64,000 bases of DNA, taken from positions 1 through 64,000 of the forward strand of contig JAGYPA010000011.1 in assembly GCA_018399255.1 (NCBI GenBank), read 5' to 3'. The notes below the pieces were generated by a model. That model was not told where the DNA came from. It worked only from the letters and a program-made list of their open reading frames with translations, and did not search any database. Position 1 is the stretch's first letter. Every line of letters starts with the position of its first letter. Shown piece by piece: positions 1-64,000 of this stretch. Both the position numbers and the translations under genes were made by a program. Origin of the DNA: Spirochaetales bacterium (lineage in GTDB: Bacteria; Spirochaetota; Spirochaetia; JABMQR01).

Positions 1-20
1 CTACAAGCCTTTGAATAATC

Positions 21-40
21 GTAAGCTTCATACCATCCCC
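21..40 (+). repeat. IS66 left terminal inverted repeat
   Basis: Twenty bases starting GTAAGCTTCATACC that are exactly reverse-complementary to 3059-3078. They mark the left end of the IS66 element. Confidence 0.9.
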
Positions 41-90
41 TCCTATCGCGAACGCCCAGGCCATGATTTAATTTCCTCATGGAGGCACCC

Positions 91-600
91 ATGGGGAAAG
101 TGAAAACCAAACCGTATGTAGCAAAGACTTTGACCAGTTATCGGAGATGGATTCTGCGAGCCTACAATAGCGAAAGCAAAGAGCTGAGCGATGCTGAATT
201 CTGCAAACAGCATCGAATAAAGGTGTATGAACTGAGGGTCTGGCAGGAGTTGGCTGGACAGGAACTGATGGGGAAGCTGCGGGAAATGGAAGCAGCAGAG
301 CAAGCCAGTGCTGAGCCGGCACGCCCGAAACGCAGCGAATCCAGGAGTATTGAAAAGCAGGGATCATCGAAAAAAAACGGTATTCCGAAGAGCAGCACAT
401 ACAGCAGGAAAGAGTTTCATGCAGAGTGTGCAAAGATTATTGAACTGACCGGTGGCGGACGCATGAACGATAGGATCAAGGGAAACGGATACCACATTCT
501 GTGTGAGCTTGCCCGATATCGCCTCTTGCAAAAGCTCGCCTCATTATCTTCAACGGAGCGTCATTATCGGCTGTTCACGAAGCTGCGAGGTCAGCTATGA
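91..600 (+). CDS. tnpA: IS66 accessory protein, TnpA position
   Basis: This is the first gene of the IS66 element, about 169 residues, basic and rich in Lys and Ser. Residues ~10-60 (SYRRWILRAYNSESKELSDAE begins the stretch) resemble a helix-turn-helix region of the kind seen in IS66 first genes. The middle is a charged linker and the C-terminus is helical. An ATG exists at 79, but the ATG at 91 has GGAGG five bases upstream, so 91 is preferred. The stop overlaps the start of the next gene by ATGA, which indicates translational coupling. Identification rests mainly on its position in the element. Its exact biochemical role in transposition is not established for the family. Confidence 0.7.
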   Translation: MGKVKTKPYVAKTLTSYRRWILRAYNSESKELSDAEFCKQHRIKVYELRVWQELAGQELMGKLREMEAAEQASAEPARPKRSESRSIEKQGSSKKNGIPKSSTYSRKEFHAECAKIIELTGGGRMNDRIKGNGYHILCELARYRLLQKLASLSSTERHYRLFTKLRGQL

Positions 601-983
601 GAGGGAGCTTCAGCGAGGTACTGCTTGAGAGCTTAGCAGACAGGCGTCTGTTCATAAAGCTGGGGACAACAAACGGGCGACTGGGGATAGATTCGCTCTC
701 AGCATATGCGATGGCAGTGAACTCGGCAGCTGTCCTTGATGGGGCAGTTTTTGCCTTCTGTACGAAGATGCGCAAACAGGTGCGATTACTGCTCTGGGAC
801 CACGGGGGGTATTGGCTGCTGACGAGGAAGGTTTACAGAGGCACGTTTGTTTGGCCGGAGAGCAGCAGCGATCAGGAATACATAGAGGGGTGTTACCGGC
901 AGTTACGGGTGCTGCTGCAGGATACCCGAAGCAGAAAACAAGCGGTGTTCCAGGTATGTGAAGAGCTGGAAAAACCTGTCTGA
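597..983 (+). CDS. tnpB: IS66 Orf2/TnpB accessory protein
   Basis: A 128-residue protein matching the IS66 Orf2 family (TnpB). Characteristic stretches are the N-terminal RLFIKLGTTNGRLGIDSL segment, the central FCTKMRKQVRLLLWDHGGYW block with its aromatic core, and VYRGTFVWPES. Family members are usually 110-130 residues, so this one is full length. It starts inside the stop of the upstream gene (ATGA), consistent with coupled expression. TnpB is needed for efficient IS66 transposition, but its molecular activity is unclear. Confidence 0.87.
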   Translation: MRGSFSEVLLESLADRRLFIKLGTTNGRLGIDSLSAYAMAVNSAAVLDGAVFAFCTKMRKQVRLLLWDHGGYWLLTRKVYRGTFVWPESSSDQEYIEGCYRQLRVLLQDTRSRKQAVFQVCEELEKPV

Positions 984-1065
984 AAAAGACAATAAATAAT
1001 TGTACAGTATATATATAATACTCTTTTTTCATTGACAAAAACCCTGGCATGTGCGATAATGATAC

Positions 1066-2988
1066 ATGAACCGAAGGAGAGAGAAAGACCAGGAAAAGAT
1101 AGCAGAACTGGAAGCGAGAATCGGTGCTTTGACAGCTGCATTGCAGAAAGAACACGCTGCGAAAGCCGCGGTTGAACGATCTGCTCAAACTGCTGAGAAA
1201 GCCCGCAAAGCAGCAGAAGCTGCACTGCAGCAAGCGATACGCGACAAGGTTGCAGCGGAGGATGATGTCCGCCGATTGCAGGCATTTGTGGCAACATTGA
1301 AAGAAAATCTTGACATAAAAGACCTCATGATCTGGGCGAAAAGCAGTGAAAAGCTTACCGATGCAGATCTGAAGAAACTGCGCAAAGAGCTTGCGAAAAC
1401 CGTGATGAATCCGGACAAAGTGGGTGATCAGGATATTGCTGAGGCAAGCGCGCCTGAAGAGGCACCACAGGCTGAAGAGAAACCGGTTATTACTCCTGCT
1501 CAGCAGAAGAAACGGCGTGGCCGGCAGCCGGGGGTGAGGACCTCCGGCAGGGACATGCAGTGTTTCAATCTGCTCTCTGATCATGTTGTGGTACAGGACT
1601 TGAGGCAGGAGTGCGAAGACCGCAGCTATGCCGAATCACTGGTGTTTGTCAAAGAAGAACAACGCCAGCAGCTTGATTTTGTCCGAGGACATTTTCGAAG
1701 CAGAGTCACAAAAACCTATATCTATCGAGACCAGGATAATCAACTGGTGTCCTTCAAGCAGAAACTGGCTCCCGACTTTGTCAAAGGCGGAAAGATGACC
1801 AATGGAGCTGCAGCAGCAGTCATTGTAGACAAAGTCATCTGGAGTCTGCCGCTGTACCGCCAGGCAAAACGGATAAATCTGATTGGCGGGGGAAAGCTGG
1901 TCAACGCACAGTTGCTCAACAGTTATTTCCTGCGCGCCGCCCACACCGTCACTTCTGTGTGGGAAGCCCTGCTGGGTTACATAAAAAGTCAACGGGCTAT
2001 CCATGGAGATGAAACCCGTCTGCTGGTAGTCAATGATACGCATACCGGGAACACTGCGGCAGAGCGGGGGAAAAATCTGGGATATGTCTGGGCGGTCTCC
2101 TATCAGGGAAAGCAGGCGCCTGCAGCATATTATACCTATTATGCAAGCCGGGAAGGGAAATGGGCCAAAGAACTCTACAAAGGCTGTAAGGGCCTGGCTC
2201 TTCAGGCAGATGGCTATGCTGTGTATGGTGCCGTAGTCAAAGATCTGAATGAGAGCGCTGCACAGCGTATTCGAGAGGAGTCGGGAGACGAAGAGGCTGA
2301 AGCATTCTTGCAGGATGTGAATCGATTGTTAGCAGAGGGGATTGTGCTGGTAGGATGCATCGCTCATGCAAGGCGGAAAATCCATACCTGTCTTGAAGGG
2401 GTGTATGCAGATCTGCCGGACAGTGAAGGATACGCCACCTGCAATACGATTCTCGGTCTTATCGGGTTATTGTATGACCTTGAACATGATTTGCGACCGA
2501 AGTATCGTTCGGGAGAGATCGATGAGCAGTTGTTCATTGATCTGCGGAAGAAAAAAGCCATTCCTATCGTGGAAAAGCTGAAAACGTATACTGAGGGTCG
2601 GTTGTCCGTTCATGAGCATGATCACAATCTCCAGAAGGCATTGAACTATCTGCTGAATCATATACATCTCATCCGTAACTATCTGGAGAGCAGTGAACTG
2701 ACCCCGGATAATAATTTTCAGGAGTCATTGATTCGCACCATAGCCATCACCAGAAAAAACAGTTTATTTGCATCATCGCATGAGGGAGCCCTTGCCTGGA
2801 CAAAGCTGCTGAGTTTACTGCAGACGGCAATCTTGAATGAAGTGGATCCTACCCTTTATTTGAAATACCTTCTTGATCAGATTACTACCCTCATGGAATC
2901 TGATATTGCAGACAAAGACGTTGACTGGAGTATTTACTTTCCGTGGAACATTGACAAGCAAACTCTGGAAACTGTTTGGGATCAATGA
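1066..2988 (+). CDS. tnpC: IS66-family DDE transposase, TnpC
   Basis: The catalytic transposase of the IS66 element, 640 residues. The N-terminal ~110 residues are a coiled-coil of Glu/Ala/Lys heptads. A charged Pro-rich linker around residue 145 leads into the DNA-binding region. Catalytic acidic residues are recognisable: Asp in IHGDETRLLVV (~313), Asp in LQADGYAVYG (~381), and Glu in NNFQESLIR followed by ITRKNSLF (~552), which matches the NNxxERxxRP...RKN signature with Ser in place of the usual Arg. No frameshift or stop interrupts it. It lies 82 bp after the accessory genes and ends 70 bp before the right inverted repeat. Confidence 0.95.
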   Translation: MNRRREKDQEKIAELEARIGALTAALQKEHAAKAAVERSAQTAEKARKAAEAALQQAIRDKVAAEDDVRRLQAFVATLKENLDIKDLMIWAKSSEKLTDADLKKLRKELAKTVMNPDKVGDQDIAEASAPEEAPQAEEKPVITPAQQKKRRGRQPGVRTSGRDMQCFNLLSDHVVVQDLRQECEDRSYAESLVFVKEEQRQQLDFVRGHFRSRVTKTYIYRDQDNQLVSFKQKLAPDFVKGGKMTNGAAAAVIVDKVIWSLPLYRQAKRINLIGGGKLVNAQLLNSYFLRAAHTVTSVWEALLGYIKSQRAIHGDETRLLVVNDTHTGNTAAERGKNLGYVWAVSYQGKQAPAAYYTYYASREGKWAKELYKGCKGLALQADGYAVYGAVVKDLNESAAQRIREESGDEEAEAFLQDVNRLLAEGIVLVGCIAHARRKIHTCLEGVYADLPDSEGYATCNTILGLIGLLYDLEHDLRPKYRSGEIDEQLFIDLRKKKAIPIVEKLKTYTEGRLSVHEHDHNLQKALNYLLNHIHLIRNYLESSELTPDNNFQESLIRTIAITRKNSLFASSHEGALAWTKLLSLLQTAILNEVDPTLYLKYLLDQITTLMESDIADKDVDWSIYFPWNIDKQTLETVWDQ

Positions 2989-3058
2989 TCATCCGTGTTG
3001 TTGACTTTTTCGTCCCCATTACCTGCTATTGCTCAGCCAACAGTGGTAATGTGGCTAC

Positions 3059-3078
3059 GGGGATGGTATGAAGCTTAC
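3059..3078 (+). repeat. IS66 right terminal inverted repeat
   Basis: Exact reverse complement of 21-40, ending in CTTAC. It defines the right end of the element. The next eight bases do not duplicate the left flank. Confidence 0.9.
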
Positions 3079-3146
3079 TTTTGCAGCGACTTTAATACAT
3101 AAACATATAATTACATTATCATAAACAAAATAACTATCGAAAACCA

Positions 3147-3182
3147 CTCTTATATGTAGTAAAACATTAGTACATATAAGAG
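3147..3182 (+). promoter_or_regulatory. Hairpin abutting the transposase start
   Basis: CTCTTATATGTA at 3147-3158 is perfectly complementary to TACATATAAGAG at 3171-3182, with a 12-nt loop. The right arm contains the AAGAG ribosome-binding bases and ends exactly at the GTG start. Any transcript reading in from outside would fold and hide the ribosome site. Such sequestering hairpins are known in IS10, IS50 and IS200. Alternatively this could be a left-end palindrome of the element. Confidence 0.6.
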
Positions 3183-4775
3183 GTGGGTATGGGAAGAAGA
3201 AAACGTTCTGACGGCAAAAAACTGATTACCCTTTTTGTGAATGGCAAGTATCGGTATGCAGTATTTCAGGATACCGTACTGAATCCGAAAACCGGGAAGT
3301 ACACACATCCCAAAACAATCTACGGGTCAGTTGATGAAGAGCTTCGCTTTACTCCCAATGCCCGGTATTTAACCCTCAGTGAAGCTGAACGGAAGATGTT
3401 GCTATTCCCTGCCACCTGGAGTATTGATACCGTACCGGCTACAGCTCCCGTCAAGAGTACCAGAGGACGACCTTCTCATCCGGGCCCTTCAACAAGCAAG
3501 TTATACGGTGCAGGATTCTTTTGCGAACAAGTAGCTCGCTCCTGCGGATTGACTGATGATCTGCAGAGAATATTTGGCGAAGAACGAGCTGCAGAAATCC
3601 TCTCACTTGCCTATTATCTTATGCTCCATGACGATTGCTATAACCATCTTGAATCATGGCAGCGGGTGGAATGGTATCCCTGCACGAAAGTGCTTACCCC
3701 TTCATCAGTTACTCGCATTACCCAGACAATCAGTGAAGACGATAAACAATCACTGTTTGCCTTGAGGAAAAGACGGATAGTCAATGAATCCTGGTGTGGT
3801 ATCGACAGCACCAGCTATTCATACTATGGACATAACCTTGCTGAGAGCAGGTTTGGGTACAACAAGGAGCATGACAAGCTCCCGCAGGTGAATCAACTGG
3901 TCATCTATGATATGACCGGAAGTATGCCAGTCTATTACCGTCGGATGCCGGGTAATATTCCAGATACCCGAACCCTGCGTACGACAATCAAAAAGCTTGA
4001 GCTTGCCGGATTCCCAAAAGCTCAGCTGGTACTGGATCGTGGCTACCTTTCCGCAGAAGGAGTAGAGCTGCTGGTCAAGAAACAGGTCAGTTTTATCATG
4101 ATGGCCAAGACAAGCAACAAGCAAATACGGGAGATCATTCTCTCATTGGATATCAATGAGTTGTGTCTTCCGAAAAACTGGATCCCTGAGCATGGCAGGT
4201 ACGGCATAGAGTCTACGTTTCCCTTTTCCGTTACGGTCAAGGGAGAAAAGCGGGATGTAGCCCCCTTACGGTTATGCATCTTCTTTGATGCTGAACGGCA
4301 GGGTGCTGACCGTAAGAAACTGGCTCAGGATATGCGTGAGGTTGCTGAGAGCCTTGATGCGATCATTGAAGAGGAGACGGTTCTTGATGACCGAACCGTG
4401 AAAAAGCTCAAGAAGTTTTATACACTCACGATTGATGAGAAGAAGCATACCCTTCTTGCCTATACACCGGATGAAAAGAAGATGCATGCCTTCTGGGCGC
4501 TCTCCGGATTCCAGGCAATCATCTGCTCGCGCGTTACACAGAAGGCGTATTCACTTTCTGCTGTTCTTGATCGCTATGACATGAGAGATGAGCAGGAGAA
4601 GTGTTTTATGTTCATCAAGAGCGAGCAGCAAGGCAGGCGATTGAGAACAAGTACCGAACTGAGCAATTTATGCATCTTCATACAGTTCCTTGCGCTCACG
4701 CTAAATTCTGCCATCTACCGTGTGTATAATTCCAATAATGCACTGAAGAAATACTTCCAACCCGAAAGCATATGA
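3183..4775 (+). CDS. IS1634/IS4-superfamily DDE transposase
   Basis: A 530-residue transposase of the IS4 superfamily, most like the IS1634 group. The first catalytic Asp is in WCGIDSTSYSYYG (~residue 206), followed by the typical GYNKEHDKLPQVNQLVIYD block. The second Asp is in LVLDRGYLS (~282). The Glu is in the YDMRDEQEKCF signature (Y-x2-R-x3-E pattern, ~465). The start is GTG at 3183, with an in-frame ATG at 3189; the ribosome site lies inside the hairpin just upstream. I could not identify terminal inverted repeats, so only the gene is annotated. It begins ~105 bp beyond the IS66 right end. Confidence 0.88.
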   Translation: MGMGRRKRSDGKKLITLFVNGKYRYAVFQDTVLNPKTGKYTHPKTIYGSVDEELRFTPNARYLTLSEAERKMLLFPATWSIDTVPATAPVKSTRGRPSHPGPSTSKLYGAGFFCEQVARSCGLTDDLQRIFGEERAAEILSLAYYLMLHDDCYNHLESWQRVEWYPCTKVLTPSSVTRITQTISEDDKQSLFALRKRRIVNESWCGIDSTSYSYYGHNLAESRFGYNKEHDKLPQVNQLVIYDMTGSMPVYYRRMPGNIPDTRTLRTTIKKLELAGFPKAQLVLDRGYLSAEGVELLVKKQVSFIMMAKTSNKQIREIILSLDINELCLPKNWIPEHGRYGIESTFPFSVTVKGEKRDVAPLRLCIFFDAERQGADRKKLAQDMREVAESLDAIIEEETVLDDRTVKKLKKFYTLTIDEKKHTLLAYTPDEKKMHAFWALSGFQAIICSRVTQKAYSLSAVLDRYDMRDEQEKCFMFIKSEQQGRRLRTSTELSNLCIFIQFLALTLNSAIYRVYNSNNALKKYFQPESI

Positions 4776-4785
4776 TTGAGGAGAC

Positions 4786-4941
4786 ATGAGCATCCGACTC
4801 ATAGAACATCTGAAGAAAGCGAAGATCATCACCGAATTTGTGGGTAAGTTAGTTGATATTTGTGTGATGCTTCCTGGTTTGAAATCCCTGTCGGCTGCAG
4901 GCCTTCTTCAAGACCAGTACGAAAGCAAAACCTGGTTCTAA
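4786..4941 (+). CDS. Small ORF of unknown function, 51 aa
   Basis: An ATG preceded by TTGAGGAG with good spacing opens a 51-residue frame beginning MSIRLIEHLKKAKIIT. The protein is amphipathic and Lys-rich at the start, then hydrophobic, ending KTWF. No family is recognised. It follows the transposase stop by 10 bp and could be an IS passenger, or the 5' end of a host gene cut off by the insertion or by decay. The ribosome site makes translation plausible. Confidence 0.35.
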   Translation: MSIRLIEHLKKAKIITEFVGKLVDICVMLPGLKSLSAAGLLQDQYESKTWF

Positions 4942-5178
4942 ACATGTACTAAAATTAGCTGCAAAACTCAGAACAAGAGGAGCTGAGTCGCTGGGTAACG
5001 GTGCTGGTGGGAGAGAAAATCCCGTATTGAGCTGGTCATCAGGGAATTCGAGAAACAGCAGAAGGGATGAAATCCAGCATTTGATACGCATTTGCACACA
5101 CAGTTCCGGCTCTGAGCAGCATGAGCGTTCTTTCCTGAACCATATGCGTGATAAGGTTTCTATTTCATAGGGGTGTTT
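4942..5178. other. No recognisable gene
   Basis: Both strands carry only short frames without family resemblance. Given the decayed gene immediately downstream, this is probably residue of a former gene, but nothing identifiable remains. Confidence 0.4.
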
Positions 5179-5652
5179 ATGACAACAATAATAACAATGT
5201 ATAGTCTGGTAGCTATAGGGACTGGCTATATCAATCTTCAAGGACAGAAAAAACCAAGAAGGCGTTTGTGGTTGCGGGCAAGGGGATATTTTTGTGGCCG
5301 CTTCGAGTCTGATTGTGATGCTCGGAGTTGTCGGGCTTATTCTCGGTCTGCTTACACCTCAAAAATTTCCAGTCTTATCGGAGCTGAGGCGGGTTTTACA
5401 GCACCAGACTGCAGCGGTGATCGGAGCCTCACGCTTATTCCGTCTTTGGTGGCTTTTCCTCTTGCCGGATCGTTGTTGCGGGCGAGCGCTACGGTAATGA
5501 CCATATCAGCTTTCATTACCACCCTGGTCATGGTCGGGGTCGTGACTGCTCCTATGGAGATGAAGATTCTCGGCAGACGGTCACCTGATGAGAAACGGCT
5601 TCGGGTTCATATCTGCCCTGCTTATTGCAGCTGTTATGGGGGTGATTCTATG
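5179..5652 (+). pseudogene. YraQ/DUF318-type permease, first half, frameshifted
   Basis: The remains of a ~160-residue half-size permease read in alternating frames. The frame from ATG 5179 gives TTIITMYSLVAIGTG. A second frame gives ASSLIVMLGVVGLILGLLTP. Back in the first frame are SSLIGAEAGFTA and LTLIPSLVAFPLAG, then TISAFITTLVMVGVV. A third frame gives LMRNGFGFISALLIAAVM and stops at 5650-5652. This order matches the N-terminal subunit of the split YraQ-type permeases found near arsenic and redox-metal genes. At least three indels disrupt it. Its restored stop overlaps the next relic by ATGA, the expected arrangement for the intact pair. It is a relative of the intact permease at 6883. 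Confidence 0.75.
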
Positions 5653-6111
5653 AGCGGGTCACTCAGAAAGCTTCTGGTCCCCGCGGCTATGGTTCTTGTG
5701 TATATCGGTCTGTTCATCTGGCTACCGACCGCACAGCAGTCATCCCGGGTTGTATGGGACTATCACCGAGATGGTCCTGGATTCTGCCGCCTGTTTTTCT
5801 CTCTGATGGGACTGATGGATGTATGGCTTCCCAAGGATAAAATCCAGAAATGGCTGGGAAACGGTTCAGGCATGGGGTAAAGGCGGTTCTTTCAATAATT
5901 TTGTACGCTGCCTACCGGTCCGCTGTACGTGGCTTTTCCCATGGCTGCGACTCTGATCAGAAAAGGGGGCAAGCATCACGAATATTGTTCTGTTTCTCGG
6001 TTCCTGGGCTGCTCTGAAGATTCCGCAGCTGATGGTGGAGATCAAAGCCGCATTTTCAAGCCGCCGCCTGTTATCCTATACACTGGTTGCTCTAGCTGTC
6101 AGCAGGTCTAA
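5649..6111 (+). pseudogene. YraQ/DUF318-type permease, second half, frameshifted
   Basis: The partner subunit of the preceding relic. It opens with MSGSLRKLLVPAAMVLVYIG and shows the family block LMGLMDVWLPKDKIQKWLG near the middle. After a frameshift at ~5880 it continues as GPLYVAFPMAATLIRKG. After another it gives ITNIVLFLGSWAALKIPQL and MVEIKAAFSSRRLLSYTLV. These are the equivalents of the GPLYAAFP and GAWSTTKIP motifs of intact members. Three or more frameshifts make it non-functional unless the sequence has errors. It is very likely dead, because its partner is damaged as well. Confidence 0.75.
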
Positions 6112-6570
6112 TCATGAAACATTCTTCTCGACAGGATGCCTGACAAGGGACTTCCGAACGATTCTGATGCCGTCCCCGTTCAGGCAACAGCAGGAACGAT
6201 GCCTGCAGATCATGCGCAAGGGGAGGAAGGGAGAGTCACATAGGGATTCAGGCAATCGGTAAAACGAGAAAGGTGCCGTTCCCGGTTCTAGCCGGGGAAC
6301 AGGCGCATCAGACCCTTTTCAGTTTGAGTTCATGACCGCAGAACCATTCCTTACGACATGCTGAAAAAAAATCGTTGCTGGGAAGTCCTGTTGCAGAGTC
6401 TACTACGACGCCCATGGATAAAACATGGTATCGGGAAGTTCTTCCGTTTCTGTCATGTCATCAATCCAGCCAAGTTCATACTGGTCCGGCTGATAGAGGT
6501 GACCGCAAAGAAAAAGACATGAAGGGTGAAACTGTTGCTGACTGATGATGGAGGCAGACAACATGCACTT
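6112..6570. other. Intergenic, possible short relic
   Basis: No recognised gene. A 54-codon frame at 6358-6522 (starts MLKKNRCWEVLLQ, basic) is open but has no clear ribosome site and no family resemblance. The stretch lies between the dead permease pair and the first hairpin-array repeat and probably holds decayed sequence. Confidence 0.4.
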
Positions 6571-6744
6571 CCCAGGGCAAGCCCTGGACCTAGGAGGCTT
6601 CGCCTCCTTTGCCGCCCCAAGGGGCGGGGTTTGTTACTAAGGCAAGTGGAAACTTGCCCGCGATCCCAGCACGGCCAATTCGCAGAATTGGCTTGTCGGG
6701 AATGGAACCATCTAAATGGTTCCGCTCCTCTCGCTTCGTTTGGG
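6571..6744 (-). repeat. Hairpin-array element, copy 1
   Basis: A 174-bp member of a family with copies at 8267 and 12078. On the minus strand it runs from CCCAAACGAAGCGAGAGGAG to CCAGGGCTTGCCCTGGG. In between are conserved blocks separated by perfect small hairpins: GGAACCAT/ATGGTTCC, CCAATTC/GAATTGG, GGCAAGT/ACTTGCC, GGAGGC-TTC-GCCTCC and CCAGGGC/GCCCTGG. Stem sequences differ from the other copies but remain paired. It lies between the dead permease pair and the 3' end of the intact permease. Confidence 0.8.
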
Positions 6745-6882
6745 AATCATGTGCAATCTGGAAAAAGCCCAGCAAGTATTAACCTGTTTTGGTTAAACAA
6801 TTAGTTATAATGCTTTGGACCATAACCTCCTCATTCATGTCAGCAGCATAATATTGCGTGTATCGTGTACTTTTCCAAACTC

Positions 6883-8067
6883 CTACACAATGGTTCCGAA
6901 TACCCAACCGGCCGTAGTTGAAAGAATAACCACAAGAAAGACATATACGGCAGTTTTCTTGAAGCCTAACTCACCACCGATAACCAGCATGGAAGGCAGT
7001 GACAAGGAAGGTCCGGCCAGCAGCAGGGCTAAAGCCGGTCCCTGGCCCATACCTGCACCGAGGAGACCTTGAACAATGGGTATTTCCGTAAGGGTAGCAA
7101 AATACATAAACGCACCCGAAATGGCAGCAAAAAAATTAGCAAAAAGCGAATTTCCCCCCACCAAACTCTCAACCCATCGAGTTGGGATTAACGCCTCATG
7201 CCCGGGTCGACCGAGTAAAAAACCCGCTGCAAGCACACCGCCAAACAGCAAAGGAAGGATCTGCAGCGCAAAATCTCTGGTAGCCCCTCCCCATTCAACC
7301 AGGTCATCTTTTGTAAACCAGCGAATGAGGGCATAGAGCAGCATCAGAGCGAATGCGCCGGTAATCCAGTACTTCGCCCGATGGATAAAATCCCATAACG
7401 AGCTTGCGCCGCTGGAGGGAGCCCAATTGAGAAAAACCAGAATACCGATCATGGAAAGCATGAACAGGAGCATCTGTCCTAAAGATCTCGCCTCTGGTCC
7501 GCCCATATTCTGGAATAGCCGCTCATCTGCAAGGCGCTTTTCATCTTCATTATGGAAAACAGCCTGCATAGTGAAACCAATAACAAAGGCAAATACAATC
7601 GAGACTATCATGCGGGTGGCACCAAGCTGCCATCCAAAGACCTTATAGGAAAGCACTATCGCGAGAATATTTACAGCAGGCCCGGAGTAGAGGAAGGCTG
7701 CAGCGGGACCTAACCCGGCTCCCTTTTTATAAATACCCTTGAACAGAGGCAGAACCGTGCATGAGCATACAGCAAGGATTGCTCCGGATACGGAAGCTAC
7801 CGAGTAGGCAACAATCTTATTTGCCTTGGGCCCCAAATACTTCATCACTGCCTGCTGATTGAGGAACACGACGATAGCCCCGGCTATGAACATAGCCGGG
7901 ACCACGCATAACAGCACATGTTCGTGGGCGTAGTCGGCAAGCATAAGAAATGCTTCTTGTATGGCTCCTGCTACCCGCGGATGGGTAAACGGAATAAAGA
8001 AAACCGCCAGGAATATTCCTGCAACAACCAGCAGCTTCTTGTTCGGTGTAAACTCTTTGGCTGCCAT
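6883..8067 (-). CDS. YraQ/ArsP-type permease
   Basis: A 394-residue membrane protein of the ArsP_1/DUF318 family. It has ten or so hydrophobic segments arranged as two similar halves around a charged cytoplasmic loop (~residues 175-200). The hallmark CSC motif is present in ILAVCSCTVLPLF (Cys101 and Cys103), followed by GIYKKGAGLGPA and AFLYSGPAVN. Characterised ArsP members export trivalent organoarsenicals; others with the same motif have unknown metal or thiol-related substrates. It ends a minus-strand operon: thioredoxin-like protein, DGC protein, then this gene 4 bp after the DGC stop. An ArsR-family gene is divergently transcribed upstream. The substrate is inferred to be a thiophilic metal or metalloid. 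Confidence 0.85.
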   Translation of the reverse strand: MAAKEFTPNKKLLVVAGIFLAVFFIPFTHPRVAGAIQEAFLMLADYAHEHVLLCVVPAMFIAGAIVVFLNQQAVMKYLGPKANKIVAYSVASVSGAILAVCSCTVLPLFKGIYKKGAGLGPAAAFLYSGPAVNILAIVLSYKVFGWQLGATRMIVSIVFAFVIGFTMQAVFHNEDEKRLADERLFQNMGGPEARSLGQMLLFMLSMIGILVFLNWAPSSGASSLWDFIHRAKYWITGAFALMLLYALIRWFTKDDLVEWGGATRDFALQILPLLFGGVLAAGFLLGRPGHEALIPTRWVESLVGGNSLFANFFAAISGAFMYFATLTEIPIVQGLLGAGMGQGPALALLLAGPSLSLPSMLVIGGELGFKKTAVYVFLVVILSTTAGWVFGTIV

Positions 8068-8071
8068 TACT

Positions 8072-8590
8072 TCACATCCTTTGAGCGATTTGAACTGCTA
8101 CATCAGCAATAAGCTCTTGTGTTATGGAAGTCTTCCCTTTGGCTACCCCAAATTCTGTGGTAATGAAATGATCGAAACTCAATCCCTTTTCCTGAAATAT
8201 TTTTGCTCCGCAGGCAACAGGACATCCATCGATAACAATATTTTTGTCAGCATTCTTAGCCGAGACAATGAAAGGTATCAATACCCCAGGGCAAGCCCTG
8301 GACCCGAGGCACTTCGTGCCTCCGTTCCGCCCCAAGGGGCGGGGTATCTCAACCTTGCGATCCCGGCACTCGCTCGGGAATGGAACCAACAAGTTGGTTC
8401 CGCTCCTCTCGCTTCGTTTGGGAATAAACCCGGACAAATCGGCTCCCACCGCGGCAAGGCAAGTCATAGATCCAAATCCGACTGAGGCTAACTTTCTAGC
8501 TGCCTGATCGGCGAGATTTCCGGTGTTTGCTGCCCCCGAACAAGCATATACCAAATTTACTTTGCGATCACTGCCGCATGCACACCCCAT
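8072..8590 (-). CDS. DGC-domain protein with a 52-codon in-frame repeat insertion
   Basis: A predicted zinc-binding protein of the DGC family, named for its Asp-Gly-Cys motif and conserved cysteines. It has MGCACGS at the start, YACSGAANTG (~15-24), MTCLAAVGADLSGF (~42-55) and IDGCPVACGAKIFQ (~119-132). Between GFI and VSAK lie 52 residues (~57-108) that have no place in the family. They are encoded by copy 2 of the hairpin-array repeat, read without a stop. Without them the protein would be 120 residues, normal for DGC proteins. The start overlaps the thioredoxin stop by one base, and the stop is 4 bp from the permease start. Function is unknown; co-occurrence with YraQ permeases and ArsR suggests metal handling. 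Whether the long form folds is open. Confidence 0.8.
   Translation of the reverse strand: MGCACGSDRKVNLVYACSGAANTGNLADQAARKLASVGFGSMTCLAAVGADLSGFIPKRSERSGTNLLVPFPSECRDRKVEIPRPLGRNGGTKCLGSRACPGVLIPFIVSAKNADKNIVIDGCPVACGAKIFQEKGLSFDHFITTEFGVAKGKTSITQELIADVAVQIAQRM
8267..8422 (-). repeat. Hairpin-array element, copy 2, inside a gene
   Basis: Exactly 156 bp (52 codons) inserted in the DGC-domain gene. It shares with copy 3 both the CCCAAACGAAGCGAGAGGAG end and the GATACCTTTCATT end. Hairpins seen are GGAACCAAC/GTTGGTTCC, GAGGCAC-TTC-GTGCCTC and CCAGGGC/GCCCTGG. The insert is flanked by an ATT triplet on each side. The reading frame used by the gene is open throughout, and two frames on the other strand are open too. 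Confidence 0.85.
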
Positions 8591-8829
8591 TACTTACCTC
8601 CCTGAATGTATGAAAGAATCTGATCTTTGTTGAGAATTTTCCCCGCCATCTTGACCTCTCCGTCAATAGCGAGCGCTGGAGTCATCATGACACCCATTTC
8701 CATGATTTTGTCAATTTCTGTCACCTTTTCTATGGCGGCGTCAATCCCTCCGATTTCGATAGCTTTTCTTGCATTAGCCTCGAGGGCTTTGCACTTTGGA
8801 CACCCGGTACCAAGAATTTGAATTACCAT
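8590..8829 (-). CDS. Thioredoxin-like redox protein (Thioredoxin_3/TM0996 type)
   Basis: A 79-residue small thioredoxin-fold protein. The N-terminal strand leads into the CPKC active site (Cys10, Cys13) of the form GTGCPKCKAL. The cis-proline stretch MMTPALAIDGEVKMAGK follows in the second half, and the C-terminus is a short helix. Members of this family (redox-active disulfide protein 2) are commonly encoded next to YraQ permeases and ArsR regulators. It is the first gene of the minus-strand operon, with AAGGAG upstream of its ATG. It probably supplies or relays thiol redox equivalents for the permease, which carries its own CSC motif. That link is inference. Confidence 0.88.
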   Translation of the reverse strand: MVIQILGTGCPKCKALEANARKAIEIGGIDAAIEKVTEIDKIMEMGVMMTPALAIDGEVKMAGKILNKDQILSYIQGGK

Positions 8830-8844
8830 TGCTCATCTCCTTAT

Positions 8845-8943
8845 GTTTCCAAAAGCGGAAACTTTCATTTTTTCCATTATTGGAAACTTCAGGGTTTATG
8901 TCAATAGGAAAACTTGACAAAGTTTCCAAAAAGTGAAACATTC
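8845..8943. promoter_or_regulatory. Divergent ArsR-type operators and promoter
   Basis: Two similar 18-bp imperfect palindromes, GTTTCCAAAAGCGGAAAC at 8845-8862 and GTTTCCAAAAAGTGAAAC at 8922-8939, flank the space between the divergent thioredoxin-like and arsR genes. A further half-site TTGGAAAC lies at 8880-8887. TTGACA at 8914-8919 is a good -35 for arsR, with a weak -10 around 8937-8942. The second palindrome covers the spacer. This fits autoregulation and control of the divergent permease operon by the ArsR protein at 8949. Confidence 0.7.
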
Positions 8944-8948
8944 AGAAT

Positions 8949-9335
8949 ATGAATCAATTCAAACAAGATCCATTTGAGCATATGGCAAAGCTGCTCCGTG
9001 TTCTTGGTCATCCAGCAAGACTCGCTATGATTGAAGAGCTGAAAAAACGGTCCTGGTGCGTCTGTGAATTGGCAGCAAAACTGGGGCTCAACAACCCCAC
9101 AGCCTCAAAACACTTATCTCTGCTCAATAGTGTTGGCGTTATCGAAATGGAAAAAGAGGGAACTCAGGTCAACTGCAGGCTTGTGATGCCGTGTGTCTTT
9201 GACATGATGCATTGTACCGATCAGAACAATGCGAAAAATAATCTTTACCCTTATACGATAGAATCTCTTGATAAAGAAGCTGCAGGCAAATATTGCAATA
9301 CAAATTGCTGTAAAATCGAAAAGAAGAATTCCTGA
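8949..9335 (+). CDS. ArsR-family metal-sensing repressor
   Basis: A 128-residue winged-helix repressor. The WCVCELA motif (Cys37, Cys39) matches the metal-binding ELCVCDL signature in helix 3. The recognition region LGLNNPTASKHLSLLNSVGVIE follows (described here in two parts: LGLNNPTASKHL then SLLNSVGVIE). The C-terminus adds a Cys-rich tail, CNTNCC, which may form part of the sensor site. No clear ribosome site precedes the ATG at 8949; with the -10 so close the message could be leaderless, or translation may begin at the Met at 8982. It is divergent from the thioredoxin/DGC/permease operon and likely represses it. The inducing metal is unknown. Confidence 0.87.
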   Translation: MNQFKQDPFEHMAKLLRVLGHPARLAMIEELKKRSWCVCELAAKLGLNNPTASKHLSLLNSVGVIEMEKEGTQVNCRLVMPCVFDMMHCTDQNNAKNNLYPYTIESLDKEAAGKYCNTNCCKIEKKNS

Positions 9336-9430
9336 ATGGAAAAGATCAGAATCATGTTTGTGACTATACGTCGGCACCTATGAGTTTTCTTCGTAGAAAT
9401 GAACTTTTTACATAAAAATTTATCAAACAT

Positions 9431-9465
9431 ATTGAAAATATTCAATCTAATCGATAATATTCGAT
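9431..9465. promoter_or_regulatory. Tandem palindromic operators upstream of arsR2
   Basis: Two adjacent 16-bp inverted repeats: ATTGAAAATATTCAAT at 9431-9446 and ATCGATAATATTCGAT at 9450-9465. They sit immediately before the ribosome site (GAGGAACAGG) of the second ArsR gene, the expected place for an ArsR operator. Their position argues against translation starting at the earlier ATG at 9399. Confidence 0.65.
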
Positions 9466-9479
9466 ATGAGGAACAGGTG

Positions 9480-9860
9480 ATGGACATGACAGAAGCAAAG
9501 GTGTCGATACAGCTTGCAAAAATCAAGGCGCTGTCGGAAGAAACACGGCTGCGGATTATCGAGATGCTGGCAAACGAGCGGTTATGTGCTTGTGATATCC
9601 TTACATCCTTGGAGATAAACCAATCCACATTGAGTTATCACATGAAGCTCCTGACGGCAAGCGGATTAGTTGAAGCCGAACGAGATGGCAAGTGGATGCA
9701 CTATTCGCTCAATAAAGGAAAACTAGACGAATTGAGAGATTATTTGGATTTCATATCCACACCAGGTAATCGAACTGTTGTGGAAAGGTCTTCACACTGC
9801 AATAGCAAAAAAAGTGAGTTCCAAAATAAGGGAGGAAATTTCAAAATGAAATCATTTTGA
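9480..9860 (+). CDS. arsR: ArsR-family arsenic-responsive repressor
   Basis: A winged-helix repressor of 126 residues from the ATG at 9480. That start is chosen because GAGGAACAGG precedes it and because the upstream in-frame extension (to 9399) is filled by two operator palindromes. The LCACDI motif (Cys36, Cys38) is the As(III)-binding ELCVCDL equivalent, followed by the recognition helix INQSTLSYHMKLLTASGLV. The C-terminal tail is basic. It lies 57 bp upstream of an ACR3 arsenite exporter on the same strand, the classic ars arrangement, and presumably represses its own operon until arsenite binds. No arsenate reductase is present nearby. Confidence 0.9.
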   Translation: MDMTEAKVSIQLAKIKALSEETRLRIIEMLANERLCACDILTSLEINQSTLSYHMKLLTASGLVEAERDGKWMHYSLNKGKLDELRDYLDFISTPGNRTVVERSSHCNSKKSEFQNKGGNFKMKSF

Positions 9861-9917
9861 AATCGGCTCAAGATTCATGCATTTTATCATTACCAGGCTG
9901 CGATTGGAGGATCAAAA

Positions 9918-10973
9918 ATGGGTAAAACGAAAAACACTGACAGCGGTATCGGGTTCTTTGAGAAATACCTGACCCTCTGGGTGCTGCTGTGCATGGCGGC
10001 TGGAATCTTGATAGGAGTATATGCTCCTGGTATTCCAGAGTTCCTGTCTCAGTTCGAATATGCTAATGTATCTATTCCAGTTGCCATTCTTATATGGCTC
10101 ATGATTTATCCGATGATGCTTAAGGTCGATTTCCACAGCATCAAGAAAGTAGGCCAGAACCCGCGTGGCTTAATCATCACATGGGTTACCAACTGGCTGA
10201 TTAAGCCGTTCTCTATGTATGGAATTGCCATATTCTTTTTCTATGTGGTGTACCAATCGTTCATCCCCCGTGATCTGGCACGGCAGTATCTGGCCGGAGC
10301 TGTGCTGCTTGGTGCAGCACCCTGTACGGCCATGGTGTTTGTCTGGAGTCATCTTACAAAAGGCAATCCAGCCTACACGCTGGTGCAGGTGGCAACGAAT
10401 GACTTGATCCTCCTCGCAGCATTTGTCCCTATTGTCGGACTGCTGTTGGGGATAAGCGGGATTTCCATTCCGTGGATGACCTTATTTCTTTCCGTTATTT
10501 TATTTGTGGTGATTCCCCTTGGAGCCGGGTGGTTCTCGCGGGTTATTATCACCCGGAAGCGGGGCTTGGAATATTTCGAAGGGACGTTTATTCCTAAATT
10601 CGGCAATGTGACCATCAGCGGTCTGCTGCTTACCCTGATTATCATTTTCTCCTTCCAGGGAAAGACAATAGTCGACAATCCGTTGAATATCGTGCTGATT
10701 GCCATTCCGTTAATCATACAGACCTTTTTGATCTTCTTCGTGGCATACTTGTGGGCGAAGGCATGGAAATTACCGCACGATATTGCAGCTCCGGCAGGCA
10801 TGATCGGAGCCTCGAACTTTTTCGAGCTGGCCGTTGCTGCGGCAATATCAGTATTTGGCCTGAGCTCCGGCGCCACTATTGCTACGGTGGTAGGAGTGCT
10901 GGTAGAGGTGCCTGTCATGCTCACGCTTGTTAAAATAGCGAACAGAACAAAGAAATGGTTCTACATAGAATGA
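9918..10973 (+). CDS. acr3: ACR3-family arsenite exporter
   Basis: A 351-residue integral membrane protein of the ACR3 (BASS superfamily) arsenite efflux family. It has ten predicted membrane segments. The conserved Cys is in LGAAPCTAMVFVWSHL, and the conserved TM9 block is PAGMIGASNFFELAVAAA with the essential Glu. It is full length, with GATTGGAGGATCAAAA upstream of its ATG. It forms an operon with arsR. It extrudes arsenite using the proton motive force. Without arsC in this window, arsenate would need reduction by an enzyme encoded elsewhere, or the cell meets arsenite directly in anoxic habitats. Confidence 0.95.
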   Translation: MGKTKNTDSGIGFFEKYLTLWVLLCMAAGILIGVYAPGIPEFLSQFEYANVSIPVAILIWLMIYPMMLKVDFHSIKKVGQNPRGLIITWVTNWLIKPFSMYGIAIFFFYVVYQSFIPRDLARQYLAGAVLLGAAPCTAMVFVWSHLTKGNPAYTLVQVATNDLILLAAFVPIVGLLLGISGISIPWMTLFLSVILFVVIPLGAGWFSRVIITRKRGLEYFEGTFIPKFGNVTISGLLLTLIIIFSFQGKTIVDNPLNIVLIAIPLIIQTFLIFFVAYLWAKAWKLPHDIAAPAGMIGASNFFELAVAAAISVFGLSSGATIATVVGVLVEVPVMLTLVKIANRTKKWFYIE

Positions 10974-11047
10974 AAATTAAAATCGACGGAGTGATGAACC
11001 CCTGCTCTTTTTGGCTCAGATCAGAAAACTGTGTGATGAGGCTCTAA

Positions 11048-11908
11048 GCCCGCCGGGCGCTCAGAAGCGGTGGAAATTGGATTTCCGGTGGAAATTGGAT
11101 TTCTAAAGAAATTGGATTTCCCAAAAGTATAGAGATGAAGGTCGGAGAAATTTCAAAAACCAATTTCCAGGAATACGAAGTACTTTGAAATTGTATCATA
11201 TCTTTTTGAAATTCCGACTTTCAACCATGTTTCTTACTATTCAGAGAAGTTCCCGGAAGTGAAAATCTGTCATGCCTGCCAGGAGTGCAAAGGAGCCCGG
11301 TAAAGGCCGGCGGATAGGACGAAAAAACCGGTTAAGCTCGACTGATTTTACTCATGTCCCACGAGGAGCCGGAACGAGGCAAACAGGTTTTTTCAGGGTA
11401 AGGAGCTGCTGAGAGGGGTCTGAAACCCTTAAGCCGGGCTTAAAACACACGAGTCCCACGAGTAGGAGGGGTCGGAATTTTGCAATGGTCGCCGACCGAC
11501 AAAACGTATATCATAACGAGCAAACGCATACCCAGAAAGGGCAAATAGGCTGATCGAATGCCGGCACCAGGGGGGCAGCCGCTGCTCGTGGGACTCGTGT
11601 ATATTAAGCCGACCTTAACCATTTTCCAGGAGTGGATGTAGGTCATTACGTAAAAAGCACTTACACGCTGCCGAATTTCCAGTCGTGGAACTTATGTAAA
11701 GTCAGCCGGACTTAAGTGCCCGCCGGGCGCGCAGAAGCGGTGGAAATTGGATTTCTAAAGAAATTGGATTTCCGGTGGAAATCGTAGATTTCCTCTTTCT
11801 TATTTGGAAATCGTAGATTTCCTTTTTGGGAAATCCAATTTCCTCCCTATTCTCTGGGAAATCGAAGATTTCCTTTTTGAGAAATCCGATTTCCCATCTA
11901 TCCGCAGC
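11048..11908. repeat. Non-coding structured repeat, unit A plus partial restart
   Basis: A ~670-bp unit (11048-11717) beginning GCCCGCCGGGCGC followed by CAGAAGCGGTGGAAATTGG, then restarting at 11718 with the same opening. A diverged second copy lies at 12952. It contains arrays of GAAATC-N-GATTTC palindromes (11068-11120 and 11738-11908). It also contains a long-range stem, ACACGAGTCCCACGAG at 11447-11462 pairing perfectly with CTCGTGGGACTCGTGT at 11585-11600, around a 122-nt loop. No convincing gene is present on either strand. Confidence 0.7.
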
Positions 11909-12068
11909 ATGACAGCAGGGCTGTATGACAGCTGGCGGGTGGTTTATCTTTCGACTTCGGAAGCGGTGGAAGCGGTGAAATGAAAGGATTTTCCGGCAGC
12001 AGTCCCTCGCACTCACCCTTGCTAAAGGGACATGCTCGTACGATGTATGGAATGTGGGCTTGGTGTAC

Positions 12069-12364
12069 GGGTTTATTCCCAAACGAAGCGAGAGGAGCGG
12101 AACCAACTTGTTGGTTCCATTCCCGAGCGAGTGCCGGGATCGTGGGGTAAGCTTCGCTAACCCGGGGGCAAGCTTTCGCTAACCCGGGGCAAGCTTCGCT
12201 TGCCCTTTGAGATACCGCCGCAGAGTACTGCAGTTACCCCTTGGGGCGGAACGGAGGCACGAAGTGCCTCGGGTCCCAAGCATTCCCTTCGGGAATGCCG
12301 CTTTCCGTAGGTAAGCCGCTTGCCTAAGGTCAAGTTCTTGACCCGGGTTTTGATACCTTTCATT
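12069..12364 (+). repeat. Hairpin-array element, copy 3, expanded
   Basis: The longest copy (~295 bp), opposite in orientation to copies 1 and 2. It has the same outer blocks (CCCAAACGAAGCGAGAGGAG, GGAACCAAC/GTTGGTTCC, GAGGCACGAAGTGCCTC, TTGATACCTTTCATT) plus extra hairpins: GGGGTAAGCTTCGCTAACCC, GGCAAGCTTCGCTTGCC, GCATTCCCTTCGGGAATGC and GGTCAAGTTCTTGACC. The loop is nearly always TTC or GAA. It appears inserted next to the 3' part of an ISL3 transposase relic. Confidence 0.8.
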
Positions 12365-12536
12365 ACAGGGAATAGTCAATCCCTCGATCATGCTTTCACC
12401 GCTAACCAAGCAGCAGACAGCCGAGATCCCCTTTTGAACAGTGTGTATCCCGCCTGATCTCCACGCTCTGCAGTTCATTCTGCTTCCTTCTATGCAGTAG
12501 CCGTAAGTACTTTGTCATTAGTAGAGTTTTGACCAT

Positions 12537-12563
12537 CTGAAAATGTAGAGCTCCACATTTCAG
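12537..12563 (-). repeat. 27-nt palindrome inserted in frame
   Basis: Between the codons for YDLFH and MVK of the ISL3 relic lie exactly 27 extra bases, CTGAAAATGTAG plus AGCTCCACATTTCAG on the plus strand. They form a nearly perfect palindrome around AGAGCTC. The family sequence normally runs YDLFHMVK without a gap. The insert therefore adds nine codons without shifting the frame. It resembles a miniature version of the insertion in the DGC gene but is unrelated in sequence. Confidence 0.6.
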
Positions 12564-12951
12564 ATGGAATAGATCATAGACTATCTTCACCTGGAGGAGC
12601 CTTTTTCCCTGAAGGCGCTGTCATACTGCGCATTCATGTCCATAGCCACTGCTTCGACCTGATTCAGCGGTCTCCCATCTGTTCTATGAAGTGGTAGACC
12701 TGTTTCTTTCTTCTTTCCCTCCTCACAGAACAATACATGACCGGTTTCCAGATCGATGACAACTGTAAGTGCCCGAATTAATTTGACCCAAATACCCACA
12801 TTATTTTAAACCGAAAATCCTCTGTAGCTAAGTAAACCCGAGATATTATCAACTTTTACCCGCAGCATGCACCTGAAACGACCATAGCGCGGCATAATAC
12901 GTCCCGATGCAGCAGCACAAGAAAACGGCAAGCCCTTAGGTTGTTTTGGTA

Positions 12952-13617
12952 GCTCGGCGGGCGTTTCAGAAGGGTGGAAATCAGATTTCTAAGGGAAACT
13001 GATTTCCTCCTTCTTTGGGAAATCCTGCCGCGACTGCAAAGGGGAGGGCAGGATTTCAAGGGTTTGGTAGGTTGCACAGAGGCTACGATTGAAAAAAGAA
13101 GGCAATAAAAGCAGCCGACAAAGAGAAACCCGGTTAAGTCCGCTCATTATACACATGTCGCACGAGTAGCCGGAAGGAAGCAAATAAGGTTTTGTGCAGG
13201 GTAAGGAGCCGCTGAGAGGGTTCATTAAAACCTTAAGCCTGGCTCAATATACACGTGTCCCACGAGTAGGAGGGGGCGGAATTTTGCAAGGGACAGGGGC
13301 AAATAAACTATATCTTAAAACGTGCGTACACACGTTTATACACTAAAGTCCAGCTACCGGAGGGAGAGCATCATGGGATCGCATGTTGCTCGTGTGGACA
13401 CGTATATTGAGCCTATCTTAGCGATTTTTCAGGCTTGTCAGATAAAAGGTCCCTATGAAGTAAGAACTTACTGACTGTAAAATTTCTACTCGTGTGATAT
13501 GTGTAAAGTGAGGCTGCCTTAAGCGCTCGGCGGGCGTCACAAAGTATGAAATGGATTTCTAAAGAAATCCAAGATTTCCATCGGAAATCCGATTTCCATC
13601 GGAAATCCGATTTCCTC
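12952..13617. repeat. Non-coding structured repeat, unit B plus partial restart
   Basis: A diverged copy of unit A. The opening GCTCGGCGGGCG recurs at 12952 and again at 13525. Matching internal blocks include GGTTAAG followed by CATGT and CGCACGAGTAGCCGGAA, CAGGGTAAGGAGC and GTAGGAGGGGGCGGAATTTTG. GGAAATC/GATTTCC palindromes occur at both ends. The long-range stem is kept as 13243-13266 pairing with 13389-13411 around a loop of 122 nt, the same length as in unit A, with substitutions in both arms. It lies inside the interruption of the ISL3 relic. Confidence 0.7.
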
Positions 13618-13764
13618 CTTTGGGCTCAAGGCAAAAGGCATCACAGAGCTCAGGTGTAGAATTCCAACACCCAGACGGAAGGGTGACAGAGCTAAAAGCC
13701 TTTGAACAGTCCGGGATGCAGCTGATCATTGAGCAGGCACAGCAGGCTTGCAGACCTCTTTTCT

Positions 13765-14046
13765 TCAAGATGGTCTTATCTTACCCTCTTTGTGCTTATT
13801 TGTTGTGCACCCTTGCCGAAGGGACACGACTTTACAGCGAATGCGGAAGATGCCGATGATCAGGCGGTAGTAATATTTCCAGTACTTCCCATGCCGGCTG
13901 AATGTTCCTTCAGTTTTGCAGCAAGGACAGATCAACCCCCTGACAAAAGCCTTGCAGTCAGGGTAGAGTGATGCAAAGCAGTAATTTTCTTTTGTGGTTC
14001 TTAAGCAAATTATCGTTTTATTTGGAGACCGGGTCAAAACTGCCAA
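13765..14046 (-). pseudogene. Transposase N-terminal relic with zinc ribbon
   Basis: A 93-codon frame with the zinc-ribbon signature LICPCCKTEGTFSRHGKYWK, like the N-terminal domain (DUF6431-type) found in some IS transposases. After a frameshift the second Cys pair would read RCKSC. No catalytic part follows. It lies within the interruption of the ISL3 relic, so it could be what remains of the inserted element's own gene. A 9-bp stem GAGACCGGG/CCCGGTCTC at 14025-14065 spans its start. Confidence 0.5.
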
Positions 14047-14440
14047 AAGAATTATGCCCGGTCTCTTTTCTCCTTTCTTAAAACTACCAAGAATTTTAAT
14101 ACGGGCATTTCTCTCATTTCAAGTCCTTTTTTTGCGGGATTCTACAACAACCGTTGCATACCGATGTCCTTTATGGAGGAGAAACTCATCTATGGCTATA
14201 TAGCGGCTGAATTCTTTCGGGATATTCATACTGACTATACCGTTTCAGCTGTTGATCGATTTTCTTTGGCAATGACGATGAGTTGCTGTGATCTGTGAGA
14301 CTTCCTTCAGGGTATATCTTTCTCAAGAAATGAGATGATAATGAAGCTAAATGCTTGGTGATGCGGTGTCCGTGTCGAGCTGGAACGGATGGGCTGCCAT
14401 ACTATCCTTCCACAAGTTCTGCATCTCCCTGTACTCGAGT

Positions 14441-15177
14441 GATATATATTGAATGAGGCTTGGTCAGTGGGAGATGCCTCAAGGTTATTTCATGATGCTG
14501 ATGGACATCAATGTGCTTGCACCAAACCCGGACAGATCTCCTGGCAATCTAGCTTCCATTACTCTCGGAGAGAGCACCATCTTGGTTTCATGGATGCAAC
14601 TACATGGTTTCTGGTTCGTTCGTAACACTGTAGCCTGTTAAGTAGTGTGGGATTGTGATACTGTTTTTGCATAGGGCGCGATTATTCCTTCTGTTTGTTG
14701 TGGTTATTACAAAACGAATATTTCGCGTCCGTATATTTTTTCCCTAATCACACACTTTTTTTGTTCTGAGCTCCTCTTTAGGTTGCCCTAAAGAGCGCGC
14801 CGGGATTTCAAGTATCGCGGTTGATATCGAGCCGATTTGAAGATGCTGATCAGCAGCAAATCGAAGAATGGCTGAAGAAACGGAATCGCGTTGTCCTGTC
14901 ACCGATAACATTAAAGCTGACACCTCAGTTGTGTCTCGCATTGGAGAAAAGGCAATCAGCAATAAACAAAGATGCCTTAGGGCGGCAATAAAATGAACAA
15001 GGGAAAGAACTATAATAAAGTTTAATCGGATCGAACCGGTATAAAGGTTTTGCAGACTTCCCTTACCACTTGGGTACGGCGCCGTAGCGGTTTCCTACCT
15101 ATCAGAAATAACGGCTTAGTGCAAGATGGAAATAGAGAATTATTGCTGCAGCTGACAATGACAACAAATTCTTCCAG
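14441..15177. other. Mostly empty; one unidentified C-terminal relic
   Basis: No intact gene. At about 14835-14992 on the plus strand an open run reads DADQQQIEEWLKKRNRV, then VLSPITLKLTPQLCLALEKR, and stops with TAA. The composition looks protein-like but it has no start and no recognised family. The rest shows nothing I can interpret. Confidence 0.4.
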
Positions 15178-15268
15178 CCGTCCTGAGCGCTGTCTTATGC
15201 GCCGTCCTGAGCGCTGTCTTATGTGCCGTCCTGAGCGTCGTCCTGAGCGTCGTCCTGAGCGTCGTCCC
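15178..15268. repeat. Minisatellite across a kinase stop codon
   Basis: Tandem copies of a 12-bp GTCCTGAGCGTC unit and a related GTCCTGAGCGCTGTCTTATGC unit. On the minus strand they encode DDAQDDAQDDAQDGT at the end of the FGGY kinase relic and then continue past its stop at 15219-15221. Confidence 0.75.
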
Positions 15269-16779
15269 AGATCGTGGCCTGAGCTATTGGGGAAACACGT
15301 TTGTAAAGCCCAAATTTTCCGGCATACTATGCAGGGCCGCATCGGGTTCGTAAGACGATCTCACCACCACCATCTTTCTGCGGCAGCCTCGAGACTGGCA
15401 TAGGTCCCCGCAGAGCAGCCGCCGCCATATGGACCCCAGAGCCCTGAAGCTCATCAGCCTCGATAATCTCCACCGGCAGCCCGACCACATCGGGAGAACA
15501 TCTTGCGCCCAGAAAACGCGACTTGGCAGCCCCGCCCGCCAGCCGGACAGCATTAGTCCGCTGCCTGTTCGCGAGCAGTCAACAGCGCACCCGGTACAGA
15601 ATACAATACCCTCAAAGACCGCCCGAACAACCTCCCGGTAGTGGCTGTCCATGCCGACAAAGCAGGCCTTGGCCCGGGCTTGATAGCTGGAACCATAAAT
15701 ATAGGGAAGAAAAAATCAGCCCTGTTTCAGCGGACGACCTAGAACCGACCGGGTACCGATGCCGCTCATCTCGTCGCAGTATTGGTAGACACTTATACCT
15801 CTGGCAGCTGCAGCCTGCTTCTCTTCTGCCATGAACATATTCAATATACCACTCAGATTCCCGGCCGATAGGGTTGCACTCGACAAGATAGTAGTCATCA
15901 ACACAGTAGATGGAATTCATCATGATAGAATGATTAAGGACCGGCTTACGGGAAGAACTCGTTTATGCTCCAGGTTCCCGCGATAACACAAATATTGGGA
16001 TTCACCGTTAAGGTAAATCCACAAACGGCACAGGCATCATTATCGGTACTATGCCGCCGGCAACGGGAGTTCCAACCGCCAGTCCTGTCGCCTCCGCAAC
16101 CTCCGGCAGTTATCGCCCCCGCAGACATCAACCGATTTTTTCAGGGGCGGCAGGGCCTCAAAGAACTCTTCCAACCCGGAAAAGAGCTAGTAGCTCCCGA
16201 CGGAAACACCGTTCCTTCAAATTAGCGTAATATTTGAGCCTGAGTAGTCGGTTATCTCAGCAAAGCCTCGCCGGTGAGCCGAAATCTGATGATACGATAT
16301 AGTCCTTCACCCTCAAAGATCCATCGGGACATTGGCAAAGCTCGCCCGGCTCGTTATCCTTGATCCAACCGAGCAGGGGAGACCGGCTGCGATGCAAGAA
16401 TTTTCTGATAGGTCTCTCGAAAAACCTTTCCGCAAACACCGATCGCACCCATTTTCCGGGATACCCCAGGCCCGGCTGTCGGTGGAAACAATGCCCCGGC
16501 CGCAAATTGTCGTCCTTCCCCAGAGATAGAGCCCTTCCTATGCCCCGAACAGGCAATCCTTAATCGCGGCAGGGATCAACATCAGCCGCGGCAACAGCTT
16601 CCCGGATAACATCCAGATTGACCTGCCAGAGCTCCTCCATATCACGTTCGGTGTGCCGGGCCTCGGGGTAATCATGCTCAGCTTCTAAGGCTGAGGAAAC
16701 GATGGTTTTCCTGTATGTCAAAGAGCACCGCCTTGCACAAAGTTCCCCTGTTGTCTATTCCAAGATAGTATGATTCCAT
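15219..16779 (-). pseudogene. FGGY-family sugar kinase, shattered
   Basis: About 1.56 kb, the right length for a ~500-residue FGGY carbohydrate kinase, read in several frames. The N-terminus MESYYLGIDNRGTLCKAVLF (16779 downward) is followed by DMEELWQVNLDVIREAV. Next come LGWIKDNEPGELCQCPDGSL with KDYIVS, and then DACAVCGFT and ICVIAGTWSIN. TTILSSATLSAGNLEWYIE, FEGIVF, VRLAGGAAKS and PVEIIEADELQGSG complete the C-terminal ATP-binding half. More than five frameshifts make it non-functional. Such kinases phosphorylate pentoses, hexoses or their derivatives. With the neighbouring aldolase and RpiR relic it suggests a former sugar utilisation operon whose regulator and kinase have died. Confidence 0.8.
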
Positions 16780-16787
16780 TACGCTCT

Positions 16788-16883
16788 CCTCACAGATTCT
16801 CACAGATTCTCACAGATTCTCACAGACTCCTCACAGATTCTCACAGATGCTCACAGATGCTCACAGATGCTCACAGATTTCAC
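16788..16883. repeat. 10-bp minisatellite CTCACAGATT
   Basis: About nine tandem copies of a 10-bp unit CTCACAGATT, with some copies ending in TG. It begins nine bases upstream of the start of the FGGY kinase relic and fills the space to the sensor-kinase fragment. The period is close to one turn of B-DNA. Confidence 0.9.
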
Positions 16884-16924
16884 GGCCAATATCAGGCTCC
16901 AGGATCCAAAGCCCGCCAGGCCCT

Positions 16925-17329
16925 CGCCCCTGATCAGCAAATCACCACCATCCATAACTGGCAGAACAATGTGAACCACAAACCCCTTGTTCATTCCCCA
17001 TTGCTGATGGCTAATCCTGTAACCTTCCTCGAAATAGAGCATTATCCGATCCTGAACGTTTGCCACACCAATGCTGCTGTGCATCTTTTCACGCAGGAAG
17101 ATGCTGCCAATTTCTGGCCGCTCAGTCCCCCGTCAAATCCTCGACCGTTATCAATGACATCAATATGCAGCTGATCCCCGCACAGTCGGGACTGCATCGT
17201 AACCACCCCGGTATAGGTCACGGAGTCGAATCCGTGAAAATCGCATTCTCCACCAGGGGGCTGCAGGATAAATTTCAGAATATATTTTTCAGCCGTCCCT
17301 TCGCCTATGAGGAAAACGGTGTCAGACAC
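16925..17329 (-). pseudogene. YesM-type sensor histidine kinase, C-terminal fragment
   Basis: The ATP-binding end of a sensor kinase without its front. One frame gives LKFILQPPGGECDFHGFDS followed by TGVVTMQSRLCGDQLHIDVI and DNGRGFDGGL (G1 box). After a frameshift another frame gives SSIGVANVQDRIMLYF and NKGFVVHIVLPVMD, the last strand of the ATPase domain. The N-terminal sensor and His-box are absent. It sits between the kinase relic and the RpiR relic. Confidence 0.65.
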
Positions 17330-17374
17330 TTTTTCCTTTCTGCGCGCGACTTTTCCCTTTTTTCTCTTTTCATC

Positions 17375-17406
17375 TTGACTTATGAAATTTTACTCTTTCA
17401 TATAAT
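17375..17406 (+). promoter_or_regulatory. Promoter and RpiR-type operator of the rpiR relic
   Basis: GAAATTTTACTCTTTCA at 17384-17400 resembles the GAAATTTTTTCTTT motif found at four other sites upstream of or around sugar-acid genes in this window. TTGACT (17375-17380) and TATAAT (17401-17406) are promoter-like, although the 20-bp spacing is long. Confidence 0.4.
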
Positions 17407-17447
17407 AATTTATCTTGAAATAAAAATTTAACAGGGTCGGCATAACT

Positions 17448-18301
17448 ATGGTCCATTCCAAGGATTTTCTTCTTACGTTCCGCAGAGCTTATACCCCACT
17501 TTTTCAGGTTGAAAAAATTAAGCCGATGCCCCCTGCAGAAATCCTTCGACCGGCTCCCTGATATGACCGTTACCGAACTTCGGAAATAAGCGATGTCAGT
17601 GAGGCTTTCAATAATCCGCTTCGCCAAGAAAATCGGCTACCGGGCTATTATCAGATGAAGATTGACATTGTAAAAAGTCTGTTCAGCGGAAAGGAGTCGG
17701 AAAAGAGCTGAGCAGTGAACCGGACGACCTGAAAGCCCTGAAATCCAAAGCCGCCGTGGGTAGTCGCCCTCTGAATATCAGGAACTCCTACGATTCGATT
17801 GATATGGATGCCCTGGAGAAAACCGTCGAGCTGATTTCCAATGCCCGGAGCATCTACTTTTTTGCCGCCGGCAACTCCCTGCATGTTGCCCTGGATGCCT
17901 CCTACAAGCTGGGGAAACTTGGCTACCGGGCCTTCTGCGAAACAGTCCCCGAAAGAACCCTCCTGCAGGCCAGAAATATGGGAACCGATGATCTTGCCTT
18001 TGCCGTCTCCCGTTCAGGCAGCTCAAAACTGGTAAATCAGGCTCTGGCAATAGTGCACAGCAAGAACCTGCCGGCAGTGGCCCTGACAAATTACATAAAA
18101 TCCCCCATCACCAAGTGGTGCAGGCATGTGCTGGTTACATCAAACCATAATACCATGTTTTCACGCGAATTAATTATAACCCGGCTCTCTGAGTGCGCGG
18201 TTATAGATCTTATCTTTTATGTGCTGCTTTTCAAGAAGCACAAGCAGAGCAGAGAATCATTTACACAGACTGAGGAAGATTTGTCTCAGTTCAGCCTGTA
18301 A
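17448..18301 (+). pseudogene. RpiR-family regulator, frameshifted in the N-terminal domain
   Basis: The C-terminal sugar isomerase (SIS) domain is intact from 17756 (SNARSIYFFAAGNSLHVALD, then VSRSGSSKLVNQALAIVHSK). It is read as one frame to the stop at 18301. The N-terminal helix-turn-helix is recognisable only across frameshifts: DMTVTELR, then ISDVSEASIIRFAKKIGYRG and YYQMKIDIVKSL. A start at 17448 would give a normal ~285-residue protein if two to three indels were repaired. RpiR regulators sense phosphosugars. It lies 24 bp upstream of the aldolase gene, which suggests it once controlled the aldolase and importer. A truncated SIS-only product from 17756 is possible. Confidence 0.7.
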
Positions 18302-18325
18302 ACAACAGAGGAGTCAGTTAAAGAA

Positions 18326-19189
18326 ATGCTGCAGACAACAAGTCGTCTATTAGCGCATGCAAAGAACCACGGATATGCCGTCGGGGCATTCAACACCAAC
18401 AATCTGGAATATATCCAGGCCATCCTGGAGGCCGCCGAGGAGGCACAGTCTCCCGTCATTATTCAGGCCGCCGGAAGCGAAATAGATTATATGGGCGGAT
18501 TTGTCTTTACCGATATAGTCAGACGGATAACTGAGCGGATGAGTGTTCCGGTTGCCATAAACCTTGACCATGGGGAAAGCTACGATCGATCTATCCAGTG
18601 CATCAAGTACGGCTTCACCTCGGTGATGTTTGACGGCTCGCGGCTCTCTTTCGAGGATAATATTGCGGTTACCCGGGATGTGGTTAAAGCTGCCCATGCG
18701 GCCGGGATCTCGGTAGAAGGAGAAATCGGAATAATCGGCGGAACAGCTGAGATAGAGGATATGCTCGATCACTCTCAGGAACTGTCGGATCCCGAAGAGT
18801 GCCGGTATTTTGTGGAGCAGACCGGCGTGGACTGTCTGGCAGCATCGATCGGCACCGCCCACGGGCTCTACAAAGCAGCCCCGAAGCTCGACTTCGAACG
18901 CCTGAAAACTATTGCAGAATTGACAAAAGTTCCGTTAGTGCTTCACGGGGGAACCGGTGTGCCCGCCGCAGACATCAAGCAAGCCATCAGCCTTGGGGTG
19001 GCCAAAATCAATTTCAGTACCGTGGTCAGGCAGGCCTGCATCAGCCAGATGAAGGTGACCTTGGCAGAAGACCCCGACAACCTTGATCTGATGGTCATCC
19101 TCGGGAGATCAAAAGTCTCTATGAAAAAAGTGTTAATAGAGATGATGACGATGTGCGGATCTGTACAAAAGGCAGTAAACTGGCAATAA
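18326..19189 (+). CDS. Class II (zinc) ketose-bisphosphate aldolase
   Basis: A 287-residue class II aldolase of the fructose/tagatose-bisphosphate family (FbaA/GatY/KbaY type). The catalytic Asp and first zinc His are in NLDHGES (Asp81, His82). EGEIG (~134) marks the conserved Glu, GTAHG (~177) supplies a zinc His, and LHGGTGV (~207) the third. The phosphate-binding motif is INFSTV. It cleaves a 1,6-bisphosphorylated or related ketose to dihydroxyacetone phosphate and an aldehyde; the exact sugar cannot be told from sequence. It follows the RpiR relic and precedes an AfuA-type importer, so the block probably handles a phosphorylated sugar. Confidence 0.88.
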   Translation: MLQTTSRLLAHAKNHGYAVGAFNTNNLEYIQAILEAAEEAQSPVIIQAAGSEIDYMGGFVFTDIVRRITERMSVPVAINLDHGESYDRSIQCIKYGFTSVMFDGSRLSFEDNIAVTRDVVKAAHAAGISVEGEIGIIGGTAEIEDMLDHSQELSDPEECRYFVEQTGVDCLAASIGTAHGLYKAAPKLDFERLKTIAELTKVPLVLHGGTGVPAADIKQAISLGVAKINFSTVVRQACISQMKVTLAEDPDNLDLMVILGRSKVSMKKVLIEMMTMCGSVQKAVNWQ

Positions 19190-19270
19190 TGCAGGGGCAA
19201 TACCGTAAGGTAATAATACATGGTAAAAATACAGCCTTAGGCTGTTAAAAAAGAATTGGAGGTATAATGT

Positions 19271-20314
19271 ATGAGAAAGATCACGTATGCATTAAAGAAA
19301 ATGCTGCTCATCGCGACTGTACTGGTATTCATGAGTACATTCATGGTAAGCGCTCAGGGTTCCGAGGATAAAGCGGAAACTCTGACAATCTATGCCGGTC
19401 TGCTTGAAGAGCATGCAGCCCTGGTTGCCCAGGAGTTTCAGGAAGCAACTGGAATCAAGACTAATTTTGTCCGCATGAGCGGTGGAGAAATCCTGGCTCG
19501 AATCCGGGCAGAAAGCGCCAACCCCCAGGCAAGCATCTGGTACGGCGGAGGATCCCTCACCTTTATCGAAGCTGACAACCTGGGCCTGCTCCATCGGTAC
19601 AAATCTCCGACAGCTGAAGTAATATCCGATCAGTTCAAGGATCCCAACGGGGCCTGGACCGGTATCTACAGCGGTTACCTCGGATTTGTCGCCGATCAGG
19701 AATGGCTTGATGACGAAGGAATCGATATGCCTCAGGTGTGGGACGATCTGCTTAAGCCTGAGTTCAAGGGAGAGCTTGTTTTTGCTCACCCAGGATCTTC
19801 CAGTACTGCCTACAATGTGCTGGTTACCATGCTCCAGCTGAAAGGGGAAGATGCCGGCTGGGAATACCTGCAGAAACTGAACGAGAATGTTCGACAGTAT
19901 ACGAAGTCGGGAAGCGGCGGCGGAAGAATGATCCAGCTGCACGAAGTCGGACTGACTATCGGCTACCTGCATGATGCTATCGCTTTCAAGCGTGAAGGCT
20001 ATGATCACATGACCTTTACCGCTCCTGCAGACGGAACTGGTTACGAAATCGGTGCAGTTGGAATTATCAAGGATGCTCCCGAGCTGGAAGCCGCCAAGAA
20101 ATTTGTCGACTGGTGCCTGACTCCTGAAGCCCAGGAATTGGGACAGACAGTCAATGCCCTGCAGTTCCTCACCCACCCCGATGCGGTACCGCCACAGGAA
20201 GTACGCCAGCTGGTAGGAACTAAGCTTATTGATCAGGATGATGTCTGGGCCGGTGAAAACCGTTCGGCATTCCTGGAAAAATTCAATGCGCTTACCAGGA
20301 CACAGCCCCTGTAG
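19271..20314 (+). CDS. AfuA/FbpA-type periplasmic solute-binding protein
   Basis: A 347-residue extracellular binding protein with a signal peptide (~residues 1-28, ending FMVSAQG, no lipobox Cys). The mature part opens with LTIYAGLLEEHAALVAQEF, the typical first strand and helix of family SBP_bac_6/FbpA-like proteins. TTGGAGG precedes the start. The paired tyrosines that hold iron in FbpA are not evident near the expected place. The adjacent aldolase, kinase relic and RpiR relic fit AfuA-like phosphosugar binding better than ferric iron. It is the first gene of a binding protein-permease-ATPase cassette. Confidence 0.82.
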   Translation: MRKITYALKKMLLIATVLVFMSTFMVSAQGSEDKAETLTIYAGLLEEHAALVAQEFQEATGIKTNFVRMSGGEILARIRAESANPQASIWYGGGSLTFIEADNLGLLHRYKSPTAEVISDQFKDPNGAWTGIYSGYLGFVADQEWLDDEGIDMPQVWDDLLKPEFKGELVFAHPGSSSTAYNVLVTMLQLKGEDAGWEYLQKLNENVRQYTKSGSGGGRMIQLHEVGLTIGYLHDAIAFKREGYDHMTFTAPADGTGYEIGAVGIIKDAPELEAAKKFVDWCLTPEAQELGQTVNALQFLTHPDAVPPQEVRQLVGTKLIDQDDVWAGENRSAFLEKFNALTRTQPL

Positions 20315-20324
20315 GAATCTGATA

Positions 20325-20344
20325 CAGCTTATTTGATTAAGCTG
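20325..20344 (+). terminator. Hairpin after the binding-protein gene
   Basis: CAGCTTA and TAAGCTG form a perfect 7-bp stem around TTTGAT, 10 bases after the stop. There is no U-tract, so it more likely stabilises the 5' message or attenuates readthrough into the permease. Similar hairpins follow three other binding-protein genes here. Confidence 0.5.
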
Positions 20345-20512
20345 ATCTGAAAAAGCTCAAAAAAAAATGAGCACAAGTTATGAGTTAATGATATTATGAC
20401 GGGGGGCGGTCCGGTTTTTCCGGGCAGCTTCCCGTCCATATTTTCCGATCGAATCCGTTCGAAATCCGATCGAAACCCGATCGATGGAGTACCGATCGAA
20501 GGAGTACCGATT

Positions 20513-22222
20513 GTGAGCGATAATAAGACAACCCGCAGCCTGTCGAGAAGCGGGAACTCATTTCAAGACGGTCTGCGCCAGCTTCGCTTTACCCTGCGCG
20601 ACCCGGTTCTGCTTGTTTCGATTGTATCGATTCTGATAGTAGTGCTGCTGTTTATCATATTCCCCCTGTTTTCCATTCTCAAAGAGAGTGTATACTATCA
20701 GGGATCCCTCTCCATTCACCATTTCAGAAACTTTTTCAGACAAGCCTACAATCTTGATATAGTTTGGAATACCATCCGGCTCGGGATTTCTGTCAGTCTG
20801 CTGGGTACTGTGGTGGCGTTTCTCTTTGCCTATGCCACAACCTATCTAAAAATACCGAGCAAGAAATTTTTCAGGGTGCTGTCTATTCTGCCAATGATCT
20901 CTCCGCCCTTCGTAATATCTCTGGCCGCTATTCTCCTATTCGGCCGCAGCGGGCTGATCACCAAGCAGCTTCTCGGCATCCGTTCCGATATTTACGGCTT
21001 CTGGGGACTGATGCTTACGCAGACGCTCTCCTTTTTTCCCGTCGGCTATCTGATGCTGACGAACCTGCTGCAGAATATCGATCCTTCCATTGAAGAAGCC
21101 TCCCAGGCTCTGGGTGCATCACAGTGGAAAGTATTCAGAACGGTTACCCTGCCCCTGATGATTCCGGGCCTGGCAAATGCCGCCCTCCTGATATTCATTC
21201 AGTCTCTGGCAGATTTCGGAAACGCAATCGTAATCGGCGGTAATTACACCACCATGGCTGTCCAGATATACCAGCAGGGTATCGGGGCCTATGACATGGC
21301 CGGGGCTACGGCTCTGGCGATTGTGCTGCTTTCCATCTCCATGCTGGCATTTTACCTGCAGCATCAGGTTATCGGGCAGAAATCCTATGTCACGGTAACG
21401 GGTAAAGCCGCCAAGGAACGGGTCCTTATTCGGAACAAAAGCGCCACGATTCCCATCTATATCGTGTGTATGAGCATATCAGTTCTGGTTATCAGTATGT
21501 ATGCCCTGGTTCCTTATGGCGCTTTTGTCCGACTGTGGGGTGCCGACTTTTCCCTGACCACCAAGTGGATTGTCTACGTGTTTACCATCGGCAGACGTTA
21601 TATTGTTGATTCAACCACCCTGGCTATTATTTCGACCCCGATTGCCGGTCTCCTGGGGATAGTTTCGGCCTTTCTGATAGTGCGCAAGAAGTTTCCCGGC
21701 CGTCGTTTTATGGAGAGCAGCATTCTGGTTGCCATTGCGCTGCCTGGAACCGTGCTCGGCCTTGGTTACGTGCTTACCTACAATACTCCCCCGCTTATTC
21801 TTACCGGCGGCAGTGTTATTCTTATTATTGCTCTGGTGATCAGGAGCATGCCTATAGGAACCCGGTCGGCCATTGCGGCATTAAAGCAGATAGACCCGTC
21901 CATCGAGGAGGCGGCGAATATCTGCGGGGCTTCGAGCAAGAAGGTTTTTACTTCGGTAACAATTCCCCTGATCAAGCCGGTATTTTTCTCCAGTATGGTC
22001 TATGCTTTCATCCGGGGCATGACACTGGTCAGCACCATCATTTTCCTGGTTTCCGCCCGCTGGCAGATGCTTACCGTGGCTATCATGAACCAGGTTGACC
22101 AGGGCTTGTACGGAGCGGCAAATGCCTACTGTCTCGTGCTTATCGGGATTGTCGGGATTGTGATGCTCACTATGAGCTTTATCTTGAAAAGAGTTGGTGT
22201 AAATCTTAAAGAGGGGTATTAG
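20513..22222 (+). CDS. AfuB/FbpB-type ABC transporter permease, fused dimer
   Basis: A 569-residue inner-membrane permease with two BinPDT-type halves of six helices each. The EAA loops read EEASQALGASQWKVFRTVTL (~residue 190 region) and EEAANICGASSKKVFTSVTI near the end. The start is set at GTG 20513, because AAGGAG lies eight bases upstream and the paralogue at 24562 has the matching length (564). A longer frame opens at 20396 but lacks a ribosome site and would add a tandem-repeat stretch. It pairs with the binding protein upstream and the ATPase that begins four bases after its stop. Confidence 0.88.
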   Translation: MSDNKTTRSLSRSGNSFQDGLRQLRFTLRDPVLLVSIVSILIVVLLFIIFPLFSILKESVYYQGSLSIHHFRNFFRQAYNLDIVWNTIRLGISVSLLGTVVAFLFAYATTYLKIPSKKFFRVLSILPMISPPFVISLAAILLFGRSGLITKQLLGIRSDIYGFWGLMLTQTLSFFPVGYLMLTNLLQNIDPSIEEASQALGASQWKVFRTVTLPLMIPGLANAALLIFIQSLADFGNAIVIGGNYTTMAVQIYQQGIGAYDMAGATALAIVLLSISMLAFYLQHQVIGQKSYVTVTGKAAKERVLIRNKSATIPIYIVCMSISVLVISMYALVPYGAFVRLWGADFSLTTKWIVYVFTIGRRYIVDSTTLAIISTPIAGLLGIVSAFLIVRKKFPGRRFMESSILVAIALPGTVLGLGYVLTYNTPPLILTGGSVILIIALVIRSMPIGTRSAIAALKQIDPSIEEAANICGASSKKVFTSVTIPLIKPVFFSSMVYAFIRGMTLVSTIIFLVSARWQMLTVAIMNQVDQGLYGAANAYCLVLIGIVGIVMLTMSFILKRVGVNLKEGY

Positions 22223-22225
22223 TAT

Positions 22226-23344
22226 ATGAGAACAAACGCAAAAAGTGTCCAGCTGAATCAACTGACAAAGACATTTATTACCAGCACCCGCGGTGAGGTT
22301 AAAGCCGTGCAGAATGTGGATATCTCGATTGGTCCGGGAGAGTTTGTTACTCTGCTGGGTCCTTCCGGCTGCGGAAAGACTACAATCCTGCGCATGATTG
22401 CGGGGTTCGAGATGCCTACATCCGGAGCCATCATGATAGGGGACCAGAATGTTTCGACCAAGACGCCTGACAAACGCGATATCGGGATGGTTTTTCAGAA
22501 CTATGCCCTGTTTCCTCACCTGAATGTATTCAACAATATCGCCTACGGGCTCAAGCTGAAGAAAGTGCCCCATGACGAAATCAACCGACGAGTGCACGAG
22601 GTCCTGAAGCTGGTTCAGATGGATGATTTTGCCGAGCGGGTTCCGGCCCAGATGTCCGGCGGTCAGCAGCAGCGGGTTGCCCTGGTGCGGGCGCTGGTTA
22701 TGGAGCCATCCGTCCTGCTCTTTGACGAGCCGCTGTCCAACCTCGATGCAAAGCTTCGGGTGCATATGCGCGATGAGATTCGGAAAATCCAGAAGAAGGT
22801 CGGGATCACCACTGTCTATGTAACCCATGACCAGTCTGAGGCGATGGCGGTCAGCGACAGTGTGGTTATTCTCAAGGACGGCATTATTCAGCAGGTAGGT
22901 TCGCCGCAGGAGGTCTATCAGCATCCTGTTAATGAATTTGTGGCAAAATTTATCGGCAAGGCCAATATTCTCAACGCCACCATCGTGGAGATCGAGAAGG
23001 ACCGCGCCGTTATTGATGTGCACGGGGTCAACTTCACCGTTCCTGTTACCGTTCCCTCGGGCAAGGGGGCGGCGGATGGCATAGGGGCGGCTGGCAGCAA
23101 GCCGCGGGAAAAGGGCTCGAAAGTACGGATAGTGATTCGTCCGGAATCCGTGCTGGTCGGAAAAAAAGATTTCAAGGCTCCCGTCATGAAAAGCGTCTAC
23201 ATGGGTACTGCTCAGGATTACAAAATTGAGTTTCTCGGCAATGCGATCGAGATATCCGATAACAATCCAACCACGAAACGGGTTTACAACGAGGGTGATA
23301 TTATGGAATTCTCCCTCGATGAAGGCTCAATCCATATTATCTGA
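22226..23344 (+). CDS. AfuC/FbpC-type ABC transporter ATPase
   Basis: A 372-residue ATPase with Walker A LGPSGCGKTT (~46), Q-loop MVFQNYALFPHL, the signature MSGGQQQRVAL (~143), Walker B VLLFDEPLSNLD and H-loop VYVTHDQSEAMA. The C-terminal ~130 residues form a TOBE-type domain interrupted by a Gly/Ala/Lys-rich insert around PSGKGAADGIGAAGSK. It completes the binding protein-permease-ATPase cassette. Its stop lies 18 bp from the stop of a second ATPase gene on the other strand. Confidence 0.92.
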   Translation: MRTNAKSVQLNQLTKTFITSTRGEVKAVQNVDISIGPGEFVTLLGPSGCGKTTILRMIAGFEMPTSGAIMIGDQNVSTKTPDKRDIGMVFQNYALFPHLNVFNNIAYGLKLKKVPHDEINRRVHEVLKLVQMDDFAERVPAQMSGGQQQRVALVRALVMEPSVLLFDEPLSNLDAKLRVHMRDEIRKIQKKVGITTVYVTHDQSEAMAVSDSVVILKDGIIQQVGSPQEVYQHPVNEFVAKFIGKANILNATIVEIEKDRAVIDVHGVNFTVPVTVPSGKGAADGIGAAGSKPREKGSKVRIVIRPESVLVGKKDFKAPVMKSVYMGTAQDYKIEFLGNAIEISDNNPTTKRVYNEGDIMEFSLDEGSIHII

Positions 23345-23362
23345 TACGGCATCTGACAGCTC

Positions 23363-24553
23363 TCAGAGCAGATGCGATGCGGCACTGGAAAAGTTAATCC
23401 CGACCTCTTCGCCGTTGCGGTAAAACCCTTCCTCTACCGGGTTGTAGGTTACGGCAAGAATCTGGGCTTTCACATCCGGCACATCTATCTCGTACTCGAC
23501 CGTCGGTCCGAGATAGACCGACCGTTTGATTATACCTTTCAGGAAAGGCACTTCCGAACGCGCTGTTCCATTTTCTTCTGCCGTTGCCGCTGATACTGAC
23601 GCAGCCTCCGCAGCTGCCGTTGCCTTTCCGTCAGCCCCGGCGGCTGTATCTCCCATCCGGCTGAGACGCAGCGATTCTGGCCTGACTACAATCCGGGCGG
23701 CATCCCCTTTCTTAAAATCACCTGCCCAGCTGGTAATCACCTTATGCCGATGCTCGCCTCCGCCGCCGCAGACTACAGAGATACTTTCAGGCTCCACGGT
23801 CTCAACAACCGCATCGATGAGATTTACCCGTCCGATAAAATCGGCGACAAAGGTATTCGCCGGGCGTGAATAAATTTCGAACGGTGTCCCTATCTGCATT
23901 ACCTCCCCATCCTTCATCACCATAATGCGGTCGGATACCGTCATCGCCTCATCCTGGTCGTGGGTTACATAGATACTGGTAATGCCGAACGACTGCTGAA
24001 TCCTCCGGATTTCGATGCGCATCTGATCACGCAGCTTGGCATCGAGATTTGACAGCGGTTCGTCAAACAGCAGTACCTTAGGCCGGTTTATAATAGCACG
24101 GGCAAGCGCCACCCGCTGCTGCTGCCCCCCAGAAAGCTGATCCGGCCGGCGATTGTAGAGATTGGTCAGGGTCATAACCTCCATAATTTCCTCAACCTGC
24201 CTCCTGATCTCTTTCGGCTTGACCCCCTTCAGCTCCAGCCCGAACCCGATATTCTGAGAGACGGAGAGATGGGGAAAAATTGCATAACTCTGAAATACCA
24301 TCGACGTATCCCGTTTGTTGGGCGGTATTTCGTTTACCAGCGTTCCGGAAATCCAGACCTCACCATTTGTGGGCGTTTCAAAACCGGAAATTATACGCAG
24401 AGTGGTAGTCTTTCCGCAGCCTGATGGCCCGAGAAAGGTAACCATCTCCCCCTCCTGTATCTCCAGATTGACATCCTTTACAGCTACGACCTCCCGGGCC
24501 TGGTTAGATGGATCGGTAAAAATTTTGGTTATGTTCTTCAGTGTGACGCTCAT
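23363..24553 (-). CDS. AfuC/FbpC-type ABC transporter ATPase, second system
   Basis: A 396-residue ATPase: Walker A LGPSGCGKTT, signature LSGGQQQRVALARAI, Walker B VLLFDEPLSNLD, H-loop IYVTHDQDEAMT. The TOBE-type C-terminal domain carries an Ala-rich insert (TAAGADGKATAAAEAASVSA), a probable low-complexity expansion. It is the last gene of the minus-strand cassette (binding protein, permease, ATPase) that mirrors the plus-strand cassette. Eight bases separate its ATG from the permease stop. Confidence 0.92.
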   Translation of the reverse strand: MSVTLKNITKIFTDPSNQAREVVAVKDVNLEIQEGEMVTFLGPSGCGKTTTLRIISGFETPTNGEVWISGTLVNEIPPNKRDTSMVFQSYAIFPHLSVSQNIGFGLELKGVKPKEIRRQVEEIMEVMTLTNLYNRRPDQLSGGQQQRVALARAIINRPKVLLFDEPLSNLDAKLRDQMRIEIRRIQQSFGITSIYVTHDQDEAMTVSDRIMVMKDGEVMQIGTPFEIYSRPANTFVADFIGRVNLIDAVVETVEPESISVVCGGGGEHRHKVITSWAGDFKKGDAARIVVRPESLRLSRMGDTAAGADGKATAAAEAASVSAATAEENGTARSEVPFLKGIIKRSVYLGPTVEYEIDVPDVKAQILAVTYNPVEEGFYRNGEEVGINFSSAASHLL

Positions 24554-24561
24554 AGTGTCCC

Positions 24562-26256
24562 CTAAATTTTCAGAAATGTGCCGCCAAGCTTTCCGTAGCG
24601 GTAGAGCAGGAGATTACGGATGACAAAGATAGCGGTCAGAATTATCAAAACAAGAACCAGGCTGAAGGCCGCGGCTGCTCCGAGGCGGCCCGATTCAACC
24701 TGGGACATTATCTGCACGGTCATAAGATTCCAGCGCGATGATACGAGAAAGATTGCTGCACTGATGGCGGTCATAGCTCGGACAAACGAATAGATCAGAC
24801 TGGAGAAGAAGGCCGGAATCATCATGGGCAGAGTTATCCTGCGGAATGTGCTTCGCGCATCGGCTCCAAGATCGATGGCAGCCTCTTCAATTGACGGGTC
24901 AATCTGCCTCAGGACGGCAATTCCGGACTGGATGCCGACCGGGATATAGCGGAATATAAAATTCAGCATCAGAATGGCAAGGGTTCCGGTAAGCAGAAAC
25001 GGATAGCTGTTGAAGGCCAGAATATAGCCGATACCGATAACCGTTCCGGGCACCGCAAAGCTGAGCAGCGATGTTACCTCGATAAACTGCCGGCCGGGAA
25101 ATCGCTTGCGGACCACCAGAAAAGCGATAACCATCCCCAGAAAACCCGATATGGGAGTCGAGAGCCCGGCAATGATGATGGTATCCTTGACCGACTCGAA
25201 ACCAACCCCGAAGACATAGGCAAAATGACGCAGGGTAAGGGTATTGTCGCTTCCCCAGACATTGGCGAATGCGCCCCAGACTATCGTCGCATAAATCATG
25301 ATGATAATCAGCGCAAAGAAGCTTATCAAAGAAAAGAGCAGCCACTTTACCGCAGGACTTACCAGCTTGATGGTTGAGGTTGTGGGCTTGCCGGTTATGG
25401 TGACGTACTGTTTTTTTGCCACCCAGTATTTCTGAAGGAAAAAAGCGGTGAGCGAAGGGATAAGAAGAATCAGGGCAATCGCTGCCCCCTTGGGAAGATT
25501 GTACATCCCCGTAATTTCCAGATAGGCCTGTACCGAGAGGATGGGGAACCGACTTCCGGCAAGGATAAGCGGGTTGCCAAAATCGGCCAGGGTTTCAATA
25601 AAGAGAATCAGCATTGAACTCGCTATGCCGGGTACCGCCAGGGGAAGCGTCACCTTCCTGAAAACCTTGAAACGGGATCCGCCGAGATCCATGGCGGCAT
25701 CTTCCAGAGTCGGACTGATCGATTCCAGAACACCTTTGAGGTTGATATAGGCTACGGGAAAAAAGGTGACGATCTGGGCAAAAAGCAGACCCCGTATCCC
25801 GTATATTTTGGTATTGAAGAGCCCCAGCAGGGTCGAGGTGATAAATCCGTTGTTGCCGAACAGCATGATGATAGCCAGCGCCCCGATAAACGGCGGAGAG
25901 ATAATCGGAATAATGGCTATGATGTTGAAGAACTTTTTCAAGGGGATATTGGTTCTCGTTACGGTGAAGGCAAAAATAAAGCCGACCAGCGAACCGAGAG
26001 AGGCTGTGAGCAGCCCCATGAGAATACTGTTGAAGAAGGCCTGCCGCAGATGCCACGAGGATACGACTTTGATCAGATTGGCCGCGGTAAATCTTCCGTC
26101 GGCAACAACACTGACTGTTATAACCTTGACCAGGGGATAGAGAATAAAGAGTATCACCGATACAAAGATAATGATGACTATGGTAAAAAGCAGCGGGTCC
26201 TTGGAAAGCATCCGCAGCTGGCGCAGTTTTTCTTTCACGTAACTATCCGTATTCAC
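24562..26256 (-). CDS. AfuB/FbpB-type ABC transporter permease, second system
   Basis: A 564-residue two-halved permease like its mirror-image relative. EAA loops are LEDAAMDLGGSRFKVFRKVT in the first half and EEAAIDLGADARSTFRRITL in the second. Twelve or so transmembrane helices start near residue 20. It belongs with the binding protein at 26474 and the ATPase at 23363. A 217-bp gap with a strong hairpin separates it from the binding-protein gene. Confidence 0.9.
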   Translation of the reverse strand: MNTDSYVKEKLRQLRMLSKDPLLFTIVIIIFVSVILFILYPLVKVITVSVVADGRFTAANLIKVVSSWHLRQAFFNSILMGLLTASLGSLVGFIFAFTVTRTNIPLKKFFNIIAIIPIISPPFIGALAIIMLFGNNGFITSTLLGLFNTKIYGIRGLLFAQIVTFFPVAYINLKGVLESISPTLEDAAMDLGGSRFKVFRKVTLPLAVPGIASSMLILFIETLADFGNPLILAGSRFPILSVQAYLEITGMYNLPKGAAIALILLIPSLTAFFLQKYWVAKKQYVTITGKPTTSTIKLVSPAVKWLLFSLISFFALIIIMIYATIVWGAFANVWGSDNTLTLRHFAYVFGVGFESVKDTIIIAGLSTPISGFLGMVIAFLVVRKRFPGRQFIEVTSLLSFAVPGTVIGIGYILAFNSYPFLLTGTLAILMLNFIFRYIPVGIQSGIAVLRQIDPSIEEAAIDLGADARSTFRRITLPMMIPAFFSSLIYSFVRAMTAISAAIFLVSSRWNLMTVQIMSQVESGRLGAAAAFSLVLVLIILTAIFVIRNLLLYRYGKLGGTFLKI

Positions 26257-26358
26257 ATAACTATCCGTTTATGGGGTGTAATGCGGGGTTCCTGCAGGAG
26301 GGCATATTATCCACCCTCCTTTGCAGCTCGAATTCCAGCTTCGCCGGTCGGCTGATAC

Positions 26359-26398
26359 GAGTCCCGGGCAGAATCGATCGCTGCCGGATCCGGGACTC
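26359..26398 (-). terminator. Hairpin between binding-protein and permease genes
   Basis: GAGTCCCGG (26359-26367) pairs with CCGGGACTC (26390-26398). An inner GGCAG/CTGCC pair extends the stem. No U-tract follows on the minus strand. It is probably a stabiliser of the binding-protein message or a partial attenuator. Confidence 0.5.
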
Positions 26399-26473
26399 AA
26401 TCAGCAAATTAATCATCGTTCCAGGTTATTATTCCTGTCGTCAATCATTTTGAAATTTCCTCAGCTGATTTGA

Positions 26474-27508
26474 CTATTTTGCACCCAGGACCTCATCGAC
26501 CCACCGTTCCACCAGCCGTTCCTTATTTGCTCCAGCCCATTCTATATCAATCGCAATGGTTTTCAGGGTAGAGAATTCAGGCATTCCTGCAGCCAGCTTA
26601 GCTTCAGGGTTAACCGGATAGAAATAGGTATCTTCCTCTGAGAGCACGTCCTGGCCATCTTTGGATACCAGCCAGTCTACGAGCTGCTGAGCGGCTTCCA
26701 TATTTTTTGCCCCTTTGATTATTGAAACACCGGGAGCCTCAAAACCTACGCCCTCTTTCGGGAACACCACTTCGAGGGGATATCCTTCGGCGATAAACTG
26801 AAAGAATGCCGGGGTAAACTGGATGCCGATAGCACACTGTCCTACCGCTACACCTTTGGAGGGACCGGTTCCGGAAGAAGTATAGGTCTGCATGTTGGAG
26901 TTGAGATCCGCCATATAGGCGTAGGCTGCATCTTCACCCATGATGGTAACCAGGCTTGCTATGATGTTGTAAGCGGTTCCTGATGCCTGCGGGGTCGGTG
27001 CCTGAATAAGGCCTTCATAGGCTGGATTCAGCAGATCGGCCCAGGAGGTCGGCATGGGAGCACCTGCTTTGGCAAGGGCTTCGGTATTTATGGCAAATGC
27101 CATCGGATTCATGTAAAAGCTTCTCCAGTATCCTTCGGAATCCTTGAATTCCGGGGCGAGCTTGTCCAATGCTGCTGACTTGTAGGGAATCGTAAGTCCC
27201 TGCAGTTTGGCGGCAATATGGTTTTCGCTGGGAGCGCCAAGCCAGACATCTGCCTGGGGATTGTTGGACTCTGCTTGAATTCTCGAATAGGCGGGACCGG
27301 ATGACAGGTGTACAAAAGCAGCCTTTATTCCGGTATCAGCGGTGAACGCATCAAGAATTTTCTTTGCATTGGCTTCATCAACACTGGCATACACAACAAC
27401 CTCGAGGGCTTTTGTCTCCTCTTCAGCAGCTGCGGCACTGTAAACGGGAGCAGTCAGCGCAAATATCATAATAAGCACTGACACGAGAAAAACAGTTTTT
27501 TTCATCAT
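26474..27508 (-). CDS. AfuA/PgtC-type periplasmic binding protein, second system
   Basis: A 344-residue binding protein with a signal peptide ending APVYSAAAAEEE and a mature start LEVVVYASVDEANAKKIL. The middle has DVWLGAPSENHI and YWRSFYMNPMAFAINTEAL, typical of the SBP_bac_6 group; the iron-binding tyrosine pair is not apparent. ATGGAGG precedes the ATG. It is preceded by a sigma-54-type promoter and by an NtrC-type regulator with its kinase and a second binding protein. That arrangement recalls the Salmonella pgt system for phosphoglycerates, so an organophosphate ligand is a reasonable guess. Confidence 0.83.
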   Translation of the reverse strand: MMKKTVFLVSVLIMIFALTAPVYSAAAAEEETKALEVVVYASVDEANAKKILDAFTADTGIKAAFVHLSSGPAYSRIQAESNNPQADVWLGAPSENHIAAKLQGLTIPYKSAALDKLAPEFKDSEGYWRSFYMNPMAFAINTEALAKAGAPMPTSWADLLNPAYEGLIQAPTPQASGTAYNIIASLVTIMGEDAAYAYMADLNSNMQTYTSSGTGPSKGVAVGQCAIGIQFTPAFFQFIAEGYPLEVVFPKEGVGFEAPGVSIIKGAKNMEAAQQLVDWLVSKDGQDVLSEEDTYFYPVNPEAKLAAGMPEFSTLKTIAIDIEWAGANKERLVERWVDEVLGAK

Positions 27509-27543
27509 TCTTAGAAACCTCCATGAGAAATTTTACTATCTTA

Positions 27544-27561
27544 AAGCAGTATCCATGCCAA
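27544..27561 (-). promoter_or_regulatory. Sigma-54 promoter for the second ABC importer
   Basis: On the minus strand TTGGCATGGATACTGCTT contains GG and GC separated by exactly ten bases, matching the -24/-12 consensus (TGGCAC-N5-TTGC). It lies ~36 bp upstream of the binding-protein start and ~60-100 bp downstream of palindromic activator sites. The nearest regulator gene encodes a sigma-54-dependent activator. Confidence 0.72.
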
Positions 27562-27619
27562 AAAAAACCTGCATCTCAGTCGCCCTGCAGCATTATCCAG
27601 CTGGGGTGTGACGGAAGGC

Positions 27620-27659
27620 TTGCACAGTCTTGCGCAAAAAGTGTGCAAGCTTTTGCACA
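27620..27659. promoter_or_regulatory. Upstream activator sites for the NtrC-type regulator
   Basis: Two spaced palindromes built from the same half-site: TTGCACA-GTCT-TGCGCAA (27620-27637) and TGTGCAA-GCTT-TTGCACA (27642-27659). They occupy the end of the regulator gene's downstream region and face the sigma-54 promoter, the normal position for enhancer binding by an NtrC-family dimer. Confidence 0.65.
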
Positions 27660-27663
27660 GACA

Positions 27664-29220
27664 TCATTCTGGCAGCTGATCTGTGCGGCAGCCTGGTTCC
27701 GGTTCATATTCACGGGGAAGAATGCCGTAGCGTTCCAGTTTGTAGTAGAGTGATCGGCGCGATATTCCGAGCTGCCGGCAGGCATCACTTTTGTTTCCCC
27801 GACAGTAACGCAAAGCATTGATGATAATTCGGCGTTCATCGTGGGCATTGCGTTCATCGTGGGCATTGCGTTCATCGTGGGCATTGCGTTCATCTTGGGC
27901 ATTGCGTTCATCGTGGGCATTGCGTTCATCAGTACTGCTGCCCCGGGCTGCCGCCTGGGCGAATTCCGATTCTACCGCCAGATGATCAGCAGTCAGCTTC
28001 TCCGGTTTGTGAAGGATGATCATCCGTTCCATCACATTTTCCAGTTCTCGAACATTTCCCGGCCAGGGATACCGTATCAGTTCATCAATAAAGGAACCAT
28101 CCAGTATGGGGGCCTGAAGGCCTTCTCTTCGGCAGACCAGCTGCGCAAAATAGTTGGCAAGTTCGGTAATGTCTTCCGGATGCTGGCGCAGGGGCGGCAG
28201 GTAGAAGGGAATTACGTTCAGACGATAATAGAGGTCCATGCGAAAGCTGCCGGTATCGATTAGTTCCTGAAGCCGCTTGTTGGTCGCGGTTATGATCCGC
28301 ACATCGGTATTTATCAGCTTGCTGCCCCCAACACGGGAGAAAACCTTCTCCTGCATTACGCGCAGCAGCTTGACCTGGGTAGCTGGAGAGAGCTCTGAAA
28401 CCTCATCGAGAAAGAGGGTTCCCGAGTCAGCGATTTCGAAGACGCCCCGCTTCATGCGTACGGCATCGGTGAATGCGCCCTTTTCATGTCCGAACAGTTC
28501 GGATTCCAAGATGTTTTCGTTGAAAGCTGAGCAGTTGACCGGAACAAAGGGGTTGGTGCGACGTGAGCTGGCCTGGTGAATGGCGCGGGCAACCAGTTCT
28601 TTGCCGGTCCCGCTCTCCCCTTCTATCAGGATGGTGGATACCGTATCTGATACTGTTTTTATGCGGGAGTAGACATTCTGCATTACTTCGCTGGATCCTA
28701 TGAGTATTTTCTCGCTCGATGAGCCTGAACCGGCTGTGCCCGTGCTCTTGTTCAGGAGCAGATCGATGCGCCTGTTCAGCTGGGCATAGTCGATCGGCTT
28801 TGTCAGATAATCAACTGCACCCTGCTTCATAAGCGAAACGGCATCGGATATTGATCCGTAGGCTGTCATAAAAATAAAGGGAAGGATTATTCCCCGGCTT
28901 CTGAGCTGGTAGAAGAGTTCCCGTCCATCCATATCATCCATTCTGATATCTGAAATTACGAGATCCGGTGCTGCTGTCGATAGAACTGAGGGATTAGCTG
29001 TCTGGGTCATGCCTGCGGGATTATTCGTCCTGGTCATGCCTGCCGGGTTTACCGGGCTTGTCGGTTTACCCGGAGTTTTCAGGGCGGCTTGATCTATGAT
29101 GTGTTTCAGCGCTTCGCCAGCCCGGCTGAACGTTTCTACCACACAGCCGTTCTTTTCCAGGATAACCTTGAGAACCCGCAGGATATTCTCTTTATCATCA
29201 ACTACTATTACTCTTTTCAT
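27664..29220 (-). CDS. NtrC-family sigma-54-dependent response regulator
   Basis: About 518 residues. The receiver domain starts MKRVIVVDDKEN with the phosphoacceptor Asp in VISDIRMDDMDG. The AAA+ domain has Walker A GESGTGKE, the sigma-54 contact loop GAFTDA (a common GAFTGA variant) and GTLFLDEVSELS. The C-terminal Fis-type helix-turn-helix contains SDACRQLGISRRSLYYKL. The receiver carries a repeated NPAGMTRT/NPAGMTQT loop, and the linker before the DNA-binding helices holds five DERNAH-type repeats from an 18-bp minisatellite. The start at 29220 has AGGA upstream; an in-frame ATG at 29241 overlapping the kinase stop is an alternative. It likely activates the downstream importer. Confidence 0.9.
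   Translation of the reverse strand: MKRVIVVDDKENILRVLKVILEKNGCVVETFSRAGEALKHIIDQAALKTPGKPTSPVNPAGMTRTNNPAGMTQTANPSVLSTAAPDLVISDIRMDDMDGRELFYQLRSRGIILPFIFMTAYGSISDAVSLMKQGAVDYLTKPIDYAQLNRRIDLLLNKSTGTAGSGSSSEKILIGSSEVMQNVYSRIKTVSDTVSTILIEGESGTGKELVARAIHQASSRRTNPFVPVNCSAFNENILESELFGHEKGAFTDAVRMKRGVFEIADSGTLFLDEVSELSPATQVKLLRVMQEKVFSRVGGSKLINTDVRIITATNKRLQELIDTGSFRMDLYYRLNVIPFYLPPLRQHPEDITELANYFAQLVCRREGLQAPILDGSFIDELIRYPWPGNVRELENVMERMIILHKPEKLTADHLAVESEFAQAAARGSSTDERNAHDERNAQDERNAHDERNAHDERNAHDERRIIINALRYCRGNKSDACRQLGISRRSLYYKLERYGILPREYEPEPGCRTDQLPE
27830..27930 (-). repeat. 18-bp minisatellite within the regulator gene
   Basis: Five near-identical copies of an 18-bp unit (GTTCATCGTGGGCATTGC on the plus strand), in frame, encoding DERNAH repeats between the AAA+ and DNA-binding domains. 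Because the unit is six codons, copy-number change would vary linker length without a frameshift. Confidence 0.92.
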
Positions 29221-29233
29221 TATGCTGTTCCTG

Positions 29234-30667
29234 TTACTCATCCGCTGTTCGGGCAAAGACCGGCAGCATCAGTCGGACTTCTGTACCGTTCCAGTCGTGA
29301 GCTCTGTCTTCATCTTGAGCTCTGTCGTCGTTCATGTGTGAGGCAATCGTAAGTATTCCATCATGCTGTTCAACTATCTGTCTGCAGACCGGCAGCCCTA
29401 TACCTGATCCGGATGCCTTTGTGGTATAGTAGGGATCGAATATTTTATCAAGATGCTCGGGGGCAATACCGCTGCCGTTATCCCGAATTATGAGCTGTAC
29501 ATAGCCGCTGCCGGGGTTGGCTGTTTCCAGTTCCACTCGCTTATCCTCTGCATCAGTTTTTTCGTCAAAAGCCTCGATACTATTCAGGAGGAGGTTCATG
29601 CAGACTCTCTTGATGAGCCAGGGATCTGCATAGCAGTCCGCAAGTTCCGGATAATATTTCCTGATACAGGTAATCCCCTTTTTCAGGCAAAGCGGCCGAA
29701 GCAGCAGCAGGGTGTCTTCAATTACCTGGTTGAGACGGGTTCTGATCCTGTGCACCGGCTGGGTTTTGGAGAATTCCAGAAAATTCTCGAGGTATCCGTT
29801 CAGGTTTTTGATCTCCTCACGGATTATCGCAATATATTCGAACCCGGAGGCCTTCTCGTCAATATCATAACTGAGGACTTCGACCGATCCCGATATAGCC
29901 TCCAGCGGATTACGGATTTCATGGGCAAAGCTGGCCGCTATTTTTCCCATGGTTGCCATTTTTGTTTTTGAGATGATTTCATCCTGGGCTTTCTTGAGGT
30001 TGTTTTTCATTTGATCAATGGCGCCAGATACTCGTGTTATTTCAATTGATGAGCTGCTCGGCAGAATTATGGGATCATGAAGCGTATTCGGGTTGATATC
30101 GGTAACTTTTGCGGCGAGCTGGTCGAGCGGGCGGACAAGCTGTATTTCGATAACGAGGATAAATAGAATTGCAGCAGCAACCTCAAAAAGTATGAACAGA
30201 AGGAATACCAATATGTTTTCTTTGATTTTCTGATTGAGACTGTCGAGGGAGAATGCTATATCTACATTCCCCCGCAGGGTTCCGAGAATATAGACGGGTG
30301 CCCGGACCAGCATGGTGCTGCGGTCCTGTTCTATCACCGTTTCCCGAACCAGCTCTCCAGAAAATATCCATCCTTCGTATTGGCTTCTGGTATCGGCCAG
30401 GACCAGGTTGTTCTCGTTGACGATCGATATATACTCAACATCGCTTTTATTTCTGATTGATTCCACCTGTGAGAGCAGGCGGCTGAACTGGTAGCTGGCT
30501 ATCGATTCCCGGCTGATTTCCGCCAGGTTTTCTGCCAGCAGCCGGCCGGTATCGGCCATTTCGCGATGAAATATCCGACGGTCATGGGTGATAAAGAATA
30601 CCCCCTGGATGATGATGAGCAGGAAAAGCCCGCCGAAGAAAAGGCTTACTTTACCTTGCAGCCGCAT
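29234..30667 (-). CDS. Membrane sensor histidine kinase, partner of the NtrC-type regulator
   Basis: A 477-residue kinase. A first membrane helix (~8-28), a periplasmic sensor of ~120 residues and a second helix (~150-172) lead into a HAMP linker. The His box is FAHEIRNPLEAISGS, the N box NLLLNSIEAF, and the ATP lid DNGSGI followed by DPYYTTKASGSGIGLPV. Near the C-terminus a short duplication DRAQDEDRAHD appears. It lies between the PhnD-like binding protein (17-bp overlap at its start) and the response regulator, so the three form one operon. The binding protein probably presents a ligand to its periplasmic domain. Confidence 0.9.
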   Translation of the reverse strand: MRLQGKVSLFFGGLFLLIIIQGVFFITHDRRIFHREMADTGRLLAENLAEISRESIASYQFSRLLSQVESIRNKSDVEYISIVNENNLVLADTRSQYEGWIFSGELVRETVIEQDRSTMLVRAPVYILGTLRGNVDIAFSLDSLNQKIKENILVFLLFILFEVAAAILFILVIEIQLVRPLDQLAAKVTDINPNTLHDPIILPSSSSIEITRVSGAIDQMKNNLKKAQDEIISKTKMATMGKIAASFAHEIRNPLEAISGSVEVLSYDIDEKASGFEYIAIIREEIKNLNGYLENFLEFSKTQPVHRIRTRLNQVIEDTLLLLRPLCLKKGITCIRKYYPELADCYADPWLIKRVCMNLLLNSIEAFDEKTDAEDKRVELETANPGSGYVQLIIRDNGSGIAPEHLDKIFDPYYTTKASGSGIGLPVCRQIVEQHDGILTIASHMNDDRAQDEDRAHDWNGTEVRLMLPVFARTADE

Positions 30668-31568
30668 CGATTTCTCCTATGCCGATTTGATATTCAGGAG
30701 GGATCTGGGGGGCTGTCTGCTGACCATGGTCTTCTAAAAAATTTGATACTCCCGCATCACGCAGCAGGCGGGTACCTTCTTCGCTTTTTCCCATACGAGT
30801 AAGACTGGTAATAAATGTGTCAATCATTGCCTCTCTCAGCCCGGTCTGGGCGATCATGGCCCATTGCGGGACATCCTGCGACTCTTCAATAATTCGTACC
30901 TGACTGCTTATCTCACGGTACTGTCCATCTTCCAGAATGGCTGTCGTCACGGCACCCGCATCCAGAACTCCGAAAGCGACTCCTTTGAGAATACTGGCAT
31001 AGGTTCCGGAGTATATGATCTGGCTGAAAACTTGTTTCGGATCAATGCCCGCCTGGCTGAACAGGCAAAGGGGGATATAGTAGCCGCCTAATGATTCACG
31101 GGCTATCGTGAGCGCAAGATATCTGCCCTGCATCTCCTGCATGGTTCTCATGACAGAGTCTTTATTGACAATCAGGGCAGTGGTAAAGGTGTTTTTTCCG
31201 TTAATATCGGCTCGTGCCCGGGTGCCGACCGAGCCCTTGCCTGCTGTGATTATCCGGTTTTCATAGAGGGCATTCACATAGCCTATATCATAGTTTTTTG
31301 CAAGCATTCCGGCCTGCAGCGTTTCGTAGTCTTTGACAATATGCAGGGTTATGTCAAATTCACATGCCTTTTCCAGATAGTCTGCAATCGGGGTCCACAC
31401 CTGCAGCATCTCCAGACCGGAATGCATGGCTGGTACGGCAAAATTCAGCGGTACGGCAGACAGCGAAAACAGTGAAAACAGTGAAAAAAGGAATACTGCC
31501 GCAGAAAGGAGGATACGCGACAGATTCGCAGCTCTTTTTTTTATGGCCTTCTGGTGTTTCATCATCAA
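30651..31568 (-). CDS. PhnD-like periplasmic binding protein, probable sensor partner
   Basis: A 305-residue protein of the PhnD/SsuA/TauA-like (Phosphonate-bd) fold. It has a signal peptide containing a SLFSLFSLS duplication (residues ~24-37), then PLNFAVPAMHSGLEMLQVW and YDIGYVNALYENRI. The family binds phosphonates, phosphite or other oxyanions. There is no permease or ATPase of the PhnCE type beside it, and its 3' end overlaps the kinase start, so it is more likely an accessory ligand sensor than a transporter component. It is the first gene of the binding protein-kinase-regulator operon. Confidence 0.8.
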   Translation of the reverse strand: MMMKHQKAIKKRAANLSRILLSAAVFLFSLFSLFSLSAVPLNFAVPAMHSGLEMLQVWTPIADYLEKACEFDITLHIVKDYETLQAGMLAKNYDIGYVNALYENRIITAGKGSVGTRARADINGKNTFTTALIVNKDSVMRTMQEMQGRYLALTIARESLGGYYIPLCLFSQAGIDPKQVFSQIIYSGTYASILKGVAFGVLDAGAVTTAILEDGQYREISSQVRIIEESQDVPQWAMIAQTGLREAMIDTFITSLTRMGKSEEGTRLLRDAGVSNFLEDHGQQTAPQIPPEYQIGIGEIDAAAR

Positions 31569-31676
31569 TCTTTCATGAGTAATCTATTACTCTATAGTTT
31601 TATCAGAATATTAACTTGCGTATTGTAGCATACTTTTTCGAGAGGATGAGTGGATGAGAGGATAAAAAGGATAAAC

Positions 31677-31689
31677 GGTGTCAGACACC
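31677..31689. repeat. GGTGTCAGACACC palindrome
   Basis: A 13-bp perfect palindrome (odd centre) in the gap between the sensor operon and the KDPG aldolase gene. The same word or its one-base variants occur at 17318, 45308, 57876, 57897 and 57979, always outside intact genes, so it behaves as a small dispersed REP-like repeat. Confidence 0.6.
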
Positions 31690-31733
31690 CTGATTGCAAT
31701 ACCTTGGATACACCCTGAATAACCCAGGAGGCG

Positions 31734-32435
31734 TCAGCCGCGGAGGCGGTGCCAGATGCTCATGGCTTTTTCTGCCCGGCGGGTTATGCCGTCCCAGTCA
31801 TGGCTTCTGATTGCCTCGCGTTTGGCGATCCAGGTTCCTCCAACTGCTGCAATATGCGGATTTTCCAGATATGCCGGCAGCGATGCCTCACTCACTCCTC
31901 CCAGCGGGATAAAGGACAAGCCCAGATATCGATAGGGGGCGTTGATGCTCTGCAAGTAGGTCAGGCCGCCCATTCCTTCGGCGGGGAAAAACTTCAGAAT
32001 GCGGCAGCCCAGATTGAGGGCTGTCTCCAATTCGGAGGGGGTGGCGATTCCGGGGGCAAACGGGAAATCAAGTTCCTGTGCCTCCCTGACGATACTGCTG
32101 TTCAGCCCGGGAGACAGGCCGAAGTGGGCTCCCAGCTGCTTGACCAGCCGGGACTGTCCGCTCCAGATGATTGTACCGACACCAATCTTCATCTCGGGTA
32201 CTTCTTCGGCTATTCGTTTTATTGAGAGTTCGGCGGCATCGGTTCTCAAGGCCAGTTCTATACCGGTTATTCCGCCGCGAACCAGCGCTTTGGCAACAGG
32301 AACTGCTGTATCGGCATCCTCTACTTCCAGAACCGCGAGCAGGCCGGTCTGCTTGAGGATATTCCGCAAGGTCTCCTGCTGGTTATTTTCCTCTATTTTC
32401 TGCACTTTCGGTGACGTACGCATTGCTTCACTCAT
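31734..32435 (-). CDS. eda: KDPG/KHG aldolase
   Basis: A 233-residue class I aldolase of the 2-keto-3-deoxy-6-phosphogluconate / 4-hydroxy-2-oxoglutarate family. The core motifs are ITGIELALRT (catalytic Glu), IGVGTI, FGLSPGLN, the Schiff-base Lys in RILKFFPAEGMGG, FIPLGGV and VGGTWIA. It carries an N-terminal extension of ~25 residues. It cleaves a phosphorylated 2-keto-3-deoxy acid to pyruvate and a three-carbon aldehyde phosphate. It overlaps tctA by 8 bp at the end of the transporter operon and would act after the DgoK-type kinase encoded at 37460. Confidence 0.9.
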   Translation of the reverse strand: MSEAMRTSPKVQKIEENNQQETLRNILKQTGLLAVLEVEDADTAVPVAKALVRGGITGIELALRTDAAELSIKRIAEEVPEMKIGVGTIIWSGQSRLVKQLGAHFGLSPGLNSSIVREAQELDFPFAPGIATPSELETALNLGCRILKFFPAEGMGGLTYLQSINAPYRYLGLSFIPLGGVSEASLPAYLENPHIAAVGGTWIAKREAIRSHDWDGITRRAEKAMSIWHRLRG

Positions 32436-33930
32436 TATTCGTCCCGCCTTTTCCGGCTTTTTTCCTCTGCATGATAATCTTTTTTATCGGATCCCAGAAG
32501 AACATTACCACAACAATCATAAACATTACAAATGATATTGGCCTGCTCAGGAACGGAAGAAAACTGCCGTCAGTCTTGATCAAGCCCACCCGCAGATTCT
32601 CCTCGATCATGGGTCCCAGAATAAGCCCCAGGATCATGGGGGGCAAGGGGATATCAACTTTTTCCATGCCAAAGCCCAGCAGACCGAAAACCAGCACTAC
32701 TCCGACATCGAAGACACTGTTTCGTATCGCATACGAACCGACAATCGAAAAGAGGATGATTCCGGCATATACGACATTCCTGGGAAACTTGAATATCTGG
32801 GTATAGGCTTTTATCCCCAGATACCCGATAAACAGCAGAAAGAACTGTGAGATGATGCCGACCGAGAATATCTGATTTATCAGAAAGCGTTCGCCTTCGA
32901 AGATGAGCGGACCTGGCTTGAGACCGTACATGAGCATGGCACCGAGGACGATCGAGGTGATGGTGTCTCCAGGTATGCCGAATACCAAGGCTGGTATCCA
33001 GGTGCCGCCCAGTGCGGCGTTGTTGGCGCTAGTGGGGGCTATAACGCCTTCAACACAGCCTTTGCCAAATTTGTCTGAATTTTTTGAGGTTCGTTTTGCA
33101 GCCCCGTAGGCGACCCATGCGGCAATATCCGCTCCGGCTCCCGGAAGAGCTCCTATCAGGTTTCCCAGAATCGATGACTGAAGTATCAGGCGAAAATGCT
33201 TGATTACAAGTTTCCAGACCGCCTTGAAAGAGGTAGATATTCTGATGCCGACTGCCGATTCTGACAGGTTTTCCAGATTCTGCAGGGACCGGAAGACTTC
33301 GGATATGCCGAATAGACCGATCATTACCGGAATAAAGCTGATGCCTCCCATCAGTTCGGCATTCTTGAAGGCAAAACGCGGATAGCCGGTCGCAATATCG
33401 ATTCCGATGGTTGATACCAGCACCCCGAGCACCATCGATATAACCCCTTTTGTCTTTGAACCTTTCGATATGACGGCACTCATGGAAAGTCCCATGACCC
33501 CGAGCCAGAAATACTCGAAATGGGTAAACTTGAGGGCAAAGCCGGCCAGTACAGGGGAAATGAAGATCAGGATCAGGATCCCGATTACTCCCCCTATAGA
33601 TGAGCAGACAAGGTCCAGAGATATGGCCAGGGATCCCAGTCCCTGCTTGTTCATTTCATAGCCGTCCAGAACCGCTGCCCCGGAGGCCGGGGTTCCGGGC
33701 ACCCGCAGGAAGGTTGCGGGAATATCTCCTGCAAATATCGAGGTAAAGCTGACGCCGATAATCATGGCCAGCCCGGCTATGGGGGCCATATGATAGGTCA
33801 GCGGAACTATCAAGGCCACTGCCATGGTGGCTGTCAGGCCCGGAATACCGCCGACAAAAATACCGAGCACCATGGCAAGCAGCCAGGGAACCAGTACCGA
33901 TATGTTGAAAACGCTTAAGAATGCATCCAT
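32428..33930 (-). CDS. tctA: Tripartite tricarboxylate transporter large membrane subunit
   Basis: A 500-residue membrane protein of the TctA family with about twelve helices. Diagnostic stretches are MVLGIFVGGIPGLTATMAVA near the N-terminus, FLRVPGTPASGAAVLDGY, and in the second half LPGAGADIAAWVAYGAAKRT and GIPGDTITSIVLGAML. It forms the secondary-active transporter with TctB and the periplasmic TctC. The operon order tctC-tctB-tctA-eda points to uptake of an organic or sugar acid rather than citrate. Confidence 0.93.
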   Translation of the reverse strand: MDAFLSVFNISVLVPWLLAMVLGIFVGGIPGLTATMAVALIVPLTYHMAPIAGLAMIIGVSFTSIFAGDIPATFLRVPGTPASGAAVLDGYEMNKQGLGSLAISLDLVCSSIGGVIGILILIFISPVLAGFALKFTHFEYFWLGVMGLSMSAVISKGSKTKGVISMVLGVLVSTIGIDIATGYPRFAFKNAELMGGISFIPVMIGLFGISEVFRSLQNLENLSESAVGIRISTSFKAVWKLVIKHFRLILQSSILGNLIGALPGAGADIAAWVAYGAAKRTSKNSDKFGKGCVEGVIAPTSANNAALGGTWIPALVFGIPGDTITSIVLGAMLMYGLKPGPLIFEGERFLINQIFSVGIISQFFLLFIGYLGIKAYTQIFKFPRNVVYAGIILFSIVGSYAIRNSVFDVGVVLVFGLLGFGMEKVDIPLPPMILGLILGPMIEENLRVGLIKTDGSFLPFLSRPISFVMFMIVVVMFFWDPIKKIIMQRKKAGKGGTNNE

Positions 33931-33946
33931 AGGTGTTCCATCTCCA

Positions 33947-34432
33947 TTACATCAATATGCCCGCGGGCAGGGATATCATGAATACTTTTGCAAATATGAG
34001 GTATATGACCGCAAGAAAAATAAGGGCTGTCAAAAGGCTTTTCCACCAGACTACTTTAAGCCGCCACAGCAGGAGGAATAGAAATAGATATGATGTGACA
34101 AAAAATCCGAGCCGCTCCACAGCCGCTATGTAGAATGCGATGAGAAGAATGGTAATTATCAGGGTGACTGATGCGGGTCTGCTGAGTACTTTCAGGGCAT
34201 TTCTTACAGATCCTTCAGCATTCTCGGTTTTGCGGAGAATGCCCTGCCCGAGCTGCAGCAATCCCATAATTATCAGGATGATAGAAAGGACATTCGGGAA
34301 GAATGCCGGTCCTGAAAGCTGCATATTACTGGCTGCTCCGGCGGGAAACGATCTGGTAAGAATCAGAACGAGAATTCCCGGTGCTATGCAGAGCAGTCCG
34401 ATAACTATTTCAACATTTAAGCGTTTAAACAT
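33947..34432 (-). CDS. tctB: Tripartite tricarboxylate transporter small membrane subunit
   Basis: A 161-residue protein with four hydrophobic segments, starting MFKRLNVEIVIGLLCI. The GPAFFPNVLSIILIIMGLLQ stretch is typical of TctB. The start at 34432 has AGGGGTACCC upstream; the longer frame to 34456 would run into the intergenic hairpin. It lies between tctC and tctA. Confidence 0.85.
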   Translation of the reverse strand: MFKRLNVEIVIGLLCIAPGILVLILTRSFPAGAASNMQLSGPAFFPNVLSIILIIMGLLQLGQGILRKTENAEGSVRNALKVLSRPASVTLIITILLIAFYIAAVERLGFFVTSYLFLFLLLWRLKVVWWKSLLTALIFLAVIYLIFAKVFMISLPAGILM

Positions 34433-34453
34433 GGGTACCCCTGATATAAAAAT

Positions 34454-34484
34454 CATCCGGGAACGGTTTTTAAGCTCCCGGATG
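34454..34484 (-). terminator. Hairpin between tctC and tctB
   Basis: CATCCGGGA (34454-34462) pairs with TCCCGGATG (34476-34484). It lies after the binding-protein stop and before tctB, and probably keeps the binding-protein message more abundant than the membrane subunits. Confidence 0.55.
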
Positions 34485-34507
34485 AAAATTTCGTGTTAAT
34501 TGTAAGG

Positions 34508-35482
34508 CTAGTTTCCGTATCCGGCAAGCTCGAAAATGTCTGCAAGTCCTGCGAACTGTTCCATCATATAGCTGTCAAATTCAGCGCCTATCCTGATTTC
34601 TATGCCGAATCCATTGCTGTTCATGAAGTCTATGTACTCCTTGCTCTCGACAACTTTCTTCATGGCATCCTGGAGCACTTTGAGCACATCATCGGGAGTG
34701 TCGTCGGGAACGGCAAATCCTCTCCAGGTTCCGTAGGACCAGTCGATTCCCTGTTCTTTCAGGGTTGGTATGTCGGCAAACTGCGGGTTGCGCTCATCGG
34801 CCATAACGGCGAGGGTCTTCAGCTTTCCTGCTTCAACTTGCGGGGCTACTTCGGGATAGCTGCAGGTAATGACGTCGACGTGGTTTCCGAGGAGTTCGGT
34901 AATCGCAGGTGCGGCTCCCTGGCTGGGTACATATTTTACCCGGTTCGGGTCGATGCCGTACTTGTCAAGCATCGCTATTCTGGCGAGATCCCATACGGTG
35001 CCGATTCCGCTTCCTGAGAAGACGAAGGTGCCGGCAGGTTCTTTTTTGACAGCTTCCAGCAGTTCCTTTACGGTATTGTAGGGGGAATCCGCCGAAACGG
35101 TTACCGCGGCGGCATCCTGATTGAACTGCAGCACGGATTTGAAATCAGCCGGGGTGATATCGGAATATCCGAGATATTTGAGTGTGTTTACCTCAAATGT
35201 CAGGTTTCCAAGGGTATAGCCGTCCGGGGCTGCTGTCGCTGCCGCATTGTGGCCGACTGCACCGGCTCCTCCGGTTTTGTTGACTACCTGCACAGGCTGT
35301 CCCAGTTCGGCTGAGAGCAGATCCGCAATAAATCTGGCTGTCCGGTCGGTTCCGCCGCCTGCTGACCAGGGGCAGACAATAGTGACTGGCTTATTGGGGA
35401 ACGTGACTTCTTTTTGCCCTTCAGCAAACAATCCGCCAAATACCAGCATAAGCAGGCATATCAATAGAATAATTCTTTTCAT
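34508..35482 (-). CDS. tctC: Tripartite tricarboxylate transporter binding protein
   Basis: A 324-residue Bug-family binding protein. The signal peptide ends GLFAEGQKE, a spirochaete-style processing region without Cys. The mature protein has KPVTIVCPWSAGGGTDRTAR, the signature of TctC/BugT proteins, and GGAGAVGHNAAATAAPDGY. The start at 35482 follows GGAGGA. It captures a carboxylate ligand, here probably a sugar acid, for TctAB. A strong promoter and an operator-like site lie just upstream. Confidence 0.92.
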   Translation of the reverse strand: MKRIILLICLLMLVFGGLFAEGQKEVTFPNKPVTIVCPWSAGGGTDRTARFIADLLSAELGQPVQVVNKTGGAGAVGHNAAATAAPDGYTLGNLTFEVNTLKYLGYSDITPADFKSVLQFNQDAAAVTVSADSPYNTVKELLEAVKKEPAGTFVFSGSGIGTVWDLARIAMLDKYGIDPNRVKYVPSQGAAPAITELLGNHVDVITCSYPEVAPQVEAGKLKTLAVMADERNPQFADIPTLKEQGIDWSYGTWRGFAVPDDTPDDVLKVLQDAMKKVVESKEYIDFMNSNGFGIEIRIGAEFDSYMMEQFAGLADIFELAGYGN

Positions 35483-35510
35483 AACCATTTCCTCCGTTTT
35501 GATATAAATA

Positions 35511-35555
35511 ATTTTAAACCTTCCCCGATCTGCTGTCAAGGAAATTTTTTCTTTT
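35511..35555 (-). promoter_or_regulatory. tctC promoter with RpiR-type operator
   Basis: On the minus strand TTGACA (35534-35539) and TAAAAT (35511-35516) are 17 bp apart, a near-ideal sigma-70 promoter. GAAATTTTTTCTTTT at 35541-35555 abuts the -35. The same word occurs at 35639-35653 upstream, and next to the -35 of the kinase and rpiR promoters. Confidence 0.75.
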
Positions 35556-35638
35556 CACTTTTATGCATTTACTTTTACTATAATGTTTTAAAATCCTCCC
35601 TTACTCTATTCTCATCTTAAGAAAGTTGGTTTTTGAAA

Positions 35639-35653
35639 GAAATTTTTTCTTTT
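35639..35653. promoter_or_regulatory. Second GAAATTTTTTCTTT site
   Basis: GAAATTTTTTCTTTT identical to the site at 35541, 98 bp upstream of it. The spacing would allow two regulator dimers to bind or loop. Confidence 0.5.
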
Positions 35654-35680
35654 ACAAAACTTCCGCCAGGCAGTTCTGGC

Positions 35681-35765
35681 GCTTCCTGCTTCCTGCTCTG
35701 CTGTCTCAGGCTTCCTGCTCTGCCCTCTCAGGCTTCCTGCTCTGCTGTCTCAGGCTTCCTGCTCA
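35681..35765. repeat. 22-bp minisatellite spanning a stop codon
   Basis: About 3.5 copies of GGCTTCCTGCTCTGCTGTCT plus CA. On the minus strand the first copy encodes the final EQEA and stop of the FAH-family gene (stop at 35750-35752) and later copies follow as untranslated tail. Confidence 0.88.
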
Positions 35766-36520
35766 ACCGGATTTCTCAGCCGCTCGGATATCCCCTCAAT
35801 CTCAACCTCAACTACATCTCCTTCGTGCATCGCCAGTACGTTGGACGGCGTTCCAGTCGATATCACATCTCCGGGAAACAGGGTGCGTCCCTTTGAAAAG
35901 TACGAAACTATATAGGCGCAGCTGAATATAAAATCCCGGGTATGCCCTTCCTGCACCTGTTCACCATTCAGATACGTACGTATCACCGTATTCTCAGGAT
36001 CCACATCGGTATCAATAACTGGTCCAAAAGAGGTAAAGGTGTCGAAGCTTTTACTGTAGGTCACCTGAGTGGGTGTATAGCTCATTTCCCGCTCAGTTAC
36101 ATCATTCAGAGGAGTGACGCCGAAAATGGCATCCCGGGCTTCTTCAATTGATATGTTTTTAACTTTCTTCTTTATGATGACTGCCATCTCACCCTCGTAG
36201 TCAACTCTGGTTGATACCGCCGGCAGCACGATGGCTTCACCAGGGTGCACCACTCCGGATACCGGCTTTAGAAAGTTTGCGGGTTCCGCGGGGGTCGCAA
36301 GTCCGAGCTCCGCTACATGGTCGGCGAAATTCAGCCCGACACAATAAAGATTGACCGGCTCGCAGGGATAGAGAAACTTGATATCGGCAGTATTGAACTG
36401 CTCATCGGTGATGACATACTCATCATACATGGATCCTTCAATCCGGCTGACAACCTCCGGGCTTTTCAGCATACCATAGCTTATTCGCCCGCCTGTTTCC
36501 TGAAACCGTACAAATTTCAT
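35750..36520 (-). CDS. Fumarylacetoacetate hydrolase-family protein
   Basis: A 256-residue FAH-family enzyme. Key stretches are LYCVGLNFADHVAELG, VVHPGEAIVLP, VDYEGEMAVIIKKK (metal-binding Glu) and GVTPLNDVTEREMS. The C-terminal half has FTSFGPVIDTDVDP, LFPGDVISTGTPSNV and GDVVEVEIEGIS. Members act as hydrolases, decarboxylases, hydratases or isomerases on 2-keto acids; here it probably processes a 2,4-diketo or 2-keto-3-deoxy intermediate of sugar-acid breakdown. The last codons are part of a 22-bp minisatellite. It follows the DHDPS-family gene by 48 bp. Confidence 0.88.
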   Translation of the reverse strand: MKFVRFQETGGRISYGMLKSPEVVSRIEGSMYDEYVITDEQFNTADIKFLYPCEPVNLYCVGLNFADHVAELGLATPAEPANFLKPVSGVVHPGEAIVLPAVSTRVDYEGEMAVIIKKKVKNISIEEARDAIFGVTPLNDVTEREMSYTPTQVTYSKSFDTFTSFGPVIDTDVDPENTVIRTYLNGEQVQEGHTRDFIFSCAYIVSYFSKGRTLFPGDVISTGTPSNVLAMHEGDVVEVEIEGISERLRNPVEQEA

Positions 36521-36568
36521 GATTTAACTCCTATCGATTATCTCAGGTCCTCGTTCCAGGTCCTCGTT

Positions 36569-37450
36569 CTAGATGATTCCAAGCTCCTTGAGCCTGCCCT
36601 TTATAGCCTCTTTTTCTGCAGCAGAGGCCGGGACAAACGGTCGCCGCGGATAGGCGGTGATTATTCCCCGTATTTCCAGCATGGCGTACACGGCAAGCTG
36701 TGTAGATCGGGCCAGATACATGATTTCACGCATCGTATTTATCTCGAACTGCGTCTCCCTGCAGGCTTCCATATGACCGGCCATGCCTTCTACATACATT
36801 TTCCGGTTTACCTCTGGAAATGCATTGGCCAGTCCGGGAATAAAGGCTTCGCAGCCCAGCACGCAGGCTGAAACGAACATGGATTCCGTTCCCAAAACAA
36901 CGTCAAATTCATCATCTTTCAGCAGGCGCTGATAGGAAGCATGGGTGAGAATATCAAAGGTCGCATCCTTTACTCCAGCCAGCCCGATTGCCTTGAGTTT
37001 TTTTATGGTACCGAGAGATATCTGATACCCCTGAAAACCCGGGTTATTATAGAGGTAGACGGGGATGGAGACCGCATCGATAAGCGCACCGTAAAAATCG
37101 ATCAGGTCATCTTCGTTGTGATTAAAGTAATAGGGTCCGACAGCGGCTACTGCCGCGGCTCCAGTCGCCTGGGCATGGACGGCAAGATCTACCGAGTCCC
37201 GGTTATTGGTGGTTCCCACCATGGGTATGACGGGAACTTTCCCGGCTGCGTGCTTTACTGATAACTCCACTACCCGCTTGCGTTCTTCCTGGTTCATCAT
37301 GGGTCCGGATCCATACGAGCCGGTGACAAACAGGCCGTCTACTTCATCGCTGAGAAACTCCACAAGAATGCCAAGGCTTACTTCGTCAAGATCACCGTTT
37401 TCCTTAAACGGCGTCAGCATTGGCGGGACAACTCCTTTCATCTTCATCAT
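36569..37450 (-). CDS. DHDPS/NAL-superfamily aldolase or dehydratase
   Basis: A 293-residue (beta/alpha)8 lyase. The N-terminus GVVPPMLTPFKENGDLD, the substrate-binding VTGSYGSGPMM (in place of the usual GTTGE), the Tyr in VYLYNNPGFQG and the Schiff-base Lys in IGLAGVKDATFD are visible. The superfamily includes dihydrodipicolinate synthase, N-acetylneuraminate lyase, 2-keto-3-deoxygluconate aldolase and KDG dehydratase. With a DgoK-type kinase and KDPG aldolase nearby, a 2-keto-3-deoxy sugar acid substrate is most likely. GAGGTGAATT precedes the ATG. Ten bases separate it from the kinase stop. Confidence 0.88.
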   Translation of the reverse strand: MMKMKGVVPPMLTPFKENGDLDEVSLGILVEFLSDEVDGLFVTGSYGSGPMMNQEERKRVVELSVKHAAGKVPVIPMVGTTNNRDSVDLAVHAQATGAAAVAAVGPYYFNHNEDDLIDFYGALIDAVSIPVYLYNNPGFQGYQISLGTIKKLKAIGLAGVKDATFDILTHASYQRLLKDDEFDVVLGTESMFVSACVLGCEAFIPGLANAFPEVNRKMYVEGMAGHMEACRETQFEINTMREIMYLARSTQLAVYAMLEIRGIITAYPRRPFVPASAAEKEAIKGRLKELGII

Positions 37451-37459
37451 AATTCACCT

Positions 37460-38518
37460 CTATCTTTTCTTGTAATGTTTATCTGGGATGCGGGCAAGTC
37501 GGGCCAGATAAAGAGATCCGTGAATATTGAGTTCATCAATCTCCTTCTCTCCCGTAATGCTTCGTATCTCTCCGCCCCATGACATATGCTTTTGCAGCAG
37601 GTGCTCATACATGCTGCATCGTACTTTCTTGCCTACCAGAATCATGGGGGTATCTACCGGATATCCAAGCGTGTGAAACTGACGCACAGCCAGGAGATCT
37701 TCTGCTGCAAGCGCCGCCTCAAGAAACAGGCGGCGTTCGTACCATTGCGTATCCATCAGCACATCAAAAAAACGGCTCATCATCAGGGTTCTCAGCAGCC
37801 CGGCCGCCTTCACCTGTTCGAAGGCATTGTCTACAATCCGGGTATCGAAGAATTCGGTATCTCCGCTGCCTGCCGGCCCGCGTATCGATTTTCCAATGGA
37901 GGTCTCTTTCTTGACAGCTTCGTACACCTGTCCCGAAAGGGTTGTCACGCTGCCGAGAATCCGCCCCCCACTGTCTACCGGGATAAATTTCGTGTGGGAC
38001 GACAGGACCACAGCGGTAAATCCGTTATTCAAGGAACCATCATTTGAGGATCTTTTGCTTACAAGTCCAGCCACCTGGGCCTCTTCGCCGCGCATAAAGT
38101 CCAGAATGCCTACCTGTTCCGGCTCTGCCTTCGGGGGTATCGGATTCCTCACTCCGGGAATGAAATGAATAGGAATATCGACCGGAAATATGGCAAGGTC
38201 ATGTATTCTCTTGATGTTTTTGGCTATATCCTGCATGCCTGCCGGAGCGGGAAGATGGGGTATTTCCAGCAGTCCGATTTCAGAGGTTATCATTCCGGCG
38301 GCTAAAGCAAAATCGATCTCTTCCAGCGCAATTGAGGCAGAGGTCAGGGCATCAGCAAAAGCTTCCTTCAGCCCTTCTTTCAGCAAATCCCGACTGCCGG
38401 AGATGGTGGTATCCCGCACACCTACCGGCCGTACACCTTTCCCCAGTATCTGTCCGTCCTCATCAATGATATACACCCGCGAGTTTGTTGTTCCGCAGTC
38501 AACAGAAGCAATCTTCAT
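37460..38518 (-). CDS. 2-keto-3-deoxy-galactonokinase-family kinase
   Basis: A 352-residue kinase of the DgoK family (ASKHA fold). Visible motifs are the first phosphate loop VDCGTTNSRVYIIDEDGQ, GMITSEIGLLEIPHLPAP, IPGVRNP, DFMRGEEAQVAGL and the VVLSSHTKFIPVD block. The C-terminal segment PMILVGKKVRCSMYEHLL corresponds to the adenosine-binding end. It phosphorylates a 2-keto-3-deoxy sugar acid with ATP; the exact sugar is not determinable. It is the first gene of the catabolic operon, next to a promoter with the shared operator. Confidence 0.85.
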   Translation of the reverse strand: MKIASVDCGTTNSRVYIIDEDGQILGKGVRPVGVRDTTISGSRDLLKEGLKEAFADALTSASIALEEIDFALAAGMITSEIGLLEIPHLPAPAGMQDIAKNIKRIHDLAIFPVDIPIHFIPGVRNPIPPKAEPEQVGILDFMRGEEAQVAGLVSKRSSNDGSLNNGFTAVVLSSHTKFIPVDSGGRILGSVTTLSGQVYEAVKKETSIGKSIRGPAGSGDTEFFDTRIVDNAFEQVKAAGLLRTLMMSRFFDVLMDTQWYERRLFLEAALAAEDLLAVRQFHTLGYPVDTPMILVGKKVRCSMYEHLLQKHMSWGGEIRSITGEKEIDELNIHGSLYLARLARIPDKHYKKR

Positions 38519-38608
38519 AGATAAATCCGCCTGTCTGTATCAGGGGAGTTTTCCGGTTTTTTCCGTTGGAGCTCGGCCTGATTAGCAATAATTTCTTTTT
38601 GTTAATCC

Positions 38609-38661
38609 ATAATACCACAACTCATATTAATTGCAAGCAGTAAATAGAAATTTTTTCTTTC
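38609..38661 (-). promoter_or_regulatory. Kinase-operon promoter with RpiR-type operator
   Basis: Minus strand TTGCAA (38631-38636) and TATTAT (38609-38614), spacing 16. GAAATTTTTTCTTTC at 38647-38661 lies ten bases upstream of the -35. Confidence 0.65.
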
Positions 38662-38800
38662 TTGTCAAATAAGCTGACTGTACTATTTATTTATATGTAT
38701 TATATTATTTTACTTAACCACATAATTATCTCATCACCATTCACATCCGCACCAACTCCTTGCTCGTACGGAATTTTTCATCATTATAGTAATAATTTTG

Positions 38801-38845
38801 GAAATAATTTTTTTCTTTTACTTTCCAGTACAAACCGAGTATGAT
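38801..38845 (+). promoter_or_regulatory. rpiR promoter with operator-like site
   Basis: TTTACT (38817-38822) and TATGAT (38840-38845) with a 17-bp spacer. GAAATAATTTTTTTCTTTTA at 38801-38820 overlaps the -35. The predicted transcript starts near 38852, which excludes the ATG at 38841 as the translation start. Confidence 0.65.
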
Positions 38846-38870
38846 ATACATGAGTAAAAGGGGTGGCTCT

Positions 38871-39725
38871 ATGTACAGCAACAAACCGGTATTATCTATG
38901 ATCAATGCGAAAATTGATGAGATGACTGCAAAGCAGGTAAAGATAGCCAGATACGTGCAAAAGAATCCAAATCAGGTGATTCAGCTGTCCATTTCAGATC
39001 TGGCTGCGGTGACGGGAAATAAAAGCGAATCGGCTATTGTACGGTTTTACCGGGTTCTCGGATTTTCCGGATACCATGAGTTCAAAGTATCGCTGGCAAC
39101 CGAAATAGCCGGAAAATCTTACTACCACACCTATTCGGAACTTACCGCAACTGACAGCACCCATGATATTAAAGAGAAGATTTTTAACGGCCTGATAAAA
39201 ACTCTCCATGAAAACTTTTCGCTCATTGACGAAGAGACGCTGGATAAGGCAGTGCAGATGATTCTGCAGGCAAAAAGGGTTATTTTCCTGGGCTATGGAC
39301 AATCGGGAACCCTGTGTTCAAATGCAGCCTTCAAGTTTATGCGGCTGGGGCTAAACAGTCTTCACAACTCTGACAGTCACTATAATTCGGTACTGCTGTC
39401 GGAACCGAAGGAAGGGGATGTGCTTTTCTGCATCTCATTTTCCGGCCTCACAAAAGATGTTGTCGTTCCGGTGAAGGAGTGCAAACCTACGGCCAAGATT
39501 ATCGCCCTTACGAGTTCTCCAAAGTCACCCTTGGGACAAATTGCGGATGTCTGCTTCTCCACCCACACTGAGGAGCTGAATTATCGAACGGATGTCATGA
39601 TGGCCCGACACGTCCAATGCTTGATTATTGATATGCTCTACATCCTCGCCGCCATCAGAATGGGTGAAGGAGTGCAGGATCATCTCGCCCAGACCCGTCA
39701 GGCTTTGTCGTATTTGAAGTTTTAG
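38871..39725 (+). CDS. RpiR-family regulator of the sugar-acid regulon
   Basis: A 284-residue regulator. The N-terminal helix-turn-helix has LSISDLAAVTGNKSESAIVR and FYRVLGFSGYHEFKVSLA. The SIS domain begins about residue 120 with KRVIFLGYGQSGTLCSNAAF and includes LFCISFSGLTKDVVVP. The start at 38871 has AAAAGGGGTGG upstream and fits the predicted transcript. It is divergent from the kinase-lyase-FAH-TctCBA-Eda block and shares the same operator-like motif with it, so it most likely represses that block and itself and responds to a phosphorylated sugar acid. Confidence 0.9.
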   Translation: MYSNKPVLSMINAKIDEMTAKQVKIARYVQKNPNQVIQLSISDLAAVTGNKSESAIVRFYRVLGFSGYHEFKVSLATEIAGKSYYHTYSELTATDSTHDIKEKIFNGLIKTLHENFSLIDEETLDKAVQMILQAKRVIFLGYGQSGTLCSNAAFKFMRLGLNSLHNSDSHYNSVLLSEPKEGDVLFCISFSGLTKDVVVPVKECKPTAKIIALTSSPKSPLGQIADVCFSTHTEELNYRTDVMMARHVQCLIIDMLYILAAIRMGEGVQDHLAQTRQALSYLKF

Positions 39726-39752
39726 GTCTTCTGGAGGCCCTCCAGAAGACCT
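39724..39752. terminator. Perfect 13-bp hairpin between convergent genes
   Basis: AGGTCTTCTGGAG and CTCCAGAAGACCT pair perfectly around GCC. It overlaps the stop of rpiR and the stop of the hybrid kinase gene, which end tail to tail. There is no long U-tract, but the position and symmetry fit a bidirectional transcript end. Confidence 0.75.
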
Positions 39753-42700
39753 AGGAGAGGCGTTCACGCAATCGGACCACCAGCTGTTCTAATTCTCTGC
39801 GCACCCCTTCTATCAGCGGCTTGAGAGCGTCCTTCCGCAGTCCTTCTCCTAGCCCTGCTTTCAGGCTGGCTTCCAGTTCTGCCGCGCTCTTTGCAACTCT
39901 GACTGCCCCGAGGGTTCCGGAAACCCCCTTAAGGCTGTGAAGAAGAAATATGGCGTCCTCACTCTTGCCATCATCAAGTAACTGCTGCAGCCGTGATATG
40001 GCATCGCCTTGCTCCTGAATGTAATCTTTAAGCAGCTTACTATAGAGTTCACGGCTTCCGAGCATGCGGTTGAGGGCGGCTTTGGTATCCAGTCCGTCAA
40101 TTTCCAACGGATCTGATTCTCTGCTGCCGCGCTTCCGGGGCCGTATATGTTTGAGCAGCATGGCAAAGAGAATTTTTGGTTCTATGGGTTTCGCCAGATG
40201 ATCATCCATTCCCGCTTCAAGACAGCGATTGACATCTTCTGCCATAGCATTGGCTGTCATGGCTACAATGGGAAGATCATCAGGATAGTCTGATGCACGG
40301 ATGGCCCGGGCGGCATCCAGTCCATCCATAACCGGCATCTGCATGTCCATCAGAATCAGGTCATAGTGCTTAGCTATCGTTTTCCTGACGGCATCGGCTC
40401 CATTGAAGGCTGCATCCACTAGCAGACCGCAACTTTCCAGAATTTCAACTGCTACCTGTACATTCAGCTCATTATCTTCAACGAGCAGAACCCGGGCTCC
40501 CCTGATCGCATCCAGATCGATTTTTTCAACTGATACGATTCTAGATTCAGCTGCAGGTCCTTCCCTACTATAACTGCGGCTAAGCACTTGAAGGGTTGTT
40601 TCATACAAAAGGCTGGTATCTACGGGTTTCATCAGAACAACTTCTATTCCTGCTCCCTTTGCATCAGCAAATACATGCTCCCGGCTTTCATCGGTAATCA
40701 CTATACATGGCGGAACAGCCTCAAAATCCAACTGCTTAATCTTGCAGGCTATTTGAATGCCATCTATGTCGACCATAAGCAGATCAGTATAGATAATCTC
40801 ATAAGGATTGCTTTCTTCGGCAGCTGTTCGAATCATGGAAAAAGCCTGCTCTGCAGAATCGGCTGAATCTACTTTCAGGCTGATGCTGGTGAGCATCTCC
40901 GTGAGCATTTGACGGGTATCGACATCGGCATCAATTACCAGAGCCCGGCGATCTTTTATCTGAAGCGCGGCAGCTGTTTTCACTTCTGAAATTTCTGGCA
41001 CCTTAAGCGCAGCAGTAAACCAGAAGGTGCTGCCTTTGCCATAGACTGACTCGACTCCTACCGTTCCATGCATAAGCTCAGCTAGATGTTTGGATATCGA
41101 CAAACCAAGTCCCGACCCTCCGTATTTGCGGGTCGTTGATGTATCAGCCTGCTGAAAGGACTGAAAAAGCTTGCTTGTTTGCTCAGCGGTCAGACCGATG
41201 CCGGTATCCTCGACCTCAAACAAAACCCGACGCTGACCCTGATCATGCTGCTGTTCTTCACACGGCTGCTCCTGCTGATCATGCTCCTGCTGATCATGCT
41301 CCTGCTCACGCTGCCCGTGCTCACGCAAGCACTCCTTGACTCGCACGACAATTCTTCCATCCCGGGTAAATTTAATCGCATTGCTGACATAGTTAACCAG
41401 TATCTGACCTAACCGCAGCGGGTCTCCTATCAGCCTGCCTGGCAAGCCGGGGTCAACTTCGAATATCAGATCGAGCCCTTTGGCTCTGCATTTTCCTTCA
41501 ATCAGGACCTTGAGATTCTGCAGGACATCACGCAAATGAAATGCGGTTTCCTCTATTTTGAGTTTTCCAGCTTCTATTTTGGAAATGTCGAGGATATCGT
41601 TGATAATCCTGAGCAAATGCTGCCCAGATGTATGAATTTTTTCTATATAGTCCTGCTGTTTAGGGGTAAGCTCGGTATTTAAGGCCAGATGGACCATACC
41701 GATAATTGCATTCATGGGAGTTCTGATCTCATGACTCATATTGGCGAGAAAATCCGACTTTGCCATTGCCGCTTTTTCGGCAAGATTTTTAGCTTCGAGA
41801 AGGTCCTGCCCCAGTTTTTTGTGTTCTGTGATATCTATTGATATGCTGCTTATGCCGATTACGCTTTCATTATGGGTCAGGGGAACTTTTACCGTCATCA
41901 GGTACTTTTCTCGGCCGTCAGTTGATGTGATGGTACGTTCGGTTCGTTCCACCTCACGTTTGTTCATAATCTGCAGATCATGCTCGTGACTGTCGGGTCC
42001 CAGAAAGCTGATCGGGGTCGTAGACCCAGATACCTGGGACCCTGACTTCTGGGACCCTGCTTTTTGGTGGAAAAGATCCAGATCGCTTTTCCTCAGCACA
42101 CTGCTGCGATCGATTCCCGCAAGTTGTTCCCAGTCTGTGTTTACATAGGTATACCGGCCGTTTCGGTCTTTTGCATAGACAATTGACTGAATGTTCTCAA
42201 GAACTGAATTGAGCAGACTCTGACTGCCGGCCAATTCATCATTCTTCTCCATTATCTCCCAGAGAAGTTCAAAGCGGGATTTTGCAGCGAGGTTTTCCCT
42301 GATGGTTTCTATCTTTTCCCGGATTTGCACGATTTCCTTTTCCTGGAGTGGGAGCCGGATATGGAGGGCGTATGTACCGTCTGCCTGAGGTTGGTATGTA
42401 AGTTCTTCAAATAATCCGCAGCAGGGAACTGCAGGCAAAGCCTTACTACCGGTGATGTTTTGTATTGTCAGAAGAATGCCCGTGATCCCCACGATCCCCG
42501 CGATTTCATCAGCAGTAGCAATGCTTCGGTAATCCTCATCATTGTCGATATCCCCGGAATTCTGTCGGTAACCGTTGTCTTCCTCTGTAGAAAGATTTCC
42601 GGTCATGCTGGTCTCTGCATAGGCTTTAAAGGAAACGGTAAGATTTCTGCTGTCTTTGAGTAAGGTTCTGTACAGGTCCGAGGCAGCCGATTCCAATCTC

Positions 42701-42816
42701 GTGCAGAAGATTTCTGAACAGCCTAGCTTTGCCGCAACCATACGGGTTTTTTTCCTGGCATCAACTAGTGACTGATTATCATACAGGATGAAGCTGCCCA
42801 AGCGGATTTCCATCAT
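39751..42816 (-). CDS. Hybrid sensor histidine kinase of the stressosome operon
   Basis: A 1021-residue soluble hybrid kinase. The first ~140 residues ([20 protein letters not shown] and following) resemble a degenerate RsbT/anti-sigma-type ATPase. A PAS domain (~200-330) precedes the His box [19 protein letters not shown] (~355). The ATPase domain follows with a His/Gln/Glu-rich tandem insert ([10 protein letters not shown]) before the G1 box EVEDTGIGL. Two receivers come next, the second with LVEDNELN and [13 protein letters not shown], and a C-terminal Hpt domain has [14 protein letters not shown]. No membrane helices are seen. It overlaps the phosphatase gene by 4 bp and is the likely output of the RsbRSTX module. 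Confidence 0.88.
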
Positions 42817-43505
42817 AATTCAGCTGCCCTCTCCCCAGGTGATCGGGGGTCTCTGGATAGGGAGTCTTGGGCATTCTCTTCATCCTGAACATATTTCACC
42901 ACTATACAGGAAGCATCATCGCTTTCCTTCGCGCAGTTTTTCATTATGCTGGAGACCATCTCCTCTGCCGTTCCCGGTATTCCCTGCGCTGCCTGCGTTC
43001 CCTGCGTTCCCAATGAGCGTTCGATGCAGCTTGCCGAACCGGCAAATTCACGGATGCCGTCGGAAAAAAGCGTCAGGATATCATCGGGATGCAAGGTTAC
43101 ATGGGCAACCTGCGGTTTAATACGCCCGAAGCCCACCACACCGTCACGCAGGACCATACGAAGCGGATGACCGCCGAAGATTTTTACGACGATATTGCCT
43201 ATTCCTGAATAACTCAACCTTCCAGTGTTAACATCCAACCGACAGAGGGCTGCTACTGCCCCCCTGGTGCCGAAGATATGGCGGTGCAGCCCTTCAAGCA
43301 GGAGGGCAAGATTACTGAAGTCGCGCTCTTCGAGATATGCAACGATCATTTCAGCCACTTTTCTTGCATCTGGCCCATGACCGAGAACATCAATGAGGGC
43401 AACACACAGATAAGCTCCATCGCTGCGGACATAAGCATAGTCGCCGCATTGGGAGAGATCCCCAAACATTGCCCGCATAGCAAGCCCATAGTCAGCTTTG
43501 CCCAT
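42813..43505 (-). CDS. rsbX: RsbX-like PP2C/SpoIIE phosphatase
   Basis: A 230-residue serine phosphatase. It has [16 protein letters not shown], the metal-binding Asp in [28 protein letters not shown] and [28 protein letters not shown] stretch marks a short coding repeat. The start at 43505 follows ATGGAGGCAGC; it overlaps the rsbT stop by 14 bp. RsbX resets the stressosome by removing phosphate from RsbS and RsbR. Confidence 0.85.
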
Positions 43506-43935
43506 GCTGCCTCCATTTTCTCGCTGCAATCTTCACGCCGATACCTATTTGCGAATATATAGTGAATTCATCCATAATCCGTTTAACGCTTGGCAGACCG
43601 GATCCCAGACTGCCCTTTTTAGTGGTATACTTATCCTGCATGGCCAGATCAACATTTTCTATTCCCGGACCTGAATCCGAGGCAAGCAGCTCGATGCCTG
43701 CTCGACTGTTACCGCTGTCCCGAATGATGCGTATTGCAACTTCTCCCGCTGATGCATAGCGATAGATATTAGTAGCAAGTTCAGACGCGGCAGCAGCGAT
43801 AAGAAACTCATCATTCTCATTGAATCCGGCTTTTCTTGCCAGCATACGTGCAATCGAAATTACATACCCCCCATCGGTATCCTTGCTGATGACAATAGTT
43901 CTCGATTCAGTCGGAAAGCCTGGCCTTTCGCTCAT
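43492..43935 (-). CDS. rsbT: RsbT-like switch serine kinase
   Basis: A 147-residue GHKL kinase. The N box is ELATNIYRYASAGEVAI and the G1/lid region is SDSGPGIENVDLAMQDKYTT followed by GSLGSGLPSVKRIMDEF, both close to Bacillus RsbT. RsbT phosphorylates RsbS and RsbR in the stressosome, then leaves to activate a partner. The usual partner RsbU is not encoded here, so the hybrid kinase downstream is a candidate. It overlaps rsbS by 4 bp. Confidence 0.9.
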   Translation of the reverse strand: MSERPGFPTESRTIVISKDTDGGYVISIARMLARKAGFNENDEFLIAAAASELATNIYRYASAGEVAIRIIRDSGNSRAGIELLASDSGPGIENVDLAMQDKYTTKKGSLGSGLPSVKRIMDEFTIYSQIGIGVKIAARKWRQHGQS

Positions 43936-44315
43936 AATGAAGATTCCTGAGCCAGCAGTTCAAGCCCCTGTTCGAGGTTAAGTGCCGTTTGAATAGTAAC
44001 TGTATCAAAATCGATTCCCAAATCAATGAGACTGATAACGACCCCCGGTTTCAACCCGACCCATACCACCTTGACACCCATGAGCTGTAGAGCTTTAGAT
44101 ACGTCGTGCAGCATCCTCATAGAAAAGGTATCAAGCATCTGTACCATCGAAAAGTTAAGTATTACCCCCTTGATATGCAGCTGATTGGATTGCGTGGTTA
44201 TTACGGAGGCAAAGGCTGAAAGATCCTCATCACTCATTTCATCAGCTATTGCAACAATTAAGCTGCTGCTGATTTCCGTGACCGATGTCCGCAGGAAACT
44301 CTCATTTTCGTCCAT
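43932..44315 (-). CDS. rsbS: RsbS-like STAS scaffold protein
   Basis: A 127-residue STAS-domain protein. The segment MVQMLDTFSMRMLHDVSKAL covers the phosphorylation loop, where the target Ser of Bacillus RsbS is replaced by Thr (LDTF), with an adjacent Ser. GVKVVWVGLKPGVVISLIDL and GIDFDTV follow as in RsbS. It would form the stressosome core with the RsbR-like protein encoded nine bases upstream. Confidence 0.88.
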   Translation of the reverse strand: MDENESFLRTSVTEISSSLIVAIADEMSDEDLSAFASVITTQSNQLHIKGVILNFSMVQMLDTFSMRMLHDVSKALQLMGVKVVWVGLKPGVVISLIDLGIDFDTVTIQTALNLEQGLELLAQESSL

Positions 44316-44324
44316 AAAGGCTCC

Positions 44325-45134
44325 TCAGGTTATTTTCTGAACCTTCATATTCAGGATCCGAAAGGCTTCAGCAAGCCCGTCGCTAAGCGTAGATTTTGTG
44401 GTAATAGAGTCCACCATGTCTATGCCTAGCTGAATAATGGTCTGGGCTACGGCTGGCGATATACCCGACAAGATACACTCACAACCCATAAGGCGGGTAG
44501 CTTTTGTAATCTTTATGAGGTGGTTTGCTATGGCTGTATCTACGGCGGCTACTCCCTGAATGTCCAGAAGAATTACTTTTGCCGATGTCTCTACTATTTT
44601 GTTAAGCATGCTTTCCATCATCAGCTGGGCTCTGAGAGAATCAACGACACCAATCACAGGAAGAACCAGTACACCATCCCAGAGCTTGATGGTCGGGGTA
44701 GACATCTGGCGGCTCTGCTCCTGCAGGCGTTCTTCGTAAGAAACCTGTTCACTGATATCAACAATATATTCAAGCCCGCCTACTATATTCCCCCCTTCGT
44801 CTTTCAGAGGAACAGCATAGTACATGATGTGTTTATCACCATCACTGAGAGGTATTTTGTTCCTTGATGATACCATTTCTCCGGTAGTCATCGCTTTACG
44901 CATGCAGCACCTATCGTTGTTGCAGTGGGGAGTGTGAAATTGATTGTAACAGTGTTTGCCGATAAGCTCGCCGCGGTTTTTTCCGAGCAGCTCCGCACCG
45001 ACCTGATTCATATAGATTATCTCAAAATCTCGATTGACTGCCATAACGGGGGTTGGAATCTGATCCAACAGCTGAAGTTTCAGATCTGTGCTAATTTCCT
45101 GTCGCATTACCGGATTATCTATACGGTTATCCAT
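44325..45134 (-). CDS. rsbR: RsbR-like stressosome sensor, PAS-STAS
   Basis: A 269-residue protein. Residues ~20-130 form a PAS domain (TPVMAVNRDFEIIYMNQVGA) with a Cys/His cluster HTPHCNNDRCCMRKAM, seen in a PAS subgroup. The C-terminal STAS domain reads VILLDIQGVAAVDTAIANHL and GISPAVAQTIIQLGIDM, closely matching Bacillus RsbRA with the phosphorylatable Thr in VDTA and a second in SITTKSTL. The start at 45134 follows GGGAGGA. The globin-like sensor of Bacillus RsbR is replaced by PAS, so the signal is different. It is the first gene of the stressosome operon. Confidence 0.9.
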   Translation of the reverse strand: MDNRIDNPVMRQEISTDLKLQLLDQIPTPVMAVNRDFEIIYMNQVGAELLGKNRGELIGKHCYNQFHTPHCNNDRCCMRKAMTTGEMVSSRNKIPLSDGDKHIMYYAVPLKDEGGNIVGGLEYIVDISEQVSYEERLQEQSRQMSTPTIKLWDGVLVLPVIGVVDSLRAQLMMESMLNKIVETSAKVILLDIQGVAAVDTAIANHLIKITKATRLMGCECILSGISPAVAQTIIQLGIDMVDSITTKSTLSDGLAEAFRILNMKVQKIT

Positions 45135-45260
45135 ACTTTTTCCTCCCAAAGAAAAACGGAGACAAATGGTAAGTTTTTATACTATACATATTATTACATT
45201 AATTCCATTTATGCACTTGTAGGATTATCGGTAATTTTCGTCCAGCAGAGGTGTCGTCGC

Positions 45261-45320
45261 GGGGGGGGGTACCGGTTACCCGGCCCCCCCCACACAGGGT
45301 CTTCAGAGGTGTCTGACACC
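45261..45320. repeat. G9/C8 hairpin and GGTGTC palindrome
   Basis: A run of nine G (45261-45269) faces a run of eight C (45284-45291) with TACCGG and TTACCCGG between, giving a very stable stem. GGTGTCTGACACC follows at 45308-45320. The stretch lies between the stressosome operon start and the 3' end of the serine-hydrolase gene. Confidence 0.6.
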
Positions 45321-45358
45321 TTCCAGAGCCCTTGAAGGGCCCTAGAAATGGCACGGTT

Positions 45359-46574
45359 CTATATGAGCAGTTCGATTGCCGCCTTGGAAATTGCCTGGCG
45401 ATAGGGGGTTATATCTGTCGGGCGGGGGACGTGGAGGCGATTGGTGAGGATTGTAATCGTCAAGCCAGCTGCAGGATTGATATGCAGGTAGGTACCGGTA
45501 AATCCGGTATGACCAAACCCGCCCCCTGGATAGTTTGGCCCAAATTGAAATCCATACCCGCGATCAGATTCACTTGATAAGGCACTGCTATCCAAAGGGT
45601 TCGCAGCTCTCTGTCTGCTGACAGCTGCTGTTATAATTGCTGGATCAAGATATCCGTCAGTTCCAGATATCCAGTCTCCAGCTGACGCGATCCTGCTCAG
45701 GGCCGGATCCGAGGAGTAAATACCATGCAAATACAGGTTTCCTAAACGTGCTGTATCGGAAGCATCGGCAAATATGCCGGCATGTCCTGCTGCTCCATTG
45801 AAGTAGTAAAAACAGTTTCCGTCATTGCAGGCTCCCTGCATAGGCACGGTATCATCCCGCCATCCGGTAAATTCAAGTCCCAGCTCACTCACCATACGCT
45901 TTTCAATTTGATTGCCATACTCGGTTGCCGCAATATTGGTTAAGTTGTTCCTGTCGGGGTTATATGTTGCCGAATGCATATTCAGCGGGGTGAAAACCAG
46001 TTCCTGTATTGCCTGCGGCAGGGGTTTGCACAGGATACGCTCCACAGCCAGACCCAGGAGGATATAATTCAGATCGGAGTAGATTACTTGATTTTTACGG
46101 GGATGTTCTGCCATGACTGAGGCCAGTATGGCTTCGAACGGTTCATCCGACCGGGTATAACAGGGAAACCAATAATGAATTCCGGTAGAATGATTAAGCA
46201 GTGAGGCGATATCAACCTGAGCCAACGAAGTTCTCAGCAGGGGATCGGTAAAAGCAGTCAAGTCAAGAATCGATGTCTGCAGTTTAAGGGCACCGATGGA
46301 AACCAGTCGGAGAATTGCCGTAGAAGTAAACAGTTTCGACAGAGATGCAAGGTCAAACAAGTGCTTTGTGCTCATCGGAATGCGCTGATTTTCGTGCAGG
46401 AGGGCATTACCCCAGGCTTTTTCAATTACCAGACTGCCAAAGTGCTCAACTCTGACTACCGCACCTCTAAAGTGCTCGTTTTCCAGCGCTTTCTGTGTTA
46501 TGTAATCAAATACAACCGCGGGTCGACCATCAGCTTTTATTGGTCCTTTCTATCTTCATGCATTCTATCTTCAT
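45359..46574 (-). pseudogene. Beta-lactamase-family serine hydrolase with an N-terminal frameshift
   Basis: The main frame (338 codons from an internal ATG at 46375) has the SxxK motif in LFDLASLSKLFTST, YSDLNYILLG for the second motif and GFGHTGFTGTYLHI for the third. The same frame continues upstream without a start: HFRGAVVRVEHFG, then LVIEKAWGNALLHENQRIP, the usual first strands of the fold. The only good start is ATG at 46574, which has GGAGG upstream but lies in another frame (MKIECMKIERTNK). Dropping one A from AAAA at 46535-46538 joins the two. It may be a pseudogene, a slippage-controlled gene or a sequencing error. The family includes penicillin-binding, esterase and amidase-like enzymes; a role in murein turnover would fit the neighbours. 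Confidence 0.72.
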
Positions 46575-46650
46575 GGCATCCTCCGGCCCATTTCCGTAAC
46601 CTGCTGGGTTCATCAGACACTTTGCCGGGATTTTACCATGAGTATCTCCG

Positions 46651-47132
46651 TTATGCCCGGCCGGGCGAACTCTGAAGCACCCCTGCCCTTCGGTATCCAT
46701 GCTGTTCATAAAAAAGCTATAGCCTGGGTGTTAAAGTCTGAAACAAGGGAGGCAGAAGTCCCGTCCTACCGTCATTGTTCGCCGCTCAAACTCTCGGAGC
46801 AGGGCAGAACCAACTCCTGATCCCCGGAAATGTTTATCAACTGCAATCAGGCGTAAGTAGGGAGCAGAAGAAAATGCCCCACGGGGATCCACCCACGCAA
46901 AACCTGCCGGACGGCCGTCAATCTCTGCCACTATGACAAAATTGCTTGACGGTGTACCCGAACTTGACGGTGGACCCGAGGTGAAAAACCCTGTTTCGGC
47001 AGCAGCGGAAGTCAAATCCTTTGCCAGCGTGTTCTCCGTAAGCCCATACGCTTTTCCTATGGGAGAAGCACAGGCTATCGCGGCACAGGCGGGTGCATCG
47101 GCAGGAAGCATCGTCCTCATCGTTACTGACAT
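46651..47132 (-). pseudogene. GNAT-family acetyltransferase, 3' frameshifts
   Basis: The intact 5' part (start 47132, AGGAG upstream) encodes MSVTMRTMLPADAPACAAIA, FAWVDPRGAFSSAPYLRLIA and the acetyl-CoA loop FRGSGVGSALLREFE. The frame then ends at 46731 with a short alien tail. Other frames continue the fold as SDFNTQAIAF and, after loss of one T from a T-run near 46685, YEQHGYRRAGV to a stop at 46651. Two small indels therefore separate it from a normal ~160-residue GNAT. The substrate is unknown. It lies four bases from the dipeptide epimerase gene and was probably its operon partner. Confidence 0.7.
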
Positions 47133-47136
47133 GGTA

Positions 47137-48234
47137 TTACTCCTGATAGAATGTCGGAAGTGATTCAATAAATGCACGCAGTTCAGGTGACGGATGCAGC
47201 CCGCCCGTCTGGATGGAAGGAATCTCATCGGGATAGCTCAAGCCTGTAAACAGATTATCGGCAAGAAGGAGGGGTGAATCCAGATCTATCCAGGTGCATA
47301 AAGGAGCAAGAGGTAGGGCTGCCCCTATGCCGAGGCTGGATTCCACCATTGAACTCAGCATGATCTGCAATCCTGCATCCCGAGCCGCGTTAATTAGCGA
47401 TAAAGCCGCTGCCGGACCTCCCGTTTTGGCAATTTTAACAACTATACCGGATATACTTGGGGCCTCAGCAAGGTAGCGCCTGAGATGATCAATATCCCGA
47501 ACGCTTTCATCAAGGATGATAGGTACGGAAGTATTCCGGGCCAGCTGCTCAATTTCTTTCGGGGTTCCTGCGCTTGGTTCTTCGATACATTCAACCCCCA
47601 ATCGCTCGAGGGCAGCAATGCTGCCGGGAGCCTCTTTCAGAGACCAGCCCTGATTGGCATCGATTCGAATCGATGCTTCAGGAAGCTTCTCCCTGATCCG
47701 CCTTATCCTTTCGATATCACCAGGAATGCCGGCTTTAATCTTCAATCGACTGAAACCGCTGTCAGCTGCCCGCTGAACCATATTTTGAATATTTTCGTCG
47801 TAGGCAATGGTGAAGGATGTAGGTGGGACTTCCTGTGTCTGAGTAATTCCAAGTCCGACCTCGCCGCTGATTCCAATCCCGAGGATACTGGCCGGGGTTT
47901 TATTCTCCATCGCACTCTGAAGACCGACAACAGCACTTTGAAAAGCACCGGCACTGGCGGGATAGGCAAAGCGCGGATAAACACCGATATTCCGGGAAAT
48001 AAGCTCTGAAATCAGTCCCTGAATTCGTCGGGAACCCAGGCCTGCTCGTAAATCAGCTGCAATTTCATCTGCTGAGACTCCATAGTACGGCACGCCTGGT
48101 GCTTCTCCATACCCTGTAAAAGCGCCTTTGCGTAGTACGATGAAGACATTTTCCCGATAATCATAGGTCCCATGGGCTATCCGGAAGGGGGTACGCAATA
48201 CAAGACGCTGTTTGAATATTTTTATATCAATCAC
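47137..48234 (-). CDS. Dipeptide epimerase (L-Ala-D/L-Glu type), enolase superfamily
   Basis: A 365-residue enolase-superfamily enzyme. The catalytic KxK is in SRLKIKAGIP, and metal ligands lie in SIRIDANQGW (Asp), VECIEEPS (Glu) and IILDESV (Asp). The opposing Lys is in IVVKIAKTGG, and the dipeptide-specific LDSPLLLADN is near the C-terminus. These features match the YcjG/YkfB dipeptide epimerases that convert L-Ala-D-Glu from murein to L-Ala-L-Glu. It lies downstream of an oligopeptide importer, AnmK and MurQ genes, which strongly supports murein peptide recycling. Confidence 0.9.
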   Translation of the reverse strand: MIDIKIFKQRLVLRTPFRIAHGTYDYRENVFIVLRKGAFTGYGEAPGVPYYGVSADEIAADLRAGLGSRRIQGLISELISRNIGVYPRFAYPASAGAFQSAVVGLQSAMENKTPASILGIGISGEVGLGITQTQEVPPTSFTIAYDENIQNMVQRAADSGFSRLKIKAGIPGDIERIRRIREKLPEASIRIDANQGWSLKEAPGSIAALERLGVECIEEPSAGTPKEIEQLARNTSVPIILDESVRDIDHLRRYLAEAPSISGIVVKIAKTGGPAAALSLINAARDAGLQIMLSSMVESSLGIGAALPLAPLCTWIDLDSPLLLADNLFTGLSYPDEIPSIQTGGLHPSPELRAFIESLPTFYQE

Positions 48235-48244
48235 GGTTAAAATC

Positions 48245-48310
48245 GCTCCTCTGCCGCTTCACAGCTCGCTTCTCGGCCGCTTCACAGCTCGCTTCTCGGC
48301 CGCTTCACAG
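48245..48310. repeat. 23-bp minisatellite spanning a stop codon
   Basis: About 2.7 copies of CGCTTCTCGGCCGCTTCACA plus GCT. On the minus strand the first copy contains the TGA stop of the OppF-type gene (48305-48307), and the rest lies in the gap before the epimerase. Confidence 0.85.
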
Positions 48311-49324
48311 CGCAAAACCACTGGGAGAAGCGTAGAGAAAGCAGGCGACCTCATGCTCTTCATCAACCATCTGAAGCTGTGGAGCCTCCAGCCGGCATCG
48401 GTCCATCACCTCGGGACAGCGATCGGCAAAAGGGCATCCGGATCGAGCCGCAGAGGGCGACGGAACATCACCCTGTAAAATAATTCTCCGTCTTTTCCGC
48501 TCACGTCTCGGATCCGGCAAGGGCACGGCTGAGAGAAGCGCCCGCGAATAGGGATGCATAGGCTGTCTATACAAAACGGCCGCATCGGCAGTCTCAACTA
48601 TATGGCCAAGATACATAACCGCAATTCTGGAACAGAAATACTCTACAACCGCCAGATCATGGGCAATAAACAAAAATGTGAGGTCAAACTCATCCTGCAG
48701 ATCCTTCAGCAGATTCAAAATCTGAGACTGAATCGATACATCCAGGGCTGATACTGGTTCATCTGCCAGTATCAGCTTTGGCCCCAGGGCTAACGCACGG
48801 GCAATACCAATCCGCTGACGCTGGCCGCCTGAAAATTCATGCGGATAACGATCGGCAAATGAGGAAGAGAGGCCGCAGCGGTCCATAAGGGAGGCCGCCT
48901 TCTTTCGAATCTCATCTTCAGATAGCGTAATGATACCCCTTCGGGCATAAATCCGTAAGGGCTCCGCTATCAGATCCCCTGCCCGCATCCTCGGATTGAG
49001 AGAAGAATAGGGATCCTGAAAAACTATCTGGAAATTCATCCGCTCGCGCCGCAATTCTTCAGGCGACATAGCAGCAAGATCCTTCCCCTCGAAAAAGATA
49101 TGCCCGGCTGTAACCGTTTGCAGCTGAGCAATAGCCATGGCTGTCGTCGACTTTCCGCAGCCGGACTCTCCAACAAGACCAAGGGCCTCACCCCTGCGAA
49201 CGATAAAGCTGACACCGTCTACTGCCCTGATTGCCCCTACCTTGCGCTTGAACAAAATCCCCTTCTCTATAGGAAAATGAACGCTGAGATCTTGTACATC
49301 CAATAATATATCTTTATCAGCCAT
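48305..49324 (-). CDS. Oligopeptide/dipeptide ABC transporter ATPase, OppF/DppF type
   Basis: A 339-residue ATPase: Walker [15 protein letters not shown]-loop [14 protein letters not shown], signature [15 protein letters not shown], Walker [15 protein letters not shown]. The C-terminal oligo_HPY extension has the metal-cluster-type [14 protein letters not shown]. The start at 49324 overlaps the OppD-type stop by 8 bp and has AAGGAA upstream. It pairs with the next ATPase to power peptide import. Confidence 0.93.
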
Positions 49325-50315
49325 TATTATATTCCTTTGCATGGAGCCAGCAGGCAGCGGTACGCGACGCATCCCCATTAATGATAAATTCAGGAGGACT
49401 CTGCTTTGAGCAGATATTCATGGCCTTCTCGCATCGGGGCTGGAACGGACACCCTGGGGGAATATCAATGAGATTGGGCGGAGCCCCGGAAATCGTATGA
49501 AGCCGGCTGCCGCCCGCCCGGTCAATCCGCGGGATCGAATCCAGCAGCCCCCTCGTATACGGATGCTGAGGATCATAAAAGAGATCATCTATAGCAGCGC
49601 GCTCTACAATCCGTCCCGCATACATAACACAGACAGAATCGCACATATCAGCGACAACCCCGAGATCATGGGTTATCATGATGACGGAGGTGGATTTTTC
49701 CCGGGAAAGATTCTTGATAAGCTCGAGGATCTGAGCCTGAATAGTAACATCAAGGGCTGTCGTAGGTTCATCTGCTATAAGTATTTCCGGATCGCACGAG
49801 AGAGCCATAGCAATCATGACCCGCTGGCGCATACCGCCGGAAAACTGGTGTGGATAGTTATCAGCCCGCTGTTCAGCATCCGGGATACCGATCAGTTTGA
49901 GCAGGTCGATGGATTTTGCCTTAGCTTCTTTCTTACGCATTCCATGATGCAGACGGAGCGCTTCCGCTATCTGATACCAAACTTTAATAACGGGATTCAG
50001 CGATGTCAGCGGGTCCTGAAAAATCATGGAAATATGCTTGCCGCGTACGGTTCGAATCTCCTCCTCAGACCGCTCGAACATGTTTTCTCCCTTGAAAATC
50101 ACTTGCCCTGCGGTTATGCGTCCCGGGGGATACTGAATGAGCTTGAGGATGGAAAGATTTGTCACCGATTTTCCCGACCCCGATTCTCCTACAATGCCCA
50201 GAGTCTTACCCCTTTCCAGGGAAAAGGAAACATCATTGACTGCGTTTACGATTCCACGTTCGGTACGGAACTCGGTCATGAGCCCCTGCACCTGGAGTAT
50301 CGTTTCGTTATTCAT
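49317..50315 (-). CDS. Oligopeptide/dipeptide ABC transporter ATPase, OppD/DppD type
   Basis: A 332-residue ATPase with Walker [27 protein letters not shown], signature [15 protein letters not shown], Walker [15 protein letters not shown] and the C-terminal [14 protein letters not shown]. The start at 50315 follows AGGAG with eight bases between. Longer in-frame extensions overlap the permease gene and lack a ribosome site. It belongs to the five-gene peptide importer. Confidence 0.93.
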
Positions 50316-50325
50316 TGGCATACTC

Positions 50326-51162
50326 CTAGCGTACATTCCGCAGACGCGGATCAAGTATATCACGCAGTCCGTCTCCGAGCAGGTTGAATCCAAGCACGAG
50401 GGTAACTATCGCCAAACCCGGATATATTGCGGTCCAGGGTGCCAGCATCATCACTTTACGAGCACTGCTGAGCATGTTCCCCCATGATGGTTCAGGGGGC
50501 TGGACGCCAAGGCCGAGAAAGCTCAATGCTGATTCCAACAGGATGGCAACCGACAGCGAGAGGGATATCTGGACGATAATGGGGGCCATGCTGTTCGGCA
50601 GCAGATGGCGAAACAGAATATAGGTACGTCCAGCACCGTTAGATCGGGCAGCTCGCACAAACTCGTTCGACTTGAGGGCTATAATGGAGCCTCTGCTGAT
50701 CCGCGCAAATTGGGGTATATAGACGATCCCGATAGCTATAATAACGTTATAGGTATTTTCCCCGAGTATTGCCATAACAAATATTGCAAGAAGCAGGGAA
50801 GGAAATGAAAACAGTACATCCGCTATGCGCATGATCCCATTATCCCAGCGTCCGCCAAGGTACCCCGCCCAGATTCCCATCAGGATTCCAAAAGAGGCTC
50901 CCAAAGCAGTTGCCGCAATACTGATGACCAGAGAAACTGTAGTCCCCTTCATTATTCTTGATAGAATATCCCGGCCAAATTCGTCGGTACCAAAGAGATG
51001 GCCGGAGGTAAAGGAAGGCGCCTCCAGAAGCCGTTGAGAGTTCATCTCGGAGGGATCGAACGGAAGCCAAAAAAAAGAAACGATAATGATAAGCACGTAC
51101 AGTACAATAATTACCAATCCAGTTACTGCTATGCCGTTTTTAAACAATCTTGGTACTGTCAC
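50326..51162 (-). CDS. Peptide ABC transporter permease, OppC/DppC type
   Basis: A 278-residue permease with an N-terminal helix followed by LEAPSFTSGHLFGTDEFGRD, the hallmark of OppC/DppC, and the EAA loop RAARSNGAGRTYILFRHLLP. Start codon GTG, with GAGGTGAGCT upstream. It lies three bases after the OppB-type stop and ten before oppD. Confidence 0.93.
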   Translation of the reverse strand: MTVPRLFKNGIAVTGLVIIVLYVLIIIVSFFWLPFDPSEMNSQRLLEAPSFTSGHLFGTDEFGRDILSRIMKGTTVSLVISIAATALGASFGILMGIWAGYLGGRWDNGIMRIADVLFSFPSLLLAIFVMAILGENTYNVIIAIGIVYIPQFARISRGSIIALKSNEFVRAARSNGAGRTYILFRHLLPNSMAPIIVQISLSLSVAILLESALSFLGLGVQPPEPSWGNMLSSARKVMMLAPWTAIYPGLAIVTLVLGFNLLGDGLRDILDPRLRNVR

Positions 51163-51165
51163 AGC

Positions 51166-52128
51166 TCACCTCACTACATCGTCCAGGCGGATGCGGGGAT
51201 CCGCAAGGGCATAAACCAAATCGGTAATAAGATTAACGACAACAAACAGGGTCGCTATGACCATCACAACAGCTTGTATTATGGGATAGTCTCTTTGGTA
51301 GATGGCATAGAGAGCCAGCCGACCCATACCGGGAAGAGCAAAAACCTCCTCAATAACAATAGCACCGCCAAGCAGGTATCCGGCATTGAATCCTGTTACC
51401 GTGATAACCGGCAGGATGGCATTTTTCAAGGCATGAAAATATATTACCGACCGTTTTTTCAGCCCTTTAGCTTTTGCGGTCCGGATGTAGTCCATCTGGA
51501 GAACTTCCAGCATGCTGTTTCTTGTATAGCGCATCACGACCGCGGCAAAGCCTATGCCGATGGCCAGGGATGGGAAAAAAAGCATTTTCAAGTTTTGCAG
51601 CGGTGAATCAAAAAAACTCACATAATTCCCCATGGGAATCCAGCCGCGAAACCTGGAAAATACCATAACCATCAGAGCGGCAAGCCAGAACTGGGGCAAA
51701 GACAGGCCGAGCAGCCCGCCAATGCGGCTGACAAAGTCTCCAAACGAATTCTGGCGCAGTGAGGAGGCTATGCCCAATGGAATTCCAATGAGCAGGGCAA
51801 GAATCAGGGAGAACAGGGTCAGTTCCAGGCTCAGAGGAAGCCGGGAGAGAATATCGGGCAGCACCATCCTTCCGGTCCGCAGGGAATAGCCGAAATCACC
51901 TCTCAGAATATCACCAAGCCACTCAATATAGAGGATGGGAACCGGTTTGTCTTCACCGAAGAGGCGCTTGAGTTCTTCCATCTGCTCGGGAGTCGCTTCA
52001 ACCTGAGTTCCCAAATACATTTCCAGCGCTGTTCCGGGTATAAGCCTGACAAGAAAGAAAACAATAAGGGAAACCCCGAGCAAGACCGGGATTAAAGATA
52101 AGAGTCTCCTTACGACATACCTGCCCAC
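51166..52128 (-). CDS. Peptide ABC transporter permease, OppB/DppB type
   Basis: A 320-residue permease with the family opening RYVVRRLLSLIPVLLGVSLI, GDFGYSLRTGR and the EAA loop RTAKAKGLKKRSVIYFHALK. Start codon GTG, with GAGGTGAATT upstream. It follows the binding-protein gene after a 92-bp gap that contains a strong hairpin. Confidence 0.93.
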   Translation of the reverse strand: MGRYVVRRLLSLIPVLLGVSLIVFFLVRLIPGTALEMYLGTQVEATPEQMEELKRLFGEDKPVPILYIEWLGDILRGDFGYSLRTGRMVLPDILSRLPLSLELTLFSLILALLIGIPLGIASSLRQNSFGDFVSRIGGLLGLSLPQFWLAALMVMVFSRFRGWIPMGNYVSFFDSPLQNLKMLFFPSLAIGIGFAAVVMRYTRNSMLEVLQMDYIRTAKAKGLKKRSVIYFHALKNAILPVITVTGFNAGYLLGGAIVIEEVFALPGMGRLALYAIYQRDYPIIQAVVMVIATLFVVVNLITDLVYALADPRIRLDDVVR

Positions 52129-52157
52129 AATTCACCTCGATAATCATGATTTGAATT

Positions 52158-52187
52158 GCAGCCTTCCCTCAGCGGGGGGAAGGCTGC
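52158..52187 (-). terminator. Hairpin between binding-protein and permease genes
   Basis: GCAGCCTTCCC (52158-52168) and GGGAAGGCTGC (52177-52187) form an 11-bp perfect stem. No U-tract on the minus strand. The likely role is differential expression of the binding protein. Confidence 0.65.
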
Positions 52188-52220
52188 ACGGCAACTCCAA
52201 AACAATCTCTAAAACAATCG

Positions 52221-53762
52221 TTAATCTATAACATCTGTATGGGTAACATAATAGAGACTTCCATTCCCCACTTGCCTGAAACCTTCTACCCGAGGTCCGA
52301 CAACATGATTTTCATTCGGACTGTAGAGGAATACCAGCGGTGCTTTTTCACTCAGAACTCTCTGCAGTTCAGCATAGGTAGCCTTACGTTCTGCGGGTAC
52401 GGTCTGCAGGCGGCCAAGATCGAGCAGCTTATCGGTCTCCTCATCCTTGAACATAAAATTGTTAACACCGCCGGTGCTGTGCAAGGTCCGGTACAGGAAC
52501 CGGTCCGGTTCACCGCTGCCGCCCCGTATTTCCACCATTGAGTCAAAATCACGCTTAACCCAGCGGTCAATATACACGCCCCATTCCACAACTTCAAGCT
52601 CGGCAGTGACGCCGATATTCTTGAGCTCGCTCTGAATCACCTGAGCAACTGCAAGGCCGCCTTCGTAGGATGCCGAGCAAACGATGTTGAACGTAAATCC
52701 GTCAGGATATCCGGCTTCAGCCAGCAGAGCTTTGGCTTTGTCATAATCTGGTGAGGTATTGGGAAGCTCGGAAAGCGGCAGCGCCCATTCGGTAGCCGAT
52801 ACGGGAATGGGGCCGGTTGGAGAACCCATGCCGAATTCCGCCATATTCACGATTTCATCCCTATCAATGGCCAGGGCTAATGCCCGTCGTACCCGCTCAT
52901 CGGTGAAGGGCTCGCGGGTTGTGTTGAACCCAAAAGTCCGCACATTGATTCCGGGCTTGTTCATTACTTCAACCTGACTGATATTTTTAGCCTGACGAAT
53001 TGTTGCCCCGTCATTAATTGCGGCAATATCAAGATCTCCCGAGCGTACGCCTGCCAGAAGCGATGCAGCTTCAGGAATGACGCGGTAAATCACCTTATCG
53101 ACAACAGGTGCGCCTGCCTCAAAATAATCAGGGTTTTTGACCAGCGTCATTGAATTGTCCGGCACCCACTCTTCGAGCATGAACGGACCGGTACCGACAG
53201 CAACTTTTTGCAGATTGCCGTGCTCTTCCACGGCTTCCCTGGGTACGATTGACAGGTTGTTTGAAGTCAGGGCATCAAGGAGAGAAGCAAGCGGAGAAGC
53301 AAGCGTCAGTTTGACAGTATAATCATCCAGCACATCAATTGAATCTACCAATGAAATGTAGGATCGTCCGGGAGAAGCTGTTTTCGGATCCATAATACGT
53401 TCCAGCGAATATTTAACATCATCTGCAGTCATTTCGCGACCATTGTGAAACAGTACGCCTTCACGGAGATGGAAAATATAGGTCAGGTTATCAGGAATTT
53501 CCCAGGATTCAGCCAGGTCGGGAACGACTGCAAGGTTCTCGTCCAGTCGAACCAGACGGTTGTACATCAGGTCAACCCGTCGATGGGATGAGAACGCTGT
53601 AACAATATGCGGATCAATCCCAATTGCTTCCTGATCGACTCCTATGGTCAGCACCTTCTCTGCCGCCGGTTTAACGGCACTATCAGCACTTCCAGCGGCA
53701 AACAGACCTGCAGCCAGCAGCAGCAGGACAATGGTCAAAGTCAACATTCCAGTTTTTTTCAT
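52221..53762 (-). CDS. Peptide-binding protein of the Opp/Dpp importer
   Basis: A 513-residue SBP_bac_5 protein. The signal peptide ends LLLAAGLFAAGSAD, without Cys. The mature part has VLTIGVDQEAIGIDPHIVTA, SWEIPDNLTYIFHLREGVLF and HNGREMTADDVKYSLERIMD, the classical cluster. AAGGAGGAATAG precedes the ATG. It probably delivers murein-derived peptides, judging from the adjacent AnmK, MurQ and dipeptide epimerase genes. Confidence 0.92.
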   Translation of the reverse strand: MKKTGMLTLTIVLLLLAAGLFAAGSADSAVKPAAEKVLTIGVDQEAIGIDPHIVTAFSSHRRVDLMYNRLVRLDENLAVVPDLAESWEIPDNLTYIFHLREGVLFHNGREMTADDVKYSLERIMDPKTASPGRSYISLVDSIDVLDDYTVKLTLASPLASLLDALTSNNLSIVPREAVEEHGNLQKVAVGTGPFMLEEWVPDNSMTLVKNPDYFEAGAPVVDKVIYRVIPEAASLLAGVRSGDLDIAAINDGATIRQAKNISQVEVMNKPGINVRTFGFNTTREPFTDERVRRALALAIDRDEIVNMAEFGMGSPTGPIPVSATEWALPLSELPNTSPDYDKAKALLAEAGYPDGFTFNIVCSASYEGGLAVAQVIQSELKNIGVTAELEVVEWGVYIDRWVKRDFDSMVEIRGGSGEPDRFLYRTLHSTGGVNNFMFKDEETDKLLDLGRLQTVPAERKATYAELQRVLSEKAPLVFLYSPNENHVVGPRVEGFRQVGNGSLYYVTHTDVID

Positions 53763-53878
53763 CTATTCCTCCTTGAAAATATAGACTCTCGTATATATGA
53801 AATCCGGCAAACACCAGATTTTACAGACCAGTTTAAAAAAAAATCGTATTACAAATCGTATAAACAAACCTGCCCGGT

Positions 53879-55165
53879 TCAGCAAGTCAGGGTCAATACG
53901 CCGAGCACCGCCGCCGTACGGGCTCCTGTTACAGCAGGCAGGCTTCCGGGGCGCCCCATGAGCGATTCATGACCGATCACGGCAAAGGCCATAGCCTCAC
54001 GGGCTTGATCGGGAATGCCGAAAGCAGTTGCCGTAGTCACGGTAATCTCTTCAGGCAGCCGCTCTTGAATCATTTTCAACAGGGATGCATTAAGCGCACC
54101 GCCCCCGCAAATCAGCACCTTTGCTATGGACACATAGGGCAGTACGAAGTCGTGATATGCTCGGGCAATTGTTTCAGCGGTGAAAGCGGTCGCTGTGGCG
54201 ATTACAGCTTCGTACGACAGTCCCTTCGCCTCAGCCCGCTGCATAAACTGTTGTGCAAATGCAGCTCCGTATATTTCCCGACCGGTACTTTTGGGAGGTG
54301 TCCGCGTAAAATAGGCATCCTGCATATACTCTTCAACGAGCTCCTCCGAAACTGTTCCCCGGGCGGCAATGCCGCCTTCAGCATCATACCGAAGGGTTCC
54401 TTTAGAACCGATTCCAACGATCGCATCAATAATCATGTTGCCGGGACCCGTGTCGAAGGCAAAGACACCCGTGCTGCTGCTCTCTGTGGATTCTGAGGAA
54501 TTCCGGGAACCCGAAATTCTCGGGGGAAGGCGCGGAGGAAGAATGGTTGCGTTTCCTATCCCGCCAATATTCTGGACTATGCGCCCTTCATCAGGGCTGC
54601 CGAAAAGCAGATGATCTATGAAGGGTGCCAGCGGAGCCCCTTCCCCACCTGCAGCCATATCGGCAGATCGCAAATCGGAGATTACCGGTATTCCCGTACG
54701 TTCCTGCACAACAGGCCCCGAACCCAGCTGAAGTGTGCCCTTTACGGGCACCGCACCCGATGGACCCGGGAAATTGCGAGAAACCGGCGCATGCCAGACC
54801 GTCTGACCATGCATGCTGATCACATCCACCTGATCGGCCCTGAATCCGGCTTCAGCAATAACCTGCAAGGCTGCCGCCGCATACCATTCAGAGAGACCAA
54901 AATGGGTATAGACCAGATCATCAATTTTTGCCGTGGAAATGGTGCAGAGTCTGGCTATTTCTCCCCGGACCTCGTCGGTGTAGGGCAGGTAGCTATGCTT
55001 AATAAGCCGAACTGATTCAACTTCTGCAGCAGCGGTGGTTTTGATGCTCACAAGAACTGCATCGACTCCATCTAATGAGGTTCCGGACATAATGCCCAAA
55101 ACGGTGTGTTCTGTTTTACTTCTATAGGCGGCTATGAGCCCACTCTTACTATTTGTTGTTTCCAT
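53879..55165 (-). CDS. anmK: Anhydro-N-acetylmuramic acid kinase
   Basis: A 428-residue kinase (from ATG 55165). Motifs are VLGIMSGTSLDGVDAVLV at the N-terminus, SMHGQTVWH, GTLQLGSG, RIVQNIGGIGNATILP, FDTGPGNMIIDAIV and LICGGGALNASLLKMI. AnmK converts 1,6-anhydroMurNAc to MurNAc 6-phosphate, the substrate of MurQ encoded divergently. An insert SRNSSESTESS occurs after the ATP-binding region. The predicted -10 ends only nine bases before the ATG, so the message may be leaderless. A longer TTG-initiated frame is less likely. Confidence 0.94.
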   Translation of the reverse strand: METTNSKSGLIAAYRSKTEHTVLGIMSGTSLDGVDAVLVSIKTTAAAEVESVRLIKHSYLPYTDEVRGEIARLCTISTAKIDDLVYTHFGLSEWYAAAALQVIAEAGFRADQVDVISMHGQTVWHAPVSRNFPGPSGAVPVKGTLQLGSGPVVQERTGIPVISDLRSADMAAGGEGAPLAPFIDHLLFGSPDEGRIVQNIGGIGNATILPPRLPPRISGSRNSSESTESSSTGVFAFDTGPGNMIIDAIVGIGSKGTLRYDAEGGIAARGTVSEELVEEYMQDAYFTRTPPKSTGREIYGAAFAQQFMQRAEAKGLSYEAVIATATAFTAETIARAYHDFVLPYVSIAKVLICGGGALNASLLKMIQERLPEEITVTTATAFGIPDQAREAMAFAVIGHESLMGRPGSLPAVTGARTAAVLGVLTLTC

Positions 55166-55173
55166 ACCTGAAC

Positions 55174-55246
55174 AGTATATGACACAATATTTCAAAATAC
55201 AACTTATTTTTTAAAATTTTATTTCTTTACTTTACCATCCTATAAT
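55174..55246. promoter_or_regulatory. Divergent anmK-murQ promoters
   Basis: For anmK (minus): TTGTAT 55197-55202, TATACT 55174-55179, spacing 17. For murQ (plus): TTTATT 55218-55223, TATAAT 55241-55246, spacing 17. The AT-rich stretch between contains ATTTTATTTCTTTAC, similar to the RpiR-type motif of the sugar-acid genes, and may bind the RpiR/MurR-like protein encoded after murQ. Confidence 0.6.
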
Positions 55247-55286
55247 GATACAGTTACTGCAGTACCAAAAATAATCCTCGGTTCTG

Positions 55287-55319
55287 AACTGGCATCGAAC
55301 TGGCATCGAACTGGCATAG
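55287..55319. repeat. 11-bp minisatellite in the murQ leader
   Basis: Three copies of ACTGGCATCGA in the 5' untranslated region, 30 bases before the murQ start. Confidence 0.85.
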
Positions 55320-55348
55320 TTCTCCGAGAGTGATGCGGAGAACCCTGA

Positions 55349-56299
55349 ATGATCAATACGACGATAACCCAGGAAATGCTGGATCTCTTTACAACTGAAC
55401 AGAGCAATGTTCGTTCCATCAACATTGATGAGATGCCTGTGATGGAAATACTTACGCTCATCAATGAGGAGGACAAATCGGTTCCCTATGCGGTTGAACG
55501 TCAGCTTGGAAAAATCGCCTCCCTCATTGAAGAAATTGTGGCAGCCTTCCGTAAGGGCGGACGCCTGATTTATATCGGTGCCGGCACCTCCGGACGCCTT
55601 GGGGTTCTTGATGCATCTGAATGCCCGCCGACCTTCGGGGTTTCTGCTTCCATGGTACAGGGCTTCATTGCCGGGGGGCGGGATGCGCTGGTACGATCGA
55701 TTGAGGATGCCGAAGATGATGCGGATGCAGGAGCCGCGGCAATTGAATCTATCAATTTCAATGCCAATGACGTCCTCGTGGGGATCACAGCTTCAGGACA
55801 GGCGCCGTATGTTCTCGGAGCTATGGCTAAAGCCTCGGAACTGGGAGCGGTTACCGCTGCTGTCAGCTGCAATAAAGAGTCAAAGACTTTTTCCTATGCC
55901 AAACATGCGATTTTGCTTGACGTAGGTCCGGAAGTCGTGACAGGATCTACTAGAATGAAAGCTGGTACTGCACAAAAGCTTGTTCTTAATATGCTGACAA
56001 CAGCCAGCATGATTCGAATCGGTAAGGTTTACCGTAATCTTATGGTCGATCTTACTCCTGTTAACAAGAAACTTGTGGAACGTTCCAAGAGACTCATCAG
56101 ACAGGCAACTGATTGTTCCGTTGAAACAGCAGATGAGGCTTTTACGGCTTCTGGACGTAAGCCTAAAATTGCGATTCTCATGATACTTCTCGGGGTAAGT
56201 CGCTATGATGCGGAGTTTCTTGAGAAAGAGAGCAATGGCCCGATTGCTGAAGCTATTCGCCTGCATCAGAAGAATGCTGGAATTTTACCTGCTCCCTGA
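55349..56299 (+). CDS. murQ: N-acetylmuramic acid 6-phosphate etherase
   Basis: A 316-residue SIS-fold lyase. Diagnostic are GRLIYIGAGTSGRLGVLDAS with the active-site ECPPTFG, GITASGQAPYVLGAM, VGPEVVTGSTRMKAGTAQK and the C-terminal YDAEFLEKESNGPIAEA. MurQ removes D-lactate from MurNAc 6-phosphate to give GlcNAc 6-phosphate. Full length. It is divergent from anmK, whose product it consumes, and lies upstream of an RpiR-family gene that is a good MurR candidate. Confidence 0.95.
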   Translation: MINTTITQEMLDLFTTEQSNVRSINIDEMPVMEILTLINEEDKSVPYAVERQLGKIASLIEEIVAAFRKGGRLIYIGAGTSGRLGVLDASECPPTFGVSASMVQGFIAGGRDALVRSIEDAEDDADAGAAAIESINFNANDVLVGITASGQAPYVLGAMAKASELGAVTAAVSCNKESKTFSYAKHAILLDVGPEVVTGSTRMKAGTAQKLVLNMLTTASMIRIGKVYRNLMVDLTPVNKKLVERSKRLIRQATDCSVETADEAFTASGRKPKIAILMILLGVSRYDAEFLEKESNGPIAEAIRLHQKNAGILPAP

Positions 56300-56330
56300 A
56301 CGCGGCACAGACAGACAGTTTCAATTGTCC

Positions 56331-56391
56331 AGTATGTACGTTGTGGTATGTACGTTGTGGTATGTACGTTGTGGTATGTACGTTGTGGTGT
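56331..56391. repeat. 14-bp minisatellite downstream of murQ
   Basis: Four copies of GTATGTACGTTGTG in the gap between murQ and the rpiR gene. An open frame runs through it and joins the regulator's frame, but the ribosome site lies further on. Confidence 0.85.
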
Positions 56392-56445
56392 AGCGTTGTG
56401 ATGAAAACAGAATTCCCTGATTTGATAGAAGACTGGAGGTACTAT

Positions 56446-57312
56446 ATGGCTGATCATTCCGGAATCGACGGAGCCTTTGTCGCAATTAACGCCCGCCTGG
56501 ACACCTTATCCGAATCCGAGCGCAAGATTGCCGATTATGTATTTAAAGAACCCAAGAAAGCTCTCCATTTCAATGTACGGGAATTGGCAAAGCAAAGCGG
56601 ATCAAGCCAGGCTGCTGTTGTGAGATTTTGCAAGCGTAATGGATTTGACAGTTTCAGTAATTTCAAACTTCGTCTTGCTCGTGATGTGTTTCGTGATTCG
56701 GATGAACGGTATATTCCTGATCTGGATCTGGAGTCAGAACCCTCACCCGGAAGGGTAATCCATGGGGTCGTAGACAGAACCCAGCGTGCTTTATCTGCCT
56801 TGGAAACTTCTCTGGACCCCTCCTCTGTTAAAGACGCGGCCGATAACATATTCAAAGCAACTTCTACCCTGCTCTTCGGGGTCGGAGCATCCGGAGTGGT
56901 AGCCTACGACTTTCTGCAAAAACTGATACGTCTTGGCTTGCCGGCATTTTATGTTTCGGATACAGACTTGCAGCTGACTGCTTCAACGACTATCCGACCT
57001 ACCGATATTGCTTTTGTGGTTTCCTATTCTGGGGAAAACAGTGATATGATCGAAGCTGTTCAAAACATACGCAGCAGAAAAGCATCGGTAATCTCCCTGA
57101 CTATGGATACAGAGAATACCGTTCGTTCTCTGGCACAGACAGCGCTGCTTGTTCCGTCATCAGAACGTATTTATCGACAAGGAGCTGCCACATCACGTAT
57201 TAATCAGCTGGCAGTAATTGATATTCTCTATTCTATTATGGTCTCAAAAAATCTTGATGAGTCAATTACGGTAATTGAACGAACAATGGATGCCACCCAC
57301 CGCCGGCCTTGA
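56446..57312 (+). CDS. RpiR-family regulator, MurR-like
   Basis: A 288-residue regulator. The start at 56446 follows ACTGGAGGTACTAT; longer in-frame starts run into the minisatellite. The helix-turn-helix is RKIADYVFKEPKKALHFNVR and ELAKQSGSSQAAVVRFCKRN. The SIS domain starts near residue 130 with TLLFGVGASGVVAYDFLQKL and has FVVSYSGENSDMIEAV. It is transcribed with murQ and probably senses MurNAc 6-phosphate, as MurR does in E. coli, controlling murQ, anmK and perhaps the peptide importer. Confidence 0.88.
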   Translation: MADHSGIDGAFVAINARLDTLSESERKIADYVFKEPKKALHFNVRELAKQSGSSQAAVVRFCKRNGFDSFSNFKLRLARDVFRDSDERYIPDLDLESEPSPGRVIHGVVDRTQRALSALETSLDPSSVKDAADNIFKATSTLLFGVGASGVVAYDFLQKLIRLGLPAFYVSDTDLQLTASTTIRPTDIAFVVSYSGENSDMIEAVQNIRSRKASVISLTMDTENTVRSLAQTALLVPSSERIYRQGAATSRINQLAVIDILYSIMVSKNLDESITVIERTMDATHRRP

Positions 57313-57333
57313 TTTTTCGGTCCGCTTGGGATT

Positions 57334-57840
57334 ATGCTTCAGCACATGAACAGGAACAAACTGATCGCAGAAATTGACAGTTTCGGCAGCTTTTCTTTCT
57401 CACGCTCTTCCGGTCCGGGAGGTCAGAACGTAAACAAGGTCAATACAAAAGTGCAGCTGACTCTCTATCTTGAGGATCTGCCCTCTTTTTCTGTTCCTGT
57501 TCCTGATCCTGATCCTGATCCTGATCCAGTTCCTGTTCCTGTTTCCGAGGCTGAAAGAGAGCGTATCAGTTTCAACCTCGGACAGCGACTGAAACAGCTG
57601 AAGGATGGGGCGTTTTTTATTGAAGCCCAGCGCGAACGGACACAGCTTGCCAACAGGCGACTGGCGGTTAACCGTATGGCCGACTGCATCATCGAGGCCT
57701 CCCGTCCTGCGGAGGTGAGAAAAGCTACCGCCCCGACGAGGGCATCCAAGCAGCGCCGGCTGGACTGCAAGAAAGCTCAGGGGCGCAAGAAGCTGCTTCG
57801 CAGTAATCCTGCAAAAAATTCGGTGGATTCCGAGCTGTAA
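57334..57840 (+). CDS. ArfB/YaeJ-like GGQ peptidyl-tRNA hydrolase
   Basis: A 168-residue release-factor-like protein. The GGQ motif is in SRSSGPGGQNVNKVNTKVQL (~residue 30). The catalytic domain is interrupted at ~55-70 by VPVPDPDPDPDPVPVPV, a tandem-repeat expansion in a loop. The C-terminal tail is strongly basic (RASKQRRLDCKKAQGRKKLL), the ribosome-tunnel binding tail of ArfB-type proteins. It would rescue ribosomes stalled on truncated mRNAs by hydrolysing peptidyl-tRNA. No clear ribosome site is seen before ATG 57334 or 57346. It follows the RpiR gene by 21 bp. Confidence 0.87.
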   Translation: MLQHMNRNKLIAEIDSFGSFSFSRSSGPGGQNVNKVNTKVQLTLYLEDLPSFSVPVPDPDPDPDPVPVPVSEAERERISFNLGQRLKQLKDGAFFIEAQRERTQLANRRLAVNRMADCIIEASRPAEVRKATAPTRASKQRRLDCKKAQGRKKLLRSNPAKNSVDSEL

Positions 57841-57875
57841 CCGGGATCCGCACTACGTGCCTGCAAAGGCACAAA

Positions 57876-57991
57876 GGTGTCTGACACCGTTTCAGAGGTA
57901 TCTGACACCGTTTTCCGCAATTTTAGAAGTAGAAAACACCGTTTTCCGCAATGTGAAGTGGTTTTTTTTGAGGGATACGGTGTCAGACACC
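57876..57991. repeat. Cluster of GGTGTC palindromes
   Basis: GGTGTCTGACACC (57876-57888), GGTATCTGACACC (57897-57909) and GGTGTCAGACACC (57979-57991), plus a direct repeat of ACACCGTTTTCCGCAAT (57904 and 57936 region). The outermost pair is in opposite orientation around the central base and could form a larger hairpin. Confidence 0.75.
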
Positions 57992-58014
57992 CACATACCA
58001 TCGGAGGAGTTATT

Positions 58015-58422
58015 ATGAATATCACTACGGGAGCACTGTTCGGCATCCTGGTCATCTTTTTCTATCTTCTGACCATCCTCAACTATCTGGTAAAGCTGAT
58101 CAACAGGAAATACGGCAAGCGCATGAAATCTCATGAAAAGGGCTATCGGGTATATACCGGGTTCATGAAGTTTATTATTAAAAAGCATCGTCTCTTCGGC
58201 GCCGCAGCCCTCCTCTTTCTCATAATTCATATCATTATCCAGTACAATGCTTATCAGTATCTGAGCCAGACCGGGGCTGCCGCTGCCAGCGTGCTCCTGC
58301 TGCAGGTAATTCTGGGAATATACGGCAGCAAGAAAGGGATGGGGAAAACCAGAAAATGGCTCTACTATCATCGTACGGTTGCGGTTCTGCTGCCTGTCGT
58401 CATTGCGGTTCATGTTTTTTAA
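58015..58422 (+). CDS. Small membrane protein, possibly haem-binding
   Basis: A 135-residue protein with four hydrophobic helices and a Lys/Arg-rich loop (RKYGKRMKSHEKGYRVYT). Histidines recur at helix positions: KKHRLFGAAALL, FLIIHIIIQYN, WLYYHRTVAVLL and the final AVHVF. This pattern resembles four-helix cytochrome b or ferric-reductase-like membrane domains, but I cannot assign a family. GGAGGAGTTATT precedes the ATG. The following kinase gene starts within its last codons (11-bp overlap), so the two are co-expressed and this protein may feed a redox signal to the kinase. That role is inference. Confidence 0.7.
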   Translation: MNITTGALFGILVIFFYLLTILNYLVKLINRKYGKRMKSHEKGYRVYTGFMKFIIKKHRLFGAAALLFLIIHIIIQYNAYQYLSQTGAAAASVLLLQVILGIYGSKKGMGKTRKWLYYHRTVAVLLPVVIAVHVF

Positions 58423-60010
58423 CGGTTGGAACCCATCAGCGGATCAGATTGTTCTTCCCTACAGGCTCAGGCACCGACTACTCTCATCGTTTCTCGCAAT
58501 CATCGTGCTCCTGGCTGGACTGAGCGCTTTAACTCTTTCCTGGTCAGGCACCTACTACAAAGATCTTTCCGGAAGGCTCGAACAGCAAGTTGCTATCCAT
58601 GAGGTCTCCCTGCGGCTCAGATCTGTTTCTGAAGAGGTGGGCAGCTACATCAGCAGCGGCAATTCTGCCTACATGGATCAGATTGATGAAAACTTCGCGT
58701 TTATTGAAAATCAGCTGGTCGAATTATCGCAGCAGGTTGAACTCCGCAGCATGATGTATTATCAGCTTATTGACCTTCAGTCGATGGCCGGGAGTCTTCT
58801 GGAGGACGTCAAACAGCTGGGGGCAAACCTGACTCACGGGCAGCCGATGATATACATTCGCAATCAGGAAGGCTCCATTAATCGTCACATAGGGTATATA
58901 GAAAATGAGCTGTCCCAACTGAACAGCTCCTATATGGATAGAATCCAGAATTTCTATTCCGGCTTTGCCCGCCAGATGAGTATTGTCGTCCGCTCAATTA
59001 TCATTCTCACCCTTACGCTGGTAATAATCTCATTTTTCATAGCCCGCAGATTTACGCTGTCGGTATCCAGACCTATCCACTCGCTAGCCCTGCACCTTAT
59101 CAGATTTGGCAAGGGGGATCTTGAAACCGTGATGGGCTCCAGCAGCAGTCGGGATGAAATTGCAGTCCTTGTCGATTCCTTCAATCAAATGGTCAAGAGG
59201 ATCCGCTTGCTGATTTATGATATCCAGCAGAAAGCGGATATCGAGAAACGGCTGAAAAGTGAAGAACTGGCAAACCAGGAGACCAGACGGCTGCTGAGGG
59301 AATCCGAGCTGGCTCTGCTCCAATCGCAGATTAATCCCCACTTTTTATTCAACACGCTGAATATCATCTCCTCCCTTTCTCAGATCGAGGATGCTCCTCA
59401 GACGGGAAAGGTCATCAGCAACTTGTCAAACCTTCTCCGCTACAACCTGAAAAATCAGAACGAACTGGTAAAAATCGAGAGAGAAGTTGAAATAATCCGC
59501 AGTTATATGAGTATACAGAAAGTGCGTTTCGGCAATAAAATTGTCTACAAGGAAACTATTGACCCCTCCTTGCTGCAGAATGTCATTCCCAGCATGCTGC
59601 TGCAGCCGCTTGTGGAGAATGCTGTCAAGCATGGTCTGGAACCGATCAGTCGAACGGGAATTGTCGAGCTGCTGATCAGAAGCACCGATGAGAGGCATTT
59701 CGAGATAGCTATCAGAGATAACGGGATCGGTATAAGTGAGGCAGCCGCCGCGGCAGCTGTCAGCTCATCTGCGGAAGGTTCAGACCAGACAATCGGGCTG
59801 CGCAACGTTGCCCGTCGGCTTGAGCTGCGCTACGGTAAAAAGGTATTGAGTATCCGAAAGGACTCACCTCAGGTTTCCGGCCAAGGTTCCGGCCAAGGTT
59901 CCGGCCAAGGTTCTGGACAGGATGCTGGTCAGGGTACGGTATGCACCATCATTCTTCCCCGGGATTACCGTTCTGTCAGCGAACCTGCTGTCGATACAGA
60001 CGGGGGGTGA
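58412..60010 (+). CDS. YesM-type sensor histidine kinase
   Basis: A ~532-residue membrane kinase. Helices at ~25-45 and ~200-222 bracket a ~150-residue helical sensor. A HAMP domain (~222-275) precedes a coiled coil and the His_kinase (LytS/YesM) signature LLQSQINPHFLFNTLNIISS. The ATPase domain has LVENAVKHGLEPI and AIRDNGIGISEA, with an Ala/Ser stretch after the G1 box. Near the C-terminus a 12-bp minisatellite encodes SGQGSGQGSGQGSGQ. The start is the ATG at 58412; no strong ribosome site is present. Its 3' end overlaps the convergent regulator gene by 35 bp. Confidence 0.88.
   Translation: MFFNGWNPSADQIVLPYRLRHRLLSSFLAIIVLLAGLSALTLSWSGTYYKDLSGRLEQQVAIHEVSLRLRSVSEEVGSYISSGNSAYMDQIDENFAFIENQLVELSQQVELRSMMYYQLIDLQSMAGSLLEDVKQLGANLTHGQPMIYIRNQEGSINRHIGYIENELSQLNSSYMDRIQNFYSGFARQMSIVVRSIIILTLTLVIISFFIARRFTLSVSRPIHSLALHLIRFGKGDLETVMGSSSSRDEIAVLVDSFNQMVKRIRLLIYDIQQKADIEKRLKSEELANQETRRLLRESELALLQSQINPHFLFNTLNIISSLSQIEDAPQTGKVISNLSNLLRYNLKNQNELVKIEREVEIIRSYMSIQKVRFGNKIVYKETIDPSLLQNVIPSMLLQPLVENAVKHGLEPISRTGIVELLIRSTDERHFEIAIRDNGIGISEAAAAAAVSSSAEGSDQTIGLRNVARRLELRYGKKVLSIRKDSPQVSGQGSGQGSGQGSGQDAGQGTVCTIILPRDYRSVSEPAVDTDGG
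59877..59937 (+). repeat. 12-bp minisatellite in the kinase gene
   Basis: Four to five copies of TCCGGCCAAGGT in frame, encoding Ser-Gly-Gln-Gly repeats before the last ATPase strand (TVCTIILPRD). Confidence 0.88.
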
Positions 60011-61619
60011 GACCTGTCATTTTCCTGAAGGCTTTGGAGAAGTAGCTGACATCGGTATAGCCGGATCTTGCTGCAATATCTTTTACTGAAAGGTTGGTAC
60101 TGGCAAGGAGCTTGCTGGCGGATTCGATTCTTCTTTGAATGACATAATCCAGGAAATTGATGGAAAACTTCTGTTTGAACAGTTTACTGATATACTGCGG
60201 GGTCAGACCGACGAGCTCTGCCGCGTTTTCCAGGCTTATGCTGCTGAAATCATTCAAATCGATATAGCAAAGAATTTTCTGCAGATGGGTATCGTCCGGC
60301 GAGGCTGATGTGTCAAAAAGATGGATGAGCTCATCGACCGCCGAATCGAACCACTGCCGAATTTCTTCCGGAGAAGCTAAAAGAATCTGCACGCGCATCA
60401 TAGTCTGGATCATGCTGATCAGCAGCGGGTTTTTTCGCAGCATGCGGCTGCGTCTTATCTGGATCAGCAGTTCACAGATAATAAAATGCATGTCAGCGAC
60501 TGACCGTCCGCTTGTTATCAGCCAGGTGCTGAATGATTGCGCTGCTTGCCGTGCCTCAGCCCACCGGGCATGGGTCAAGGCGGACAGCAGTTGCTCTTCG
60601 ATATCTTCCGGGTAGAGCCAGGGATCTTCACCGGCCGCTGACGATCCTTCATCGATGTTCACCACCCTGGCAGATTGATTTTCCTGATACAGCTGGAGCT
60701 GATCAAATGCTTGGCTGAAGGAGAGGGGGAATTCCCGGGGGCTGTTCTGGTGCGGTCCTGTGACGGTTCTGCACTTTTTCCCGGTGCTGGTCTGCACCCG
60801 ATGGGCAATTTCCTCGGCTATAAACTGCAGATCATGGGGGGAGCCGCTGCCGGTTTGGGAGCCGCTGCCAGTTTGGGAGCCGCTGCCGGGGGAATGGCCA
60901 TTGGAATGGCCATTGGAATGGCCGGAGGAGGTTACTTCTGCCGCAAACACCGGCAGGATCGGACCAAGCCAGCGCCCTGGGTAACAGCCGGGCAGCCGTT
61001 CTACCCTGTGCACGCTCTCTTCCTTCTGCTCCTCAGTCAATGCTGCTTCCAGATCGTCGTGAGCCAGCGCAGCTAAAATGAAGAGCCCCTCCCTCACCGG
61101 AGGCCGCATGAGATCGGCTAATGATTCTGCTGAGAGTCCTCCATAGTTGCCGTGAATAAAGGCCGCCACCATATCCTTGACAGCTAATGACCGGAAAATA
61201 TGATACTCTTTCTGTTCGCGGGCAAGCATTGCATTGTGGAAAAGCTGCCGGGATGCTTTTCCCAGCAGATTCATCAGCGGTTCTTCCTGAACCGGTTTTA
61301 GCAGATATCCGAGGATTCCTGTGTTCATGGCCTTCTGAACATACTCGAAATTATCATGGGCCGACAAGATGATTATCTGCGTTGACGGGCGCTCCTGCAG
61401 AATCAGCTGGGAGGTCTCGAGACCGTTAACATCGGGAATATTTATATCCATCATGACAATATCCGGAAGCTTTTCCCGACATACGGAGAGCGCTTCGGGA
61501 CCGGTTCCCGCTTCCCCGACAACCTGATACCCGGAAAACCGTTCTATCAGCATCTTCCTGCAGGCGTAGCGGGCTAACGGCTCATCATCCACTATCACTA
61601 TCTGCAATGGCTGCGTCAC
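59976..61619 (-). CDS. YesN-type response regulator with AraC-family output
   Basis: A 547-residue regulator. The receiver has IVIVDDEPLARYACRKML and the phosphoacceptor in IVMMDINIPDVNGLE. The C-terminal AraC domain has ISLENAAELVGLTPQYISKL and AARSGYTDVSYFSKAFRKMT. Between them a ~280-residue middle region carries a repeat stretch, GHSNGHSNGHSPGSGSQTGS, from two adjacent minisatellites (about 60843-60935). Start codon GTG with CGGGAG upstream. It is the probable partner of the YesM-type kinase, transcribed towards it with overlapping 3' ends. It likely controls the UroD-like and sugar-permease genes upstream. Confidence 0.9.
   Translation of the reverse strand: MTQPLQIVIVDDEPLARYACRKMLIERFSGYQVVGEAGTGPEALSVCREKLPDIVMMDINIPDVNGLETSQLILQERPSTQIIILSAHDNFEYVQKAMNTGILGYLLKPVQEEPLMNLLGKASRQLFHNAMLAREQKEYHIFRSLAVKDMVAAFIHGNYGGLSAESLADLMRPPVREGLFILAALAHDDLEAALTEEQKEESVHRVERLPGCYPGRWLGPILPVFAAEVTSSGHSNGHSNGHSPGSGSQTGSGSQTGSGSPHDLQFIAEEIAHRVQTSTGKKCRTVTGPHQNSPREFPLSFSQAFDQLQLYQENQSARVVNIDEGSSAAGEDPWLYPEDIEEQLLSALTHARWAEARQAAQSFSTWLITSGRSVADMHFIICELLIQIRRSRMLRKNPLLISMIQTMMRVQILLASPEEIRQWFDSAVDELIHLFDTSASPDDTHLQKILCYIDLNDFSSISLENAAELVGLTPQYISKLFKQKFSINFLDYVIQRRIESASKLLASTNLSVKDIAARSGYTDVSYFSKAFRKMTGLTPRLYRQQVR
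60843..60935 (-). repeat. 18-bp and 12-bp minisatellites in the regulator gene
   Basis: Three copies of an 18-bp GCCGCTGCCGGTTTGGGA unit, then three of GGAATGGCCATT. In frame they encode GSGSQT and NGHS repeats in the linker. Confidence 0.88.
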
Positions 61620-61719
61620 TGTATTACTCCCGTCTTGCCGGCAGGCATCATGCGTCTTGTCGTCGGGCTATTTTGCATCTTGCGTCTTGCCTGCAGGCAG
61701 CTTGTATCTCACCGGCTGG

Positions 61720-62973
61720 CTATCTGCCTTCGTTGAACTTTCGTACCTCATCCAGCAGGGCCTCCAGATTTTCCAGCGGCGTGCGGGCCTGCACATTGTG
61801 AATTGCATTAAACACATATCCCCCATTCCGGCTGAATATGTCAAGCCTGGAACGCACCTGTCGGCGGACCTCTTCCGCCGTTCCAAAGGGAAGCACCTGC
61901 TGGGTATCGACCCCGCCCCCCCAGAAGGTCAGCCTGTCGCCGTAGGCCGATTTCAGGTGTTCAGGCTCCATCCCGGCCGCCGAACACTGGACAGGATTGA
62001 TAATATCAAAGCCCGCTTCAATAAAGGCCTCCATAAAGGGTTCCACGGCTCCGCATGAATGCTTGAAGGTCTTCCATGACGTATGCTTGTGTATCCAGTC
62101 GTTAACTCTCCGGTAGTAGGGAGCATAGAGGGTGTCCAGGGTTTCCCGGGAACAGAACTGACCAGACTGGGTTCCGAAATCTGTTCCGCAAATGAATACC
62201 GCATCAGGAACGGATCCGACAACCGGGGCTATTCTTTCGAGATTCTCTATAGCAATATCAGCCTGCTTCTCAAATATTTCATGAATATAATCCTGACGGA
62301 CAGCGGTAGATACGTACCATTCGGTAACATCCCGGATGCCCTTCGGGTGCTTCAGGTTCGGTGCGGGGACCAGGGCTATATCTCCGAAGGCGGTGCCTCC
62401 AAAGTTGGCAGTTACGCCCTTTCCCGACTGCTGTGCATCCTGACAGGCTTTTTTGAAGTATTCAAGGTCTTCATCGGACAAGGCACCGAACTCTTCCAGA
62501 TTGTCAGCGGGATCCAGGGCATCATCATCGATCGGCTCCTGGCGGATTACGGCATCGAAAAAGTATCCGCCCCCGGGCATATGCCCACTGGCCGGAGCCG
62601 ATGTATCCCCCTCGGGATAAATATAGACATCATCACCTGAATAGGAAACGTTGAAGTTTCCGGGAACCAGAACCTCCTGACCCCAGGGGGCCCGCCATTC
62701 CTTCCAGTTTTCCAGGGGAAAGCCGAAGAGGGTATTTCTCGGGGTTATTCCGATAACATCGACTCCCATAGCATCGAGCAGGTCCTGCTCAGGATACCCC
62801 AGCATCTGATAGGGCTCATGAATTTTCACTCTTTCGGGCTTCAGTCCGAAAACTTTGCGCAAATCGGCGACTACGCTGGCGTGGATGCCGGTTACCGCAG
62901 TGGACCCGAAATCGACAGGGACCGGTCCGCTCTGGTGATTCAGCGCTCTCTGCAGTTTTTCCTTGCTGTTCAT
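61720..62973 (-). CDS. Uroporphyrinogen decarboxylase/MtaA-like methyltransferase-fold protein
   Basis: A 417-residue protein of the UroD/MtaA superfamily. The N-terminus has LQRALNHQSGPVPVDFGSTA. The predicted metal site is TFKHSCGAVEPFMEAFIEAG, followed by FDIINPVQ, and WGGGVDTQQVLPFGTAEEV occurs near the end with the usual final HNVQ stretch. UroD itself lacks the HxCG metal motif; corrinoid-dependent methyltransferases such as MtaA and CmuA have it. Many such proteins of unknown substrate lie beside sugar ABC transporters. The start at 62973 follows AGGAGAGAAACT. It lies between an RbsC-like permease and the AraC-type regulator. Confidence 0.8.
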   Translation of the reverse strand: MNSKEKLQRALNHQSGPVPVDFGSTAVTGIHASVVADLRKVFGLKPERVKIHEPYQMLGYPEQDLLDAMGVDVIGITPRNTLFGFPLENWKEWRAPWGQEVLVPGNFNVSYSGDDVYIYPEGDTSAPASGHMPGGGYFFDAVIRQEPIDDDALDPADNLEEFGALSDEDLEYFKKACQDAQQSGKGVTANFGGTAFGDIALVPAPNLKHPKGIRDVTEWYVSTAVRQDYIHEIFEKQADIAIENLERIAPVVGSVPDAVFICGTDFGTQSGQFCSRETLDTLYAPYYRRVNDWIHKHTSWKTFKHSCGAVEPFMEAFIEAGFDIINPVQCSAAGMEPEHLKSAYGDRLTFWGGGVDTQQVLPFGTAEEVRRQVRSRLDIFSRNGGYVFNAIHNVQARTPLENLEALLDEVRKFNEGR

Positions 62974-63004
62974 AGTTTCTCTCCTACAGGTTTCCGGATC
63001 TTGC

Positions 63005-63037
63005 ACATCCTGTTGATGTAAAACATCCACAGGATGT
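63005..63037 (-). terminator. Intergenic hairpin
   Basis: ACATCCTGTTGATGT and ACATCCACAGGATGT pair with one mismatch around AAA, between the permease stop and the UroD-like start. No U-tract, so it is more likely an attenuator or stabiliser. Confidence 0.55.
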
Positions 63038-63058
63038 TCAAGGTCTTCAGGATATCAT

Positions 63059-64000
63059 TTAAACCCTTTTGTATTTTTTTGACAAGGTATCGATCAGGAC
63101 CGCTGTCAGCAGGGTCGCCCCTATGACAAAGGTCTGCCAGTAGACATCAACCCCGAGCAGGGTCAGGGCATTGGTGATAATTCCCATCAGAAGGGTACCG
63201 AGAAAGGCTCCAAGCACAGAACCCTCCCCTCCCTGCAGGCTGGCCCCGCCAATTATTACTGCCGTTATTACCCGCAGCTCAAGTCCTGATCCTGCGGTTA
63301 CCGAGGCCGAGCCCAGGCGGGCAGTCATCACGATTCCGGATATTGCCGAAAACAATCCCGTCAGCACATAGGCGAGAATTTTAATCTTATCGACAGGGAT
63401 TCCCGAGAGACGGGCGGAATGCTCATTCCCCCCGATATAGTAGCCCTGTCGGAAAAAACGCGACTTTCTCAGAAGAATATCACCAATAATCAGCAGAACA
63501 ACGGCAATGATTATGGGATTCTGGATTTCCAGCAGCTTAGCCTGCCCGATCATCTTGAAGGCCTTGGGCAGCCCGGTTACATTCTGGCCCCGGGTAATGA
63601 TCAGCGTCAGCCCGCGAAAAAGACTCAGGCTGGACAGTGTCGTGACAAATGGATTAATTCCGATTTTCGCTACGATCAACCCGTTCATCAGCCCTATAAG
63701 CCCTCCCAGCCCCATTCCCAGGATCACGGCAATGGCCACGGGCATGCCGCTTCTCAGCATGAGGGCGGTAGAAGCCCCGGTAAAGGCCACGATTGAGCCG
63801 ACCGACATATCGAACCCGCCGGTCACCATGAGATGCACCATGGCCACGGCAATGATTGCCTCCAGAGACAAGCCGAGCATTACCGCCAGCAAGTTTGCCT
63901 TTGTAAAAAAATAAGGGGATACAAAAGACATAATAATAAAGAGAACCGCCACAATCAGAAAGATGACAAACTCACGCTGCTTTATCAGGGTCTTTATCCA
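63059..64000 (-). CDS. RbsC-type sugar ABC transporter permease, partial
   Basis: The C-terminal 314 residues of a ribose/galactose-type permease (BPD_transp_2 family), with the frame open to the edge of the window, so the true start lies beyond 64000. Family stretches are MVTGGFDMSVGSIVAFTGAS, IGINPFVTTLSSLSLFRGLT, GNEHSARLSGIPVDKIKILA and ITAVIIGGASLQGGEGSVLG. Eight or more membrane helices are present. It would form the membrane channel of a sugar importer whose ATPase and binding protein are presumably further upstream. An in-frame GTG at 63952 lies inside a helix and is not the start. Confidence 0.92.
   Translation of the reverse strand, partial: WIKTLIKQREFVIFLIVAVLFIIMSFVSPYFFTKANLLAVMLGLSLEAIIAVAMVHLMVTGGFDMSVGSIVAFTGASTALMLRSGMPVAIAVILGMGLGGLIGLMNGLIVAKIGINPFVTTLSSLSLFRGLTLIITRGQNVTGLPKAFKMIGQAKLLEIQNPIIIAVVLLIIGDILLRKSRFFRQGYYIGGNEHSARLSGIPVDKIKILAYVLTGLFSAISGIVMTARLGSASVTAGSGLELRVITAVIIGGASLQGGEGSVLGAFLGTLLMGIITNALTLLGVDVYWQTFVIGATLLTAVLIDTLSKKYKRV

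Follow-up and report, generated by a model that had tools for sequence, protein, structure and literature searches.

Small hairpin elements occur widely among bacteria, many of them without a known mover; non-autonomous forms of the IS200/IS605 insertion sequences are known as palindrome-associated transposable elements. In PMC4227781 IS200/IS605 elements are characterised by a T-rich pentanucleotide target, the absence of target duplication and of terminal inverted repeats, and subterminal palindromes, and PMC8612924 ascribes the same features to ISDra2, with TTGAT as target. Nearly half of the Rickettsia palindromic elements (RPE) are reported as fusions within open reading frames (PMC10969869). 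REPs, also treated in PMC12306157, measure 20–40 bp according to PMC3733652. Here we analyse a hairpin array from the genome of a Spirochaetales bacterium, in which a stretch of 64,000 nucleotides, the window, carries one copy inside a gene for a DGC-domain protein.

The insert in the DGC gene

The insertion in the DGC gene is a real in-frame copy of a class-wide spirochaete hairpin element. The original prediction had placed a 156-bp repeat at 8267–8422, the same 156 bp as in Table 1 but one base off, and had described it as in frame, a multiple of three in length and open. This is borne out by the reading frame 8072–8590, which runs across the insert without stop or frameshift. The Pfam model DGC (PF08859) covers the protein by two separate segments (E 6.3e-23) with the insert between them, and the clean gap expected against orthologues is there: a single gap of 52 residues at the insert, residues 55–106 of the window protein, in all four aligned homologues, namely that of G005 (L217; 82% identity), L151 (72%), L145 (59%) and L161 (56%). 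These four agree at 47 positions, 46 of which are retained in the window protein, the sole change being D to E. Compared with the G005 gene, pN is 0.105 and pS 0.767, a divergence that may largely predate the insertion and says little on the time since. A solved structure of a DGC protein was sought in order to place the insert, the best match reaching only E 0.29.

The gene had also been held to be coupled to its neighbours by overlaps. This is correct on the thioredoxin-like side, where the overlap is one base (TAATG), but not on the ArsP-type side, where four bases separate the genes; the DGC gene is therefore not overlap-coupled on both sides. L145 (G000:C64:1165-1473) is a second, uninterrupted DGC gene of the same genome and is likewise followed by an ArsP-like gene.

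Table 1. Positions in the window of the DGC gene, its insert and related features
Feature	Position	Strand	Basis
DGC-domain protein gene, 172 aa, insert in frame	8072–8590	−	ORF, Pfam, homologue alignment
Hairpin-array element within the DGC gene, 156 bp inserted, ATGAAAGGTATC...CGTTTGGGA	8268–8423	+	Repeat copies; gap in homologues
Target bases owned by the DGC gene, TTTAT on the minus strand	8424–8428	−	Element-end comparison, empty site
ArsP-type permease gene, downstream of the DGC gene (context)	6883–8067	−	ORF, Pfam
Thioredoxin-like gene, upstream of the DGC gene (context)	8590–8829	−	ORF, Pfam
Domain 1: P1 8272–8276/8352–8356; P2 8281–8287/8341–8347; hairpins 8288–8299, 8306–8322, 8329–8340	8272–8356		Fold, covariation
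Domain 2: closing stem 8361–8364/8420–8423, covarying across copies; long hairpin 8381–8402	8361–8423		Covariation
Second full copy, 287 bp, extra hairpins	12077–12363	−	Repeat comparison
Third, divergent copy, 70% identity; 3′ end intact, canonical 5′ end missing	6571–6747	+	BLAST

Anatomy, dispersal and target of the element

The ends of the element are constant and enclose a series of hairpins of varying number. In the common form the stems AAGGT/ACCTT and ATACCCC/GGGGTAT of domain 1 enclose three hairpins, and the stem TTCCC/GGGAA of domain 2, which terminates the element, encloses a long hairpin. The closing stem of domain 2 is not formed in the single-sequence DNA fold of the window copy. 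As a whole this copy folds better than shuffled sequences, with z scores of −4.1 (plus strand) and −4.7 (minus strand) for RNA and −4.5 for DNA. Direct reading of the ends revealed no terminal inverted repeats, the element is too short to house a transposase gene, and truncated copies have lost either end. A search with nhmmer over 307 loci (262 hits, 153 full) left 92 non-redundant full copies with inserted lengths of 141–212 bp. This set omits partial hits and some full copies found by end motif, such as the expanded second copy of the window and L028 (314 bp) and a short copy in G075 (87 bp), and over all copies seen the inserted length is 87–314 bp.

Both further copies originally listed for the window, at 6571 and 12069, exist, the latter as the longer form with extra hairpins and the former without the canonical 5′ end (Table 1). 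A search of the rest of the genome and of relatives, the check proposed with the prediction, extended this considerably. The genome (4.4 Mb, 246 contigs) holds 48 BLAST pieces of the insert. The 5′ motif AATGAAAGGTATC has 40 exact matches in it as against one for a reversed-pattern control and the 3′ motif CGTTTGRGAATVA has 41 as against none, some of the matches that were read proving not to be elements (5′: L126, L129, L130, L134; 3′: L138, L144). All four genomes examined of the same family contain the element, and a 30-base exact match among named relatives found two Spirochaetia MAGs with 5 stretches. From 39 copies we derived a covariance model, by which at most ten candidates were scored per genome; among 297 genomes sampled from the class it matched 27, in 14 of 112 genera and nine families, the weakest being doubtful (G049, E 1.5e-5). 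In a sample of the phylum 8 of 392 genomes had matches, all in the same class, the sample not being broken down by class; two of them were new (G493 and the doubtful G500, E 9.6e-5). Viral contigs, searched with one exact pattern, and phage and plasmid records, searched by BLAST, gave no element match. Nor was a description of the element found in the literature, where subscription journals were thinly covered, by searches that included two exact DNA and two exact peptide strings.

Copies within the genome G287 are up to 99.4% alike, and on this similarity the element shows signs of recent activity. Copies at several places in the genus of the window (L016, L025, L125) have common flanks, ggacttga before and gagagaaatgcccg after, so some copies spread through duplication of a larger segment. 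The window also contains clusters of short palindromes, GGAAATC...GATTTCC, at 11777–11901, similar ones appearing in translation in L032, and a pair of 106-bp repeats near the element (11423–11528 and 13227–13332) that are 75% identical.

The element stands directly 3′ of TTBAT on one strand, which in the window is the minus strand. The target was tallied over 91 copies, one of the 92 being dropped for its short flank. It has T at −5 in 0.69 and at −4 in 0.97, a base other than A at −3 in 0.99, and then AT, this AT and for some copies the V-A behind it (other strand) having been part of the search motifs. TTTAT, TTCAT or TTGAT account for 59 copies and other NTBAT for 28, with 4 fitting neither. 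The element itself terminates in TTCAT in 79 of the 91 copies, and the +1 base beyond it is T in 86%. When only AAT was required, in a search of the family of the window, V-A was present in 31 of 32 rows, the exception being L058.

Two pairs of empty and filled sites define the insertion further. Two tnpA genes of G287, 96% identical, are filled (L197) and empty (L296), and the sequence there is TTTAT at the target but TTTCAT at the element, hence no target duplication. The gene for an ABC-transporter ATPase in G296 has 147 bp between CACCAGGGG and ATGAAGAAG, flanks that are adjacent in G287. Neither pair shows a target-site duplication, and these two empty sites place the AT in the target although it was part of the search motif. 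Tandem copies with one common target occur in L188 (period 153 bp) and L027. The head-to-tail array of L188 (1306–1768, G206:C92) runs, at the 153-bp period, to three complete copies plus the beginning of a fourth and lies within an open frame of 301 codons. GC skew in the element's orientation has a mean of −0.017 (t-test p 0.036, Wilcoxon 0.063, sign test 0.24; 88 non-independent copies); a slightly negative local skew is the direction expected of lagging-strand insertion, in what is a weak test of strand bias.

Candidate movers

The element is probably a non-autonomous mobile element of IS200/IS605-type architecture, moved in trans by a Y1 transposase. It is from this architecture that we infer the Y1 step and single-strand transposition. 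A Y1 (HUH) enzyme encoded elsewhere in the cell would bind the hairpins as single-stranded DNA, cut after both TTBAT-like sites and paste the excised strand 3′ of another TTBAT. The copy in the DGC gene would by chance have been 156 bp long and stop-free in the gene's frame, and for this reason the frame would have survived. Selection against broken genes would spare such rare in-frame copies, likewise in the ABC-transporter ATPase gene of another family of the class.

A search of 14 element-bearing genomes for PF01797 turned up Y1 genes in 8. The model had no match in the other six; five of these are 64–87% complete, and the sixth, G094, counts against the Y1 reading, being 99% complete and having copies without PF01797. 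The preference for T at +1 (0.86) also counts against it, as it is unexpected if specificity sits on the 5′ side only. An autonomous element with the same ends was sought by pairing the end motifs in stretches of four genomes and was not found, nor did any Y1 locus examined hold an insertion sequence with the element's ends. Since there is neither a transposase gene nor a same-ended Y1 insertion sequence, we say that the element works like IS200/IS605 rather than that it is a proven member.

Within 22 loci scanned (20 Y1 loci and the overlapping L032 and L007; limit E 1), full copies occurred at G287:C4, an IS200-type locus, and at G000:C184. The RAYT-like gene of G000:C207 is accompanied by a weak fragment (E 0.098), and the remaining loci have none. 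In G287 the IS200-type gene and an element copy share one rloB gene, and by our reading the right-end junction of the IS200 is also TTCAT. The labels OppD-type, IS91-type, IS605 and DprA-like are presumptive readings of the sequences, Pfam having supplied family names only.

No copy with a transposase of its own was found; in each of the two long ones encountered a hairpin is occupied by IS110-type DNA. IS110-type insertions lie in the same GCCCC/GGGGC hairpin in two species, at L025 9933–11751 (G000:C183) and L125 (G001:C10:5236-6941), the type having been called by Transposase_20 (Pfam) in C183 and by eye in G001. That the same hairpin was hit in two species suggests that an IS110-type insertion sequence targets it.

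A RAYT-like (REP-associated) Y1 transposase could take the place of an IS200/IS605 TnpA and move the element in the manner of an oversized REPIN. Six of the eight genomes with a strong match to a RAYT alignment (A2; E 2.3e-53 or better) bear the element, a proportion to be read with the fact that A2 was itself built from three of these six. In the genome of the window, moreover, the fragment at C207 (L032) adjoins the RAYT-like gene, and the full copy at C184 lies about 1.1 kb from the Y1 match (L301). We nevertheless consider such a mover decidedly unlikely. At E 1e-10 A2 matches 10 of the 27 element genomes, while 44 of 54 A2-positive genomes (among 297) have no match to the element model; the NCBIfam RAYT model stays below its cut-off (58–62 of 80 bits, three genes); and the element is far longer than the REPs described in PMC3733652. 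As sole mover a RAYT is rejected on these genome counts. In three genomes, drawn from two families, what we read as a dprA gene is directly followed by a RAYT-like Y1 gene (L302, L299, L293), as if kept vertically, and no copy is nearby. A second alternative, that the element acts as RNA, be it a retrotransposed RNA, a self-removing intron or a HEARO/IscB-type guide RNA, would be in keeping with its multibranched, covarying fold. In an alignment of 39 copies (A1) 90.5% of cells pair as against 82.8% in shuffles, and cells changed on both sides number 131, where shuffles give 42 and slid partners no more than 35, counts that are inflated by related copies; further pair types (48 as against 46.8 in shuffles) are not in excess. 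G-U cells exceed A-C cells (123 vs 62) if two near-fixed G-U pairs are counted, but without these they are 60 vs 62 (21 vs 22 pairs), so that the wobble count gives a one-strand RNA no support in the latter form and leaves it open in the former. No Rfam family reached its gathering score over a copy in the window. Permissive Rfam searches of 6 and 7 copy-bearing loci yielded a tRNA in a flank, rsmX and two microRNA-type hits below threshold; the G075 copy itself drew a single GEBRO hit at 21.8 of 284.7 bits (E 0.013). A flank of the element had resembled what we take to be an IscB-type motif; a HEARO/IscB guide RNA was rejected, as these searches gave no such match, and retrotransposition with 5′ truncation was rejected because both ends are truncated among copies. 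We hold an RNA-level element to be extremely improbable. We lean to hairpins that act as DNA, or to hairpin-templated correction of mutations, the G-U count alone leaving RNA possible.

Copies inside genes and comparison with known systems

Pfam supports eight in-gene copies; three of them leave the frame of the gene intact and open, and the other five break it. The open ones are the DGC copy, with Pfam on both sides of its 156 bp, a 147-bp copy that adds 49 residues to the ABC-transporter ATPase of G296, which we take to be of OppD type (ABC_tran 1–79 and 80–136, both sides), and an 87-bp copy in a Y2_Tnp transposase of G075 (Pfam on one side only). In a BrxB gene of the genome of the window 155 bp cause a frameshift (profile 2–57 and 62–124, both sides). 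Copies of 154 bp bring stops into Fic and RloB of G287 and HATPase_c_4 of G087, and one into the Y1 tnpA of G287:C47 (E 1.2e-4), of which an empty copy is known; Pfam matches these four on one side only. Candidates without Pfam support, such as an open 147-bp copy in a possible lipoprotein leader of G222, were left out of the count. A copy taken at random and read in an arbitrary frame has a probability of 0.16 of being open and in frame; three such cases among eight lie within chance (P = 0.12), so a special coding mechanism is not indicated.

At the level of all copies, 40, 21 and 11 of the 85 testable ones lie in frames open for at least 30, 45 and 60 codons on both sides. For random points at the same loci, drawn unevenly across them with the 64-kb window contributing many, the figures are 2484, 2056 and 1683 of 3112. 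With 64 of 85 outside long open frames (45-codon criterion) and five of eight in-gene copies breaking the frame, the survival of in-frame copies is in line with chance and selection: in genes of importance only harmless copies persist.

The original prediction had likened the insert to RPE, in which selfish palindromic DNA survives within genes. The likeness holds in that the element is dispersed, palindromic, evidently selfish and in frame in the DGC gene and the ABC-transporter ATPase, but not as a general habit, since 21 of the 85 testable copies interrupt a long open frame, whereas 2056 of the 3112 points drawn at random do. A coding palindrome in the full RPE sense, with genes as its main habitat and a peptide of about 50 residues that is useful or harmless, would account for the three open copies and for the ATPase. 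There the empty G287 orthologue is 100% identical on one side of the insert and 98% on the other, and the filled gene compares with it at pN 0.006 and pS 0.134 (31 synonymous and 5 nonsynonymous changes, a crude count), which makes the ATPase, by comparison of the genes, what appears to be the best and cleaner in-frame case. We judge this account very improbable all the same, since most copies lie outside long open frames, the in-frame count is within chance and the element is read in different frames in its hosts, on the minus strand in DGC and on the plus strand in the ATPase. For the DGC gene itself the copy may instead have inactivated the protein, leaving a pseudogene in decay, its open frame a matter of chance. 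The intact DGC and ArsP-type genes at C64 and the chance of an open, in-frame copy given above would agree with such decay, but the absence of stop or frameshift, the near-complete retention of invariant positions and the low pN relative to pS, for what a perhaps largely pre-insertion divergence can tell, speak against it, and we regard it as unlikely. The long DGC protein is likely made and working.

We put forward, tentatively, a wider reading: the element may represent a new family, spread across the class, of hairpin arrays that transpose as single strands and keep their ends fixed while whole hairpins are gained or swapped, and it may independently have given rise to coding palindromes outside the Rickettsiales that add about 50 residues to the DGC protein and the ABC-transporter ATPase without loss of function. 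The element has a sharp target and clean empty sites, one of which lies in an orthologue of near-identical sequence; it shows signs of recent activity, and two of its natural in-frame insertions into proteins have uninterrupted homologues. On this footing one can test by which enzyme such elements are moved and how commonly selfish hairpin DNA ends up in a working protein.

Like IS200/IS605 elements, the hairpin array inserts 3′ of a T-rich pentanucleotide without duplication, lacks terminal inverted repeats and has subterminal palindromes. Unlike them, it has no transposase gene and no partner insertion sequence with the same ends was found; its hairpins fill the element and vary in number, and there is the extra preference for T at +1. 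With REP/REPIN and RAYT systems it shares hairpins, a possible mobilisation in trans by a Y1-type enzyme and the presence of RAYT-like genes in some genomes. It differs in being far larger (87–314 bp), oriented and two-domain with a fixed target, in its absence from the three dprA-linked RAYT-like genes, and in lying within the scanned Y1 loci, as copy or fragment, only at C207, C184 and G287:C4.

With RPE it has in common a length of about 150 bp, palindromic structure, dispersal and some copies in frame within genes. It belongs to another phylum, has a defined TTBAT target and a variable number of hairpins, and several of its in-gene copies are disruptive; it is set apart on descriptions of RPE, not on their sequence. 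The frequent in-frame presence in open reading frames that marks RPE is not seen here, only a minority of copies lying in long open frames and three of the eight in-gene copies with Pfam support being open. The element resembles RPE in outcome rather than habit, and the two look like different elements. Finally, the variable count of internal modules is shared with BOX and other modular bacterial repeats, from which the element seems to differ in host and sequence.
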